Shown: piece by piece, positions 1 through 64,000 of the stretch
How the letters are laid out: each line of letters starts with the position of its first letter
Position numbering within the stretch: position 1 is the stretch's first letter
Source of the DNA: Janthinobacterium sp. 17J80-10
GTDB taxonomy: Bacteria > Pseudomonadota > Gammaproteobacteria > Burkholderiales > Burkholderiaceae_D
Direction: 5' to 3'
Length of the DNA: 64,000 nucleotides
NCBI RefSeq assembly: GCF_004114795.1
Contig: NZ_CP035311.1
Span: forward strand, 2,046,001-2,110,000
Notes under the pieces: generated by a model
Database searches by the model: none
Seen by the model: the letters and a program-made list of their open reading frames with translations, nothing else
Told to the model about the DNA's origin: nothing
Made by a program: the position numbers and the translations under genes

Positions 1-2267
1 CGGTTCTGGATCGCGCCGAAGGTGGAGCGCAGGCCATTCACCGAAGTCAGGGCGGCATCGACGCGCTGCAGGGTGCTCAGTGCGTCATCGACGGTCAGGG
101 TGTTGGCATCATCCAGCGAGCCGTTGGAGGCGGCTGCGGTGGTCGAGGCAAAACCGAGGCTGCCAGTGGCTTGCGAACCGCCCAGTGTCAGGTCGGAAGA
201 CGAGGACAACACCAGCTTGCCGGCCGATTCCGAAGCATACACGCCCTGGACGTTCTTGTTGATCGACTCAGCCAGTTTTGCAGTGGCAGTCTTGCCGCCG
301 GTGGCGCTGTCATCGGTGAAGTTGCCGGTGATGGCAGTGCCGTTGACGCTGAACTGGCCAGCTGTCAGGTTGATGCTGCCGCCTGCCACGCCTGCCACGC
401 CGCTGCCGAAGGCGAAGCCGCCTGCGGTGGCATTGGTGTCAGCGCCGGTGATGTTGACTGCTGCAGCCGAACCGGTCTTGGCAATCGAGATCACGCCGGC
501 GTTGTTGGTGGCGGTATAGCCGGTCAACTGGCTGGTAATGTCCGCTGCGAGAGCAGTCTGGTCAGCATAGTTTTGATCCAGCGTGACGGAGTTGCCATCG
601 ACAAAGAACGTGCCGTTGGTGGTGGAGACTGCGTTGGCGCCCGCATTGCCCGAAACCGATGCGCCGCTGAGCGCCAGGTCAGACTGTGCGTTTGCATCGG
701 CGCCGGTGATGTTGATCGCCGTCGAGCCTGCACCAGTCGATGTCCGGGCGATGTTGATGGCGCCAGCGGTGTTGGTGACGTTGTAGTTGACGCCGAGTGC
801 GGTCTGGAGTGCCGATTTCAGGCCATCGAAGCTCGTGTAGTTGGCATTCAGGTTCACCACGTTGCCGTCGATCGTCAGCGATGCCGGGTTGCCTGCTGCT
901 GCGGCGGTACCGGCAGTACCGGTCGAGTTGGCGAAGCCTGCCGCAGATGCGAGTGCATCGACGTTGGTGATGGCCACCGCGGTGGTGTTGGTGCCGCCGG
1001 TGGCATTGGTGATGACGATATCGCCGTTGCCGTCGAGCCCTGCGCTGTAGCCTGCACCCAGAGCGGAGCCCTGCATCTTGGTGGTCAATTCCGCGGCAAC
1101 CGCTGCGGCATTGGCGTGGTTGCCATTCAGGGTGATATTTTGGCCATCGATGGTCAAGGTGGCGTTGGTGGTGGCAACAGCGCCAGAACCAGCGGCACCG
1201 GCAGAGTTGGCAAAGCCAGCGGTTACGGCATTCGCATCAGCATTCGAGATCGCCACAGCGCTGGTCGAACCGGCATTCGTGAACGTGATGCCGGCGCCAG
1301 TACCCGACACGCTGATCGCGCTGCCGGCGGTGGTCAATTGCGAGTTGATCGCGGTGACCATTGCAGCTTCCGAGCCATAGTTGCCAGTGAGCGTGATCTG
1401 GTAGCTGTTGGTGCCGTCATTGAGATCGAACTGCGCCAGATCAGCACTGAAGTCATAGCTGGCTGCGCCGCCGGTAGTCGTGTTACCGGTTACAGCAGCC
1501 TGGACGTTCGTGCCATCGACCTGTGCAGCGCCTGCAGTGCTGAAGTTGTGCGCGCCGTTGACATCCTGCGCCGTCGACGTGCCGGCAGCATAAGGCGTTG
1601 CTGCGGAGAAGTTGAAGGTCGAGGCGGTAAAGCTGATGTTGCCTGAAGTGGCTGCGCTGCCAGCCGTGCCGTAGTTCAGGGCAGTCGAAGTGACATCGAT
1701 ATGGCCATTCGTGGCGCTGGCGCCCAGTGCAGCCGATTCGGTCGTGGCGATCTTGCCGATCGAGGCGTTACGCATGCTGGTGCCCAGGTCGATGCCGATG
1801 GTTTCGCCGGCATTGGCGCCAACCTGGAAATTAGCGGAGCCGAAGGAACCGTCGAGGATCTTCTGGCCGTTGAACGAGGTTTGCGACGAGGTGCGGTCGA
1901 TTTCCTGGAGGCGCTGTTGCACTTCCTGGTTGATGGCGGCGCGGTCGGAAGACGAGTTGGTCGAGTTGGCTGCCTGCACTGCCAGTTCGCGGATACGCTG
2001 CAGGTTGTTGCCGATTTCGCCCAGAGCGCCTTCAGCGGTCTGCGACAGCGAGATGCCGTCGTTGGCGTTACGCACAGCCTGATTCAGGCCGCGGATCTGG
2101 GTCGAGAAGCGGTCTGCAATTGCCAGGCCGGCGGCGTCATCTTTTGCGCTATTGATACGCAGGCCGGAAGACAGACGCTGCAAGGAAGTTTGCAGGGCGC
2201 CCTGGGACGAGTTCAGATTGCGCTGAGCGTTCAGGGAAGAGATGTTGGTGTTGATAAAAGCAGCCAT
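1..2267 (-). CDS. fliC: Flagellin, 3' end cut by window edge
   Basis: Flagellin is the secreted subunit of the flagellar filament. The protein opens with [15 protein letters not shown], followed by the conserved D0/D1 helical region ([28 protein letters not shown]), and the frame stays open for about 755 codons to the window edge, where the text reads FGAIQNR, typical of the start of the C-terminal D1 helix. The middle part is long and rich in Ala, Thr, Gly and Asn. It contains four tandem units of about 90 residues, each with a T-x-DG-x-x-(V/I)-x-L-x-x-N(Y/H) core and an A(V/I)-x-I(S/T)-x-A-(D/N) ending, resembling the Flagellin_IN hook repeat. A good ribosome site (AAAGGAG) lies about 6 bases before the ATG. 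The protein is well above the 280-500 residues of common flagellins. The stop codon lies outside the window. Confidence 0.95.
380..1430 (-). repeat. Four tandem Flagellin_IN-like repeats inside flagellin
   Basis: Four in-frame units begin at about 1424, 1158, 881 and 613 on the minus strand, so the period is about 266-277 bases (near 90 residues). Each unit carries a core such as [26 protein letters not shown] or [13 protein letters not shown], then a helix-like A-rich stretch, then an xI(T/A)ITNxxG-type strand. They form the surface-exposed D2/D3 part of the filament. DNA identity between units is moderate, so they are old duplications or domain repeats and not a recent expansion. Confidence 0.75.
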
Positions 2268-2363
2268 GTTGTTTCTCCTTTAAGGGTCCGATTTTTCCGG
2301 CTCGGGATACTGTCAATGCGGTTTGTTTCGTCTTGTGTCGCGAATCCAACCGTGTTGTTAGCT

Positions 2364-2390
2364 TTATCGGGCGGTACTGGAAAAAGTTTA
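2364..2390 (-). promoter_or_regulatory. Sigma-28 (FliA) promoter of fliC
   Basis: On the minus strand TAAACTTT is followed after 11 bases by CCCGATAA. The enteric sigma-28 consensus is TAAAGTTT, 11 bases, GCCGATAA, so only two positions differ. The predicted transcript start is near 2357, giving a leader of about 90 bases before the flagellin ATG at 2267. This fits late-class flagellar expression under FliA. Confidence 0.85.
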
Positions 2391-2605
2391 GGTCTGGAAA
2401 CAACTTTTATTTTTCCAGTCTCGCTCGAACATGAGCCAGACAACCCGTTGTCGGTGCCTTTTAGAAATTTCTTTAAGGTAATTACGTGGTTTTTCGAGAA
2501 ATATATTTTTGTGTCTTTTTGTGAAATGGCCTCAAGATTTCCCGAAATGCGTCGTGTGAGGCGCGCTTTCAGGAGGGCTCCCGGCGCCTTCTTGTCATTC
2601 ACACA

Positions 2606-2632
2606 TAAAAAAACCCGCCGTCAAGGCGGGTT
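2606..2632 (-). terminator. Rho-independent terminator after the diguanylate cyclase
   Basis: An 8-bp stem AACCCGCC/GGCGGGTT with a 5-base loop is followed on the minus strand by a run of T. It lies about 30 bases past the stop of the GGDEF gene and ends that transcript before the flagellin promoter. The rest of the 2268-2663 gap holds the sigma-28 promoter and the flagellin leader; no gene was seen in it. Confidence 0.85.
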
Positions 2633-2663
2633 ATCGGCGAGGGCGCGGAATACGCCGGAAAAC

Positions 2664-4304
2664 TCATTCCGCGGGGACGACGCGATTCTTGCCAGCCCGT
2701 TTTGCCTGGTACAAGGCATCGTCGACGCGCTTGAACAGGTCTTCCTGGCTTTCATTATCCTTGCGCAGGGCGACCCCGGCGGAGAAAGTAATCAGAACGC
2801 GTTCATGCCGGTGCATGAAAATCTGCTTGGTCAGCTCGCGCTGCACGCGGGTCACGGTTTGCATGGCGGCCGGCAAGGCCGTATCCGGCAGCAGCAGCAT
2901 GAACTCTTCGCCGCCGAAACGGCCGATCACGTCCATGGTGCGCAAGGTATCCTTGACGACTCGCACCAGGTGGATCAGCGCTTCATCGCCGGCCTGGTGG
3001 CCATGGGTGTCGTTGATGCGCTTGAAGTCGTCGAGGTCAAGCAGGGCGATGCACAGGGGCGCCTTGCGGCGGTCGGCGCGCGCCACCTCGCGCTCGAAGA
3101 CATCGTCGAGGCCGCGGCGGTTAAGGCTGCCCGTCAACTGGTCTTCGCGCACCAGTTCGCTCATCTGTTCCAGTTCTGCCTGCAGCTTCTGGATGCGGCT
3201 TTCCGCTTCCTGCACCTGCGCGCGCGCGGCCAGCATTTCATCGCGCGAGCGCAAGGCTTCCAGCTGGGCATTGCGCGTATCGTGCATGACATCGCCCAGG
3301 ATCGCGTTCAGCGACCGGATGTCGGTCGTCTGCGTGATCTTTTGCGAATATGCGCTCATTTTCGCGTGGTAGTCGCCCGTGCTATTGGCAACGGCGCTTA
3401 GTCTGTCGATAAACGTAATCATCATGTTTTTCACCGTCAGTTTAGCTTCGGCCAGGCTATGCTTGAGCATGCTCTGTTTATAAATGACTTCCTTCATGCT
3501 GCGCGTGGCATCGTGCAGGGCAGACGGGTTGATTGGCCCGGTCAGCAAGTTCTGCACGCTATCGATCTGGCCACGCAGCCAGCTATCGTCTTCCAGCAAT
3601 TCGCCGATGTTTTCCAGCAAAAGCTTAAACAGTCGCAACAGCAACGCCTGTTGTTCGCCCAGGTCGGCGCTTTTCATCTCGATCTTGAAATACAGCTGCT
3701 TCAGTCGTCCTGCAATATCATCCAGTGCACCGTTATTCCTGGCGTCCTTGACTGCGTCGGCCAGTTGTTCCGTTTCGCTGCGCAATTCCGCATCGTTCTG
3801 CAAGAGCGAAACGACGGCAAAATTCAGTGTCCGCGCCAGCATCTCGCGCAGTGAATCTGCCTGCGCGTCTGCCTGCATGATGCGGGTAGTGCTTGTCGCC
3901 GGTACGGCGACTGCCGGCGCGGTCGCTGGCGCCGCAACTGCCGCGCCAGTGGCGCCTTCCAGGGCAGGGTGCGATACTTTTTCGCTCAACTGCACAAGAT
4001 GGCGGCCGTAGTCTTCCCAATCCTTCGCTTCCACCGCGCGCCGCAACTGGTGGCCCAGGTCCGTCAGGTCCGGCGACAGGATCAGGCTTTCTGCAAATGA
4101 CCCCAGCATTTCCGGCGCATCCGCCTTGCTGCCAACACCGGCAATCTCTTCGTAAATTTCCCGATACGCTTGCGGCGTCGGCGCCATGCGACGCATTCCT
4201 AGTTGCCGGATCGTCTCTCGGGCGATTTCCGCCGGATTTTGACTATTCGGCTTGTCGGATTGCGGCGGCATTGCAGCTTTGGCTTGAGCGGACCGGTCTT
4301 TCAT
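2664..4304 (-). CDS. Diguanylate cyclase with long N-terminal helical region
   Basis: The enzyme should make cyclic di-GMP from two GTP. The protein has 546 residues from the chosen ATG at 4304, which has AGGAA 8 bases upstream; an upstream in-frame ATG at 4340 has no such site. Residues 1-110 are mostly helical, 115-140 form an Ala/Pro/Thr linker, 150-385 are helical and coiled-coil-like, and 388-546 are a GGDEF domain. The active site reads GGEEF (464-468). The product-inhibition I-site RxxD is intact as RTMD (455-458), five residues before it. There is no signal peptide or clear membrane segment, so it is probably cytosolic. The N-terminal sensory input is not recognised. It lies directly upstream of flagellin, which suits a role in the motile-sessile switch, though that is inference. 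Confidence 0.9.
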   Translation of the reverse strand: MKDRSAQAKAAMPPQSDKPNSQNPAEIARETIRQLGMRRMAPTPQAYREIYEEIAGVGSKADAPEMLGSFAESLILSPDLTDLGHQLRRAVEAKDWEDYGRHLVQLSEKVSHPALEGATGAAVAAPATAPAVAVPATSTTRIMQADAQADSLREMLARTLNFAVVSLLQNDAELRSETEQLADAVKDARNNGALDDIAGRLKQLYFKIEMKSADLGEQQALLLRLFKLLLENIGELLEDDSWLRGQIDSVQNLLTGPINPSALHDATRSMKEVIYKQSMLKHSLAEAKLTVKNMMITFIDRLSAVANSTGDYHAKMSAYSQKITQTTDIRSLNAILGDVMHDTRNAQLEALRSRDEMLAARAQVQEAESRIQKLQAELEQMSELVREDQLTGSLNRRGLDDVFEREVARADRRKAPLCIALLDLDDFKRINDTHGHQAGDEALIHLVRVVKDTLRTMDVIGRFGGEEFMLLLPDTALPAAMQTVTRVQRELTKQIFMHRHERVLITFSAGVALRKDNESQEDLFKRVDDALYQAKRAGKNRVVPAE

Positions 4305-4394
4305 ATGCTTTTCCTGATAATAGGCGGGGCAACCTTGCAACGAAGGGCCGAAAAGGAACGGAAAGCAGGCTTACTTCGGGGCTTGGAAACGTCG

Positions 4395-4424
4395 CAGGGC
4401 TCCGGTCTTGCGACTGGAGCCCTG
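4395..4424. other. Strong 13-bp hairpin without T-run
   Basis: CAGGGCTCCGGTC and GACTGGAGCCCTG pair over 13 positions with one G-T wobble around a TTGC loop. It sits between the response regulator and the GGDEF gene, about 85 bases past the regulator stop and 90 bases before the next start. Neither strand has a T-run after it, so it is not a standard terminator. It may be an RNA processing or stability element in a shared transcript. Confidence 0.5.
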
Positions 4425-4507
4425 TGCGAGATTGCTATTTGGGCATTTTGCCAGAGATGATGGCAGAAAAGTTGGATTGTTGTATCGCAGCAAAAACTAT
4501 TCTTGCC

Positions 4508-5167
4508 TTACTCTTCCACCAGGTGATTCTTGATCGCGTAATGGGTTAATTCCGCATTGTGACGAAGTTTCATCTTTTGCAGCAGGCGTGCCCGGTACAT
4601 GCTGATAGTTTTTACTGACAAGACCAGTTCGCGGGCGATATCGCTGACGGTCTTGCCCGACGCGATCATGGTCAGCGTCTGGAATTCGCGGTCGGACAGC
4701 GTTTCATGCAAGGGGGCCTCGCGCTCTTCGTTGACCTGGTTGGCCAGTTCCTGCGCCAGCGTCGGACTGACGTATTTACGGCCAGCAGCAACTTGCCGTA
4801 TGGCATTAACAAGTTCGACAGGGGCGCTTTGCTTGTTCAGGTAACCCGCCGCGCCTGCTTTCAGCGAGCGGATGGCGTACTGGTCTTCCCGGTGCATGGT
4901 CAGGATGAGGACGGCCACAGCAGGGTATTCCTTGCGTACCTGTTTGAGAACTTCAATGCCATTACGGTCAGGCAGGGAAATATCAAGTAACAGGACATCG
5001 CCTTTTCCCTGGCGCACCAGCTTGATTGCCTCCAGACCGCTATCAGCCTCTCCTGCGACGGCAATATCTTTCGTATCGGCAAGAATTTGTTTCAATCCTT
5101 CACGAACGATTGCATGATCGTCCGCGATCAAGACCTTAATGGTGTTCTTGGTGCTCATGCTCGCCAT
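4508..5167 (-). CDS. NarL/FixJ-type response regulator
   Basis: A 219-residue two-component transcription factor. The N-terminal receiver has the acidic pair in LIADDH, the phosphorylation Asp at position 62 (VLLLDISLPD), the switch Thr in ILTMH and the conserved Lys in YLNK. The C-terminal LuxR-type helix-turn-helix (LSDREFQTLTMIASGKTVSDIA... LSVKTISMYRARL) binds DNA. It starts 22 bases after the stop of the histidine kinase, so the two form a cognate pair. The start could be Met1 or Met4; neither has a good ribosome site, which suggests translational coupling to the kinase. The target genes are not known. Confidence 0.9.
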   Translation of the reverse strand: MASMSTKNTIKVLIADDHAIVREGLKQILADTKDIAVAGEADSGLEAIKLVRQGKGDVLLLDISLPDRNGIEVLKQVRKEYPAVAVLILTMHREDQYAIRSLKAGAAGYLNKQSAPVELVNAIRQVAAGRKYVSPTLAQELANQVNEEREAPLHETLSDREFQTLTMIASGKTVSDIARELVLSVKTISMYRARLLQKMKLRHNAELTHYAIKNHLVEE

Positions 5168-5189
5168 TATTGCCGATTGGCAGCATACG

Positions 5190-6284
5190 TCAAGGGATAG
5201 CCAGGGGGATTCGGATCCTTACAACACAACCGCGCGTGCTTTGATCGGCTTGCTGCAAATGCAATGTGCCGCCCAGGGCATGGGCGCGTTCGGTCATGCC
5301 GCGAATGCCAAAAGAGTGCGGCTTGCCCTGGTCATTCGAGGAAATGCCCTTGCCATTGTCGGCGACTTCCAGCAGGAGACTGTCGCTGTCGGCGGCCATC
5401 CTGACTTCGACCAGGGTGGCGCCGGCATGCTTGCTGATATTGGTCAGCGCTTCCTGGAAAATGCGGAAAAGCGCAGTGGATTGCTCCGCCGGCAGCGCGA
5501 TGTCCCCGGCGTCCAGCATCAGCGCGCAGCCGATGCCGGTCTGTTTCTCGAACTCCCGCGCCTGCCATTCGATGGCGGCGACGATGCCGAAGTCGAGCAC
5601 GCCGGGCCGCAAGTCCCCGGCGATGCGGTGGATCGATTCGAGTGTGCGGTCAACCAGCGTGTCGACATAGTGCGCCTTGTCTGTGAGGTCCTTGCCCGCG
5701 TCCGGTGGCAGGCGCCTGACCAGCAGCGCCAGCGCCATCTTGATGGCGGTAAGGTTGCCGCCCAGGTCATCGTGGATTTCGCGGGCGATGCGGGTGCGTT
5801 CCTCTTCCTTGACCTTGTCGACGTGCGCCGACAGTTCTGCCAGTTGCGCACGCGAGCGCTTGATTTCAGCTTCCTCGAGCTTGCTCTGGGTAATGTTGGA
5901 TATGATGCCGTCCCATTGTGTCTCGGCGCCGGCGGGCAGGCGCGGGGTGCAGCGCAGGTTGATCCACTTGATATCGTTCCATTCAGCGATGCGGATGCGG
6001 CCTTCCCAGTTCCAGCTTTTTCCGCTCGCAGCCGATGACCTCATCGATGCATCGAATCCGGGACGGTCCTCCGCAAGCAGCAGTTCGTAAAAACGCACCG
6101 GGGCCTCATGCAGTTGTTGCGGAGTGAGGCCAAGCAGAGCGTGACAGCCTTCGCTCAGGTACGGGAAATCCAGCAGGCCATCCGGATGCAGGCGGCATTG
6201 GAATACCAGGCCAGGCGTGTTGGATACGATGGCCTGGAAGCGCGATTCCCAGTCGGCGGAATCAGGATTGTGTGGGCTGGCCAT
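5190..6284 (-). CDS. PAS-domain sensor histidine kinase, NarX/UhpB class
   Basis: A 364-residue soluble kinase with no membrane segment. Residues about 15-125 form a PAS domain with a PAC-like end (WDGIISNITQSK). A short coiled coil leads into a HisKA_3 dimerisation domain with the phosphorylated His in AREIHDDLGG. The HATPase domain follows (FQEALTNISKHA as N-box, VADNGKGI as G1, FGIRGMTERAHALGG as G2). The signal is probably sensed inside the cell by the PAS domain. It lies 26 bases downstream of the thioesterase gene and 22 bases upstream of its response regulator, so all three may be cotranscribed. Confidence 0.9.
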   Translation of the reverse strand: MASPHNPDSADWESRFQAIVSNTPGLVFQCRLHPDGLLDFPYLSEGCHALLGLTPQQLHEAPVRFYELLLAEDRPGFDASMRSSAASGKSWNWEGRIRIAEWNDIKWINLRCTPRLPAGAETQWDGIISNITQSKLEEAEIKRSRAQLAELSAHVDKVKEEERTRIAREIHDDLGGNLTAIKMALALLVRRLPPDAGKDLTDKAHYVDTLVDRTLESIHRIAGDLRPGVLDFGIVAAIEWQAREFEKQTGIGCALMLDAGDIALPAEQSTALFRIFQEALTNISKHAGATLVEVRMAADSDSLLLEVADNGKGISSNDQGKPHSFGIRGMTERAHALGGTLHLQQADQSTRGCVVRIRIPLAIP

Positions 6285-6310
6285 GAGGGGGGGACTGCTG
6301 CGCGCCGGCT

Positions 6311-6796
6311 CTAGACGGTTGCCTGCAGCGCGGCTTCGGGCAGCACGCGCCGCTCGAATTCGGCCTGGAATTTTTCACGCACCTCAGGCGGCATGGCCAC
6401 CGGTTTGAGGCTTTTCAGGTCGACCCAGACTGCAGTGAGGTCGGCGCTGGCAAGAATGCCGTCACGTTCAATCGTATGCGCCCAGACCATCTTGGTGCGG
6501 CCGAGCGACTTGACGCGGATGCTTACTTTCAGCACATCGTCCAGATAGGCGGGGCTGAAACAATCCAGATGCAAGTCGCGTGCTACAAAAAACGCCCGGT
6601 AATGGCGCTCGACAAAGCGCTGGTTGAGTCCCAGATGATGAAACCATTCCGTGCGCGCCCGTTCCATGAAATTCATGTAATTGCCAACATAGACCATGCG
6701 GCCGGCATCGATATCCTGGTTATAAACCCGCAAGACAATTGAAAAGTGGCCAGGAGTAGAGGAAACATTAATGTTGGAAAGCGCAGAATTTTGCAT
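6311..6796 (-). CDS. YbgC-like acyl-CoA thioesterase (hotdog fold)
   Basis: A 161-residue 4HBT-family hotdog protein. The family signature is clear: RVYNQDIDAGRMVYVGNYMNFMERARTEW, with the catalytic Asp in the NQDIDAG segment. Members hydrolyse acyl-CoA or acyl-ACP thioesters; YbgC itself is linked to the Tol-Pal system and phospholipid metabolism. Here no tolQRAB-pal genes are nearby, so it is an extra or relocated copy, and it stands in front of a two-component pair. The first 15 residues before SIVLRVY are longer than in YbgC. The exact acyl substrate cannot be told. Confidence 0.85.
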   Translation of the reverse strand: MQNSALSNINVSSTPGHFSIVLRVYNQDIDAGRMVYVGNYMNFMERARTEWFHHLGLNQRFVERHYRAFFVARDLHLDCFSPAYLDDVLKVSIRVKSLGRTKMVWAHTIERDGILASADLTAVWVDLKSLKPVAMPPEVREKFQAEFERRVLPEAALQATV

Positions 6797-6995
6797 GCTG
6801 GTTCGATCGGTTGCAGTCGGGGCCGGATTTTTTATGTTGCCACCGGGGCAGCGCGAAAGAGCCAGGTGGTTTGCTGCGATGCAATGATTATAGTCGGCCT
6901 TGCTTTGCCGAAGGAAACGCGCTGCGTGAATTCGAGGTAATTATGCAACGTGCTCGCCAGAACGACGGCATGGGAGCCTGGTGGCGAAAGAAATG

Positions 6996-7032
6996 AAAAA
7001 AGGCTTACGTCTTGTGAACGTAAGCCTTTTTT
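6996..7032. terminator. Bidirectional terminator after tRNA-Arg
   Basis: A perfect inverted repeat of 15 bp (AAAAAAGGCTTACGT / ACGTAAGCCTTTTTT) with a 7-base loop. It lies 8 bases past the 3' end of the minus-strand tRNA-Arg and has T-runs on both strands. It ends the tRNA transcript and could also stop plus-strand reading. Confidence 0.85.
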
Positions 7033-7039
7033 GTATTAC

Positions 7040-7116
7040 TGGTGCGGCTGGCAGGAATCGAACCCACGACCCCTTGGTTCGTAGCCAAGTACTCTATCCA
7101 GCTGAGCTACAGCCGC
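7040..7116 (-). tRNA. tRNA-Arg (ACG)
   Basis: A 77-nt cloverleaf on the minus strand with acceptor GCGGCTG/CAGCCGC, discriminator A and an encoded CCA. The anticodon loop CTACGAA gives ACG, read as ICG, for CGU/CGC/CGA arginine codons. The D arm (GCTCAGCTGGATAGAGT) and T arm (GTGGGTTCGATTCCTGC) are normal. Confidence 0.97.
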
Positions 7117-7128
7117 GTTGAAGACGAA

Positions 7129-7134
7129 ATTATA
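7129..7134 (-). promoter_or_regulatory. Probable -10 box of tRNA-Arg promoter
   Basis: TATAAT on the minus strand 12 bases upstream of the mature tRNA 5' end. No good -35 match was seen at the right distance. The rest of the 7117-7355 gap carries no further gene and must hold the otsA promoter. Confidence 0.5.
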
Positions 7135-7355
7135 ACGGCCTTTTGCAAAATTTGGAAGAGCTTTATTTCCAGAGAATAAAAAGGCGGGATTTTGCTCCTG
7201 CATGGTGGAACGTGATGCAGGACAAGTTGCCATGTTGAGGGAATGAACGCTGCCATGGCGTGTCTATCTTACTAATTGTTACAGACGGGATCGGGCCTGG
7301 CTGAGATCCCCGATGTTGGAAGAAGGTCGTCGAATTAATTTAACTTGGGGAAACC

Positions 7356-9608
7356 ATGCAATCTGGATCATTTCGTCTTTCCCTGAAATTCATATTGCCC
7401 GTGGCGCTGGTATGGGCACTGCTGGCTTATGCGGTGGTGCCCTGGGTCGAGCGGCAGACATTGCAATGGTTTGTGCGCGACCTGGATACGCGCTCGCAAA
7501 TGCTGGCCGCAGCCTTGCAGGAGCCGTTGCAGGAATATGTGCCGCAAAAATCGCAAAAAAAGATCGCCGAACTGTTCGATCGCGCGGTACAGGACGATCG
7601 CCTGTTTGCCCTGGCATTTTGCGATACCAATGGAAAATTGCTGTACCAGACACGTACCTACCCGCAATCGCTCGGATGCCAGGATGCCGGCTGGGGCCAG
7701 TCCCTGCGGCAAAGCATGGTGTCTTTGCCCCAGGGGTCGGTGCATGTCACCGAAAGTCCCCTGAAAGTCGACGGGGCAGACGAAGGCAAGCTGATCCTCG
7801 TGCATGACGCCAGTTTTATCGAGCGGCGCAGCGCCGACGCGCGCAAGTATGTACTGGCCCTGTTTGCCGTGCTCGCCGTGGTGATGGCGCTCCTGACCAT
7901 CCTGATCGCCCACCTGAGCTGGCGCGGTGTCGTCAGCGCGCTCAAGGAAGTGTTGATCCGTGATGCCAGGCCTGCCGCCCGCCGCGGACCGAAGCCGCGA
8001 AACGAGCCTTTGGCAAGCGATTTGCGCTCATTGTTGAACGAATACACCATGGACCGGCGTGCACGCGATGACGGCTCCCGCCAGTGGACGCCGGAGAAGC
8101 TGCGCACCATCCTGCGCGAGGAACTGGCGGGCGATGAAATCCTGGTGGTTTCCAACCGCGAACCCTACATCCATGCGCAAACTCCCACTGGCCTGCAGGT
8201 CAGTCGTCCCGCCAGCGGCCTGGTGACGGCGGTAGAACCGGTCATGCGGGCCTGTTCCGGTACCTGGATCGCCCACGGCAGCGGCTCAGGCGACCGTATC
8301 GCAGTGGACAGCAACGATCGCGTCAAGGTGCCTCCTTCGCGCCCAAGCTATACCTTGAGGAGGGTCTGGCTCAGCAAGGAAGAAGAGCAGGGGTTTTACT
8401 ATGGATTTGCCAACGAGGGCTTGTGGCCGCTCTGTCACATTGCCCATGTGCGCCCCGTTTTCCGCTCTGCCGACTGGCAGCGCTATGTCGAAGTCAACCA
8501 GCGCTTTGCGGATGCCGTGGTGCAGGAGGCGCACACGGACGATCCCGTGGTGCTGGTGCAGGATTACCACTTTGCGCTGTTGCCCCGCATGGTGCGGGAA
8601 GCCTTGCCGAAGGCGACGATCATCACGTTCTGGCACATCCCCTGGCCAAATCCGGAATCCTTCGGGATTTGCCCGTGGCGCGAGGAAATACTCGAAGGCC
8701 TGCTGGGGAGTACCATTCTCGGCTTTCATACCAGTTTCCATTGCAAGAATTTTCTTGAAACCGTGGACCGTTATCTTGAAGCGCGCATCGAACACGACAT
8801 CTCGACGATTTCCTACGGCGGCAAGATGACCCAGGTGGAAAGCTATCCGATCTCGATCGCCTGGCCGGAAGCCGACAATGGCCAGCCGGATGTGGCCGCG
8901 TGCAAGCAGGCCGTGCGGCGGGAACTGTCCTTGCCTGAGAATCATTTGCTGGGACTGGGCGTGGACCGGCTTGACTACACCAAGGGCATCATCGAACGCT
9001 TCCAGGCAGTCGAGCGCATGCTGGAAGATTACCCGGCGCTGGTGGGCCGGTTTTCATTGCTGCAGATTGCCGCGCCAAGCCGTTCGTCGCTGGATGAATA
9101 CCAGAATTTCGAATCCCGTGTACGTGGACTGGCGCAACGCATCAACAAGCGCTTCGGCAGCGGCGCCTATTTGCCAATTCTGCTGAAAATCGAGCACCAT
9201 GATGCCGAGCAGGTCAATCGCCTGTACCGGGCCGCCGACGTCTGCGTCGTGACAAGCCTGCACGACGGCATGAACCTGGTTGCCAAGGAATTCATTGCCG
9301 CGCGCGAAGACGAGCGCGGCGTACTGGTCCTCTCCCAGTTTACGGGGGCTGCGCGCGAACTGCATGAGGCCCTTGTGGTCAATCCTTACCACATCGAACA
9401 AAGCGCCGAAGCCCTGTACCGGGCGCTGACCATGCCCGAGATCGAACAGCGAGAACGCATGCGCAGCATGCGTTCGCTGGTCAAGGATTTCAATGTCTAC
9501 CGCTGGGCCGGACGCATGCTGCTCGACGCTGCGCGCCTGCGCCAGCGCGAGCGCATCATGACGAAGATCCATTCCCACAGCCGCACTTCGCTGCGCCGGG
9601 TAGTCTGA
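7356..9608 (+). CDS. otsA: Trehalose-6-phosphate synthase with N-terminal membrane sensor-like domain
   Basis: OtsA joins UDP-glucose and glucose-6-phosphate to trehalose-6-phosphate. This protein has 750 residues, against about 470 for E. coli OtsA. The extra N-terminal part has a membrane helix at about 11-31, an extracytoplasmic segment at 32-162 with Cys89 and Cys108, and a second helix at about 163-187. The layout is like a sensor kinase input module. A basic linker follows, and the GT20 domain starts near residue 260 ([10 protein letters not shown]). Family motifs are present: [46 protein letters not shown]. The start has GGGGAAACC before the ATG. otsB begins 2 bases after the stop. The enzyme would sit at the inner membrane face, and the outer segment may tie activity to an envelope or osmotic signal; this last point is inference. 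Confidence 0.9.
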
Positions 9609-9610
9609 CC

Positions 9611-10474
9611 ATGCAGCCACTATTCTCCGACGCCGGGCGAGCGCGCCTGGAGCAGATCGTGCAGCCTGGCTTGCTGTGCGCGTTCGACTTCGACGGCACC
9701 CTGGCGCCGATCGTCACGGAGCCGGGCGCAGCGCATATGGATCCGGAAGTGTTGCAACGCCTGCTGCAGCTGGCAGAGCTTGCGCCGGTCGCCGTGCTTA
9801 CCGGGCGTTCTCTCGAGGATATCCGCGCAAGGCTTGGCTTTTCTCCTGCCTACTTGATCGGCAACCATGGACTGGAGGGCATGGCGGACGAGTCCGAGCT
9901 TGTCCGCCATGAGCAAATCTGCCGTGCCTGGCATGCGCAGCTGACGCAGCAGCTTGGCAAGTTGCGCGATGCAGGTGCCGGGATCATTCTGGAAGACAAG
10001 CGCTATTCCCTGTCGCTGCATTACCGTGCGACGCCAGACCATGTTGCCAGTGCGGCGATGCTTGCTGCTCTGGCGGCCCGGCTGGATCCCGCGCCGCGCA
10101 TTGTGGGCGGCAAGTGTGTCATCAACCTCCTGCCGCCGGGCGTGGCCGACAAGGGCAATGCGCTGCGTGAATTGTTGCGGCGAAGCGGCGCCCACGGCGC
10201 CATTTACGTCGGCGACGATATCACCGATGAGTCCGTGTTTCGCTTGCGGCACGCCGGTCTGCTGTCGGTGCGGGTCGAGTGCGCCGCCGGCAGCGCGGCA
10301 GAATTCTGCATACCCGGGCATGCGGATATCGGCCGCCTGCTCGACCAGCTGATCGGGCGGCTGCGCCGGCACGGCCCGCAACTTCGTGGTCCCGGCCTGG
10401 AGGAAGCGGACAAGACACGGTCCGGTCAGGCCGGCGCGGCGCCGCCGCACGGATACGGCATAATGAAATCATGA
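9611..10474 (+). CDS. otsB: Trehalose-6-phosphate phosphatase
   Basis: OtsB removes phosphate from trehalose-6-phosphate to give trehalose, an osmoprotectant. The 287-residue protein is a HAD-family hydrolase. Motif I is FDFDGTLAP with the nucleophile Asp26 and the acid/base Asp28, motif II is VLTGR, the Lys of motif III lies in the GNALRELL region (ADKGNALREL), and motif IV is YVGDDITDE. It is placed 2 bases after otsA, and its stop codon overlaps the start of the ROK kinase gene by an ATGA, so the three genes form one operon. The last 40 residues are rich in Arg, Gly and Pro and are probably flexible. Confidence 0.93.
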   Translation: MQPLFSDAGRARLEQIVQPGLLCAFDFDGTLAPIVTEPGAAHMDPEVLQRLLQLAELAPVAVLTGRSLEDIRARLGFSPAYLIGNHGLEGMADESELVRHEQICRAWHAQLTQQLGKLRDAGAGIILEDKRYSLSLHYRATPDHVASAAMLAALAARLDPAPRIVGGKCVINLLPPGVADKGNALRELLRRSGAHGAIYVGDDITDESVFRLRHAGLLSVRVECAAGSAAEFCIPGHADIGRLLDQLIGRLRRHGPQLRGPGLEEADKTRSGQAGAAPPHGYGIMKS

Positions 10475-11457
10475 GCACAGACTATCTTGGCGCAATCGAC
10501 ATTGGCGGTACAAAACTGGCTGCCACCGTGGCGGACGCATCCGGCCCGCTGGCCCGCGCAGTAGCGCCGACCGTACGAACCGGCAGCGAGCGCGCCGTGG
10601 CCGACCAGGCGATTTCCCTGATCGATCAAGCCTGCGCCCGTGCCGGCATCGATCCACAGGCTATCCGGCGCGTCGGCGTCAGTTCGTGCGGACCCTTTAT
10701 CGACGCCGATGGTGCCATTGCCCTGGCGACCCCGAACCTGTGCGGAGGGCTCACGGATACCTCCGATTTGCCGAACGACTGGCAGCGCATTCCTTTGGAA
10801 GCCGTCTTGCGTCAACGTTTTGACGAAGTCGTCATTCGCAACGATTGCATTGCCGCGCTGATCGGCGAGCGCAGTTTTGGCGCCTTGCAGAACCAGGACA
10901 ATTGCGTCTACGTCACCTGGAGTACCGGTATCGGTTTCGGCCTGTGCGTCGACGGCCGGATTTTGCAGGGCAAGCATGGCAACGCCGGGCATGCCGGTCA
11001 CATGCTATTGACGGAACAGTCAGACGCCCTGTGCGGTTGCGGCAATCGCGGCGATGTCGAAGCACTGGTTTCGGGGCGCAACCTTGGCCTGCGCAACGGC
11101 CGCAGCGCCGCCGATATTTTCATGGCGGCGCGGCAGGGCGGGGAGGCTGAGCGGCGCCTTGTGGAACAGGCTGCACAATGGTTTGGCAGGGCGTTGTACA
11201 ACCTGACGGCAACGCTCGACACCCGCGTCTTTGCCATTGGCGGCAGTGTGTGGATGCACCATGGCGACAAGCTCGAAGCGCTGGTCCGCCACGAAATCGA
11301 ATCCCGCTTGCCCGCCCTGACCGCCGGGGTGTCGCTCAGGTCGGCTGCACTGGGCGGGCTGGTGGCTGACATTGGCGCCCTGTGCCTGATCTTGCCGCAG
11401 GACTGGCACCGCCCATGGAGTCAAAGCCAGCCATGGCACGCGCTGGCGGAGCGGTGA
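10471..11457 (+). CDS. ROK-family sugar kinase, probable glucokinase
   Basis: A 328-residue ROK protein that should phosphorylate glucose or a related hexose with ATP. The phosphate-binding motif is AIDIGGTK near residue 9, and the catalytic Asp is Asp125 in IRNDCIAAL. The ROK zinc site normally has a His in GHAGH plus a C-x-C-x4-C cluster. The His region (GNAGHAGH) and two Cys (Cys188, Cys190) are present, but the third Cys is Asp195 (CGCGNRGD). The ATG at 10471 overlaps the otsB stop; longer in-frame starts would lie inside otsB. Next to otsAB it could supply glucose-6-phosphate for trehalose synthesis or reclaim glucose. No DNA-binding domain is present, so it is not a ROK repressor. Confidence 0.88.
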   Translation: MSTDYLGAIDIGGTKLAATVADASGPLARAVAPTVRTGSERAVADQAISLIDQACARAGIDPQAIRRVGVSSCGPFIDADGAIALATPNLCGGLTDTSDLPNDWQRIPLEAVLRQRFDEVVIRNDCIAALIGERSFGALQNQDNCVYVTWSTGIGFGLCVDGRILQGKHGNAGHAGHMLLTEQSDALCGCGNRGDVEALVSGRNLGLRNGRSAADIFMAARQGGEAERRLVEQAAQWFGRALYNLTATLDTRVFAIGGSVWMHHGDKLEALVRHEIESRLPALTAGVSLRSAALGGLVADIGALCLILPQDWHRPWSQSQPWHALAER

Positions 11458-11463
11458 CCAGTC

Positions 11464-12138
11464 TTATCGGGTCACCGGCTGAGGCTGGCCCTGGGGGGCA
11501 GGTTCGGCGACATAAATTTCCACGCGGCGGTTTTGGGCGCGGCCTGCAACCGTAGCGTTATCGGCGACTGGTTCGTGCGAGCCGCGTCCTTCCACCGTGA
11601 ACCGTGATGCCGACACGCCGCGCGCTGTCAGGTATTCGCGACTTTGCACGGCCCGGTTACGCGACAGCGGGTCGTTGATGGCGTCGCTCCCGGTGCTGTC
11701 GGTGTGACCGATGATGGTGACATTGGTGACGGGATTTTCTTTCAGGCCGGTCGCGAAACGATCGAGAATCGGGCGAAAATTCGGCTTGATGTCGGCGCGG
11801 TTGGTGTCGAACGAGATATCGCTGGGAATATCCAGTTTCAGCCGGTTATCGGCAGTCTGGCTGACTTCCACGCCGGTGCCCCGCGTGGCTTCCTCCATCT
11901 GTTTTTTCTGCATTTCCATGCGCGATGACCAGATGTTGCCCGCCAGGGCGCCTGCTGCGGCGCCCACAACAGCACCCGTCGCGGCATTCTTGCTATTGCC
12001 TGTCATGGCGCCAATGACGGCGCCACCCAAGGCACCCAGGCCCGCGCCTTGCGCCGTGCCGCGCTGGGTCGGCGACATGTCGGCACAACCGGTAATTGCA
12101 ATGGAAACGGCGAGGGCGGAGAGCGTCAGTTTTTTCAT
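11464..12138 (-). CDS. OmpA-family lipoprotein with glycine-zipper
   Basis: A 224-residue outer-membrane lipoprotein. The signal peptide ends in a lipobox ITGC (Cys18). Residues about 25-75 are a glycine-zipper segment (GAGLGALGGAVIGAMTG... GAVVGAAAGALAGN). The C-terminal OmpA domain has the peptidoglycan-binding signature (NVTIIGHTDSTGSDAINDPLSRNRA and GRAQNRRVEIYV). It is like YiaD of E. coli and should anchor the outer membrane to the cell wall. The ATG at 12138 has AAAGGA 8-10 bases upstream; a longer reading frame to 12246 lacks this. It converges on the ROK gene with only 6 bases between stops. Confidence 0.9.
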   Translation of the reverse strand: MKKLTLSALAVSIAITGCADMSPTQRGTAQGAGLGALGGAVIGAMTGNSKNAATGAVVGAAAGALAGNIWSSRMEMQKKQMEEATRGTGVEVSQTADNRLKLDIPSDISFDTNRADIKPNFRPILDRFATGLKENPVTNVTIIGHTDSTGSDAINDPLSRNRAVQSREYLTARGVSASRFTVEGRGSHEPVADNATVAGRAQNRRVEIYVAEPAPQGQPQPVTR

Positions 12139-12501
12139 GGATATGGTCCTTTGATTTGAGGGGGCAGGTTGGCAGAGTGGCGTCGCACACAAGAGCGATC
12201 CTGGTGCGGGATCTAGTCCAGTGCGCAATCCCAGTGCGAAAAACATGGTTAATAGACAGCAAAACTCACTAATAAGTTTCCAAATGGCTCATGCTGCGTT
12301 CCCTGAAGTATTGCTTTTCAGATCTAAACTGATGATTCTCAAGCATATTTTAATGCCGATAAGGCAATGACGACTTGCGCAAGAAATATGCAAATGAATA
12401 TTGACATGGGGAAATATATTTTCTAGTATGTTGACACAGGGAAATAAAACCCCGTGTGGTTGCTCCGATTAACCCGCCCTTTCCTGAAGGAGAAAAAGCC
12501 C
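12139..12501. other. 363-base AT-rich divergent intergenic region
   Basis: This stretch separates the OmpA-type lipoprotein gene from the ImmA-like gene. It is clearly richer in A and T than the genes beside it between about 12240 and 12450. It contains the ImmA-like promoter with direct repeats (12401-12446) and must also hold the minus-strand promoter of the lipoprotein. No further reading frame with a ribosome site was seen. Confidence 0.6.
12401..12446 (+). promoter_or_regulatory. Sigma-70 promoter overlapped by 30-bp-spaced direct repeats
   Basis: TTGACA (12401-12406), 17 bases, then TAGTAT (12424-12429) is a near-consensus sigma-70 promoter. The 16-base word TTGACATGGGGAAATA starting at the -35 box is repeated as TTGACACAGGGAAATA from 12431, matching at 14 of 16 positions, exactly 30 bp (about three helix turns) downstream. 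The second copy covers the start site and early leader. The arrangement suggests a regulator binding two same-face sites. Confidence 0.65.
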
Positions 12502-13023
12502 ATGAACCAAGCTTCGATCCACCTGGATGCAAAAAAAGCTGCCTATCAGCTATTGGATTCGGTTTGGCGCGGGCGTGGTTTCCCGGTCGATCCGAAAGCC
12601 ATCGCTGCGGAACTCGGCGTTACCGTACTGGAAGCCGAGCTGCCGGAAAATATCCTGGGCGGCTTGATCAAGGATGCCAACAAGGATGCGGTCGTGATGC
12701 TGAACCAGGGCGACAGCGTTGAGCACAACCGCTTCAACTGCGCGCAAAAGCTCGGTTACTTCACCGAGCAGAAAATCCGGCACGCAGAATGCTACAAATA
12801 TGTCGAATTTCGGGTGCGTCAGGGTATTGATAATGGTGCCCCGGAGCTTTTTGCCGATTCTTTCGCCGCATCCCTGCTGATGCCGGACCTCGCAGTACGC
12901 CAGCTGGCCAGGAAAGGCATGGCCCTCAAAGGCATGGCGCAGCACTTTGGCGTGACCGCCGATGCGCTTGAATACCGTCTTAAACAACTTGGCATCGATC
13001 TGGAGCAGATCGTCGCCGCCTGA
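12502..13023 (+). CDS. ImmA/IrrE-like protein lacking the HExxH protease motif
   Basis: A 173-residue protein aligned by eye to the ImmA/IrrE (DUF955) fold: PVDPKAIAAELGV at the start, then the helix that normally holds RFTxAHELGHY, then ExxADxFAAxLLMP, and a C-terminal HFGVTADALEYRLKQLG helix-turn-helix-like end. In the active-site helix the text is NRFNCAQKLGYF, so His, Glu and His are replaced by Gln82, Lys83 and Tyr86. The downstream Glu (PELFADSFAA) is kept. It should therefore be unable to bind zinc in the usual way and is probably a regulatory or binding protein. The ATG at 12502 has AAGGAG 10 bases upstream; an earlier in-frame start at 12454 lies at the predicted promoter start site. 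It has its own promoter and terminator, and no XRE-type partner gene is adjacent. Confidence 0.75.
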   Translation: MNQASIHLDAKKAAYQLLDSVWRGRGFPVDPKAIAAELGVTVLEAELPENILGGLIKDANKDAVVMLNQGDSVEHNRFNCAQKLGYFTEQKIRHAECYKYVEFRVRQGIDNGAPELFADSFAASLLMPDLAVRQLARKGMALKGMAQHFGVTADALEYRLKQLGIDLEQIVAA

Positions 13024-13067
13024 TTTTGTATGTAGTTTTGTCTCCTGGGGAGTAAAGTGGTAACTTG

Positions 13068-13102
13068 ATGGACCGGCGCTACAGGCTCCGGTCCATTTTT
13101 TT
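13068..13102 (+). terminator. Terminator of the ImmA-like gene
   Basis: A 9-bp stem ATGGACCGG/CCGGTCCAT with an 11-base loop, followed by seven T. It lies 45 bases past the stop, just before the convergent AI-2E family gene ends. Confidence 0.85.
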
Positions 13103-13105
13103 ATC

Positions 13106-14119
13106 CTAGATCAGGCCCCGGGCAACCAATTCCTGCTTGAGATAGGCATAAAACACGGGGCCGGCGACAACACCCGGCAAGCCGAACATCGCTTCCATGA
13201 CCAGCATGGCGATCAGCAATTCCCAGGGGCGCGCCTTGATATGCTGGCCGATGATTTTCGCATTCAGAAAGTATTCCAGTTTGTGGATGACGACCATGAA
13301 CAGCAGCGATCCCATGGCGATCTGCAGCGAATGCGACAAGCCGGCGATCACCAGCACTGTGTTCGATACCAGATTTCCCACGACCGGCAAAAGACCCGCG
13401 AAAAAGGTGATGGCGACAATGCTTTTCGCCAAAGGCAAGTGCACGCCGAGGAGGGGCAGCACGACGAAGATATAGCCAGCCGTCAGCAATGCATTGATCG
13501 CGGCGATGCGTACCTGGGCAAACACGATTTGCCTGAAGGCCTCGCTCAGATGCAGGGCACGTTGACGCAGGGCGCGCGCCAGCGGGCGCGTGGCGTGCGC
13601 TTCCGTGCTGTCTTGCAAGGCGATCATGGCGCCGATGATCATCCCCAGGAGGACGTGGGCAACGGTACGGCCGGCCTCCTGTCCCGCAAGACGGGCTTCG
13701 GTGGCGTGCTGGCGCAACCATGCAGTCAGCATTTCGCGCAGCGCATGAGTGTCCCCTGGCAAGTATCCTGCCAGCCAGCGAGGGATCTGGCCGCGCGAGG
13801 CTTCCAGGATGTCTGCCAGTTTTTGCAGCAAGGTTTCAACGCTGCCGGCATCGCTGCTGAAAAATGCCACGCTGCCCCAGATCGCCAGGCTGAGCAAGCC
13901 GACGGTCAAGACCGAAAGGACAGCCACGGCGAGCAGGCGGGCACGCGCACTGCTGAATTTTCTGGCCAATATCGGCGCCAGCAAATGCACCAGTGCAAAC
14001 ACCAGCAAGCCGGAAAAGAGCGACGCCAACAAACCAAAGCGCATGACGCCCCACAGGCCCAGCGCGGCCAGCAGCCACGATGCCATGGTTATCGCCGTTG
14101 ATTGATCATTGTGCCGCAT
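13106..14119 (-). CDS. AI-2E family transporter (YdiK/PerM-like membrane protein)
   Basis: A 337-residue polytopic inner-membrane protein of the AI-2E transporter family. Hydrophobic segments lie near residues 12-50, 60-85, 155-175 and in a cluster from about 210 to 320. The family hallmark is the C-terminal group of helices with the LPVVGN-type turn (LLPVVGNLVSNTVLVIAG) and the PGVVAGPVFYAYL end. Members have been linked to autoinducer-2 or ion export, but the substrate here is unknown. An ATG at 14119 is preferred over a TTG at 14131, though neither has a strong ribosome site. An FNR-type box lies 84-97 bases upstream. Confidence 0.85.
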   Translation of the reverse strand: MRHNDQSTAITMASWLLAALGLWGVMRFGLLASLFSGLLVFALVHLLAPILARKFSSARARLLAVAVLSVLTVGLLSLAIWGSVAFFSSDAGSVETLLQKLADILEASRGQIPRWLAGYLPGDTHALREMLTAWLRQHATEARLAGQEAGRTVAHVLLGMIIGAMIALQDSTEAHATRPLARALRQRALHLSEAFRQIVFAQVRIAAINALLTAGYIFVVLPLLGVHLPLAKSIVAITFFAGLLPVVGNLVSNTVLVIAGLSHSLQIAMGSLLFMVVIHKLEYFLNAKIIGQHIKARPWELLIAMLVMEAMFGLPGVVAGPVFYAYLKQELVARGLI

Positions 14120-14202
14120 GGATATTCTCAACTGGATGTGTCGCCGAATCGGCTTTGACTGGTTGCTCGTTTGAATGAAAAAATGCGGTTTCTATAGCGG
14201 TT

Positions 14203-14216
14203 TTGACATAAATCAA
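14203..14216. promoter_or_regulatory. FNR/CRP-family box between AI-2E gene and GGDEF gene
   Basis: TTGACATAAATCAA differs at one position from the FNR consensus TTGAT-N4-ATCAA. It lies in the 323-base divergent gap 14120-14442. For the minus-strand AI-2E gene the centre is about 90 bases before the ATG, which allows a class II promoter with a short leader. For the plus-strand GGDEF gene it lies over 200 bases upstream. No gene was seen in the gap. Confidence 0.65.
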
Positions 14217-14442
14217 TATGTTGCTCAGCGTAACACAACACCCTTCACTAGGTTTGAAATTGATAATCCGCAGATCGGATATTCCGCTCTGCCAGATAAT
14301 GAAATGAACTTTTTCTGAGGATAAGAATCGTTGTCCCTTCTTTCTTTGGCAAGCAAATCCCCTTCGCTGTATGGCACGGCAAATGCATCGCTTTTAATAC
14401 CCTGAATGCGTCCGGATGATGGTTCAGGGAAGGCGTGATGTC

Positions 14443-15879
14443 ATGGCCGCTTATCGGAATTTATCAGGTTTGGGCTTTATGTTGATTGGTGGCCGTTTCA
14501 ATTTAAATTCGTCGCCCTGCCTGAAGTCCTTGTTCCTCAGTGTGGTTGGTATTTTTGCATCTGGTTACGCCCGTTTCCTGAAAATGCTCCATCGCAAGGC
14601 GGGTTTGCGCACCAGGCAGGCCCAACTGCAGGCGGTCAATGATGCAATTCCTCTCGGATTGGTTTATACCACCTTGCGCGGCGATTGCAGCTACGTTAAC
14701 CGCACCATGGAGCACATGTCGGGACGCTCCTTGGCCAGCTTGCGCGGAAAAGGCTGGCGCCATTGCGTGCATCCCCAGGATCGCTTGCGCTTGCATGCAG
14801 AACTTGTCAGCTGGCAATCTCAGGACGAGCAGGCGCCTTACACGGGCATTTGTCGCCTGCGCGGTGGCAAAAATGCGCTGGTGTGGGCCCGTCTCAAAGT
14901 GGTGCCGGTGCTGGTGGATGGCAAGCCGGTGGGATATGTCGGGAGCGTGGAAGACATCACGGAGCGCCGTGCGAACGAACTTGCACTGATCAAGAGCGAG
15001 CAGAGGCTGCGCCTGATTACCGATAACATTCCTGCCCTGGTGGCGTATGTCACTGCCGATGAGCGGGTCGCCTTTGCCAACCGGCGCTACGAAGAAGCCT
15101 ATGGCATCCTCCAGGAGGAACTGGCCGGCATGCCCGCCAGCGAAGTACTGGGTCCGGAAGTGTATGCCCAGAGCCGCCCGTATATCCATCAGGCCCTGGC
15201 AGGCACGCCGGTGCTGTTCGAGCGCACCGTCAACTGTGAGGATGGCTTGCGCCATGAGCGCGTCAGCTATATTCCCGATATCGAGCCGCAAGGTGCGGTT
15301 ACCGGCTACTTCGGCCTGGTCGAAGACATTACTTCCCTCAAGCGGGTCGAGACGCAGTTGCGCAAACTGGTGCGGATCGATGCGCTGACCGGCATCGCCA
15401 ACCGCATCCAGTTCGAGGAACGGCTTGTCGATGCGGTGCGCTACAGCCGGCGCTACGGTACCCGCATGGCGCTGCTGTTCCTGGATATCGACCACTTCAA
15501 GGAAATCAACGACACCTGCGGCCACCAGGCGGGCGACAATGTCTTGCGCGAATTCGCGCAGCGCCTGCTGGGCTGCGTGCGCGACACGGATACGGTGGCG
15601 CGCCTGGCAGGCGATGAATTCGTGATCATCCTGGAAGGCCTGGGCGCAGCCGAGGAAGCGCCGGCAGTCGCGGCCAAGATCATCGGCGCCATGCAGACGC
15701 CGTTCGATGTATGCGGCCGACAGCGAACGGTTACCACCAGCATCGGGGTGGCGGTCCGTCGGCAGGATGAAGACGATGCGCAAGGCTTGCTGGGCCGTGC
15801 CGATGTAGCCCTATACCGGGCAAAATCGGCCGGACGCAACACGTTTGAAACAAACACGGATTCGATAGATGTTTTTTGA
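14443..15879 (+). CDS. PAS-PAS-GGDEF diguanylate cyclase with AGDEF active site
   Basis: A 478-residue signalling enzyme. A hydrophobic segment at about 25-45 may anchor it in the membrane. A PAS domain follows at about 60-175 with a PAC end (GYVGSVEDITERR), a second at about 185-300 (GYFGLVEDITSLKR), then the GGDEF domain. The signature is AGDEF (389-393 in this numbering) and not GGDEF; AGDEF proteins are known to be active in some species. The I-site RDTD is five residues before it, and the metal-binding FLDIDHFKEIND is intact. No EAL domain is present. The ATG at 14443 has AGGGAAGG 9 bases upstream, better than the ATG at 14416. PAS domains may sense redox or small ligands, in line with the upstream FNR-type box. 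Confidence 0.9.
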   Translation: MAAYRNLSGLGFMLIGGRFNLNSSPCLKSLFLSVVGIFASGYARFLKMLHRKAGLRTRQAQLQAVNDAIPLGLVYTTLRGDCSYVNRTMEHMSGRSLASLRGKGWRHCVHPQDRLRLHAELVSWQSQDEQAPYTGICRLRGGKNALVWARLKVVPVLVDGKPVGYVGSVEDITERRANELALIKSEQRLRLITDNIPALVAYVTADERVAFANRRYEEAYGILQEELAGMPASEVLGPEVYAQSRPYIHQALAGTPVLFERTVNCEDGLRHERVSYIPDIEPQGAVTGYFGLVEDITSLKRVETQLRKLVRIDALTGIANRIQFEERLVDAVRYSRRYGTRMALLFLDIDHFKEINDTCGHQAGDNVLREFAQRLLGCVRDTDTVARLAGDEFVIILEGLGAAEEAPAVAAKIIGAMQTPFDVCGRQRTVTTSIGVAVRRQDEDDAQGLLGRADVALYRAKSAGRNTFETNTDSIDVF

Positions 15880-15880
15880 G

Positions 15881-15886
15881 TATAAT
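15881..15886 (+). promoter_or_regulatory. Probable -10 box of cold-shock gene
   Basis: TATAAT two bases past the GGDEF stop codon. With a start near 15893 the cold-shock mRNA would have a leader of about 105 bases, as usual for cspA-type genes. The -35 region is weak. Confidence 0.5.
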
Positions 15887-15997
15887 GCGCCGGTCGTTGC
15901 GATTCGAGGTAGTGGTGCAGTATCAGTCTGTCATTCCTTCTTGCTTCAAACGATGTAACCGGGCGTAAGCCCAATTTAATTGTAAAAAGGAAATGAA

Positions 15998-16201
15998 ATG
16001 GCAACTGGTACCGTAAAATGGTTCAATGATGCAAAAGGTTTTGGCTTCATCACTCCGGATGAAGGCGGCGAAGATCTGTTCGCTCACTTTTCCGCAATTC
16101 AGGGTAATGGCTTCAAGACCCTGAAGGAAAACCAGCGCGTGACTTTCGAAGTCACCACCGGCCCGAAAGGCAAGCAGGCTTCGAACATCAACGCCGCTTA
16201 A
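15998..16201 (+). CDS. cspA: CspA-family cold-shock protein
   Basis: A 67-residue single cold-shock domain that binds single-stranded RNA and DNA and melts RNA structure. Both RNA-binding motifs are present: RNP1 KGFGFI and RNP2 DLFAHFS. The usual TGTVKWFN start and a terminal ASNI are seen. AAAGGAAATGAAATG gives a good ribosome site. It is monocistronic, with its own promoter, a long leader and a strong terminator. Whether it is cold-induced or constitutive cannot be told from the sequence. Confidence 0.96.
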
Positions 16202-16221
16202 GCTGATTCAGGTTGGATACG

Positions 16222-16250
16222 AAATCCCCGGTTCGCCGGGGATTTTTTTT
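16222..16250 (+). terminator. Terminator of the cold-shock gene
   Basis: A 10-bp stem AAATCCCCGG/CCGGGGATTT closed by a stable TTCG tetraloop and followed by a run of T, 20 bases past the stop. Confidence 0.92.
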
Positions 16251-16259
16251 GCCCGGATG

Positions 16260-17180
16260 TCAGGGCAGGGCACGATCCGTCTTGCGCCAGTAATCCGGCG
16301 CGGCATAGGCGTGCCGCAGGAAGTCGACGAAGGCGCGGATGCGCAGCGGCGAGTGGCGGCGCTGGGCAAACACGGCGTAGATATCGTTGCCGGGGGCAGC
16401 GCAGTCATCCAGCACCGACACCAGTTTACCGGACGCGATTTCTCTACCGACTTCCCACAGCGAGCGCCATGCCAGGCCCTTGCCGGCCAGCGCCCAGTGG
16501 TGCAGTACCTCGCCGTCATTGCATTCCATGTTGCCCGATACCTTCAAGGTCACGACTTTGCCGCCCTGGCGAAAACTCCAGCCGCGCTGGCTGCCGTCGC
16601 TGCTGATGGCCAGGCAATTGTGGCGGGCCAGTTCGCCCAGATTTTGCGGCGTGCCGTGCCGTCTCAGATACTCGGGAGACGCCACCACCACGCGGCGGTT
16701 GTCAGCCAGCTTGACGCCGACCAGGTTGGAGTCGCTCAGGGCAGCAATGCGGATGGCGACATCGATGCCTTCGCCGATCAGGTCCACCACGCGGTCGTTC
16801 AGGCTCAGCGTCAGCGTCAGCTCGCGGTGCTCCGCCAGGAACGATGGCAGCAGCGGCGCCACGTGCCAGCGGCCGAAGCCGGCAGGCGCCGAAACCGTCA
16901 GGTGGCCGGACGCGCGTGCGCTGCGTTCGGATACGGCAGCTTCGGCATTCTCGAGGTCGGCAAGGATGCGCTGGCAATCTTCGAGGAAGGCCGTGCCTTC
17001 ATCGGTCAGCGCCAGCCTGCGGGTCGTGCGTTGCAGCAGCTTGACGCCGAGGCGCTCTTCGAGCGCATCGAGGCGCCGGCTGACCATGGCCGGGGCAATG
17101 CCTTCGGCTCGCGCCGCCGCCGACAGGCTTCCCTTGGTGATCACCTCGACGAAGGTGGAGATCTGCTTGAACTGGTCCAT
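16260..17180 (-). CDS. LysR-family transcriptional regulator
   Basis: A 306-residue LysR regulator. The N-terminal winged helix-turn-helix (FVEVITKGSLSAAARAEGIAPAMVSRRLDALEERLGVKLLQRTTRR) is typical, followed by a linker helix and a periplasmic-binding-like effector domain (VAIRIAALSDSNLVGVKLADNRRVVVASPEYLRRHG). It reads divergently from the TSUP transporter gene, with 133 bases between starts, the usual place for a LysR target. The effector is unknown. It resembles the large group of CrgA/DsdC-like regulators without a closer match that can be named. Confidence 0.92.
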   Translation of the reverse strand: MDQFKQISTFVEVITKGSLSAAARAEGIAPAMVSRRLDALEERLGVKLLQRTTRRLALTDEGTAFLEDCQRILADLENAEAAVSERSARASGHLTVSAPAGFGRWHVAPLLPSFLAEHRELTLTLSLNDRVVDLIGEGIDVAIRIAALSDSNLVGVKLADNRRVVVASPEYLRRHGTPQNLGELARHNCLAISSDGSQRGWSFRQGGKVVTLKVSGNMECNDGEVLHHWALAGKGLAWRSLWEVGREIASGKLVSVLDDCAAPGNDIYAVFAQRRHSPLRIRAFVDFLRHAYAAPDYWRKTDRALP

Positions 17181-17313
17181 TGCGGCCTGTGCTCCCGGAA
17201 AATTCTATTTTTAACTATAACGCAAAGATAAAGTGATTATTCTGTATGTTTATGCGAATTAAAAGTGAATATACTAAAAGCCATCAAAAACGCAAGCCTG
17301 CAGAATATATCTA

Positions 17314-18072
17314 ATGGAACTTTGGCAAATCGCTCTGGTGGCAATCGCGGCATTTTTTGCCGGTGCGATGAATTCGGTCGCAGGTGGCGGCACTTTTTTT
17401 TCCTTTCCGGCCTTGCTCGCTGTTGGCGTGCCGCCGGTGGTGGCCAATGCCAGCAATTCGGTGGCGCTGTGGCCGGCGAGCCTGTCCGGCGCATGGGCCT
17501 ACCGTGAAGAACTGGCGCGTTACAAGCGGTATCTGATCCCGTTGGGCATTACCTCCTTGCTGGGCGGTGCTGCCGGCGGCTTGCTCCTGTTAAATATCCA
17601 GGATGCGACCTTTTCGAAACTGATTCCCTGGCTCTTGTTGTTTGCCACCTTGCTGTTCGCTTTTTCCGCCAAAATTTCTGCCTGGTTGCGCGGCGCCCAG
17701 GGCGGGCAACCCCGCAACAGTGCGGTTGCACTCGCCGGGCATGCCGTGGTGTCGGTGTATGGCGGTTTTTTTGGCGCCGGCATGGGCATACTGATGCTGG
17801 CCAGCCTGGCGATTGCCGGACACGATGATGTGCATGAAATCAATGCCATCAAGAACCTGCTGTCGGCGGTCATTTACAGCGTGACTGTGCTGACTTTCAT
17901 TATTGCCGGCGCAGTTGATTGGCCGTATACCGTGCTGATGGCGGCCACGGCAATTTTGGGAGGTTACCTCGGCGCGCGCTTTGCCCGCAGAATTCCTGCG
18001 CCTTGGCTGCGCCGGTTCATCATCGTGGTCGGCTTCGTCCTGACCGGGATTTATTTTTTCAAGATGTATTAA
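17314..18072 (+). CDS. TSUP-family membrane permease (TauE/SafE)
   Basis: A 252-residue inner-membrane protein with about eight hydrophobic helices in two repeated halves. The family signature GAMNSVAGGGTFFSFPALLAVGVPP...ANASNSVALWP is in the first half, and GGFFGAGMGIL in the second. TSUP proteins move sulfite, sulfoacetate or other organic anions. The divergent LysR regulator probably controls it. The ribosome site before the ATG is weak. A strong terminator follows 25 bases after the stop. Confidence 0.9.
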   Translation: MELWQIALVAIAAFFAGAMNSVAGGGTFFSFPALLAVGVPPVVANASNSVALWPASLSGAWAYREELARYKRYLIPLGITSLLGGAAGGLLLLNIQDATFSKLIPWLLLFATLLFAFSAKISAWLRGAQGGQPRNSAVALAGHAVVSVYGGFFGAGMGILMLASLAIAGHDDVHEINAIKNLLSAVIYSVTVLTFIIAGAVDWPYTVLMAATAILGGYLGARFARRIPAPWLRRFIIVVGFVLTGIYFFKMY

Positions 18073-18097
18073 GCGTTCAAGCTGCGGCTGAAAACGG

Positions 18098-18132
18098 AAA
18101 CGGCGCCGGATTTTTCCGGCGCCGTTTTTTTT
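18098..18132 (+). terminator. Terminator of the TSUP permease gene
   Basis: A 12-bp GC-rich stem AAACGGCGCCGG/CCGGCGCCGTTT with a T-rich loop, followed by a run of eight T. It touches the stop codon of the convergent SDR gene. Confidence 0.9.
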
Positions 18133-18988
18133 ATGCCCCCGCTGGCTGAAAACTGGGGTTGCGTTCCGCGAGGATGTTTTCCATGCGGGCGGCAATCTGC
18201 GGCCTGTGCTCCGGGTGCGTCATTACATAGAAACGCTTTTCCCTGATGGCGGAGAACGTTTGCTCCGCCACTTCGGCCGGGTCCATGCCGTTCTCGATCG
18301 CAGCCTTGAAGCGCTCATGCATGTCAATCTGTTGCGGCGTGGGCAGTGTGTTTGCCGGCGGGTTCGCCAATGCCTGCGGCCGGTTGCGCATGGATGCCAT
18401 GATCTGGGTACGGACAAAGCCAGGGCAGAGGACCGACACGCCGACCGGCAGATTGGCTGCCTGCATTTCCATGTGAAGTGCTTCGGACAAGGCAACGACT
18501 GCGTGCTTGGTTGCCTGGTATACCCCGCCGCCGGGATAGGTGATCAGGCCCGCGATCGACGCCGTATTCACGACATGGCATGGTTCTCCCAGTTTTGCCA
18601 TGCGCGGCACGAAACTGCGGATGCCGTGAATGACTCCCCACAGATTCACGCCGATCATCCACTCCCAATCGGCCAGCGTGCTGCTGGCGACTGATCCGCC
18701 ACCGCCAACGCCGGCATTATTGATGAGCAGATGCACGCCGCCAAAATGTTCGAACGCGGCATTGGCGAGCGCCTCCACATCCTCGGCTTTCGAGACATCG
18801 GTCGGCATCACCAGGATTTGATCGGAAATGCGAGATAGCTCATCGCGCGCCGCTGCCAGCGTGCTTTCCCTTATGCCTGCCAGGACAACACACATTCCTT
18901 CTTCCAGGGCCCGTTTGGCCAATCCCAGGCCAATGCCGCTGGCGGCTCCCGTTACAACGGCTACTTTTCCTTTCAGATCTTTCATCAT
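18131..18988 (-). CDS. Short-chain dehydrogenase/reductase
   Basis: A 285-residue classical SDR oxidoreductase. The nucleotide-binding motif is TGAASGIG near residue 16, the structural motif is NNAGVGG, and the catalytic Ser and Tyr-x3-Lys are in TASIAGLITYPGGGVYQATKHA. The substrate is unknown. Its start codon overlaps the stop of the MerR regulator gene (ATGATGA), so the two are translationally coupled and the regulator probably controls the enzyme. Met1 and Met2 are adjacent, and either could be used. The C-terminal tail is longer than in minimal SDRs. Confidence 0.9.
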   Translation of the reverse strand: MMKDLKGKVAVVTGAASGIGLGLAKRALEEGMCVVLAGIRESTLAAARDELSRISDQILVMPTDVSKAEDVEALANAAFEHFGGVHLLINNAGVGGGGSVASSTLADWEWMIGVNLWGVIHGIRSFVPRMAKLGEPCHVVNTASIAGLITYPGGGVYQATKHAVVALSEALHMEMQAANLPVGVSVLCPGFVRTQIMASMRNRPQALANPPANTLPTPQQIDMHERFKAAIENGMDPAEVAEQTFSAIREKRFYVMTHPEHRPQIAARMENILAERNPSFQPAGA

Positions 18989-20043
18989 TTCACCTTTGCT
19001 CGTTGAAAATTCTTGTCACGCGATTTTGCTTTTTCCGGAAACAGGAAGGCCAGCAATGCCGCGTCGACGCCACGGGTGGCGCTCCATTCAGTCTCTTTAT
19101 CCAGCGCAGCCGCCATCTTTTCTGCCAGTTGTGGATTGCCGTTGCCATAAGTTTTATGGAACAGGGCTTGCCATTCGGCTGCCAGCTGGCGAACCACGGG
19201 GGCTTGCGGGGAAGTGCCATTGTCGAATTCCTGGCGCACCCGGATCACCAGCATGGGCCAGGCGTCGAAGGCATGAAAAATATTGGCGCGAATCGCCGCG
19301 AGTTCTGCGCTGGCGAGGTATTTTTCGAATATCGCGAAACTGCCATGGATGAAGGCCCGCTTGAGGTAATCGAGCATTGCGGGCGAAGCGCCGCTCCGTT
19401 CCTGTAACGCCGGTTCGCTCTGATGCATTTGTCCCAGGCGCTGCATCATGAGGGCATCTCCGCCGGCCAGGCGATGGGCCCGTTCTATCCAGTCGCAGGC
19501 CAGTGCATAGGCGCGTGGATCGGTATGGGCAATGGCAGCCTGCATCAGTTGCCCCGCATTTGAAAACAACTGCTGCCAGCCGGCTTCGCTGAGCTCGCTT
19601 GCCTGCTGCTTGCGCGATCGCATGGCCTTGATCTCGTCGTTGGAGAAATACTTGCCATGCAATGCCATAAGTTCGAGGGTCGATAACCACACCGCGATAG
19701 TCGGCTCCTGTCCTGTTGCGATTTGTTCTTCGAGCAAAACCAGGCAATCGCGCAAACGCGCCGCATGTTCGATTTGCCGGTCGAGAAGGATGCGTTGTTG
19801 CCGTATCAGTTCAGGTCCGGAAATCTGGTTGCCCGCTAACATCTCGCGCACGTCGCTGAGTGAGAATCCCAACTGCTTGATCGCCTGGATCTGGTGCAGT
19901 CGAGCGACGTCGCTTAGGCTATAGAGGCGATAGCCGGTCTCCGAACGGACGGACGGGGATAGCAAACCAATCGCATCGTAATGATGCAGCGTACGGATTG
20001 TCAGCCCCGCGCGCTTGGCCAGTTCTCCTATTTTCAATTGCAT
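18985..20043 (-). CDS. MerR-family regulator with TipAS-like effector domain
   Basis: A 352-residue regulator. Residues 1-70 form the MerR winged helix (IGELAKRAGLTIRTLHHYDAIGLLSPSVRSETGYRLYS). A coiled coil follows at about 75-115 for dimerisation. The remainder resembles the TipAS antibiotic-binding domain (ALHGKYFSNDEIKAMRSRK), with a second, weaker TipAS-like half after about residue 230. TipA-type proteins sense drugs or small organic molecules. The ATG at 20043 has GGAG 8 bases upstream. It is the first gene of an operon with the SDR enzyme. Confidence 0.88.
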   Translation of the reverse strand: MQLKIGELAKRAGLTIRTLHHYDAIGLLSPSVRSETGYRLYSLSDVARLHQIQAIKQLGFSLSDVREMLAGNQISGPELIRQQRILLDRQIEHAARLRDCLVLLEEQIATGQEPTIAVWLSTLELMALHGKYFSNDEIKAMRSRKQQASELSEAGWQQLFSNAGQLMQAAIAHTDPRAYALACDWIERAHRLAGGDALMMQRLGQMHQSEPALQERSGASPAMLDYLKRAFIHGSFAIFEKYLASAELAAIRANIFHAFDAWPMLVIRVRQEFDNGTSPQAPVVRQLAAEWQALFHKTYGNGNPQLAEKMAAALDKETEWSATRGVDAALLAFLFPEKAKSRDKNFQRAKVK

Positions 20044-20073
20044 CCTGGTTTCTCCATTGACATGGGAAGCAAG

Positions 20074-20102
20074 CGTAAACCCTGACGTTACGTTATTGTC
20101 AA
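20074..20102 (-). promoter_or_regulatory. Promoter/operator region of the MerR-SDR operon
   Basis: A consensus -35 TTGACA is followed by ATAACGTAACGTCAGGGTTTACG, with a poor -10 (TTTACG). A strong -35, a weak -10 and an AACGTnACGT-type repeat in the spacer are typical for MerR-family autoregulated promoters. No base-level proof is possible. Confidence 0.5.
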
Positions 20103-20225
20103 ACTATTTTTGATTTCCTGCGGTTTCTTGTCGCAATAAACCATGGCGCTGATTTTTCCGGGCTATGCAATTGCCGCCATCTTGGTTAGGATGGACTCGT
20201 CTATGGTTTATAACGGGGAGGGCAT

Positions 20226-20477
20226 ATGCACGCGCTCAGGCTTACGCGAATCGGCTCGCAACTGGCCATCGTCGTGCCTTTGGACGCCCTCATCCAGCAT
20301 GATCTGAAGGAAGGCGACATGGTGTACCTGTCTCGCGTGCCGGGTGGCGCGGAACTGGCAGCGTCGCTTGAGGGCGCCGGGCCGTTTTCCGCCGATCCTG
20401 CAACAATCGAGCAATTACACGCCGGGCAAGAATTCATGCGCGACTTCCATGCGGCATTTCGGGCGCTCGCCAGATGA
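20226..20477 (+). CDS. AbrB/MazE-type antitoxin
   Basis: An 83-residue protein with the swapped-hairpin AbrB fold: RLTRIGSQLAIVVPLDALIQHDLKEGDMVYL near the N-terminus. The C-terminal 40 residues are likely the flexible toxin-binding part. It should bind its own promoter and neutralise the Doc-like partner. GGGGAGGG lies 4-6 bases before the ATG. Its stop overlaps the start of the toxin gene (ATGA). AbrB-type antitoxins with Doc-family toxins are a known pairing. Confidence 0.8.
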   Translation: MHALRLTRIGSQLAIVVPLDALIQHDLKEGDMVYLSRVPGGAELAASLEGAGPFSADPATIEQLHAGQEFMRDFHAAFRALAR

Positions 20478-20887
20478 ATTGCCATTCAATCGATTCCGCC
20501 GTGCTGGTGCTGCTGCACCATGAAGCGCTCAAGGCGTATGGCGGCAATGCCGGCGTGCGCGATGCGCAAATGCTGGATGCGGCACTGTGCTGGCCCATGC
20601 TGATGGTAATCGAGCGCGGCATGGATGGCATGGGCGATACGCCGCACGATGGCGGCGAAATGGATGTGGCGGACCTTGCAGCGTGTTATGCAACCGGTAT
20701 CCTACGCCATGCACCTTTCAATGACGGCAACGAGCGTGCCGCCTTGCTGGCCATGGGTCTGTTTCTTTACATAAATGGCTGGCAATTAAGTGCGTCGGCA
20801 CTGGAGACCGCGCAAATGATCCGGGCTGCCGCAGCGGGCGCTCTCAATGAGGTGCGCCTGGCGCACTGGATACGCGCCAATCTCTAA
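20474..20887 (+). CDS. Doc/Fic-family toxin with altered Fic motif
   Basis: A 137-residue Doc-like protein. The N-terminal signature LLHHEALKAYGGNAGVRDAQMLDAALCWP is typical of death-on-curing proteins, which in phage P1 phosphorylate elongation factor Tu. The Fic motif in Doc is H-x-F-x-x-x-N-K-R. Here the region reads HAPFNDGNER: counting from the Phe, the catalytic His position is Ala, the His is one place earlier, and Lys is replaced by Glu. The DGN core is kept. The helix that follows (AALLAMGLFLYINGW) fits the fold. Activity may be lost, or the shifted His may serve. It overlaps the antitoxin gene by 4 bases. Confidence 0.78.
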   Translation: MNCHSIDSAVLVLLHHEALKAYGGNAGVRDAQMLDAALCWPMLMVIERGMDGMGDTPHDGGEMDVADLAACYATGILRHAPFNDGNERAALLAMGLFLYINGWQLSASALETAQMIRAAAAGALNEVRLAHWIRANL

Positions 20888-20893
20888 GCTGGT

Positions 20894-21739
20894 TTAGACG
20901 CCTTGCAGCGCAACGTAATTGCCGCCGGCTGAGCCGGCAAACTTCTGCAAGACCTGGGCAACCGGCAGCAGCCTGTCGAAATTGCGGCCGATACCCAACG
21001 CCAGCGAGCAGAACAGCGCGATTTCTTGCGTGGTACAGATGCCATACTGGCTGGTGGCTTTTTTTACCTGGTCGGCAATGAAGCCATAGCGCTGCGCATG
21101 CGGCATCGCGGCCAGGTCTGCATTGCCATTTTGTTCGAGGTATTCGAGGATGATGTCCGGCAGGGTGGCTTCCAGCAGCGCGCGTTCTTGCGTTACGGTC
21201 AATTGCAAGGTCCGCGCAACGGGCGCCTGTGCATGCGCATGGCCGAAGAGGGTGCATGGCAAGCCGTCGCGGTCAAGGTAAGTCCAGGAATTGACGGGGC
21301 CGAGCGCATGTGCTTCCTGTGCCGTGTCGAGCATCTGGTACCAAGCCGGCAGGATGCGGGTGTCATAGTAGCGCATTTCATAGCGGCTGCAGTCTGCTGC
21401 CTCGACGCGCGTCATGCTGCGCAAATGCTCCCGCATCGCACCCAGGCCAAGCGGGGAGTCGATCCAGCTCAGGCAGTGCAAACCCTTGGTGTGTTCTAGA
21501 AACCACGCAAGTGTCCTGGTCTGGTTGCTGGTGACGTGCAATAGAACCGGGGCGGAGGCGTTACCGTTATCCTCGTCAGCCAGGTTGGCCCAAGGCAAGC
21601 GACGAAAGCGGTATTGCAGGATACGCCAGATACCAGGATATTGGGCCGCGTCGATCAGCAAGAACAGGCTGTTGACGCCGGGCTGGCCGGAAGAATGTCC
21701 GACGGGTACTGCAGTGCCATTAAAAGCGGGAGCGGCCAT
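20894..21739 (-). CDS. DUF4123-domain protein (T6SS effector adaptor type)
   Basis: A 281-residue protein. Residues about 20-150 match the DUF4123 pattern by eye: LFLLIDAAQYPGIW, RLPWANLADE, HCLSWIDSPLGLGAMREHLRSMTRV, MRYYDTRILPAW. DUF4123 proteins (also called Tap/TEC) load effectors onto the VgrG spike of type VI secretion systems. Residues 165-281 form a helical C-terminal region found in some members. No vgrG, PAAR or effector gene is adjacent in this window, so it is an orphan here. The ATG at 21739 has AAGAGA close upstream. A region rich in A and T precedes it. Confidence 0.75.
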   Translation of the reverse strand: MAAPAFNGTAVPVGHSSGQPGVNSLFLLIDAAQYPGIWRILQYRFRRLPWANLADEDNGNASAPVLLHVTSNQTRTLAWFLEHTKGLHCLSWIDSPLGLGAMREHLRSMTRVEAADCSRYEMRYYDTRILPAWYQMLDTAQEAHALGPVNSWTYLDRDGLPCTLFGHAHAQAPVARTLQLTVTQERALLEATLPDIILEYLEQNGNADLAAMPHAQRYGFIADQVKKATSQYGICTTQEIALFCSLALGIGRNFDRLLPVAQVLQKFAGSAGGNYVALQGV

Positions 21740-21754
21740 TTTGTCTCTTTGGAT

Positions 21755-21890
21755 TGAAGCAGAAAGCAAGATTGATTTACTTTCTGGATCGTTATTTTAT
21801 TGTTAATAATAAAAAGATAATCCAAGATTAACTAAAATGCAACAAAACTTGCAGTCAAAATTGTAAGTTTTAGTGAACTGCAACATCCGG
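21755..21890. other. AT-rich intergenic stretch before the DUF4123 gene
   Basis: This gap between the DUF4123 and thioredoxin genes is far richer in A and T than its surroundings, with the partial inverted repeat TTATTTTATT...AATAATAAAA near 21791-21815. It probably holds the DUF4123 promoter and may bind an H-NS-type silencer. No reading frame with a ribosome site was seen. Confidence 0.5.
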
Positions 21891-22316
21891 TCAGGAGTTT
21901 TCCAGAAGGCGCTGGCGCAGGTTGCACTCTTCTTGCCAGGTCTGGCGCTCGACGTTGCTTGCTGCTTCTGCGCGTAGCTCAGCGGCGGAGCGTTCCGCGT
22001 AAGCTGAAATGAGCCGCCGCGCGATGCCGATATCGGGTTGCACGGCGCCGAAAAAGGCGACCTGTTCACCACGCTGCAACAACAGGGTCGGAAAATTTTC
22101 AATATCAAAGTCACCCACCAGGTCGGCCTGGTCTTCGACATCGATCCACAGGAAGCGCTTGTCGGGATGCTGGCCAGCCAGGTCATCGAAGGCCGGGCGG
22201 TATGCCTTGCAAACGTCGCACCAGGCCGCGCACAGGCAAGCAACGACCCAGGCCTCGCCCTGTAGCTGGTCGATTATGGCGGCACGGCTGTCTGGTTCAA
22301 GGTTCAATGCGGTCAT
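21891..22316 (-). CDS. Thioredoxin-family protein
   Basis: A 141-residue thioredoxin-fold protein without a signal peptide, so cytosolic. The active site is W-C-D-V-C (Cys33 and Cys36) in place of the classical WCGPC. The cis-Pro is in FDIENFPTLLL. A helical C-terminal extension of about 35 residues follows the fold. It begins 22 bases after the stop of the receiver-TPR gene, so it may be in the same transcript. A role in thiol-disulfide exchange is clear; the partner is unknown. Confidence 0.88.
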   Translation of the reverse strand: MTALNLEPDSRAAIIDQLQGEAWVVACLCAAWCDVCKAYRPAFDDLAGQHPDKRFLWIDVEDQADLVGDFDIENFPTLLLQRGEQVAFFGAVQPDIGIARRLISAYAERSAAELRAEAASNVERQTWQEECNLRQRLLENS

Positions 22317-22338
22317 GCGCGTATTGTAGTGCTTTCGG

Positions 22339-23691
22339 TTAATTGCGTCCGCTGGCCAGGGCCACTAGCGTTGCCAGCAGGACGGGAGTGCGTTCTGCCC
22401 CGGGCGCCAGTTTTTCCGCCCTGGCCAGCACGGCGCGCGCTTCGTCGGCAGAAACGCCATTGTAGCCGTTGGTTTCCATGTAGCGGATCAGGGCTTCCGC
22501 GCGACGATGCAAGACCTGGACGGGAGCAAGTATGGCCGTTGCTGGTACGGCAGCCACAGCGGCACTGGCTGCCACTGCGGGAAGGGAGGGCGGCGGCACG
22601 GCTTTGTCGGCTTGGCCGGCATCCGCATAGGCCTGGCTTTCGGCGAGTTTGGCGCGCCGTTCGACCTCCGCTCCCGGGAAGTTTTGCCTGGCTTCTGCCA
22701 GCAGATCGAGTGCGGCTTGCAGGCGCCCATTTTTGCCATGCAGTCGCGCCAGGCCAAGGTGGGCGTCTGGCGACTTCATGACGGAATACTCGCCGACGGC
22801 AATGCTGGTACGGTACGCCTGTTCGGCAATGTCGGTTGCGCCAAGCTGGCTGGCGATATCGCCCAGGCTTTGCTGCCGCATGACGGAGTGGGGCGACAGG
22901 CGCGCCGCCTGCTGCAGCACGGCCAGCGCTTCAGCCGTTTCGCCCAGCTGTTGCAGCGTTTGCGCGAGCATGTCGTGCGCATCCAGGTACGATGGATAAT
23001 CGCGCACGATTTCGCGCAGCCGGTTTTTAGCCGCGGCATGATGGCCTTCCAGCCTGTCGATGCGCGCCAGGCCAGCCTTGGCCCAAACCTGCTCGCGCAT
23101 TGCCAGTGCCTGTTCATAGACCTGGCGGGCTGCCGGAACCTGGTTTGCCTTGAGCAGCAGGCTGGCCTTCATTCGCAACAAATCCATCGCATGCACCGGC
23201 GCCCGCGCCAGGGTCTGGTCGCACAGCGCTGCCGCCTGCAGGTAATCGCGCGCAGCATACGCACGCTCGATGGCGGTAAAGGATTGCTTGCGGTCCCAGG
23301 CGCGGTTCAGGCGCGCCAACAGCAGCGAGTCTGTCAGCGGCTTCAGGATGTAGCCGTCCGGCGCCATTTCGGCCGCGCCCATCACCGTTTCAACGGCTTT
23401 CTCCGAGCTGACCATGATCCAGATGCAGGTCAGGCCGACCAGGTCGCGGTGCCGGGCTTCTTCGAGGATTTGCTGGCCGTTCGGCCCCTCTGAAAAGTTA
23501 TAGTCGCACAGCACCACATCGTAGCGTTTCGCGCGCAGCTGGGCGATGGCGTCGGCGCCATTCTTGACCGTATCGACAGTTCGCGCCCCCAGCTTGCGCA
23601 GCATGTCGCGCAGCATCCGGTGGACGATCGAGAAATCATCGATCACCAGGTAAGTCTTGCTGGACCAGTCAGGGAGTTCAAAATTGGGCAT
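22339..23691 (-). CDS. Response regulator with TPR output domain
   Basis: A 450-residue protein. The N-terminal receiver (residues about 12-130) has the acidic pair in LVIDDF, the phosphorylation site Asp63 (VVLCDYNF) and the Lys in YILKPL. Residues 140-345 are tetratricopeptide repeats (ADIASQLGATDIAEQAYRTSI-like units), with an Ala/Pro-rich linker and a final helical segment to 450. There is no DNA-binding or enzymatic output, so it probably acts by protein-protein contact. It follows the kinase gene by 39 bases and precedes a thioredoxin gene by 22 bases. Confidence 0.88.
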   Translation of the reverse strand: MPNFELPDWSSKTYLVIDDFSIVHRMLRDMLRKLGARTVDTVKNGADAIAQLRAKRYDVVLCDYNFSEGPNGQQILEEARHRDLVGLTCIWIMVSSEKAVETVMGAAEMAPDGYILKPLTDSLLLARLNRAWDRKQSFTAIERAYAARDYLQAAALCDQTLARAPVHAMDLLRMKASLLLKANQVPAARQVYEQALAMREQVWAKAGLARIDRLEGHHAAAKNRLREIVRDYPSYLDAHDMLAQTLQQLGETAEALAVLQQAARLSPHSVMRQQSLGDIASQLGATDIAEQAYRTSIAVGEYSVMKSPDAHLGLARLHGKNGRLQAALDLLAEARQNFPGAEVERRAKLAESQAYADAGQADKAVPPPSLPAVAASAAVAAVPATAILAPVQVLHRRAEALIRYMETNGYNGVSADEARAVLARAEKLAPGAERTPVLLATLVALASGRN

Positions 23692-23730
23692 GGGAACGGC
23701 TGGAGTCGGGACGGTTCAATTCAATGCAAG

Positions 23731-24420
23731 TCAAGGCAACAATAGGATGAAGCAGCCGCCGCCGAGGGCGCCGCCATTTTCCAGCCTTACCGTGCCATGA
23801 CGGTCGTGATGACGGTGCAGGGCGGCGACTTCCCTGGCGAAATAGAGTCCAAGTCCGGTGCTGCCGCTGCGGAAATCCACCCCCTGCGACGCTTCGGGTG
23901 CGGCCAGCAGCGTTTCCGGATAGCCTGCGCCATTGTCTTCCACGCGCATTTCCAGGCAGCCATCGCGCATCGCGAATGCCAGCCGGAGCTTGTCGTGGGT
24001 ATAGCGGATGGCGTTATTGATTGCATGGTTGAGCACCCCGGCCACCAGGTCTTCGTCGAAATGCCAGATCAGGTCGGCAGGTGCATCGATATACAAGGTC
24101 ATGCCGCGCGAGGCCAGCAGGCTGCGGTTCTGCGATTCCAGTTCCAGGGCCAGCTGGGCAATCGAGCAGGCTTGCGGATCAAAAGGATACAGGCGTTCGC
24201 CGAGCTTGTAGAGGGTCAGCAGTTGTGTCAGGTTGCCATTGACGCGCCTGACTTCGAAGAGCATGTGCGCCATTTCCTGGCAGGCGGCAGAAGCGTGCGG
24301 ATCGACTTCTGCCAGCATCTTTTCGAGGGAAGCCGACAGCATGCTGACCGAATTCTTCATGTCGTGAACGGACGACGCCAGGAAAAGAGAGAGCACTGGT
24401 TCGTTCGGTGATTGGTCCAT
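23731..24420 (-). CDS. Minimal soluble sensor histidine kinase
   Basis: A 229-residue kinase with only a dimerisation/His domain and an ATP-binding domain. The H-box is SSVHDMKNSVSML with His19. HATPase motifs are HAINNAIRYT (N-box), VEDNGAGY (G1) and GSTGLGLYFAREV (G2). It has no sensor domain and no membrane segment, so another protein must feed it the signal. It is probably the partner of the receiver-TPR protein encoded next to it. It reads divergently from tsaB, with 140 bases between starts. Confidence 0.88.
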   Translation of the reverse strand: MDQSPNEPVLSLFLASSVHDMKNSVSMLSASLEKMLAEVDPHASAACQEMAHMLFEVRRVNGNLTQLLTLYKLGERLYPFDPQACSIAQLALELESQNRSLLASRGMTLYIDAPADLIWHFDEDLVAGVLNHAINNAIRYTHDKLRLAFAMRDGCLEMRVEDNGAGYPETLLAAPEASQGVDFRSGSTGLGLYFAREVAALHRHHDRHGTVRLENGGALGGGCFILLLP

Positions 24421-24560
24421 GGGGCAGTGATTCCGGGTCGCATGTAGGTTGGCATGGGCGCTGGCGCTGGCGACATGTTAACAGAGTTCTTGCCGGTAAC
24501 CGCAACATCCTGCGCAACCACGACAACGCCATCTTGATGCTGGCGCGGTAAAATAACGCC

Positions 24561-25256
24561 ATGCCTACCATTCTTGCCATTGAAACGTCCGCCGATGTCG
24601 CCTCGGTCGCCTTGCTGCGGGGCGAAAAGATCTACACCCGCCAGGCCGACGTCGCCAAAACGCATTCCGAGGCGATTTTGCCGCTGGTGCAAGGCGTGCT
24701 CGCAGAAGCCGGCACGCGCCTCGAAGAATGCGATGCCCTGGCCTTTGGCAGTGGGCCGGGATCGTTTACCGGCGTGCGCACGGCGGCAGGCGTGGTGCAG
24801 GGCCTTGCATTCGGCAGCGGGCGCATGGTAATTCCCGTCGTGACCTTGCAGGCGATGGCGCAGGCGTGCCACGCCCGCACGGGCGCAGCCGATGTCCTGG
24901 CAATACTGGACGCGCGCATGGGCGAGGTGTACTGGGCACAATATCGTTACGATAACGGCTGGCGGGAAGTGGTTGTGCCGACGTTGTCCGCTCCAGCAGC
25001 AGTGCGGCCACAAGGCGCCGTGCAGGCATGCGGCAATGGCTTGCTGGCCCATGCCGCAGCTTTTGCGGAGGAGGCCTTTGCTGCCGGTGCCCTGGTCGAC
25101 GTCATGCCGCATGCCTTGCAGATCGCACAACTGGCGCGCACCGCCCATGCCCGCGGCGACATGCTCGCGGCGCACGATGCGCAACCGCTTTATTTGCGCA
25201 ACAAGGTAGCCTTGACGACCAGCGAGCGACAGGCCAAAGCCGGAGCAGCTGCATGA
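24561..25256 (+). CDS. tsaB: tRNA t6A modification protein TsaB (YeaZ)
   Basis: TsaB is a partner of TsaD, TsaE and TsaC in making threonylcarbamoyl-adenosine at position 37 of ANN-decoding tRNAs. The 231-residue protein has the ASKHA-type start ILAIETSADVASVAL and the family motif FGSGPGSFTGVRTAAGVVQGLAFG. A TAAAAT element just before the ATG may be the -10. Its stop overlaps the rimI start by ATGA. The tsaB-rimI pairing is common in bacteria. Confidence 0.95.
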   Translation: MPTILAIETSADVASVALLRGEKIYTRQADVAKTHSEAILPLVQGVLAEAGTRLEECDALAFGSGPGSFTGVRTAAGVVQGLAFGSGRMVIPVVTLQAMAQACHARTGAADVLAILDARMGEVYWAQYRYDNGWREVVVPTLSAPAAVRPQGAVQACGNGLLAHAAAFAEEAFAAGALVDVMPHALQIAQLARTAHARGDMLAAHDAQPLYLRNKVALTTSERQAKAGAAA

Positions 25257-25744
25257 GTGCGTTCCATGCCGCTGGCGCGCAGCTTGCCCCTGCGTCGCCA
25301 CTCATCCTGGAGCCGATGCAGGAGGGCGATCTTGAGCAAGTGCTGTCAATCGAGAACATCGTCTACCCGTATCCCTGGACTCGCGGCAATTTTCTGGATT
25401 CCCTGGCCAGCGGCTACCTGTCCTGGGTGGCGCGCGAGCCGACATTTCGTCTGGCCGGGTATTTCCTGGCAATGCAGGTCGTCGACGAGATGCACTTGCT
25501 GAACATCAGCGTACGGGCCGACTTGCAGGGGCACGGGCTCGGCCGCATGCTGCTCGACCGGGTCTCCACGCTGGCGCGCGCCAACGGCATGACATCGATC
25601 CTGCTGGAAGTGCGGCCCTCCAACCTGCGCGCGTTGTCCGTTTATGAGCGGTACGGGTTTGTGCGGATCGGCTTGCGCCGCGGGTATTATCCTGCTGCCG
25701 GAAATACCCGGGAAGACGCCATCGTGATGAGGTTTTGCCTATGA
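25253..25744 (+). CDS. rimI: Ribosomal protein S18 alanine N-acetyltransferase
   Basis: A 163-residue GNAT acetyltransferase that should acetylate the N-terminal Ala of ribosomal protein S18. The acetyl-CoA site is seen in VRADLQGHGLGRMLL (Q/R-x-x-G-x-G/A), then LLEVRPSNLRALSVYERYGFVRIGLRRGYYPA, which is typical of RimI. It starts inside the tsaB stop and its own stop overlaps the next gene, so the set is translationally coupled. Confidence 0.94.
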   Translation: MSAFHAAGAQLAPASPLILEPMQEGDLEQVLSIENIVYPYPWTRGNFLDSLASGYLSWVAREPTFRLAGYFLAMQVVDEMHLLNISVRADLQGHGLGRMLLDRVSTLARANGMTSILLEVRPSNLRALSVYERYGFVRIGLRRGYYPAAGNTREDAIVMRFCL

Positions 25745-26601
25745 CATCCCCGGAAATCCGGCGTACCGCATTTTTACAGGAAATGGGTGTCGGCCCGGTC
25801 TGGCGCCTGCGCGAAGCTGTCGGGCAGCAAGCCGGCCCCGCAGCTGACGAGCTTATCCCGGCCGAGCCGGCGGCTGAGCCAGTCCGGCTCGCGCCGGTGC
25901 ATTTGCCCCAGGCCGTCGACGAGGATCTCGGGGATGGGGCGGTACCCGCCTGGGTCATCGAGGAGGCGCCGTTCGAGCACGAAGTTGCGGTGGGCGGCAA
26001 TACTGCGCCAGCTGCCGATATCGCGCGCATGGACTGGGACGCCCTGCAGGCTGCCGTCGCCGGCTGTACCAAATGCCGCCTGTGCGAAAATCGTACGCGT
26101 ACCGTATTCGGCACTGGCGACCGCCAGGCGCGCTGGCTCTTTGTCGGCGAAGGTCCGGGTCACAACGAGGATTTGCAGGGCGAACCCTTCGTCGGGCCTG
26201 CCGGCAAGCTGCTCGACAACATGATGGGAGCGATGGGCTTGCGGCGCGGGGTAAATACCTACATCGCCAATATCGTCAAATGCCGGCCGATTGGCGAAAA
26301 TGGCCGCGATCGCTCGCCCCTGCCCGACGAAAGTGCGACTTGCCTGCCATACCTGGAGCGGCAGATCGCACTGATCCGTCCAAGCGTCATCGTTGCCCTG
26401 GGCAAGAGCGCTGCACTGGCGCTGTTGAATGCCGGCCCGGACACGGCAGTGGCGAGCTTGCGCGGGCGCGTGCATCGCCACGCCGGTGTGCCGGTGGTCG
26501 TGACTTACCATCCGGCCTACCTGTTGCGCAAGCCGGAGGACAAGGGCCAGGCCTGGCGCGACCTCTGCCTTGCGATGGCAACCCATGCCGCCATTGACTG
26601 A
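25741..26601 (+). CDS. Family 4/5-type uracil-DNA glycosylase, iron-sulfur
   Basis: Removes uracil from DNA in base excision repair. The 286-residue protein has a variable N-terminal part (RRTAFLQEMGVGPVWRLRE, then a Pro/Glu/Ala-rich linker) and the glycosylase domain from about residue 95. Likely 4Fe-4S ligands are in CTKCRLC, VKCRP and ATCLPYL. The active-site loop is GEGPGHNED and the DNA-binding loop is TYHPAYLLR. The ATG at 25741 overlaps the rimI stop. This family 4 type is common in beta- and alphaproteobacteria. Confidence 0.92.
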   Translation: MTSPEIRRTAFLQEMGVGPVWRLREAVGQQAGPAADELIPAEPAAEPVRLAPVHLPQAVDEDLGDGAVPAWVIEEAPFEHEVAVGGNTAPAADIARMDWDALQAAVAGCTKCRLCENRTRTVFGTGDRQARWLFVGEGPGHNEDLQGEPFVGPAGKLLDNMMGAMGLRRGVNTYIANIVKCRPIGENGRDRSPLPDESATCLPYLERQIALIRPSVIVALGKSAALALLNAGPDTAVASLRGRVHRHAGVPVVVTYHPAYLLRKPEDKGQAWRDLCLAMATHAAID

Positions 26602-27568
26602 ATCGCTGGCGGCGACTTGCCAGCAGCGATTCCATCTGCGCTGGGGCCATTTGCACGATCCGCACGTGCGCGCCCTGGCCTGGTTGCTCGATTCTCCGGA
26701 TTTGCTTGACCCCGCCGCGCCGCAATGGTCGGGGCAAGTTGCATCGCTGACGGCGCCGCTGCCGCCGGCCACGGTCGCATGGCTCGCTGCCCTGGACCAG
26801 GCCCCCGAGCCGCTGCACGACTATCTCGCCATCCAGCCTTTTACCCGTCTCGGCCGCTACGCCGAACGCCTGATGGCGTTTTATTTCACGGCGCAAGGCA
26901 TCTTGCGCGCCCACGGCGTGCAAGTGCGCAGCGCCGCCAATGAAACCATCGGGGAATTTGATTTCCTGCTGCAGCAGGGCGAGGAATTGCTGCATTGGGA
27001 ATTCGCCGTCAAGCTGTACCTGCTGGAGCCTACTGGCGCGGGGCAGGCCGCCGATTACTTCGTCGGCCCGAACCTGGCCGATACTCTCGGCAACAAGATG
27101 CACAAGATTTTTTCCCGGCAGTTGATGCTGTCGCAACATCCGGCGGCGCAATCCTGCCTGCCGCAACCAGTGGCGCGCGCGCAGGCGCTGCTGAAAGGCT
27201 GGCTGTTTTATCATCGCCACGCCGACGAAGCCTTTGCAGCGCAGGGGATTTCTGCCGGCCATTGCCGCGGGTTCTGGTGCGAACTGGCGGAAGTCGGATC
27301 GCTCGACGTGCAGCGTGCACTCATCCTGCCGCGGCTGCGCTGGCTGGCGCCAGTGAGCGTCGCGCCGCAGGAGACGCTGGACCGGGATGGCTTGCGTGCC
27401 GCCCTCGAGGAGCATTTTACCCATGACAGCATGCCGCAGCTGGTGGCGCTGCTGCAGGATGATGGCGAGGCGGCAATTGAAATTGCGCGTGGCTTCATCG
27501 TGCCCGACGACTGGCGGGCGCGGGCTGAACATCGGGTACTGCGTCCCCGCGCTATCGCTGGCGCCTAG
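26585..27568 (+). CDS. DUF1853 family protein
   Basis: A 327-residue protein of unknown function in the DUF1853 family, recognised from GRYAERLMAFYF, EFDFLL and HWEFAVKLYLLE. The family has been placed near PD-(D/E)xK nucleases; Asp in EFDFLL and the Glu/Lys of WEFAVK could be such residues, but this is not shown. It overlaps the uracil-DNA glycosylase gene by 17 bases, so a DNA repair link is plausible. It is the last gene of the tsaB operon, and its stop overlaps the stop of lplT by 4 bases. Confidence 0.85.
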   Translation: MPPLTESLAATCQQRFHLRWGHLHDPHVRALAWLLDSPDLLDPAAPQWSGQVASLTAPLPPATVAWLAALDQAPEPLHDYLAIQPFTRLGRYAERLMAFYFTAQGILRAHGVQVRSAANETIGEFDFLLQQGEELLHWEFAVKLYLLEPTGAGQAADYFVGPNLADTLGNKMHKIFSRQLMLSQHPAAQSCLPQPVARAQALLKGWLFYHRHADEAFAAQGISAGHCRGFWCELAEVGSLDVQRALILPRLRWLAPVSVAPQETLDRDGLRAALEEHFTHDSMPQLVALLQDDGEAAIEIARGFIVPDDWRARAEHRVLRPRAIAGA

Positions 27569-28833
27569 TGTTTTGGTTCGCCGATCAGGGAAATTGAATC
27601 CTGCTTGCGCTGGTTGGCCGCATGCCAGCGCATGATCAGCAGCATGATCGCGGCAACGAAGCTGCCGAACAGCAGGATGACGACATTGGCGCTCAGGTTC
27701 AGGCTGATCATGAGCGCATACAGCAGCAACATGGATAGTACGGACAGGTTTTCATTGAAATTTTGCACGGCAATCGAGTGTCCGGCGCTCATCAAAACAT
27801 GGCCGCGATGCTGCAGCAGGGCATTCATCGGCACCACGAAATAACCGGCGAGCGCGCCAACCAGGATCAGCAAGGGATAGGCAATCCAGACGGATTCGAC
27901 CATCGTCATGGTCATTACCGTCACACCCATCGCAACACCCAGGGGCATGACGCTGAGCGATTTTTTCAGTGGCACGAAGTGCGCTGCGGCGACGGCGCCC
28001 AGGGCGATGCCGACCGCGACGACACCCTGCAACGCTGCCGCCTTGTCCAGATGCATATGCAGATTGTGCTCCGCCCATTTCAGGACAATGAATTGCAGGG
28101 TGGCACCGGCGCCCCAGAAGAGCGTCGTCACTGCCAGCGAGATCTGGCCCAGGCGGTCTTTCCAGAGCGTGGTGCAGCAGCCGGCGAAATCGGCAACCAG
28201 GCGGATCGGGTTGCGTTCCTGGTGCGGATAACGCGCACCGGTGTCGGGAATCTTGAAGTTGAACAGCGAAGCGCAAACGTAGGTCAGCATAATGACCACC
28301 AACGCCGCCTCCGCTGGCGTGTTGATGCCGGTATTAATCAACGGCACATCAATACCGAGCAACTGGCTGGAAATCCGGCTGTTGACCAGTGCGCCGCCGA
28401 GAACCGTACCCAGGATGATCGAGGAAACGGTCAAGCCTTCAATCCAGCCATTGGCCGCGACCAGTTTTTCCGGCGGCAGCAATTCCGTCAGGATGCCGTA
28501 CTTGGCGGGTGAATACGCCGCCGCGCCGAGCCCGACGACGCCATAGGCGACCAGCGGGTGGACGTCCAAAAACATCAGCGCGCAGCCGAATACCTTGACC
28601 ATATTGGTCACCAGCATGACACGCCCCTTGGGCATGGAATCGGCAAAAGCGCCGACGAAGGCCGCCAGCACGACATACGACAGCACAAAGAACAGCTTCA
28701 GCAACGGTGTCATCCATTCCGGTGCATTCATGGCTGTCAAAACTGCAATGGCTACGATCAGGAGGGCATTGTCGGCGAGCGAAGAAAAAAACTGCGCCGC
28801 CATGATGGTATAAAACCCGCGATTCATCCGCAT
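27565..28833 (-). CDS. lplT: Lysophospholipid transporter LplT
   Basis: A 422-residue major facilitator that flips lysophospholipids across the inner membrane for re-acylation. Twelve or so hydrophobic segments are visible, with the LplT-type start GFYTIMAAQFFSSLADNALLIVAIAVL and the loop AAAYSPAKYGILTELLPPEKLVAANGWIEG. The usual partner acyltransferase Aas is not in the window. Met1 (28833) and Met3 (28827) are both possible. It is divergent from alr, an arrangement common in Burkholderiales. Confidence 0.93.
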   Translation of the reverse strand: MRMNRGFYTIMAAQFFSSLADNALLIVAIAVLTAMNAPEWMTPLLKLFFVLSYVVLAAFVGAFADSMPKGRVMLVTNMVKVFGCALMFLDVHPLVAYGVVGLGAAAYSPAKYGILTELLPPEKLVAANGWIEGLTVSSIILGTVLGGALVNSRISSQLLGIDVPLINTGINTPAEAALVVIMLTYVCASLFNFKIPDTGARYPHQERNPIRLVADFAGCCTTLWKDRLGQISLAVTTLFWGAGATLQFIVLKWAEHNLHMHLDKAAALQGVVAVGIALGAVAAAHFVPLKKSLSVMPLGVAMGVTVMTMTMVESVWIAYPLLILVGALAGYFVVPMNALLQHRGHVLMSAGHSIAVQNFNENLSVLSMLLLYALMISLNLSANVVILLFGSFVAAIMLLIMRWHAANQRKQDSISLIGEPKH

Positions 28834-28979
28834 TTCTAGACTGGTGGATTGTTTCTATCCAGCGTTTATACCATGAAAAGCGGCGCCAACCGTGAATTGG
28901 ACGCCACCGGAATTTCTACGCTCCGGTAAAATGGACGCGATTTCGCCGTTATCCGTTGTTACCAATACCCATCGCATTC

Positions 28980-30080
28980 ATGCCCCGTCCGCTGCTCGCC
29001 ACCATCGACATTACCGCTTTAAGACATAACCTGGCAGTCGCCATGCGCTGCGCGCCGCGCTCGAAGGTCTGGGCAGTGGTCAAGGCCAATGCCTATGGCC
29101 ATGGCCTGGCGCGCGGCATGCGCGGCTTTTCGGCGGCCGACGGCCTGGCGCTGATTGAAACCGAGGCGGCGGTGCAGTTGCGCGAGCTTGGTTGGCAAAA
29201 GCCCATCCTGTTGCTCGAAGGCGTCTTCGAGTTGGCGGATATGCATCTGGTGGCGCAGCACCGGCTCGATATCGCCATCCATTGCGAAGAACAGATCGCC
29301 ATGCTGGAGCAATCCGGGTTGTCGAACCCCGTCGATGTGCACCTGAAACTCAACAGCGGCATGAACCGCCTTGGCTTCCGGCCTGATGCCTTTCGCGCCG
29401 CCTATGCGCGCCTGCGCGCCATTCCCGCCGTGCGCGAGATTGGCATGATGACCCATTTTGCCAATGCCGAGGCAGCTGATAATCCCGGCATGCCGCTGGC
29501 CGAGCAGGTGGCGCGTTTTGCGCGTGCCACGGAAGGCCTGGCCGGGCCGCGCAGCTTGTCCAATTCCGCCGGCGTGCTGTTGCACGAGGATGCGCAGGCT
29601 TTGTCGGACTGGATACGCCCCGGCATTATGCTGTACGGCGCCACGCCTGGGGCGCGCAGCGCGGCAGGCTTCGCATTGCGCCCGGCCATGACCCTGACCA
29701 GCCGCATCATCGGCGTGCAGCGCATCGGGGCCGGCGAAACGGTCGGCTACGGCAGCCGCTTTGCCGCCGCAGCTCCCATGATCGTCGGCGTGGTCGCCTG
29801 CGGTTATGCCGATGGTTATCCGCGCCATGCGCCCAGCGGCACGCCGGTCCTTGTGAATGGCGTGCGTACCCGCCTGCTGGGCACCGTGTCGATGGACATG
29901 ATCAGCGTCGACCTGACCGATATTGACGGCGCCGGCGTCGGTAGTGCCGTCACCTTGTGGGGCGAGCACTTGCCGATCGACGAGGTGGCCAATGCCGCCG
30001 GCACCGTCGGTTATGAATTGATGTGCGCGCTGGCGCCGCGCGTGCGCGTCATCGAGCGCGACGGCGATCCTGCCCAATAA
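28980..30080 (+). CDS. alr: Alanine racemase
   Basis: Converts L-alanine to D-alanine for peptidoglycan, with pyridoxal phosphate. The 366-residue protein has the PLP lysine Lys35 in VKANAYGHG and the second catalytic base Tyr in [12 protein letters not shown] ([12 protein letters not shown]) and GYADGYPR are typical. The ATG at 28980 gives the normal family start ([17 protein letters not shown]); a frame from 28956 adds eight unlikely residues. radA starts 25 bases after the stop, so the two may be cotranscribed. Confidence 0.95.
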
Positions 30081-30105
30081 CGCAATCGCGCAACGGACTA
30101 TTGCC

Positions 30106-31479
30106 ATGGCCAAGCCTAAAACCAATTACACCTGCACCGAATGCGGCGGCGTCTCTGCCAAGTGGGCGGGGCAGTGCCCGGCCTGCGGCCAGTGGAACAC
30201 CCTGGTGGAAACCCTGGTCGAAACCGTCGGCAACCGCTATTCGACGCCGCAGCAGGGGCTGGCGCAAGCCACCCCGGTCCTGAGCCTGGCCGACATCGAG
30301 GCGATCGACGTGCCGCGTTTTACGACCGGCATCGAGGAATTCGACCGGGTGCTGGGCGGCGGGCTCGTCGCCGGTGGCGTGGTGCTGATCGGTGGCGACC
30401 CCGGCATCGGCAAGTCGACCCTGCTGCTGCAGGCGCTGGCCAATCTTTCCCGCGAGCGCAAGGTCCTTTACATCAGCGGCGAAGAATCCGGCGCCCAGAT
30501 CGCCCTGCGCGCCAAGCGCCTGGCAGTCGATGCCCAGGAACTGAAGCTGCAGGCGGAAATCCAGCTGGAAAAGATCCTCGCCACGCTGGCCGAGCAAAAG
30601 CCCCAGGTGGCGGTCATCGATTCGATCCAGACCATGTATTCGGATGCGCTGACCTCGGCGCCGGGCTCTGTCGCCCAGGTGCGCGAATGCGCCGCGCAAC
30701 TGACCCGGGTGGCCAAGCAGACCGGCATCACCATCATCATGGTCGGCCACGTCACCAAGGAAGGCGCGCTGGCAGGCCCGCGCGTGCTCGAGCACATCGT
30801 TGATACCGTGCTGTATTTCGAGGGCGACACGCATTCGAGCTTTCGCCTGGTGCGCGCCTTCAAGAACCGTTTCGGCGCGGTCAACGAACTGGGCGTGTTT
30901 GCCATGACGGAGAAGGGCTTGAAGGGGGTTTCCAATCCTTCGGCACTGTTCCTGTCGCAACATGATAGCCAGGTGGCGGGCTCCTGCGTGATGGTGACGC
31001 AGGAAGGCACGCGTCCGCTCCTCGTGGAAATCCAGGCGCTGGTCGATACCTCGCACGTGCCCAACGCGCGGCGGCTGTCGGTCGGCCTGGAGCAAAACCG
31101 CCTGGCCATGCTGCTGGCAGTGCTGCACCGGCATGCCGGCGTGGCCGCGTTCGACCAGGATGTCTTCATCAATGCGGTGGGCGGCGTCAAGATCACGGAG
31201 CCGGCGGCTGACCTGGCAGTCTTGCTGGCGATTCAATCATCCATGCGCAACAAGCCGCTGCCGCGCGGACTTGCGGTATTCGGCGAAGTCGGCCTGGCGG
31301 GTGAGATCCGCCCGGCGCCGCGCGGCCAGGAGCGCTTGCGCGAAGCCGCCAAGCTGGGTTTTTCGATCGCCATGATCCCGAAAGCCAATGCGCCGAAACA
31401 GAAGATCGAGGGCCTGACCATCATTGGCGTCGAGCGCATCGACGAGGCGCTCGACAAGATCCGCAATACCGACCTGTAG
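30106..31479 (+). CDS. radA: DNA repair protein RadA
   Basis: RadA is a RecA-like ATPase that drives branch migration in recombination repair. The 457-residue protein has an N-terminal C4 zinc finger (CTECGG...CPACG), Walker A GGDPGIGKST, Walker B VAVIDSIQT, the RadA-specific FKNRFG motif, and a Lon-protease-like C-terminal domain (FGEVGLAGEIRP). Length and motifs are complete. It follows alr closely. Confidence 0.96.
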   Translation: MAKPKTNYTCTECGGVSAKWAGQCPACGQWNTLVETLVETVGNRYSTPQQGLAQATPVLSLADIEAIDVPRFTTGIEEFDRVLGGGLVAGGVVLIGGDPGIGKSTLLLQALANLSRERKVLYISGEESGAQIALRAKRLAVDAQELKLQAEIQLEKILATLAEQKPQVAVIDSIQTMYSDALTSAPGSVAQVRECAAQLTRVAKQTGITIIMVGHVTKEGALAGPRVLEHIVDTVLYFEGDTHSSFRLVRAFKNRFGAVNELGVFAMTEKGLKGVSNPSALFLSQHDSQVAGSCVMVTQEGTRPLLVEIQALVDTSHVPNARRLSVGLEQNRLAMLLAVLHRHAGVAAFDQDVFINAVGGVKITEPAADLAVLLAIQSSMRNKPLPRGLAVFGEVGLAGEIRPAPRGQERLREAAKLGFSIAMIPKANAPKQKIEGLTIIGVERIDEALDKIRNTDL

Positions 31480-31519
31480 CGCCAAGGTACAAGGCGCAGG
31501 GCGACGGTTTTTGCGCCTG

Positions 31520-32734
31520 TCAGCCTTGCGGGTTGGCCAGTTTGTGCGTGCGCCAGCCGAGCACCGCCAATACGCTGGCAAGTGCGGCCATACACGTGCA
31601 AAACACCACCAGTGTCCGCGCCAGGCCAATGTGGTCGGATAGCCAGCCTACGCCCAGGATCGGCACGATGGTGCCGCAGTAACCAATCATCAGATAGGTT
31701 GAAATCAGGCCGGACCGGTTGGCCGGCGTGGAGATCTTGTTAACCAACATCATGCCAGCAAGGTTGCACAATCCGTGACTCAGTGCGGTGGTGAGTACGC
31801 ACAACACAAACAGCAGCCCTGATCCGACGAAATTATTAATCAATAGCAGCAGATTACTCAGCGCCAGCGTTGCAAATCCCACGACCATAGCCGTCTTGGG
31901 ATGCACGGTGCGGGCAAGGTGTTGAGAGGCAGCCGACAAAAACAGGATCACGCCGACCGACAGGCCCGAGACGGCCGGCCCGTGCCACGGCACCATGCGG
32001 TCCATGAAACTCGGCGCCAGCGACGCGTAGAGGCTGAAGATGCCGAAGGCGCAAAAGGCACCCATGCTGGCAATGGCAAAGTGGCGTGCAAAGCGCGGTT
32101 CTGGCAGCGTCACTTTGGGTAGCCATTCGCGCAGGCGCAACGGCACTGCTTCATGCGCGGCAGGCGCCTGCAGATGGGCAGGCAGGGACATTGTCCACAA
32201 TGCCCAGATCGCCACGGCGCCCAGCAGCAGCGATGGCACATAGGCTGTCACCAATGGTGCTGGCGCCCACTGCGCGACGACACCCCCCACCACCGGCCCC
32301 AGACCGAATCCGAAGGCAATCATCAGGCTCGTGGTGGCCGAGGCGCGTTGCATGTCGCCTTTGTTGCCCACTTGCGTCAGCCCCAGTGAGGCCGAGGTTG
32401 TGATCAGCCCCGACGCCACACCGATCACCACGCGGCCTGCGATCAGCGAGGGAACATCCCATGCACACGCTGAAATCAGCACCCCCAAAGTGACAATCAC
32501 CAGCCCGGCGCGCAGCACGGGCAGGAAGCCATAACGGTCATTAAGGCGCGCCAGCAATAACAGGCTTGCCAGCGCGGCGACCATATACGCCACAAAAACG
32601 ATGGTGATGTGGCTTGGCTGCAAACCCCACGCTTGCTGATACAGAGGATACAGGGGGCTTGCAAGGGCAGTGCCCATGACACCCACGCACATGCAAAAAC
32701 ACAACCAAAGATAGGGTGAGGGTTTAATCGGCAC
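31520..32734 (-). CDS. MFS transporter
   Basis: A major facilitator superfamily permease of about 404 residues with 12 predicted membrane helices. The loop 2-3 signature is ARLNDRYGFLPVLRAGL, and GLGPVVGGVVAQW in helix 5 is typical of drug/H+ antiporters. The substrate is unknown. The start is uncertain: a GTG at 32734 gives a normal MFS N-terminus, while a TTG at 32800 adds 22 polar residues; neither has a clear ribosome site. It converges with radA. Confidence 0.85.
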   Translation of the reverse strand: MPIKPSPYLWLCFCMCVGVMGTALASPLYPLYQQAWGLQPSHITIVFVAYMVAALASLLLLARLNDRYGFLPVLRAGLVIVTLGVLISACAWDVPSLIAGRVVIGVASGLITTSASLGLTQVGNKGDMQRASATTSLMIAFGFGLGPVVGGVVAQWAPAPLVTAYVPSLLLGAVAIWALWTMSLPAHLQAPAAHEAVPLRLREWLPKVTLPEPRFARHFAIASMGAFCAFGIFSLYASLAPSFMDRMVPWHGPAVSGLSVGVILFLSAASQHLARTVHPKTAMVVGFATLALSNLLLLINNFVGSGLLFVLCVLTTALSHGLCNLAGMMLVNKISTPANRSGLISTYLMIGYCGTIVPILGVGWLSDHIGLARTLVVFCTCMAALASVLAVLGWRTHKLANPQG

Positions 32735-32903
32735 AGAAAGGAACGCGGAAGCGGGAAGGTTGGATGATTTTCTCGCCCAGAGCGGCTTTGCTAAATGCAA
32801 ATGCTATCGGCAGGGGCGAGTGTGCTGCATTGTAATCCAGCCGCAAGAAAGCTGCGGCAGGGTCAGGCGATCAATTTCGGTGCGTTCAGCGGGATCGTAC
32901 GGT

Positions 32904-34232
32904 TCAGGCAGCGACCAGCCGGGCGGCTTCAACCCCGCTCCTGACCGCCGATTCCAGCGTCGCCGGATAATCGCTGGCGACATAATCGCCGGCCAAAAAC
33001 AGATTGCCCAGCCCGGTGGCCGCCGCCGGTCGCGCCAATGCCGGCGTGCAGGAAAAGGTCGCGCGCTTTTCCGAAATGAGCTTGCTCCAGCGCGGCGCCA
33101 GCAATTCAGGCTGCTGCAAAGCCTGCGCCAATTGATGTGTCACAGCCGCAATCAGGGCCTCCTGTCCGGATTCGATCGCCGTGGCGGAAGTGCTGACCAC
33201 CACCGCCAGCAAGCCCGACTGGTCAGCAGCCAGCTGGCCTCGGTCGAACACGAACTGTCCCCAGTGGCCGCGCGCCGCATCATCGATCAGCGCAAGGAAA
33301 GGTTGCGCCAGGCGGATGTGTGCATCGTACTGCAGGTAGCAGGTGGTGATCGGCTCATGCTCGAAGCCCGGCAAGGCTGGCGCGCCCGGGATGGCTGCCA
33401 GGAGTTCGGCGGCACGCCCGGGGTCGGTGGCGACAATGACGGCATCGAAATGCTGCAGGGCCGCGGCGCCATCGCCATTGGTGTGCAGCGTCCAGGCGCG
33501 ATGCGCAGGGTCGCTGCCTGCCTGGATTGCCAGCACCGTGCAGCCGGCGGCGATGCTGCCGCCAGCCCGTTCTACATACGCGGCGGCGTGCTGCGGAAAC
33601 AGCGCGGTCAGGTCAACCTTCGGGATCAGCATGTCGGAGGCGGCGCGGCGCGCCCCCAGGCTGTCGCGCAAGACATTCAGGAAGACTTGCGCCGAGGCCC
33701 GTTCTGGCACGGTGTTCAGCGCGGCGATGCAAAGCGGGCGCCACATCAGCTGCGTCAGGCGCTCGGTCTGGTCGAAGCGCTCCAGCAATTCCGTCACCGT
33801 GCAATCCTGGTGCAGCTGCCAGTCCATCCAGCGCGCCGTGCTGGAAAAGCGCGCCAGCGCCAGCTTGTCCGCGCGGGCCAGGCCCTTGGCGCGCAACAGC
33901 GCTGCCAGCAGATGCAGTGGCGCCGGCAGGCGCGGCGCGATGAAATCCATGCCGCCCGCATTTTTCGGGTAACGCATTTGCAACGGCAGGCGCAGGAAGG
34001 CGTCGGAGGCTTTCATGCCGACCGCCTGCATCAGGCGCAGCGACGCCGTGTATGCCCCAAGCAGGATGTGCTGGCCATTGTCGAGCAGCATGCCTTGCAG
34101 TTCGACTGCGCGGGCGCGCCCGCCCAAAGTGCGCGCGCGCTCGAATAGCGTGACCCGATGGCCGCGCGCGCTGGCTTCGACCGCGGCGGCGCAACCGGCC
34201 CAGCCGGCGCCGATTACGGCAACGTCAGCCAT
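32904..34232 (-). CDS. hpnE: Hydroxysqualene dehydroxylase HpnE
   Basis: HpnE reduces hydroxysqualene to squalene with FAD, the last step of the bacterial HpnCDE route from farnesyl diphosphate. The 442-residue protein has the FAD motif VIGAGWAGCAAAVEA at its start, the second conserved segment FERARTLGGRARA, and a C-terminal LFLAGDYVASDYPATLESAVRSG typical of the phytoene desaturase/amine oxidase family. It begins 12 bases after hpnD. A squalene-hopene cyclase gene is not in the window. Confidence 0.93.
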   Translation of the reverse strand: MADVAVIGAGWAGCAAAVEASARGHRVTLFERARTLGGRARAVELQGMLLDNGQHILLGAYTASLRLMQAVGMKASDAFLRLPLQMRYPKNAGGMDFIAPRLPAPLHLLAALLRAKGLARADKLALARFSSTARWMDWQLHQDCTVTELLERFDQTERLTQLMWRPLCIAALNTVPERASAQVFLNVLRDSLGARRAASDMLIPKVDLTALFPQHAAAYVERAGGSIAAGCTVLAIQAGSDPAHRAWTLHTNGDGAAALQHFDAVIVATDPGRAAELLAAIPGAPALPGFEHEPITTCYLQYDAHIRLAQPFLALIDDAARGHWGQFVFDRGQLAADQSGLLAVVVSTSATAIESGQEALIAAVTHQLAQALQQPELLAPRWSKLISEKRATFSCTPALARPAAATGLGNLFLAGDYVASDYPATLESAVRSGVEAARLVAA

Positions 34233-34244
34233 GCCCTGGCACCC

Positions 34245-35078
34245 TCAGCCGCGCACATAGGTTTTCCACGCCAGCCAGAGCTTGCGGATCGGCGTGAGCG
34301 AAATGCGCTGGTTCAGCACGTGGTAGCCATCACGCTCGATTTCGGTCAGCAGGGTACGGTAAATTGCCGCCATCATCAGGCCGGGACGCTGGGCGCGCCG
34401 GTCTGCCGCCGGCAGCAGGGCGAAGGCTTCGTCATAGACGGTCTGCGCGCGCTGCACCTGGAAGCGCATGAGCTTTTCGAAATTGTCGCTGTGGCGCGCA
34501 TTGAGCAAGTCGGCAGCGGTTACATTGAATTGCTGCAGCTCGTTCACCGGTAGGTAGATGCGGCCGATGCGCGCATCTTCGCCGACATCGCGGATGATGT
34601 TGGTGAGCTGAAAAGCCAGTCCGAGCTTTTCCGCAAATTGCAGAGTCTGTGGCTGGGTATAGCCGAAAATGCTGGCGGAGAGGATGCCGACCACGCCCGC
34701 CACATGCCAGCAATAGCGCTGCAGCCCCGGATAATCGAGGTAGCGGGTCTGGTCCAGGTCCATTTCCATGCCATCGATAATCGCCAGCAGATGCTGGCCA
34801 TCCAGAGCGAACGGCGCGAGGTGCGGTTGCAGGGCGAGGGTCACCGGATGGCTCGGGCTGCCGGCCAGCATCGCCGTGATCTCCTTGCGCCACCACATCA
34901 GCTTGTTGCGCGCCACCGAGACGTCGGTGCAGTCATCCACCGTGTCGTCCACCTCGCGGCAAAACGCATACAGGGCGGTTATCGCCCTGCGCCGCTCGGG
35001 CGGCAGGAACAGGAAGCTGTAATAAAAGCTCGAACCGCTTTTCGCGGCTTTTTCTTGGCAATATTCGTCTGGCGACAT
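34245..35078 (-). CDS. hpnD: Presqualene diphosphate synthase HpnD
   Basis: HpnD joins two farnesyl diphosphates to presqualene diphosphate. The chosen ATG (35078) gives 277 residues, the usual length, starting MSPDEYCQEKAAKSGSSFYYSF. The two Asp-rich motifs are REVDDTVDD and NIIRDVGEDARIGRIYLP. A longer frame exists up to 35432 but runs into hpnC. It lies between hpnC (110-base gap) and hpnE. Confidence 0.93.
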   Translation of the reverse strand: MSPDEYCQEKAAKSGSSFYYSFLFLPPERRRAITALYAFCREVDDTVDDCTDVSVARNKLMWWRKEITAMLAGSPSHPVTLALQPHLAPFALDGQHLLAIIDGMEMDLDQTRYLDYPGLQRYCWHVAGVVGILSASIFGYTQPQTLQFAEKLGLAFQLTNIIRDVGEDARIGRIYLPVNELQQFNVTAADLLNARHSDNFEKLMRFQVQRAQTVYDEAFALLPAADRRAQRPGLMMAAIYRTLLTEIERDGYHVLNQRISLTPIRKLWLAWKTYVRG

Positions 35079-35188
35079 GGAAGCGTTCAAAGTGCTGCTT
35101 GGCAAAGGCGCTATGCTAGCCGAATTGGCCACTCCCGGCCAAATTGAATTTGCATGCGATGGCATTGCCCCACATCTTGCCGCGCTTT

Positions 35189-36007
35189 TCAATGCTCGCG
35201 CATCCACAGGCTGCGCCATGCCAGCACCAGCCAGTCCGCCTTGCCCAGTTTCGGCCGGTGTCGGTATACGTCGTAATCGGCTGCCTCGATCCGTTCCAGG
35301 ATGCGCAAGCCACCCTGGACCACCATGCGCAATTCCCAGCCGATGCGCCCTGGCAGCCGCAGGGCCAGCGGCGCGCCGGATAGCATGAGGGCGCGCGCAC
35401 GCTGTACCTCGAACGCCATCAGTTGCCGCCATGCCGCAGTGTCGCGCTGGGCAGCAATGTCACTTTCCGTGACGCCGAAGCGCTGCATGTCTTCCTGCGG
35501 CAGATAGATGCGGTTTTTGTCCCAATCGATCGCCACGTCTTGCCAGAAATTGATTAATTGCAGGGCGCTGCAGATGGCATCCGACTGCGTCACATTCCGA
35601 CTATCTGTGGCACCGTACAGGTGCAGCATCAGCAGGCCCACCGGGTTGGCGGAACGGCGGCAATAATCCAGCAACGTGGTGAAATCGGCATAGCGCGGCG
35701 TCACCACATCCTGGCTGAAGGCCGACAGCAAGTCGCGCAAGGGTTGCACGGGCAGGGCGTATTCCGCCGCGACGCGCGCCAGCGCAGCAAACATCGGGTC
35801 CTCCACAGGCGTGCCATGATCGATGTGGTCCAGTTGGCGGGCATATGCGGCGAGGGCTGCAAGGCGCTCCTGCGGCTGCAGGTCGCCCTCATCGGCCAGG
35901 TCGTCGGCGCTGCGCGCAAAGGCATAGATTGCCGCGACAGCAGGTCTTAGTCGTTTTGGCAATAAAATCGAGGCGACCGGAAAATTTTCGTAATGATTGA
36001 CTGACAT
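35189..36007 (-). CDS. hpnC: Hydroxysqualene synthase HpnC
   Basis: HpnC converts presqualene diphosphate to hydroxysqualene. The 272-residue trans-isoprenyl diphosphate synthase homologue has ARSADDLADEGD as first Asp motif and INFWQDVAIDWDKNRIYLP as second. VNHYENFPVAS at the start is typical for HpnC. It is the first gene of hpnCDE. Its promoter must lie in the gap shared with the RND operon, and an inverted repeat (36018-36034) sits just 11 bases before its ATG. Confidence 0.93.
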   Translation of the reverse strand: MSVNHYENFPVASILLPKRLRPAVAAIYAFARSADDLADEGDLQPQERLAALAAYARQLDHIDHGTPVEDPMFAALARVAAEYALPVQPLRDLLSAFSQDVVTPRYADFTTLLDYCRRSANPVGLLMLHLYGATDSRNVTQSDAICSALQLINFWQDVAIDWDKNRIYLPQEDMQRFGVTESDIAAQRDTAAWRQLMAFEVQRARALMLSGAPLALRLPGRIGWELRMVVQGGLRILERIEAADYDVYRHRPKLGKADWLVLAWRSLWMREH

Positions 36008-36017
36008 TATTTTTTTA

Positions 36018-36034
36018 ACTGACTAAAAAGTCAT
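36018..36034. promoter_or_regulatory. Inverted repeat just upstream of hpnC
   Basis: TGACT-AAAA-AGTCA (36020-36033) is a perfect 5-bp dyad within ACTGACTAAAAAGTCAT. Half-sites match those of the larger palindrome 48 bp away. It overlaps the probable hpnC start region and could be a second operator. Confidence 0.5.
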
Positions 36035-36060
36035 ATGCAAACGAAGTGGCTGGACATATA

Positions 36061-36089
36061 ATTAATAACTGACAAGTCAGTAATTAAAT
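36061..36089. promoter_or_regulatory. Palindromic operator (TetR-type) upstream of RND operon
   Basis: ACTGACAAGTCAGT (36068-36081) is a perfect 6-bp dyad with a 2-bp centre, and the symmetry continues outwards as TTAAT(A/T) arms to about 29 bp in all. Size and shape fit a TetR-family operator, as often found before RND pumps. No TetR gene is next to it in this window. It lies about 100 bases before the adaptor start. Confidence 0.7.
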
Positions 36090-36180
36090 GTGCCGTGTGT
36101 ACCCCACCGAATATTGCATACGGAATAACGAAGTTTTGAGTTCTTGCAACATTTCCATGCCGCATACTAAAGGAAAAATC

Positions 36181-37344
36181 GTGTCCCACATGATAAATCC
36201 CCGCACCGTCAGCGCGAGCCGCAGCAGGCTTGCATTCATTGGCATCGTCCTGACGGTGCTGCTCGGCGCCTGCTCGAAGCCGGTACCGAAAGCCGAGGAT
36301 ATTCGCCCGGTAAGGGTGCTGAAGCTGGCTGCTGGCCAGGTCACGGCGGTCGCCGAGTTCCCGGGAGAAGTCCGGCCGCGTATCGAGTCGCGCCTGGGCT
36401 TTCGCGTCGGTGGCAAGATCGTCGCCCGCAAGGTGGATGTTGGCGCCAGCGTGCGGCGTGGCCAGGTGCTGATGCAGCTTGACCCCCAGGATTTGCAACT
36501 GGCCCAGACCCAGGCACAGGCCGCCTTGAAAGCGGCCGAAAGCAACCAGCAACTGGCCAGGGCGGAACTGCTCCGCTACCAGGAATTGCGGGACAAGAAT
36601 TTCGTCAGCCAGGCCGTACTCGATAGCAAGAGCACCACTTACCAGGCAGCCCGGGCAAGTTTCGAACAAGCCCAGGCAGCTTTTCGCAACCAGTCGAACC
36701 AGGCAGGCTATGCCAGCCTGGTGGCCGATGCGGATGGCGTGGTCACCGCCATCGAGGCGGAAGTCGGGCAAGTGGTCGCTGCCGGCAACCCGGTATTGCG
36801 CCTGGCCCAGCTCGGCGAAAAGGAAATTGTGATTGGCATTCCTGAAGATAAGGTTGATGCCCTGCGCCGTGTCACCGATGTCCAGGTGCGGGTATGGGCG
36901 AAGCCGGACGAGGTATTTGCCGGCAAGATCCGCGAGGTGGCGCCGATGGCCGATCCTGCGACGCGTACGTTCACTGCCAGGATCTCGCTTGCCGGGCCTT
37001 CGGCGGATATCAAGCTGGGGATGACTGCCTATGTCAGCTTCGCCGCAGCCAGCCCGCATCCGATGCTGAAGGTACCGCTGACCGCAGTATTCCAGAACAA
37101 GTCCGAAAGCGCAGTATGGGTGGTGGAGAATAATGCTGTGAAACTTGTCCCGGTTCGGCTCGCCGGTCCGGCCGGCAACGATGTCCTGATCGCCGCCGGC
37201 CTTGCGCCAGGCCAGACGGTTGTGACTGCTGGCGTGAATTTTTTGCGCGCCGGCCAGAAAGTCAGGATTCTGGACGAACAGTCACAGGCGGGTAGCAGTG
37301 CGGTTGCCGCCACGTCCGGCAAAGCAACCGAGGCAGCCAAATGA
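36181..37344 (+). CDS. RND efflux periplasmic adaptor lipoprotein
   Basis: A membrane-fusion protein of 387 residues that links an inner-membrane RND pump to an outer-membrane channel. The signal peptide ends in a lipobox LGAC. A barrel-sandwich (lipoyl-like) domain is split by a helical hairpin (LQLAQTQAQAALKAAESNQQLARAELLRYQELRDKNFVSQ), and a beta-barrel follows. The GTG at 36181 has AAAGGA 6 bases upstream; an ATG nine bases later is too far from it. The pump gene overlaps its stop by ATGA. Confidence 0.93.
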   Translation: MSHMINPRTVSASRSRLAFIGIVLTVLLGACSKPVPKAEDIRPVRVLKLAAGQVTAVAEFPGEVRPRIESRLGFRVGGKIVARKVDVGASVRRGQVLMQLDPQDLQLAQTQAQAALKAAESNQQLARAELLRYQELRDKNFVSQAVLDSKSTTYQAARASFEQAQAAFRNQSNQAGYASLVADADGVVTAIEAEVGQVVAAGNPVLRLAQLGEKEIVIGIPEDKVDALRRVTDVQVRVWAKPDEVFAGKIREVAPMADPATRTFTARISLAGPSADIKLGMTAYVSFAAASPHPMLKVPLTAVFQNKSESAVWVVENNAVKLVPVRLAGPAGNDVLIAAGLAPGQTVVTAGVNFLRAGQKVRILDEQSQAGSSAVAATSGKATEAAK

Positions 37345-40300
37345 AAGGCGGATTCAATTTGTCGCGCTGGGCGCTGGAGCACATACCGCTGACACGGTAT
37401 CTGATCGTCGTGCTCTTGCTGGGGGGCGTGCTGGGCTACAGCCAGCTGGGCCAGGACGAGGATCCGCCATTCACTTTCCGGGCCATGGTGGTGCGGGCTT
37501 ACTGGCCGGGCGCCAGCGCCTTGCAGGTAGCCGAGCAAGTCACTGACAAGCTCGAAAAGAAGCTCCAGGAAACGCCCTACATCGACAAGATCCGCAGCTA
37601 CTCCAAGCCGGGCGAGACCCTGATCATCCTGCAGCTGCGCGAATCCACGCCACCCAAGGAAACCTCGGCGGCTTGGTACCAGGTGCGCAAGAAGATCGGC
37701 GATATTCGCGGCACCTTGCCCGCCGGCGTGTCCGGGCCTTTCTTCAATGATGAATTCGGCGACACCTTCGGCAGCATCTTTGCGCTCTCCGGCGACGGCT
37801 TTTCATATGCGGAAGTGAAGGAGTATGCTGACTTCGTGCGCCAGCAATTGCTCAAGGTGCCCGCGGTGGCCAAGGTCGAGCTGTATGGCGTGCAGGATGA
37901 AAAGATCAATATCGAGTTTTCGCACAAGAAGTTTGCGCAGCTTGGTATCCCGTTCGACGCCATCGTGGCGCAACTGAATGCGCAAAACGTCGTCGAGGCC
38001 ACTGGCGTGCTGGCCACGCCATCGGACAACCTGCAGGTGCGCGTGAGCGGTGCCCTGGCGACGGTACAGGATCTTGAGAACCTTGAATTGCGCGCCAATG
38101 GCAATACTTTCCGCCTCGGCGATATCGCCGTTATCAAGCGGACGTACAAGGATCCGCCGCAAGACAAGATGCGCTTCAATGGCAAGGAGGTGATCGGCCT
38201 GGGCGTCTCCATGGAAAAAGGCGGCGATATCATCCGGCTGGGGCGCAACCTGGAATCCACCGTCGGGCAGATCCAGGCCAAGCTGCCGGTCGGCATTGAA
38301 CTGGAGCGGGTCTCCAACCAGCCGGAAATCGTCGCTTCTTCGGTCAACGAATTCCTCAAGGTCCTGACCGAAGCCGTGCTGATCGTGCTGGCCGTCAGCT
38401 TCATTGCGCTCGGCCTGCATACCAAGCCATGGCGTATCGACGTGCGCCCAGGCCTGGTCGTGGCGCTGACCATTCCGCTGGTGCTGGCAGTAACCTTCCT
38501 GTTCATGAGTATTTTGCGCATCGACTTGCACAAGATTTCCCTGGGGGCGCTGATCATCGCCCTGGGCTTGCTGGTCGACGACGCCATCATCGCGGTAGAA
38601 ATGATGGTGCGCAAGATGGAAGAGGGCATGTCGCGCTTCGATGCGGCGACATTTGCGTATACCTCCACAGCAATGCCGATGCTGACCGGGACACTGATTA
38701 CCGCGGCCGGGTTTTTGCCGATCGGTATGGCCAAATCGGCGGCGGGGGAATACACCTTCTCGATGTTTTCGGTGAACGCTCTGGCCTTGATCATTTCCTG
38801 GTTCGTGGCCGTGCTGTTTACGCCCTACATCGGCTACGTGTTATTGAAGGTAAAGCCTTCGGGTGCTGGCCACCATGAATTGTTCGATACGCCTTTCTAT
38901 ACGCGTTTTCGCGCCCTGGTTAACTGGTGCGTGGAATGGCGCAAGACCACCATTGCGCTGACCCTGATCGTGTTTGCACTGGGCGTATTCGGCTTTCGCA
39001 TCATCGAGCAGCAATTTTTCCCGGATTCGAGCCGGCCGGAGTTGCTGGTGGAGATGTGGCTGCCGGAAGGCTCCTCCTTCCAGGCCACCGAAGCCCAGGC
39101 GAAGAAATTTGAAGCGGTCGTGTTGCGGCAGCAAGGCGTCAAGAATGTCACCAGTTATGTCGGCACGGGGAGCCCGCGCTTTTACCTGCCGCTCGACCAG
39201 ATATTCCCGCAGTCGAATGTCACGCAATTCGTCGTGCTGGCGGCAGACCTGCAGGCGCGTGAAGCCTTGCGCCTGAAACTCGGAGATGTTTTCAAAAGCG
39301 ATTTCCCCGAAGTGCGCGGACGCGTAAAGCTCTTGCCCAACGGACCGCCAGTGCCGTACCCGGTGCAATTCCGCGTGACTGGCGACGAGGTTGCCAAGGT
39401 GCGCGTCATCGCCGACCAGGTCAAGGAAGTCATGCGCGCCAACCCGAATGCCATCGGTGTCAATGACAACTGGAATGAATCAGTCAAGGTGCTGCGCCTG
39501 GATCTCGACCAGGACCGCATGCGCGCGCTTGGCATCAGTTCGCAGACGGTCATGCGTGCCGCCAACACCATCCTGTCCGGCAGTACGGTGGGCCAGTTCC
39601 GCGAAGGTGACCGGTTGATCGATATCGTTGCCCGCCAGCCTTTTGAGGAGCGCGCCACCATCAGCGCCTTCAATGAAGCCAACCTGCAGACCGGCAGCGG
39701 CAGGACGGTGCCGCTGTCGCAGCTGGCGCGCCCGCGCTTTGTCTGGGAGCCGGGCGTGGTCTGGCGCGAGGGCAGGGAATGGGCCATTACGGTCCAGTCC
39801 GACGTGGTGGATGGTATCCAGGGGCCGACGGTATCTGGCCAGATTGATCCGAAGCTGGAGGGGCTGCGCGCGCAGTTGCCACCTGGCTACCATATTGAGC
39901 TGGCCGGCGCCGCTGCCGACAGTGGCAAGGCGCAGGATTCCATTGCCGCCAATGTGCCACTGGTTATCTTCATTATCTTTACGCTGCTGATGTTGCAATT
40001 GCACAGTTTTTCACGGTCGCTGCTGGTGTTCCTGACCGGGCCGCTTGGCGTGGCGGGTGCAGCCATGGCGCTGCTGGCATTGCAACGGCCCTTCGGTTTT
40101 GTCGCGCAGCTAGGGGTGATCGCCCTGTTCGGCATGATCATCCGCAACTCGGTCATCCTGATCGACCAGATCGAGCAGGACATTGCTGCCGGCAGCGCGC
40201 CCTGGGAGGCGATTGTCGAAGCAGCGGTGCGGCGTTTCCGGCCCATCATCCTGACGGCCGCCGCCGCCGTGCTGGCGATGATTCCCTTGTCGCGCTCGGT

Positions 40301-40451
40301 ATTCTGGGGGCCGATGGCGGTGGCGATCATGGGGGGGCTGATCATTGCCACCGGGCTAACACTGCTGTTCTTGCCAGCCTTGTATGCGGCCTGGTTCCGT
40401 GTGAAAAAGCCGGCTCTCAAAAGTCAGGCAACCGCCGGAAAAATCCAGTAG
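37341..40451 (+). CDS. RND efflux pump, inner-membrane permease
   Basis: A 1036-residue proton-driven resistance-nodulation-division transporter. It has an N-terminal helix, two large periplasmic loops and two helix groups. The proton-relay Asp pair is in LGLLVDDAIIAVE. The class resembles the MdtB/TriC-like hydrophobe exporters (EDPPFTFRAMVVRAYWPGASA at the start is typical of the group with the DEDP motif). Substrate is unknown; it may be a drug, solvent or hopanoid-related lipid, given the hpn genes across the shared promoter region, but this is inference. No outer-membrane factor gene follows, so a TolC encoded elsewhere is needed. Confidence 0.93.
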   Translation: MKGGFNLSRWALEHIPLTRYLIVVLLLGGVLGYSQLGQDEDPPFTFRAMVVRAYWPGASALQVAEQVTDKLEKKLQETPYIDKIRSYSKPGETLIILQLRESTPPKETSAAWYQVRKKIGDIRGTLPAGVSGPFFNDEFGDTFGSIFALSGDGFSYAEVKEYADFVRQQLLKVPAVAKVELYGVQDEKINIEFSHKKFAQLGIPFDAIVAQLNAQNVVEATGVLATPSDNLQVRVSGALATVQDLENLELRANGNTFRLGDIAVIKRTYKDPPQDKMRFNGKEVIGLGVSMEKGGDIIRLGRNLESTVGQIQAKLPVGIELERVSNQPEIVASSVNEFLKVLTEAVLIVLAVSFIALGLHTKPWRIDVRPGLVVALTIPLVLAVTFLFMSILRIDLHKISLGALIIALGLLVDDAIIAVEMMVRKMEEGMSRFDAATFAYTSTAMPMLTGTLITAAGFLPIGMAKSAAGEYTFSMFSVNALALIISWFVAVLFTPYIGYVLLKVKPSGAGHHELFDTPFYTRFRALVNWCVEWRKTTIALTLIVFALGVFGFRIIEQQFFPDSSRPELLVEMWLPEGSSFQATEAQAKKFEAVVLRQQGVKNVTSYVGTGSPRFYLPLDQIFPQSNVTQFVVLAADLQAREALRLKLGDVFKSDFPEVRGRVKLLPNGPPVPYPVQFRVTGDEVAKVRVIADQVKEVMRANPNAIGVNDNWNESVKVLRLDLDQDRMRALGISSQTVMRAANTILSGSTVGQFREGDRLIDIVARQPFEERATISAFNEANLQTGSGRTVPLSQLARPRFVWEPGVVWREGREWAITVQSDVVDGIQGPTVSGQIDPKLEGLRAQLPPGYHIELAGAAADSGKAQDSIAANVPLVIFIIFTLLMLQLHSFSRSLLVFLTGPLGVAGAAMALLALQRPFGFVAQLGVIALFGMIIRNSVILIDQIEQDIAAGSAPWEAIVEAAVRRFRPIILTAAAAVLAMIPLSRSVFWGPMAVAIMGGLIIATGLTLLFLPALYAAWFRVKKPALKSQATAGKIQ

Positions 40452-40521
40452 AATGGCGGGTTGAAGTTGAAGAGCCATTAACAAAGGCTATGAGACTGCG
40501 GCGATAGTTGCAGGCTCCGAC

Positions 40522-40560
40522 GGGGCGACCAGGGTTAACTTCACGGTCGCCCCTAGTTTT
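40522..40560 (+). terminator. Terminator of the RND operon
   Basis: A 9-bp stem GGGGCGACC/GGTCGCCCC with a 14-base loop, followed by TAGTTTTT, 70 bases past the pump stop and just before tRNA-Leu. Confidence 0.8.
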
Positions 40561-40583
40561 TGGGCTTTGCGAAAGAACATCGC

Positions 40584-40670
40584 GCGAGGATGGCGAAATT
40601 GGTAGACGCACCAGGTTTAGGTCCTGACGCCAGCAATGGTGTGGGGGTTCGAGTCCCCCTCCTCGCACCA
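40584..40670 (+). tRNA. tRNA-Leu (TAG)
   Basis: An 87-nt class II tRNA with acceptor GCGAGGA/TCCTCGC, discriminator A and encoded CCA. The anticodon loop TTTAGGT gives TAG (UAG), reading CUN leucine codons, mainly CUA. The long variable arm (GACGCCAGCAATGGTGT) is as expected for leucine. The trigger factor gene starts 30 bases later. Confidence 0.96.
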
Positions 40671-40700
40671 CAGTATTAATTTATTTATTGGACGATTCAC

Positions 40701-42050
40701 ATGGCAACTGCAGTCGAAACCCTGGAAAAACTCGAACGCCGCATCACCCTGACCGTTCCCGTCGAGGACGTCAAACAGGAAGTGGAAAAGCGCCTGAAGG
40801 TGCGCGCACGTACTGCCAAGGCCCCTGGCTTCCGCCCGGGCAAGGTTCCCATGAAGATGGTTGCAGCCCAGTATGGTTACCAGGTTGAAACCGAAGTCCT
40901 GAACGACAAGGTCGGCCGCGCTTTCAACGATGCTGCCAATGCCAATAACCTGCGCGTTGCCGGTTTCCCGCGTATCGAGCCAAAGGGCAGCGAAGGCGTG
41001 CCGGATGGCCAGATCGCCTTCGACGCAACCTTTGAAGTGTATCCGGAAGTCAAGTTCAGCGACCTGACTGCGGCGGAAGTCGAAAAAGTGGTTTCCGAAG
41101 TCAGCGAAGCTGAAATCGACAAGACCATCGATATCCTGCGCAAGCAGCGCGTCCATTACCATGTCAAGGGTGAGCAGGGCGCGCACGGCGACGGCGGCGC
41201 GGACCAGTCGGCCCAGAATGGCGACCGCGTGACCATCGATTTCGTCGGCAAGATTGACGGCGTTGAATTTGCCGGCGGCAAGGCTGAAGACTATCCGTTC
41301 GTGCTTGGCGAAGGCCGCATGCTGCCGGAATTCGAAGCCGCCACCGTTGGCCTGAAAGTCGGCGAAGCCAAGACCTTCCCGCTGAATTTCCCTGAGGATT
41401 ACCACGGCAAGGATGTCGCCGGCAAGACTGCCGAATTCACCGTGACCCTGAAAAAGCTGGAATGGGCGCACCTGCCGGAAGTCGATGCGGAATTTGCCAA
41501 GTCGCTCGGGGTGGCCGATGGCGACCTGGGCAAGATGCGCGCCGACATCAAGGCCAACCTGGAGCGCGAAGTCAGTGGCCGCGCCAAGGCCAAGACCAAG
41601 GACAGCGTGATGGACGCGCTGATCAAGATCACCGAACTGGAAGTGCCGAACGCGCTGCTGGACCAGGAAGTCGAGCGCCTGTCGGAAATGACCCGCCAGG
41701 ACATGGCCCAGCGCGGCATGCAAGTCGGTAACGTGCCTTTCCCGCCAGAACTGTTCAAGCCGCAAGCCGAGCGCCGCGTGCGCCTCGGCCTGATCCTGGC
41801 TGAACTGGTCAAGGCCAATAACCTGCAAGCAACTTCCGAACAGGTCAAGGCGCAAGTCGAAGATTTCGCCCAGAGTTATGAAGATCCGCAGCAAGTGGTG
41901 AAGTACTACTTCAGCGACCGCCGCCGTCTGGCCGAAGTCGAAGCCCTTGTTTTGGAAGAAAACGTCGTCAACTATGTACTGGGTAAGGCCAAGGTCAGCG
42001 ACAAGGCCGTTGCATTCGACGAACTGATGGGCAACAACGCGCAAGCGTAA
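40701..42050 (+). CDS. tig: Trigger factor
   Basis: A ribosome-bound chaperone and peptidyl-prolyl isomerase that meets nascent chains at the exit tunnel. The 449-residue protein has the N-terminal ribosome-binding signature near [12 protein letters not shown], the FKBP-like isomerase domain at about 165-245 ([15 protein letters not shown]), and a helical C-terminal chaperone domain. It opens the tig-clpP-clpX-lon order. The first residues [15 protein letters not shown] are typical. Only a weak ribosome site is seen. Confidence 0.96.
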
Positions 42051-42084
42051 TAACGCGGACCGCGCTCTCCATAAAGGAAGCTAG

Positions 42085-42711
42085 ATGACACGCATGAATG
42101 GAAATTCCGCACTCGAACCCCAGATGCTGGGCATGGTGCCGATGGTGATCGAGCAAAGCGGGCGCGGCGAACGTGCCTACGATATCTACTCGCGCCTGTT
42201 GAAGGAGCGCGTGATTTTCATGGTGGGCCCGGTCAATGACCAGATGGCCAACCTGATCGTGGCGCAGATGCTGTTCCTGGAGAGCGAGAATCCGGACAAG
42301 GATATTTCCTTGTACATCAATTCTCCGGGCGGTTCGGTCTCGGCCGGCATGGCGATCTTCGATACCATGCAGTTCATCAAGCCGGACGTGTCGACCCTGT
42401 GCACGGGCCTGGCGGCGTCGATGGGCGCCTTCCTGCTGGCTGCAGGCGCCAAGGGCAAGCGTTTTTCCCTGCCGAACTCGCGCATCATGATCCATCAGCC
42501 GCTGGGCGGCGCTCAAGGCCAGGCCACCGATATCGAAATCCAGGCGCGCGAAATCCTGTATTTGCGGGATCGTCTCAATCATATCCTGTCGCAACAAACC
42601 GGCCAGAGCATCGAGCAAATCCGCAAGGATACCGAGCGTGATAATTTCATGTCGGCAGACCAGGCGGTGGACTACGGCATGATTGACAAGGTACTCACCA
42701 GCCGGGCTTGA
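42085..42711 (+). CDS. clpP: ATP-dependent Clp protease proteolytic subunit
   Basis: The 208-residue serine protease of the ClpXP/ClpAP machine. The catalytic Ser is in [11 protein letters not shown], the His in [18 protein letters not shown], and the Asp follows in the [20 protein letters not shown] region. AAAGGAAG lies 7 bases before the ATG. A short propeptide-like N-terminus precedes [26 protein letters not shown] terminator between clpP and clpX suggests partly separate transcripts. Confidence 0.97.
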
Positions 42712-42736
42712 TGCGGTATCGTTCGTGCTTTTCAAC

Positions 42737-42774
42737 AACGCCCGGCCCAAACACAGTCCGGGCGTTTTTGTTTT
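42737..42774 (+). terminator. Terminator between clpP and clpX
   Basis: A 9-bp stem AACGCCCGG/CCGGGCGTT with a 12-base loop, then TTTTGTTTT, 25 bases after the clpP stop. Confidence 0.85.
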
Positions 42775-42877
42775 ACTATGCCAAAAAGCCTCTCGCAGGC
42801 GGTTTTTTTGCGCTGTCTCGTGACGGATTTTGAATTCACGGGTAATATCGATCCACCATTGCTACCTACTTAGCCTT

Positions 42878-44143
42878 ATGTCTGACAAAAAATCCTCCAG
42901 TGGCGAGAAACTCCTGTATTGCTCGTTCTGCGGCAAGAGCCAACACGAGGTGAAAAAACTGATCGCGGGACCTTCGGTCTTCATTTGCGACGAGTGTATC
43001 GACCTGTGCAACGACATCATCCGTGACGAGGCTGCCAGCGTCGAAGCGGTGGGCGAGCATCGTTCGGACTTGCCTACGCCCCAGGAAATCTGCGAGATGC
43101 TCGATCAGTACGTGATCGGCCAGGAAGCGGCCAAGCGCATCCTTTCGGTGGCGGTGTATAACCATTACAAACGCTTGAAGCATCTCGGCAAAAAAGACGA
43201 TGTGGAATTGGCGAAGAGCAACATCTTGCTGGTCGGTCCAACCGGATCTGGCAAGACGCTGCTGGCGCAGACTCTTGCGCGCATGCTCAATGTGCCCTTC
43301 GTGATCGCGGATGCGACAACGCTGACGGAAGCCGGCTACGTCGGTGAGGATGTGGAAAACATCATCCAGAAGCTTTTGCAGAACTGCAATTACGAAGTCG
43401 AGAAGGCGCAGAAGGGGATTGTCTACATCGACGAGATCGACAAGATTTCGCGCAAGTCCGACAATCCCTCGATCACGCGAGACGTCTCCGGCGAGGGCGT
43501 GCAGCAAGCGCTGCTGAAGCTCATCGAAGGCACGATGGCATCGGTGCCGCCGCAAGGCGGGCGCAAGCACCCGAACCAGGATTTCGTGCAGATCGATACC
43601 ACCAATATCATGTTCATCTGCGGTGGCGCTTTCGATGGTCTCGCCAAGATCATTTCCAATCGCTCCGAAAAGAGTGGCATCGGTTTCGGCGCCTCGGTCA
43701 AGAGCCAGAGCGAACGCAATGCCAGCGAAACGCTGATGGATACCGAGCCGGAAGACCTGGTCAAGTTTGGCCTGATCCCGGAACTGGTCGGTCGTTTGCC
43801 GGTAGTGGCAACGCTGAAGGAATTGAACGAGGAAGCGCTGATCCAGATCTTGCTTGAACCAAAGAATGCCTTGATCAAGCAATATGCCAAATTGCTTGAA
43901 ATGGAGGGCGCTGAACTGGAGATCCGTCCTGCCGCACTGCATGCGATCGCTAAAAAAGCGCTGGCGCGCAAGACCGGCGCACGTGGCTTGCGCTCCATCC
44001 TGGAACATGCCTTGCTTGATGTGATGTATGAATTGCCCAATCAGCAGAATGTCTCCAAGGTGGTCGTGGATGAAAATACCATTACCAACGGGGCCAAACC
44101 ATTACTGATTTACCATGAACAACCCAAAGTGTCGGGCGCATAA
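42878..44143 (+). CDS. clpX: Clp protease ATP-binding subunit ClpX
   Basis: The 421-residue AAA+ unfoldase that feeds tagged proteins to ClpP. The N-terminal zinc domain has four Cys (YCSFCGK...ICDECIDLC). Walker A is GPTGSGKT, Walker [11 protein letters not shown], and the pore loop is GYVG. The ClpP-contact IGF-type loop is present as SGIGFGASV. The ATG at 42878 gives [15 protein letters not shown], the standard start; the frame extends upstream to 42830 without need. Confidence 0.97.
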
Positions 44144-44247
44144 TGAGGCTGCTGTTGGAAAAACCTTGAAAATTTACGGTTTTCAAACCTTTTTTGCCCA
44201 AAAGCAGTACAATTTATTGAAACAACAATCACTCAGGCTTCCATCGC

Positions 44248-44287
44248 AAAGCCACTCGAGGGCAAGCTCTCGTGTGGCTTTTTTTAT
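44248..44287 (+). terminator. Terminator after clpX
   Basis: AAGCCAC pairs with GTGGCTT, extended by a CGAG/CTCG inner stem, and is followed by a run of T, about 105 bases past the clpX stop. The rest of the 243-base gap before lon holds no gene; no clear heat-shock promoter was recognised. Confidence 0.78.
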
Positions 44288-44386
44288 TGATGTGTTTCCC
44301 AATTTAAAGTGATGATTATTGACGCAGGGGCTTGTCTTTTGCCCGATCGTGCCAACATCAATTAAACATTCTTGATAAGGCTCGCC

Positions 44387-46795
44387 ATGACGACAACCAA
44401 TCAAACCGAACACACCCAGTTGCCGCTGTTGCCTTTGCGTGACGTGGTCGTATTCCCGCACATGGTGATTCCCCTCTTTGTCGGCCGTCCAAAGTCGATC
44501 AAGGCCCTGGAAGCCGCGATGGAGCAGGGCAAGAGCATCATGCTGGCAGCCCAGAAAGCCGCCGCCAAGGATGAGCCTTCCGCCGACGATATCTACGAGA
44601 TCGGCTGTATCGCCAATATCCTGCAAATGCTGAAATTGCCTGATGGCACCGTCAAGGTGCTGGTTGAAGGCGCCCAGCGTGCGCGCATCCATGAAATTCG
44701 CGAGCTGGAAACCCATTTCATGTCGACGCTGTCCCCGGTCGAATCCGAGATCGGCGACGAGTCCGAAGTCGAGGCGATGCGCCGCGCGATCGTCCAGCAG
44801 TTCGACCAGTACGTCAAACTCAACAAGAAGATTCCGCCGGAAATCCTGACTTCGCTGGCCGGCATTGACGATGCGGGCCGCCTGGCCGATACCATTGCCG
44901 CGCATCTGCCGCTGAAGCTCGAGCAGAAACAGGTCATCCTCGAAATTTTCAATGTCGCCAAGCGCTACGAGCACCTGCTCGGCCAGCTTGAAGGCGAACT
45001 CGATATCCTGCAGGTGGAAAAGCGCATCCGCGGCCGCGTCAAGCGCCAGATGGAAAAGTCGCAGCGCGAGTATTACCTGAACGAGCAGGTCAAGGCGATC
45101 CAGAAGGAACTCGGTGAAGGCGAGGAGGGCGCCGACCTCGAAGAACTCGAGAAGCGCATCATCGCGGCCAAGATGCCCAAGGAAGCCCGCGACAAGGCCG
45201 CGAGCGAATTGAAGAAGCTGAAGATGATGTCGCCGATGTCGGCGGAAGCTACCGTCGTGCGCAACTATATCGACACGCTCATCAACCTGCCGTGGAAAAA
45301 GAAATCCAAGGTCAACAACGATCTCGCCAATGCCGAGAAGGTGCTGGAAGACGAGCACTATGGCCTGGACAAGGTCAAGGAACGCATCCTCGAATATCTC
45401 GCCGTGCAGCAGCGTGTCGATAAGCTGAAAGCGCCGATCCTGTGCTTCGTCGGCCCCCCGGGCGTCGGCAAGACATCGCTCGGCCAGTCGATTGCGCGTG
45501 CCACCAACCGCAAGTATGTGCGCATGGCGCTGGGCGGCGTGCGTGATGAAGCCGAGATTCGCGGCCATCGCCGCACCTACATTGGTTCGATGCCGGGCAA
45601 GATCCTGCAGAGCCTGACCAAGGTCGGCGTACGTAATCCGCTGTTCCTGCTCGACGAGATCGACAAGCTGGGCATGGACTTCCGTGGCGACCCGTCTTCG
45701 GCATTGCTGGAAGTGCTGGACCCGGAACAGAACCATACCTTTTCCGACCATTACATCGAAGTCGATTTCGACTTGTCCGACGTGATGTTCGTGGCGACGT
45801 CGAACTCCTTCAATATTCCGCCGGCCCTGCTGGACCGCATGGAAGTCATCCGCCTGTCCGGTTACACGGAAGACGAGAAGACCAACATCGCCCAGCGCTA
45901 CCTGCTGCCCAAGCAGGTCAAGACCAACGGCTTGAAGGAAGAAGAGATCAGCGTGTCCGAAGGCGCGCTCCGCGACATCATCCGTTACTACACGCGTGAG
46001 GCCGGCGTGCGTTCGCTGGAACGCGAAGTTTCAAAGATTTGCCGCAAGGTCGTGAAGATGCTGCTGCTGAAAAAGCAGGAGAAAAAGATCTCGGTGACGC
46101 CGAAAAATCTCGACAAGTTCCTCGGCGTGCGCCGCTTCGATTTCGGCATGGCTGAAAAAGAAAACCAGATCGGCCAGGTGGTGGGTCTTGCCTGGACCGA
46201 GGTCGGCGGCGAACTGCTGACCATCGAGGCGATGAGCATGCCCGGCAAGGGCGGCGTGATCCGTACCGGCACCCTGGGCGACGTGATGAAGGAATCGATC
46301 GAGGCGGCGCGCACCGTGGTGCGCAGCCGCGCCAAGTCGCTCGGCATCAAGAACGATGTGTTCGACAAGAACGATATCCACATCCACGTGCCGGAAGGCG
46401 CAACGCCCAAGGATGGTCCGTCTGCGGGTATTGCCATGACGACGGCGCTGGTATCGGTGTTCACAGGCATCCCTGTGCGCGCGGACGTGGCCATGACGGG
46501 CGAGATCACGCTGCGCGGTGAAGTTTTGCCGATCGGTGGCCTGAAGGAGAAACTGCTGGCGGCGCATCGCGGCGGCATCAAGACCGCACTGATTCCGGAG
46601 CAGAACGTCAAGGACCTTGCCGACATTCCTGACAACGTCAAGAACAAGCTGGAAATCGTGCCGGTGCGCTGGATCGACAAGGTGCTGGAGATTGCCCTGG
46701 AACGTCAGCCAGTGCCGTTGCCTGACGAAGAGCCTGCGGTCGCGGCGGCTGCCAAGGGTGCCGAGGCGACTGACTCGACCGTGGTCACGCATTGA
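44387..46795 (+). CDS. lon: ATP-dependent protease Lon
   Basis: An 802-residue AAA+ serine protease that degrades misfolded and regulatory proteins. The N-terminal substrate domain begins [23 protein letters not shown]. Walker A is GPPGVGKT, Walker [12 protein letters not shown], and the Ser/Lys protease dyad is in [11 protein letters not shown] with the Lys later in [14 protein letters not shown]. The ATG at 44387 has AAGG 6 bases upstream and is preferred to a start at 44372. Confidence 0.97.
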
Positions 46796-46835
46796 ATCTG
46801 TGCGTACCTGAAATGCAGCGCTCAAATCGCTGCAC

Positions 46836-46867
46836 AAAAAAAAGCGCTCTTCGGAGCGCTTTTTTTG
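46836..46867 (+). terminator. Terminator of lon
   Basis: A 9-bp stem AAAGCGCTC/GAGCGCTTT with a TTCG tetraloop, flanked by runs of A and T, so it could work on both strands. It lies 41 bases past the lon stop. Confidence 0.92.
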
Positions 46868-46918
46868 TGCGCACGTTGAAAATGAAACGTTGTAGCTCGT
46901 GATCGGAATGTAAATCCC

Positions 46919-46947
46919 TTGACACAATTCGTGGCGACTTGTTTAAT
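46919..46947 (+). promoter_or_regulatory. Sigma-70 promoter of hupB
   Basis: TTGACA, 17 bases, TTTAAT. The predicted start is near 46955, leaving a leader of about 88 bases before the GTG start of the HU gene. Confidence 0.7.
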
Positions 46948-47041
46948 ACGTGCTTCCGGTTTTTCGTACTCCGCAGCAAGTGTGGGTCCATCAATCAAGG
47001 GCACACATGGTTGCGGCAATTAATCTACTCAGGGGGCGTAA

Positions 47042-47314
47042 GTGAATAAATCCGAATTAATCGATCACATTGCCGAATCTGCCGATCTGTCCAAGGCCGA
47101 TGCAGGTCGTGCGCTGGATGCGCTGGTCGATGCAGTCAAGATCACGTTGAAAAAGAACGGTACTGTGACCCTGGTGGGCTTTGGTACTTTCTCGGTAGGC
47201 AAGCGCGCTGCGCGCACCGGCCGCAATCCGCAAACTGGCGCGGCGATCAAGATCAAGGCAGCCAAGGTGCCGAAGTTTAAGCCGGGCAAAGGCCTGAAAG
47301 ACGCCGTCAACTAA
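47042..47314 (+). CDS. hupB: DNA-binding protein HU
   Basis: A 90-residue histone-like protein that bends and compacts DNA as a dimer. The HU signature [21 protein letters not shown] is present, with the DNA-intercalating Pro in the RNPQTG arm. It starts with GTG at 47042, with AGGGGG 7 bases upstream. Position between lon and ppiD is the usual one in proteobacteria. Confidence 0.97.
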
Positions 47315-47384
47315 TTGGCTTCTCATCACTGGTAAAAAACGCAAAAAAACGAAATTTACCAGTGGCAGGATTCGGAATTTTGTA

Positions 47385-47390
47385 TATAAT
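47385..47390 (+). promoter_or_regulatory. Probable -10 box of the tRNA-Val/tRNA-Asp unit
   Basis: TATAAT 57 bases before the mature tRNA-Val. The -35 region is poorly conserved. Confidence 0.5.
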
Positions 47391-47447
47391 GTTGTTCTTC
47401 GCAGCGTGGTGATAAACGCTGTAGTTTGACTGGTTAGGCAGTGTATC

Positions 47448-47523
47448 GGGTGCTTAGCTCAGTTGGTAGAGCGGCGCCCTTACAAGGCGTAGGTCGGGAG
47501 TTCGAGCCTCTCAGCACCCACCA
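47448..47523 (+). tRNA. tRNA-Val (TAC)
   Basis: A 76-nt tRNA with acceptor GGGTGCT/AGCACCC, discriminator A and encoded CCA. The anticodon loop CTTACAA gives TAC (UAC) for GUN valine codons. It is followed 29 bases later by tRNA-Asp. Confidence 0.97.
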
Positions 47524-47552
47524 GACGCGGTCAAACAACGATGCAGTAAATT

Positions 47553-47629
47553 GGAGCGGTAGTTCAGTTGGTTAGAATACCGGCCTGTCACGCCGGGGGT
47601 CGCGGGTTCGAGTCCCGTCCGCTCCGCCA
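47553..47629 (+). tRNA. tRNA-Asp (GTC)
   Basis: A 77-nt tRNA with acceptor GGAGCGG/CCGCTCC, discriminator G (an aspartate identity element) and encoded CCA. The anticodon loop CTGTCAC gives GTC for aspartate. Probably processed from one transcript with tRNA-Val. Confidence 0.97.
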
Positions 47630-47634
47630 ACACT

Positions 47635-47663
47635 AAAAAGGCGAACGCAAGTTCGCCTTTTTT
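47635..47663 (+). terminator. Terminator after tRNA-Asp
   Basis: A stem AAAAAGGCGAAC/GTTCGCCTTTTT with a GCAA (GNRA) tetraloop and a T-run, 5 bases past the tRNA. Confidence 0.92.
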
Positions 47664-47727
47664 CTTATGCGAAACGCGATACGCAATTTACGTTTAGGCG
47701 TCGTAATCTGTACTGGATAGGTTGAAC

Positions 47728-49644
47728 ATGTTTGATTTCGTCCGCACCCACCAACGGCTGATGCAGTTCATCCTGCTGTTGTTCATTTTTCCTTCCTTTG
47801 CTTTTTTTGGCCTGGAAAGCTATACGCGTTTCCAGCAAGGTGACAATGCCGTTGCGAAAGTCGCCGGCCAGTCGATTACCCAGGCTGAATTCGATGAGGC
47901 GCAGCGCCGGCAGACGGAGCAGTACCGCCAGATGCTGGGCGGGCAATTCGATCCCAAGTTGTTCGATACGCCGCAGCAGCGCAAAACGATTCTCGACGGC
48001 CTGATCGCCCAGCGCGCGCTGGCCGCCGAGGCTGCGCGCAACAACCTGCTCGCCTCCGACCAGGCCTTGCAGCAAGCGATCCTTGGCATGGAAGGCCTGA
48101 CCGCAGCTGACGGCAAGTTCGACCATGACCGCTACAAATCGCTGCTGGCAATGCAGGGGATGACGCCAGTGATGTTTGAAACCAGCTTGCGGCGCGACCT
48201 CGCCGTGCAGCAGGTAAATGCCGCCGTGCAGAGCACTGCCTTCGTGCCAAAGTCTGTTGCTGCCCGCATTTCCGATTTCAGTCAGCAGCAACGCGAAGTG
48301 CAGCTCTTGCTGTTCAAGGCTGGCGATTACGTTTCCCAGGTGAAGGTGAGCGACCAGCAGCTGCAAGACTTTTACACCAAGAACGTTGCCCAGTTCGCCA
48401 TTCCGGAACAGGCCACGATCGAGTATGTCGTGTTGAATGCGGCTACGATCGAAGCGCGGATCCAGGTTTCCGACGATGATGTCAAGGCTTACTACGAGCA
48501 GAACAAGCAGCGTTATTCTGTGCAGGAGCAGCGCCGTGCCAGCCATATCCTGGTCGGCATGAAGAAGGATGGCGCGGACAAGGAGGCAGCGCGCGCCAAG
48601 GCAGAGAAGCTGCTTGCGCAACTGCGCCAGACGCCGGGGGATTTTGCCAAACTGGCCAAGGAAAATTCCGACGACCCGGGTTCGGGCGAAAAGGGCGGCG
48701 ACCTGGGCTTTTTTGGCCCCGGTGCAATGGTCAAGCCGTTCGAGGAAGCTGCCAACAAGCTGAAGCAAGGCGAGATCAGCGGCCTGGTGCAAACCGATTT
48801 CGGCTTCCACATCATTCAGCTGACTGGCATCAAGCCGGGGTCGGTGAAGCCGCTGGATGAAGTCAAGGCCGAGATCGCTGCCGATATCAAGAAGCAGCAG
48901 TTTGCCAAAAAATATGCCGAGCTAGCGGAAGTGTTCACCGATACCGTGTACGAGCAGGCCGACAGTCTCAAGCCGGTTGCCGACAAGCTCAAGCTGAAGA
49001 TCGAAACTGCCGCGAATCTGACGCGCCAGCCCAACCCGGCAGCCGCGCCGAATGTGCCTTTCAACAACCAGAAATTCCTGGCCGTGCTGTTTTCCGACGA
49101 CGTGGTCAAGAACAAGCGCAATACCGAGGCGGTGGAAGTTGCGCCGAATACCTTGATTGCCGGCCGCGTGGTCGAGCACAAGCCGGCCTCGAAGCGCCCG
49201 CTGGAAGAAGTCAAGGCCGGCATCCGCGAGCGCGTTATCCAGGAAGAAGCGGCCAAGCTGGCGCGCCAGACTGGCGAAGCCAAACTGGCTGCACTGAAAG
49301 CCAAGGACGATGGCGCCGTCTTTGGCGCGGCCCAGGTGGTTTCGCGCAGCAAGCGTGAAGGCATCGAGGGTGTCGCGCTGGAAGCCGTGATGAAGGCCGA
49401 TGTCACCAAGCTGCCCGCCTACGCTGGCGTGGAAGTGCCGCAGCAGGGCTATGCCGTGTACCGCATCACCAAGGTGACGCAACCTGCTGCTGCCGATGCG
49501 GCACGCCGCCAGGCGGAAGAGCAGCAAATTGCCGGCATCGTGGCGCAGCAGGAAGCTGCCGCCTATGTCGAGGCACTGAAACAGAAAGCCAAGGTGAAGC
49601 TGCTGAAGCCGGTGGATCAAGCCAAGGCGCCTGCCGAACAGTAA
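47728..49644 (+). CDS. ppiD: Periplasmic folding chaperone PpiD
   Basis: A 638-residue SurA/PpiD-type protein held in the inner membrane by one helix near residues 12-32 (LMQFILLLFIFPSFAFFGL), with the rest in the periplasm. A SurA_N-like domain comes first, then a parvulin domain at about 265-365 (RRASHILVG... FGFHIIQLTGI), then a long helical C-terminal region. It helps newly exported proteins near the Sec translocon. The ATG at 47728 is preferred over a TTG two codons earlier. Confidence 0.94.
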   Translation: MFDFVRTHQRLMQFILLLFIFPSFAFFGLESYTRFQQGDNAVAKVAGQSITQAEFDEAQRRQTEQYRQMLGGQFDPKLFDTPQQRKTILDGLIAQRALAAEAARNNLLASDQALQQAILGMEGLTAADGKFDHDRYKSLLAMQGMTPVMFETSLRRDLAVQQVNAAVQSTAFVPKSVAARISDFSQQQREVQLLLFKAGDYVSQVKVSDQQLQDFYTKNVAQFAIPEQATIEYVVLNAATIEARIQVSDDDVKAYYEQNKQRYSVQEQRRASHILVGMKKDGADKEAARAKAEKLLAQLRQTPGDFAKLAKENSDDPGSGEKGGDLGFFGPGAMVKPFEEAANKLKQGEISGLVQTDFGFHIIQLTGIKPGSVKPLDEVKAEIAADIKKQQFAKKYAELAEVFTDTVYEQADSLKPVADKLKLKIETAANLTRQPNPAAAPNVPFNNQKFLAVLFSDDVVKNKRNTEAVEVAPNTLIAGRVVEHKPASKRPLEEVKAGIRERVIQEEAAKLARQTGEAKLAALKAKDDGAVFGAAQVVSRSKREGIEGVALEAVMKADVTKLPAYAGVEVPQQGYAVYRITKVTQPAAADAARRQAEEQQIAGIVAQQEAAAYVEALKQKAKVKLLKPVDQAKAPAEQ

Positions 49645-49661
49645 GCGCGTCGCTTCAAATG

Positions 49662-49690
49662 AAAAACCGCTCTTGTCGAGCGGTTTTTTT
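49662..49690 (+). terminator. Terminator of ppiD
   Basis: A 10-bp stem AAAACCGCTC/GAGCGGTTTT with a TTGTC loop and a run of seven T, about 20 bases past the ppiD stop. Confidence 0.92.
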
Positions 49691-49725
49691 ATGGCGGGAC
49701 GAAATTTATTGCTGGCAGGGTCACC

Positions 49726-50796
49726 TCAATCGAGTGCGGCGCTGGCAAGCAATTGTTGCGCGGCGACCTGGAAACTCCGGACTGAGATGTCGCTGAGCGC
49801 CAGCTTCCGGGCATTTGGAAAGAGGGCAAAGTTTTTGCCAATCGAGCGCAGATAGGCTGGATCGTAGTGCTGGGCGAGCAACTCTCCCACCAGCAGCGGC
49901 ATTGTGCCGCTTTGCGCCATTGCCTGCCAGCGACCCACCTTTTCCCTGCCATGCAAGGGCAGCAGGCAATCGAGCTGGCGGTTCAACATGGAAGGGTCAG
50001 CGACGAAGTGGGCGTATTCGCGCATCAGCAGTGCCACGCGGTCGGCGACTGACAAGCTCAGGGCGATGCAGGGCGAGCTGCGCATTTTTTCCATCAATGC
50101 ATCGGGTACGCGCAGGTTACCGACTTTCTTGCTCTCGGACTCGACAAAGACAGGCAGTGCCGGGTCGAAGCGCCGCAAGGCTTGCCAGATGCTGCTTTCG
50201 AATGCTTTCTGGCTGGGCTGCGGCTCTGCAGGAATATTGCCCAGCACGGAACCGCGATGCGAAGCGAGCTGTTCGAGGTCGAGCACCTGCGCGCCTTGCT
50301 GCGCCAGCGTACGCAGCAGTTCGCTCTTGCCGCTGCCGGTCGGGCCGCCGATCACGCGGTAGGAAAAGTGCGACGGCAGTTCCGCCAGCGCGGCATTGAC
50401 GTGCCGCCGGTATTCCTTGTAGCCGCCATCGAGTTGCATCACAGGCCAGCCGATCTTGGCCAGGATGTGCGCCATCGAGCCGCTGCGGTTGCCGCCCCGC
50501 CAGCAGTACACCAGGGGTTTCCATTCACGAGGCTTGTCGGCAAACAGCGCATTGATATGCGTGGCGATATTGCGCGCCACCAGCGCGGCGCCGACTTTCT
50601 TGGCTTCGAAGGCGCCGACTTGCTTGTACAGGGTGCCGACGCGAATGCGCTCGTCATTGTCCAGGACCGGGCAATTGATGGCGCCGGGAATGTGGTCTTC
50701 GGCATACTCGGCTTCGCTGCGGGCATCGATGATGGTGTCGAATTCTTCCAGCAGCGGCAGCACTGCGTCAAACGTCAGCAGGGCGGGGTATTTCAT
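49726..50796 (-). CDS. mnmH: tRNA 2-selenouridine synthase
   Basis: MnmH (SelU/YbbB) changes 2-thiouridine at the wobble position of some tRNAs to 2-selenouridine, using selenophosphate. The 356-residue protein has an N-terminal rhodanese domain with catalytic Cys98 (VYCWRGGNRSGS) and a C-terminal P-loop domain (GGPTGSGKS, near 150-158). The chosen start gives MKYPALLTFDA; a frame up to 51447 runs through the esterase gene and is not needed. selD is not in the window. The esterase gene lies just upstream (11-base gap). Confidence 0.93.
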   Translation of the reverse strand: MKYPALLTFDAVLPLLEEFDTIIDARSEAEYAEDHIPGAINCPVLDNDERIRVGTLYKQVGAFEAKKVGAALVARNIATHINALFADKPREWKPLVYCWRGGNRSGSMAHILAKIGWPVMQLDGGYKEYRRHVNAALAELPSHFSYRVIGGPTGSGKSELLRTLAQQGAQVLDLEQLASHRGSVLGNIPAEPQPSQKAFESSIWQALRRFDPALPVFVESESKKVGNLRVPDALMEKMRSSPCIALSLSVADRVALLMREYAHFVADPSMLNRQLDCLLPLHGREKVGRWQAMAQSGTMPLLVGELLAQHYDPAYLRSIGKNFALFPNARKLALSDISVRSFQVAAQQLLASAALD

Positions 50797-50807
50797 GTGC
50801 TTGATTT

Positions 50808-51422
50808 TTACAGGAGAGGTTTCAGGACTGGCCAGACATTGTCCAGCATGACGGGATGCGCCGCAGCCGCCGGATGGATGCGGTCGGGCTGGAACAGCTC
50901 CGCGCGATCGGCTACCCCAGCCAGCAAGAACGGCACCAGTGCCGTCCGGCTTTCCCGCGCCAGCTTGCCGTACAGTGCGTAAAAATTTTCGGTATAGGTC
51001 GCGCCATAGTTTGGCGGCAGGCGCATGCCGAGCAACAGTACTTTGGCGCCGGCATCCTGGCCTGCCTTGATCATGGTGCGCAGATTGGATTCCGTGGCAG
51101 CCAGAGACAGGCCGCGCAAGCCGTCGTTGCCGCCCAGTTCGATGATGAGGATATCCGGCCGGTGTTTTTTTAGCAGGGCCGGCAAGCGGCTGGCGCCGCC
51201 GCTGGTGGTGTCGCCGCTGATGCTGGCGTTGACGACGGTGGCATTGCGTTTCTCGGCGTGCAGGCGGTTTTGCAGCAGGCTGACCCACCCGCTGCCGCGC
51301 GCGAGGCCGTACTCGGCAGACAGGCTGTCGCCGAGCACGACGACGGTTTTTGATGCAGAATAGGCGCTCGACGCAAATAGCGCCAACGCCAATAACATCA
51401 GGGCAAGCAGCCCACGCCGCAT
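50808..51422 (-). CDS. tesA: GDSL esterase/arylesterase, TesA-like
   Basis: A 204-residue periplasmic SGNH hydrolase similar to TesA (acyl-CoA thioesterase I / lysophospholipase). From the ATG at 51422 a clear signal peptide is read (MRRGLLALMLLALALFASSAYSA). Block I is VLGDSLSAEYGL with the nucleophile Ser, block III GGNDGLRG, and block V DRIHPAAAAH with Asp and His. A start at 51461 is also open but would overlap the start codon of the divergent ATPase gene. Divergence from a YbbA-like ATPase is the same as in E. coli. Confidence 0.9.
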   Translation of the reverse strand: MRRGLLALMLLALALFASSAYSASKTVVVLGDSLSAEYGLARGSGWVSLLQNRLHAEKRNATVVNASISGDTTSGGASRLPALLKKHRPDILIIELGGNDGLRGLSLAATESNLRTMIKAGQDAGAKVLLLGMRLPPNYGATYTENFYALYGKLARESRTALVPFLLAGVADRAELFQPDRIHPAAAAHPVMLDNVWPVLKPLL

Positions 51423-51459
51423 TAGCAAGCGCGGCGCCCATGGACAAAAATCAAAGCGC

Positions 51460-52143
51460 ATGACTGAACCTTCCAATTTGCAGTATGCCATCGAGGTAAG
51501 CCACTTGTGCAAACGCGTGGCAGATGCGACAGGTGAACTGACGATACTTGATGATATCCATTTTACCGTGCAAGCCGGGGCCACGCTGGCCATCGTCGGC
51601 GCTTCCGGATCGGGCAAGTCCACCCTGCTGGGTTTGCTGGCGGGGCTGGATACGCCGACGTCAGGCAGCGTGAAAATCGATGGCACCGATATTTTTGCCC
51701 TCGACGAGGATGGCCGCGCGCACTTGCGCAAGGACAAGCTCGGCTTCGTATTCCAGTCCTTCCAGCTGGTCGGGCACATGAACGCGCTTGAGAATGTCAT
51801 GCTGCCGCTGGAGCTGCGCGGCGACCGTGACGCGCGCCCCAGGGCGGAGGCCATGCTGGAGCGGGTCGGCCTGGCCAGCCGTCTGAAGCATTATCCAAAA
51901 TACCTGTCCGGCGGTGAACAGCAGCGCGTGGCGCTGGCGCGTGCCTTCGTGACCGAGCCGCCGCTGCTGCTGGCGGATGAGCCGACCGGGAGTCTCGATG
52001 CCGCCACCGGCGACGCTGTGATCCGTCTCATGTTCGAACTGAACCAGGAGCGCGGTTCGACCCTGGTCCTGGTAACCCATGATCCCTCGATCGCGGCGCG
52101 CTGCTCCCGTACCATCACGATTGCGGCAGGCCGGCTGGCTTGA
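51460..52143 (+). CDS. ybbA: ABC transporter ATP-binding protein, YbbA/LolD-like
   Basis: A 227-residue ATPase of the MacB/LolD class. Walker A is GASGSGKST, the Q-loop FVFQSFQLV, the signature LSGGEQQRVALARA, Walker B LLLADEPTGSLD, and the switch His is in VTHD. In E. coli the ybbA-ybbP ATPase-permease pair is divergent from tesA. Here the ATPase is followed after 18 bases by the convergent nnr gene, and no YbbP-type permease is present, so its membrane partner must lie elsewhere. Confidence 0.9.
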   Translation: MTEPSNLQYAIEVSHLCKRVADATGELTILDDIHFTVQAGATLAIVGASGSGKSTLLGLLAGLDTPTSGSVKIDGTDIFALDEDGRAHLRKDKLGFVFQSFQLVGHMNALENVMLPLELRGDRDARPRAEAMLERVGLASRLKHYPKYLSGGEQQRVALARAFVTEPPLLLADEPTGSLDAATGDAVIRLMFELNQERGSTLVLVTHDPSIAARCSRTITIAAGRLA

Positions 52144-52161
52144 ATCGCGGTAGCCGCTGGC

Positions 52162-53667
52162 TCAACAATCCGTGAAGGTATTGCGGGCGGCACGGATTGC
52201 CGGGATGAGTTCGCCAGCGGTCAGTCCAATCGGACCGATGCCTGCCTCAACGAGCCGGTCGGCTGCATGGCCATGCAGCCAGACCGCCGCCAGCGCTGCT
52301 TCCCATGCCGGCATGCCCTGCGCCAGCAGTGCGCCGCAGAGCCCGGCGAGCACGTCGCCTGTGCCGGCGGTGGCGAGCGCCGGGTTGCCATTCGGGTTGA
52401 TCGCCGCCATGCCATCCGGTCGGGCAATCACGCTGCCGGAACCTTTTAACACCACCACGGCCTGAAAACGCGCTGCCAGCTGGCGTGCGGCAGCCAGCCG
52501 GTCGGCCTGCACTACGCCCACCGAGACCGCCAGCAGGCGCGCCGCCTCCAGCGGATGCGGCGTCAATAAGGCCGGGCCGGCGCGTGCGGCCAGGCGCTGC
52601 TGCAGGGCGGCATCGGCGGCGACCAGGTTGAGGCCGTCCGCATCCAGCACCACGGGCGCAGCGAGTGCAATGACGCCTGCCAGCAATTCGGCTGCGCGCC
52701 GGCCGCCTCCCGCACCGGGTCCGGCGACCACGGTGGCGTGGGCAAAATCAAAGTCGCCGGCGTGGCGGCACATCAGCTCCGGCTGCACCGGGTCAAATCC
52801 GGGCGCTTCGTCGATGAAGCAGGCAAAGATCCGTCCGGCGCCGCCGTACAGGGCGGCGCGCGCCGCCAGCAGCGGGGCGCCTTGCATGCCGTGGGCGCCG
52901 CCCAGCACGGCAACGTCGCCGAAGCTGCCCTTGTGGGAATTGTGCGGACGCGGCTGCAGCGCGCAGGCAAACATTGCGGGCCCGTTCAGGTGCGCCTGCG
53001 CGGCTGGAAACAGGGTCGCATCGATATCGAGCGGCGCGACGCTGACCCTGCCGGCATGGTCGCGGCCATGGCAGGTGTGCAGCCCCGGCTTGTCGGCGAT
53101 GAAGGTGATGGTATGGCTTGCGCGCACGGCAATGCCGCCAGGGCCGACGATATCGCCGGTATCCGCGTCTAGGCCGCTGGGCACGTCCAGCGCCAGCACC
53201 GGACAGTCGAGGGCATTGACGAATTCGACCATGGCACGCATGACGCCGCCAATCGGTCGGGCCAGGCCGATGCCGAGCAGGCCATCGATGACCAGGTCCC
53301 AGTGGGATGCCTGCAGTACCGCCATGGCAGCAGGCTCGGCCGGTTCAATAAACGTTGCCTGGCTCGATTGCGCGCGCGACAGCGCGTCGCGGGCATCCTG
53401 CGGCCGGGTACCGGCAACGGCAAAGAGTGCGACGCTCACGTCGATGCCGCCGTGCGCCAGGCGGGCAGCAACGTCAAGCGCATCGCCGCCATTGTTGCCG
53501 GGGCCGGCCAGGACCAGTATGCGCTGTGCGGCGACGGTGCCCGGCAATTCCAGCGCCAGTTGCGCGGCAGCGGCGCCGGCGCGCTGCATGAGCGTGCCGG
53601 TCGGCAGCGCGGCCAGCGCTGCCTGTTCGATTTGGCGGATTTCCGTGACGGTATAGAGCTCGTTCAT
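52162..53667 (-). CDS. nnr: Bifunctional NAD(P)H-hydrate repair enzyme
   Basis: Repairs hydrated NADH and NADPH. The 501-residue protein joins an N-terminal epimerase domain (YjeF_N; VLAGPGNNGGDALDVAARL, LDVPSGLDADTG) and a C-terminal ADP-dependent dehydratase domain (VLGGAHGMQGAPLLAARAALYGGAG, LDADGLNL, TPHPLEAARLL, TAGTGDVLAG). The ATG at 53667 gives the usual start MNELYTVTEIRQIE; a TTG at 53682 is an alternative. It converges on the ATPase gene and follows dadA by 35 bases. Confidence 0.94.
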   Translation of the reverse strand: MNELYTVTEIRQIEQAALAALPTGTLMQRAGAAAAQLALELPGTVAAQRILVLAGPGNNGGDALDVAARLAHGGIDVSVALFAVAGTRPQDARDALSRAQSSQATFIEPAEPAAMAVLQASHWDLVIDGLLGIGLARPIGGVMRAMVEFVNALDCPVLALDVPSGLDADTGDIVGPGGIAVRASHTITFIADKPGLHTCHGRDHAGRVSVAPLDIDATLFPAAQAHLNGPAMFACALQPRPHNSHKGSFGDVAVLGGAHGMQGAPLLAARAALYGGAGRIFACFIDEAPGFDPVQPELMCRHAGDFDFAHATVVAGPGAGGGRRAAELLAGVIALAAPVVLDADGLNLVAADAALQQRLAARAGPALLTPHPLEAARLLAVSVGVVQADRLAAARQLAARFQAVVVLKGSGSVIARPDGMAAINPNGNPALATAGTGDVLAGLCGALLAQGMPAWEAALAAVWLHGHAADRLVEAGIGPIGLTAGELIPAIRAARNTFTDC

Positions 53668-53702
53668 GGCGCCGGCTGACAAGTAAAAGGGATTAACGGA
53701 TA

Positions 53703-54968
53703 TTACGGTAAGCGCGCGTAGCGTGCCAGTGTCAGGCCTTCCATGTCGATCTCCGGCGTGCGTCCCGAAATGACATCGGCCAACACCATGCCGCAGCCGG
53801 CGGCCATGGCCCAGCCGGTCGAGCCATGGCCGATGTTGACGTAGAGATTGCGGATCGGCGTGGCGCCCAACACCGGCGGCCCATCCGGCAGCATCGGGCG
53901 GATGCCGCTCCAGTAGCTGGCATTGCTGTAATTGGCGGCATCCGGGAACCAGTCTTCGCCAACCTTGGCCAGGGTGCGCAGCGCGACTTCATGCAGGTCG
54001 GTGCTGACCGAACCGAGTTCCGCCAGGCCGGCAATGCGGATGCGGCTGCCCATGCGGGTGATCGCGACCTTGTAGGATTCATCCATCAGCGCGGCTTGCG
54101 GCGCTTCGTCGAAATTGCGGATCGATGCCGTGGCTGAATAGCCCTTGATCGGATACAGGGGCAGGCGAATGCCCAGCGGCGCCAGCAGACGGGCGCTGTC
54201 GATGCCGGCGGCGACCACCACGGCGTCGGCGCTGAACTCGCGCTCATCGATGCGCATGCCGATACGTTTGCCTTGCACTTCCAGCGCCGTCACGGTTTTG
54301 CTGAAGTGGAATTCCACCCCCATGTCCTGGGCAATGGTTTTCAGCTGCTTGGTGAAAAGCGGGCAATTGCCTGCTTCGTCGTCCGGAAGGTGCAGGCCGC
54401 CGGCCAGGGGCGTTGCGGCAGACAATGCCGGCTCGATGGCACGCGCCTGCTCCGCATCGACCAGCTGGTGCGCGATGCCATGCTCGGCGAGCAGGCCGAG
54501 CGAGGGTTGCGCGAGCGCTATATCGCGCTCGCTGCGGAACAATTGCAGATACCCTCTGGTTTGCTCATAGTCGAGTTGATGGTGATCCCGCAACTGCTGC
54601 AGGATGTCGCGGCTGTAAAGGGCAATCCTTTGCATGCGCGCCTTGTTGATGCGAAATCGCTCCAGTTCGCATTCGGCCAGCCACATCCGGACCCAGCGCC
54701 ACAAGGCGCGGTCGAGCGTCGGCTTGAGCAGCACCGGGCTTTCGGGGCGGAAAAGCGTCGACAGTAATTTCTTTGGCATTCCCGGCGCAGCCCAGGGCGT
54801 CACGTAGCCTGGCGCTACGACGCCGGCATTGCCGAAACTGGCTTTCTCGGCGACGTTGCCCAGGCGCTCGATGACCACGACTTGATAGCCGGCCTCGGCC
54901 AGGAAATAGGCGGTGCAGACGCCGATGACGCCGCCCCCGATTACTGCGATCTGCTGTTGATGTGGCAT
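53703..54968 (-). CDS. dadA: D-amino acid dehydrogenase
   Basis: DadA oxidises D-alanine and other D-amino acids to keto acids with FAD and passes electrons to the respiratory chain. The 421-residue protein has the FAD motif VIGGGVIGVCTAYFLAEAGYQVVVIER, the segment FGNAGVVAPGYVTPWAAPGMP, and the C-terminal GHGSTGWAMAAGCGMVLAD, all typical. Together with alr elsewhere in the window it would form the D-/L-alanine cycle. It reads divergently from purL. Confidence 0.94.
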   Translation of the reverse strand: MPHQQQIAVIGGGVIGVCTAYFLAEAGYQVVVIERLGNVAEKASFGNAGVVAPGYVTPWAAPGMPKKLLSTLFRPESPVLLKPTLDRALWRWVRMWLAECELERFRINKARMQRIALYSRDILQQLRDHHQLDYEQTRGYLQLFRSERDIALAQPSLGLLAEHGIAHQLVDAEQARAIEPALSAATPLAGGLHLPDDEAGNCPLFTKQLKTIAQDMGVEFHFSKTVTALEVQGKRIGMRIDEREFSADAVVVAAGIDSARLLAPLGIRLPLYPIKGYSATASIRNFDEAPQAALMDESYKVAITRMGSRIRIAGLAELGSVSTDLHEVALRTLAKVGEDWFPDAANYSNASYWSGIRPMLPDGPPVLGATPIRNLYVNIGHGSTGWAMAAGCGMVLADVISGRTPEIDMEGLTLARYARLP

Positions 54969-55284
54969 GGATTGACTGGTGATGCGTGCGCTTGTCCGCA
55001 GCCCGAAAAGAGCAGCGAATATAGCATGCCGGCGGCGTCCTTTTGTGGCGATTGCCGGCTTAATTTATCGGATTGAAGCCGACGTGGACATTGTGACAGC
55101 CCCGCCCGCCCCACCGGCAAATCCATGGACAGCAAGAAATTGCTTTGGTTCTACTCCTGAGCGGTGGGCAAATTCACTGGCATGGCAGCAGCCACCATTG
55201 CCGAATCCGGGGCAATAGCGGCGAATCGGCACGGCATCAAGGTATAATCATGGATTCCGCTTAACCCCCAACTTTGCTCTCGCC
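54969..55284. other. 316-base divergent intergenic region dadA/purL
   Basis: No gene was seen. A TATAAT at 55243-55248 about 36 bases before the purL ATG is its probable -10 box; the -35 is weak. An inverted repeat ATTGCC-N8-GGCAAT lies at 55197-55216, just upstream of the probable -35, and could be an operator. The dadA promoter must lie in the left part, where nothing clear was recognised. Confidence 0.55.
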
Positions 55285-59295
<4,011 letters not shown>

Positions 59296-59303
59296 ACAGA
59301 GGG

Positions 59304-59355
59304 GGCGGGTTGCGACCCGCCATGAAAAACGGCGCTCCGAGGAGCGCCGTTTTTA
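59304..59355. terminator. Double hairpin/bidirectional terminator after purL
   Basis: First GGCGGGT-TGCG-ACCCGCC (59304-59321), then a longer stem AAAAACGGCGCTC/GAGCGCCGTTTTT (59325-59354) with T-runs on both strands. It separates the converging purL and parvulin genes and can serve both. Confidence 0.88.
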
Positions 59356-59379
59356 TTTGCCTGACGTCGAACAGCTGAC

Positions 59380-60156
59380 TTACTTGACGCTGGCCTTGTC
59401 GCGCAGGTCTTTCTGGAAAGCCTGCAATTTCTTTTGCTGCAGCGATTCGGCGATCTGCGGCTTGACTTCTTCGATTGCCGGTACCTTGGCGGCGCGCACG
59501 TCTTCCAGCTTGATGACGTGGTAGCCGAACTGGGTCTTGACCGGCGTCTCGGTGACCTGGCCTTTGGACAGGCCGACCATGGCGTCGGAGAAGGGCTTCA
59601 CGAAAGCCGAGGGCGAGGCCCAGTCGAGGCTGCCGCCGTTGGAAGCCGAACCCGGATCCTTGGATTGCTTGGCCAGTTCTTCGAACTTGGTGCCGCTCTT
59701 GAGTTTGGCGATGATGGCCTTGGCGTCTTCTTCCTTTTCGACCAGGATGTGGCGCGCCAGGTATTCCTTGTCGCCTGCCTGCGACTTGAACTTGTCGTAT
59801 TCAGCCTTGATTTCAGCGTCGGAAACCGGGTTCTTCTTCAGGAAGTCGCCGATCAGGGCACGGATCACGATGGCCTGGCGGGCGATGTCGAGCTGGTTCT
59901 TGACGTCGGTGCTGTTGGACAGGCCTTTCTTGTCGGCTTCCTGCATCAGGATTTCACGGTTGATCAATTCTTCCTTGATCATCGCGCGCAGTTCCGGCGT
60001 GTCCTTCTGGCCTTGGGAGGCCATTTGCTTGGCCATGGTTTCAACGCGTGAAGAGGGGATCGCCTTGCCGTTGACGACAGCGACGTTCTGCGCCATGACG
60101 GGCAGTGCGGCGGCTGCGAGAAGTACGACCAGCAAGCGGGCGGGTTTAAATGTCAT
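59380..60156 (-). CDS. Periplasmic parvulin-type peptidyl-prolyl isomerase
   Basis: A 258-residue exported foldase. The signal peptide (MTFKPARLLVVLLAAAALPVMA) is followed by a SurA_N-like helical part and a parvulin domain at about 130-230 (YLARHILVEKEEDAKAII... FGYHVIKLEDVR). Small periplasmic parvulins like this are common in Burkholderiales, often in two or three copies. It lies 36 bases after bolA and is the last gene of the selO-msrB-yciB-bolA cluster. Confidence 0.93.
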   Translation of the reverse strand: MTFKPARLLVVLLAAAALPVMAQNVAVVNGKAIPSSRVETMAKQMASQGQKDTPELRAMIKEELINREILMQEADKKGLSNSTDVKNQLDIARQAIVIRALIGDFLKKNPVSDAEIKAEYDKFKSQAGDKEYLARHILVEKEEDAKAIIAKLKSGTKFEELAKQSKDPGSASNGGSLDWASPSAFVKPFSDAMVGLSKGQVTETPVKTQFGYHVIKLEDVRAAKVPAIEEVKPQIAESLQQKKLQAFQKDLRDKASVK

Positions 60157-60192
60157 TCTTTTTTCCTAACAGGGAAGTTAAAAAACGGTCAA

Positions 60193-60483
60193 TTATACAC
60201 TTGGCGTCTGTTTTTGAAGTTCTGACGGCGCCAAAGCGATGATGTTGAGCGCGTGTATGTCGGCATGCATCAAATCACGTAGGCAATCATACACCAGCCT
60301 ATGGCGGTTGATGCGGTTTTGCCCCTCAAACTGGCTGGAAACAAGGCGCAGGCGATAATGGCCGGCACCCGAAGCAGCCCCGGCATGGCCAGCATGCTTT
60401 GCGGAATCATCCTCAAGCTGACATTCGATGGGCGCGAACGTTGCCTTGACAAGGGAAAGGATGCGCTCTTCGCGGGGGCTCAT
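60193..60483 (-). CDS. bolA: BolA-family protein
   Basis: A 96-residue BolA protein. BolA-type proteins pair with monothiol glutaredoxins in iron-sulfur trafficking, and BolA itself also acts as a regulator of shape and biofilm genes. The class II KH-like fold is seen in [31 protein letters not shown], with the conserved His in NRHRLVY. The start overlaps the yciB stop (ATGA); a longer frame reaches to 60654 inside yciB and is not real. Confidence 0.93.
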
Positions 60484-61109
60484 GGTGTTTCCTTGATGTA
60501 TTTGGACAGGAACATGCTTTGTCCCACAACAAAAATGATCATCAGGGCGGTGAAGCCGAACAGCTTGAAATTCACCCAGGCCGACTCCGACAATCCAAAG
60601 GCGAATGCCACAGCCAGGTTGACGAAACCCATCACTGCAAAGAAAGCCGCCCATGACAGGTTGACCTTGAACCAGACTGGTTCAGGCAATGTGATTTGCG
60701 CGCCCAGCATGGTCTTGATCAGGTTTTTCTGGAACAGGAATTGCGAGACCAGGAGCCCTGCGCCGAAGCACCAGTACAGGATGGTCGGTTTCCACTTGAT
60801 GAATGTGGGATTGTTGAAATAAATCGTGGCGCCGCCAAAGACGGTAATGATCACCAGCGAAAGCCACAACATGGCATCGATTTTCTTGCGCCTTAACAGC
60901 ATGTAGCCGATTTGTCCGAAGGTGGCGAGGATGGCTACTGCTGTTGCCAGCAGGATAGGAGCGTGGCTTTCCTGGACGGCTCCGCTGGCCATGAAGCCCG
61001 ACAGGTAATGACTTAAAAGTGCGTGGGCATCGGCAGGGTTGCCCTGGCCCCACTTGAAGATCGCAAAAAACAGTATGACTGGGAAGAGGTCAAAAAGGAA
61101 TTTCTTCAT
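60480..61109 (-). CDS. yciB: Inner-membrane septation protein YciB
   Basis: A 209-residue polytopic protein (also called IspZ or septation protein A) with five or more hydrophobic helices. The start [20 protein letters not shown] and the segments [19 protein letters not shown] and [15 protein letters not shown] are typical. It is involved in envelope and division functions. The ATG at 61109 gives the usual start; the frame upstream to 61505 lies over msrB. Confidence 0.94.
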
Positions 61110-61138
61110 GGCTAGTTGGGAATGGTTTCTGAATGCGC

Positions 61139-61537
61139 TTAAGGTTGGGGATCGAAGCGCAGGGACGCGGAGTTGATACAGTAGCGCAGGCCTGTCGGTG
61201 GCGGCCCGTCGGGAAATACGTGACCCAGATGGGCGTCGCAGACCTTGCACAGGATTTCGGTGCGCACCATGCCGTGCGAACGGTCGACCCGTTCCTCGAC
61301 CTTGTCCGGATCGAGCGGCCGGAAATAGCTGGGCCAGCCACAGCCGGAATCGAACTTGGCATCCGATTCGAACAGCGGCGTGCCACAGCAGACGCAGGTA
61401 TAGATGCCTTGCTGATGGTGGTCCCAGTAGCGGCCGGTGAAGGCGCGCTCCGTGGCGGCATGGCGCGTGACTTCGTACTCGAGGGGATCGAGCATCGCGC
61501 GCCATTCGGCGTCGGTCTTTTGCACTTTATCTGTCAT
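61139..61537 (-). CDS. msrB: Peptide methionine (R)-S-oxide reductase
   Basis: Repairs methionine-R-sulfoxide in proteins. The 132-residue protein has the zinc-binding Cys pairs ([10 protein letters not shown] and [10 protein letters not shown]), the substrate site GCGWPSYF, and the catalytic Cys in [11 protein letters not shown]. The start overlaps the selO stop by ATGA, so the two are translationally coupled; a TTG at 61546 is an unlikely alternative. Confidence 0.95.
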
Positions 61538-63033
61538 GACGAGCAACTCACTTCCAGTTGGCTGGCCCAGTCGGGTGGCAATGCGGCGTAGCGTTCATGC
61601 TCGGGTTGCTCGTCGAAAGGGTGTTCCAGGATTTTCTGCAGGCGGGCAATTTCCGAAAAATCCTTGTCCTGTGCCTTCTCGATGGCAACCTGTGCAAGGT
61701 AATTGCGCAAGACGTATTTCGGGTTAACCGCATGCATGGCGGCGCGGCGTGCCGCTTCGTTACTGCTTTCCTGTCCTAATCTTAGCCGATATTGGGCTAC
61801 CCATGCATCAAAGGCGGCGCGGTCGATGAAGAGGTCGCGCAAGGGGCTATCTGCAGCGGGATTCGATTGCTGCAAGTCCCCTAGCCGGCGGAAAAACAAA
61901 GTGAAGTCGGCGTGGTTGTCTTGCAAGAGCTTGAACATGCCATCGATCAGCGCGCTATCGCCTTCTTCGCGCCTTTGCAATCCGAGCTTTGCATGCAAAA
62001 GTTCGTCGATTTTTTCCTGGTACGCGTCGGCATAGCCGGCGAGCGCCGCATGCACATCGTCGACCTCGCCGATCAGCGGTAACAGCGCCTGCCCCAGGGC
62101 GTAGCAATTCCAGTGGCCGATTTTCGGCTGCATGGCGTAGGCATAGCGGCCCTGGCTGTCGCTATGGTTGCAGATATGGCCGGCGTCGAACGCTTCCATG
62201 AAACCGAAGGGACCATAGTCGATGGTAATGCCAAGGATCGACATGTTGTCGGTGTTGAGCACGCCATGCATGAAGCCAACCGCCTGCCACTGCGCCACCA
62301 GGCGCGCGGTCCTGCGGGTGATTTCGGTCAGCAGCGCCTGGTAGGGCTTGGCTTCGTCCTGCAATTCCGGGTAGAAGCGCGCGATGACGTAATCTGCCAG
62401 GGTCTTCAGCTCGCTGGTCTTGTCCTGGTAATACCAGTGCTCGAAGGAGCCGAAACGGATGAAGGTCGGTGCCAGGCGGGTTGCTACCGCCGAGGATTCC
62501 GGCGTTTCGCGCATGACGAGCTGGTCCGAGCCGACCACGCACAGGGCGCGCGAAGTCGGGATGCCAAGCGCAGCCATCGCTTCCGAGCACAGGTATTCGC
62601 GGATCGAGGAGCGCAATACGGCGCGACCGTCACCCATGCGGGAATAAGGGGTAAGGCCTGCGCCCTTGAGCTGGATTTCCAGTGCGCCTCCCGGCGCCTC
62701 TGCGGCGACTTCGCCAAGCAGGATGGCCCGGCCATCACCAAGCTGGCCGGCCCAGACGCCGAACTGGTGGCCGGAATAGACTGCTGCCAGCGGTTGCGTC
62801 GCTGGCAGGATGCGGTTGCCGGCAAACGTTTCAGCAAACCCCGGCGTCGTCAATTCTGCCGGATTCAGACCGATCAGGGCGGCAGCGGCTTCGCTGGCGC
62901 AGACGAGATAGGGTGCCGGCATCGGTGTCGGTTGCAGCCGGGTGAAAAATGCGGGTGGCAGGCTGCCGAACGAATGGCTAAAGGGCAACTGTTCCAGCAA
63001 CAGTGTGGCCGCAGGCAAGCCGGGGGCGATCAT
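61534..63033 (-). CDS. selO: Protein adenylyltransferase SelO
   Basis: SelO (YdiU) is a pseudokinase-fold enzyme that transfers AMP to Ser, Thr or Tyr of proteins and supports the oxidative stress response. The 499-residue protein shows [24 protein letters not shown], the [26 protein letters not shown] nucleotide-binding segment and [24 protein letters not shown]. The C-terminus ends CSS; in selenoprotein forms a Sec lies near here, so this is a non-Sec version. The ATG at 63033 has AAGGA 6 bases upstream, better than the ATG at 63039. Coupling to msrB gives a redox theme. Confidence 0.94.
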
Positions 63034-63236
63034 GGACATTCCTTCTGAAATCTTTCGTGCATACGTATTGTGGGTATTGTGACAGAATCGCGGCGCCCGC
63101 ATTGGGACCGGTCTCGGGCGCAGCGTAAGTTACGGTTGCGATCCACGGTTCTTTGCACCGATTTAGTGCTTTACAGAAACTTTTTCACTGGTTATGCTTC
63201 GTAACAAATAAGCAAAATAATAGGGGCACTATTTTC

Positions 63237-64000
63237 ATGTTAACCATTCGTGCAATCGCCGCAGTCGCAGGCATTGGCATTGCGCTTGCCGCGCCCGCCG
63301 CCAGGGCTGAACAAGTCAGGATTGCCTTCATCGAGTCGCTGTCAGGCCCCTTTGCGCCGGTCGGTCAAAACCTGCTGAGAAGCTGGCAAAGCATGGCCGA
63401 ACTGGCCAATACCGGCAAGTGGGCCGGACAGCACACGTTTGAAGTTACGGGTTACGACAGCAAGGGAAGTCCTCAGGAAACCCTGATACTGTTGCAAAGC
63501 GCGATCGACAAAGGCTACCGCTATATCAGCCAGGGCAGCAGTTCCGCTGTGGGGCTGGCACTGATTGATGCGATTGAAAAGCATAACCAGCGCAATCCGG
63601 GCAAGGAAGTCGTGTACCTGAATTACGGCGCGAGCGATCCTGACATGACCAATGCGCGCTGCAGTTTCTGGCATTTCCGCTTTGACGCCAACTCGGACAT
63701 GAAGCTTGAAGCCCTGACTTCTTACATGGCGGCACGCAAGGAAATCAGCAAGGTCTATATCATCGGCCAAAACTATAGTTTCGGGCATCAGGTGGCGCGC
63801 GCGGCGAGGGAATACCTCAAGCAAAAGCGCCCGGATGTGCAAATTGTCGGCGACGATCTGCATCCGATCGGCCAGGTCAAGGATTTTGCGCCGTATATCG
63901 CCAAGATCAAGGCGTCTGGCGCGGATACTGTCATCACCGGCAACTGGGGCGCCGACCTGGCGCTGCTGATCAAGGCGGGCAAGGAAGCCGACCTCAAGGC
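63237..64000 (+). CDS. Branched-chain amino acid ABC transporter binding protein (partial)
   Basis: The first 254 codons of a periplasmic LivK-type binding protein, cut by the right edge. The signal peptide reads MLTIRAIAAVAGIGIALAAPAARA, followed by EQVRIAFIESLSGPFAPVGQNLLRSW and later VYLNYGASDPDMTN and IIGQNYSFGHQVARA. Members bind leucine, amides, urea or aromatic acids. AGGGG lies about 10 bases before the ATG. Permease genes would be expected beyond the edge. Confidence 0.9.
   Translation, partial: MLTIRAIAAVAGIGIALAAPAARAEQVRIAFIESLSGPFAPVGQNLLRSWQSMAELANTGKWAGQHTFEVTGYDSKGSPQETLILLQSAIDKGYRYISQGSSSAVGLALIDAIEKHNQRNPGKEVVYLNYGASDPDMTNARCSFWHFRFDANSDMKLEALTSYMAARKEISKVYIIGQNYSFGHQVARAAREYLKQKRPDVQIVGDDLHPIGQVKDFAPYIAKIKASGADTVITGNWGADLALLIKAGKEADLK

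Follow-up and report, generated by a model that had tools for sequence, protein, structure and literature searches.

Among described proteins, the closest in sequence to the one studied here are the phage and prophage M78 peptidases of the E. coli WP_000224749 type (PHROG_87), which are equal to it in size, align with it over nearly the full length and have a similar HTH-like C-terminus. The peptidase CapP of the CapH/CapP system (Thauera, PDB 7t5t) has HExxH and 278 residues, and its cognate repressor is CapH. In Deinococcus, IrrE/PprI (3dte, 8sln) combines an HExxH-bearing M78 fold and HTH with a GAF-like domain and cleaves DdrO (PMC8072749, PMC10904395); the HTH of PprI is partly buried and only ssDNA was bound (PMC10904395). 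A non-catalytic M78 fold is already precedented by MtPrpR, where an M78-like domain that does not have the conserved HExxH residues is used in transcription control (PMC6765138). MtPrpR also has an N-terminal HTH, a GAF-like domain and a 4Fe4S site, and its CoA cavity corresponds to a deep cavity in IrrE (PMC6765138). Among the open-licence papers searched, none describes a standalone M78 protein that is inactive, nor a standalone, phage-derived case that is non-catalytic across a genus.

Here we describe what is very probably an M78 pseudo-peptidase in Janthinobacterium sp. 17J80-10. Its gene occupies positions 12502-13023 (forward strand) of the window, the whole stretch of 64,000 nucleotides that was analysed, and runs from an ATG at 12502 to a stop codon ending at 13023, encoding 173 residues. 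The M78 domain is the only one above cut-off: the protein passes the curated threshold of PF06114 (Peptidase_M78; E 2.8e-10, 40.5 bits against a cut-off of 22) and thus belongs to the M78 sequence family, as do all six proteins of the genus. The best PADLOC profile is CapP (1.7e-15), and a profile search of the PDB did give matches where phmmer with the single window sequence gave zero. Unlike CapP, the protein has neither HExxH nor an adjacent repressor; unlike IrrE, it has neither HExxH nor a GAF-like domain; and unlike MtPrpR it is a standalone M78 domain of the phage-type branch. With no N-terminal XRE HTH and no GAF-like or DUF2083 domain, it also falls outside the ScfR type (PrpR, RamB). 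The host genome is one contig of 4.02 Mb in which the gene is single-copy, no close second copy being found elsewhere. At a site beyond the window, the genome also carries a CapP-like M78 gene with the motif intact (AHELGHY; L081:732-2908, around 3051000 of G000:C1). An XRE-type gene immediately precedes this gene and a resolvase gene follows it, and its product is distant in sequence from the window protein.

The former active-site segment reads RFNCAQKLGYF (residues 77-87, positions 12730-12762, forward strand), where relatives have RFTCAHELGHY. The substitutions H82Q, E83K and H86Y place QKLGY at the HExxH position, bearing out the loss of the motif that the original prediction had noted. 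Every orthologue reads QK[LI]G[YH] here, and none has the HExxH of an M78 enzyme. The expectation that orthologues would share the Gln-Lys-Tyr changes holds for Q82 and K83, invariant in all six genus proteins, and for the Tyr in four species; it fails for the Tyr in L005 and L006, which retain the second His (QKIGHY). Similarly, the later Glu that had been said to remain is Glu115 (codon 12844-12846, forward strand; ELFADSFAASLLMP), the third zinc ligand position, which is indeed kept in the window protein and three orthologues, but not genus-wide, being Gln in L005 and Ala in L006. Since Gln-Lys is common to all six proteins while the other positions are split by branch, the first His and the catalytic Glu were lost before the known species diverged. 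The rest of the metal site has been eroded differently in two branches, which is the outcome expected if no metal is bound. A K83-E115 salt bridge standing in for the zinc was also considered, and was rejected because K83 persists where E115 is gone.

HExxH is present in all 85 distinct M78 matches from outside the genus, which were drawn from phages, prophages and plasmids as well as from other members of the family, the order and the class at large. A search of viral contigs with a genus profile found no QK form, and none was seen, at the thresholds used, among matches fetched from 393 family, 399 order and 369 class genomes. Other changes beyond the motif are fixed in the genus as well (S52L, C97 and others). 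Invariant columns show only a slight excess in the former active-site segment over the remainder of the protein (hypergeometric p 0.056), which counts against the reading preferred below.

Each of the six genus genomes has one copy of the gene, and the other five proteins are 52-82% identical to that of the window. The gene order is shared throughout: a ROK kinase gene, a divergent OmpA family/glycine-zipper protein gene (11464-12246, reverse strand), the pseudo-peptidase gene, and a convergent AI-2E family transporter gene (13106-14131, reverse strand). AI-2E genes of other genera sit in different gene contexts. No XRE repressor gene adjoins the pseudo-peptidase gene in any genus member, the OmpA-type and AI-2E-type neighbours being the same genus-wide, so the arrangement is not that of an ImmA/ImmR pair. 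Purifying selection is indicated by low dN/dS: pairwise NG86 values are 0.10-0.39 and mostly 0.10-0.24, and YN00 gave 0.08-0.25 among pairs that converged. For the majority of pairs dS is close to 1 or over it, and the ratios of saturated pairs are unreliable. The reading frame, said to be intact, is unbroken in all orthologues. Because every sequenced relative in the genus shows the same loss at the same place under strong selection, the protein looks like a one-time protease that has been retained for a job other than cutting. The earlier proposal of a kept non-proteolytic function is well supported by the genus-wide Gln-Lys, the low dN/dS and the predicted M78 fold.

Such a history hardly fits a decaying gene heading for loss, an explanation we consider barely credible. 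The lost catalytic residues, and a GC content of 56% that is slightly below that of the neighbours (60% for the whole window), are what it has in its favour, but it is opposed by the unbroken frame, by the conservation of promoter and terminator, by the low dN/dS and by the gene's occurrence in six of six genus genomes. Decay was rejected on orthologue conservation and dN/dS; no genus orthologue has an intact HExxH, so the window copy is not a lone decaying one.

The nearest relatives of the window protein are phage and prophage M78 peptidases of 38-44% identity. In our tree the six genus proteins form a single clade (support 100/100) within this phage-type group, the deeper forks of which have weak support. 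In most of the nearest relatives the peptidase gene is followed directly by a gene for a small protein related to PHROG_5346, with hydrophobic stretches near the C-terminus. The window gene differs from the WP_000224749-type peptidases in having neither their HELGH nor this downstream membrane partner: searched at E 1, neither the locus nor any of the six genomes of the genus gave a PHROG_5346-like match, while the positive control scored 1e-45, and the downstream gene is convergent. The tree and the neighbours suggest an origin in a phage cassette, which the chromosome may have acquired and which would have lost both its partner and its catalytic site. The cassette of an M78 peptidase and a PHROG_5346-related small membrane protein is itself conserved from E. 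coli prophages to Gordonia phages (L055:5093-6196, L056, L059-L067, L069, L074, L037:3983-4848 and L039:2917-3911). In a P2 record (L040:2992-4168) and an Enterobacter plasmid (L041:1995-3138), a more distant M78 gene is followed by a different kind of membrane-protein gene, which is alike in both.

The AlphaFold2 model of the window protein, built from an alignment of this protein, one orthologue and viral relatives, has an M78 fold (pLDDT 91.9, pTM 0.88). Its closest solved structure is CapP 7t5t (VIA Z 17.9, 153 residues, 2.9 A), followed by PprI/IrrE (Z 13-14; IrrE 13.6) and by the mycobacterial regulator entries 6cyy and 6d2s, which we take to be MtPrpR (Z 12). The possibility that the protein has some other fold, which would have counted against the original prediction, thus finds no favour in the model. 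The C-terminal region (about residues 127-172; 12883-13017, forward strand) aligns with many HTH domains at Z 4-5.5, although HTH-only values of 4-5 lie within the range of chance arrangements. The same HTH-like C-terminus is conserved in the HExxH-bearing phage relatives, so that its retention need not point to DNA binding.

The gene forms a transcription unit by itself, and the promoter, ribosome site and terminator that had been assigned to it were all recovered. A sigma-70-type promoter, TTGACA-17-TAGTAT, lies at 12401-12429 (forward strand) in a segment conserved in orthologues, although a single promoter-type site is about what shuffled sequence yields (mean 0.8). The ribosome-binding site AAGGAGA is at 12487-12493 (forward strand), its GGAG ending 9 nt ahead of the ATG. 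An intrinsic terminator at 13067-13102 (forward strand) consists of a hairpin (13067-13097, -21 kcal/mol, z -5.4) and a T run; a simple scan missed the hairpin, which was seen on folding. Between gene and terminator, at 13035-13050, is an element, GTTTTGTCTCCTGGGG, that is conserved in orthologues, with TCTCCT invariant in all six.

Two copies of TTGACnnnnGGAAATA stand 30 bp apart and overlap the promoter. The upstream copy, TTGACATGGGGAAATA, is at 12401-12416 (forward strand), with the near-palindrome GGAAATATATTTTC in the spacer, and the downstream copy, TTGACACAGGGAAATA, at 12431-12446 (forward strand), is near the expected transcription start. Between four species, identity is 74% in the promoter spacer and 73% in the second repeat, compared with about 50% at four-fold degenerate sites. 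The full repeat motif occurs once per genome in the three genomes that fit the exact pattern, always before the pseudo-peptidase gene, and a spacing of 30-33 bp between half sites turned up only at this locus, these counts coming from genome pattern searches with small control counts. Since this putative operator is specific to the locus and precedes a single-gene unit, the gene product would be the simplest candidate for its binder.

What, then, may the protein do? Being non-proteolytic by its sequence, it would act by binding, and of the specific roles we tentatively rank autoregulatory DNA binding as the likeliest, ahead of a ligand sensor or adaptor and then a decoy. The regulator idea is possible, as the original prediction had it, yet taken by itself it is doubtful: the conserved promoter repeat might be bound by an unrelated regulator, the HTH-like region is shared with active phage relatives and aligns at Z values that can arise by chance, and in PprI the HTH is partly buried and ssDNA alone was bound (PMC10904395). 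If another regulator does occupy the repeat, the pseudo-peptidase could instead use its vacated cleft to sense a ligand and act on another protein, with no DNA binding of its own. We give this sensor or adaptor role a rather low probability; the CoA cavity of the MtPrpR M78-like domain, devoid of HExxH residues and the counterpart of the IrrE cavity (PMC6765138), and the genus-fixed changes besides the motif such as S52L and C97 are in keeping with it, but the CoA site of MtPrpR is formed jointly with a GAF-like domain, which the 173-residue protein does not have.

A dominant-negative decoy, as the original prediction also envisaged, would occupy the repressor that an active M78 peptidase, whether the cell's own or an incoming one, takes as its substrate, and would thereby shield this repressor from cleavage. 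Descent from phage-type peptidases makes this conceivable, in that substrate binding could outlast catalysis, and the own genome does have the CapP-like gene beside an XRE-type gene. We nevertheless hold it unlikely: three of the six genomes (G001, G002 and G004; one 87% complete) yielded no further PF06114 protein whose repressor might be shielded, no XRE gene adjoins the pseudo-peptidase gene, and the slow, steady evolution is unlike an arms race, which still leaves room for a shield against incoming phage peptidases. Less probable again is an enzyme that persists because the old active site has gained a different metal site or chemistry. The invariance of C80, Q82, K83 and C97 across the genus would suit it, but C80 also occurs in HExxH-bearing relatives, and with Glu115 replaced by Gln or Ala and His86 by Tyr in different branches, no member of the genus has the standard metal site.

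Our preferred reading, held at somewhat less than even confidence, is that of a vertically kept pseudo-peptidase of phage type that acts by binding and is perhaps a small autoregulatory DNA-binding protein. With this in mind, one may picture a phage-type M78 peptidase entering the chromosome of the genus ancestor and losing its zinc and catalytic site together with its membrane-protein partner, while the gene has been inherited vertically as a single-copy core gene, for what would be a non-proteolytic role. As a small regulator, the protein might rely on the vacated cleft and on the HTH-like C-terminus that it retains, and would act at the tandem TTGACnnnnGGAAATA sites to control the promoter of its own gene. 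Told in full, as the domestication of a phage-derived standalone peptidase into a single-domain, self-regulating DNA-binding protein that is a core gene of the whole genus, this scenario is more speculative still, and we would regard it as rather improbable in all its parts together.

M78 proteins are commonly annotated as metallo-endopeptidases, a name that would be wrong for the pseudo-peptidase lineage. The six species offer a clean natural conversion of a protease into a pseudoprotease, with a likely phage source group and an erosion of the metal site that can be followed branch by branch. This lineage could reveal which roles the M78 fold and its HTH play when nothing is cleaved, roles that are hard to separate in the active enzymes.
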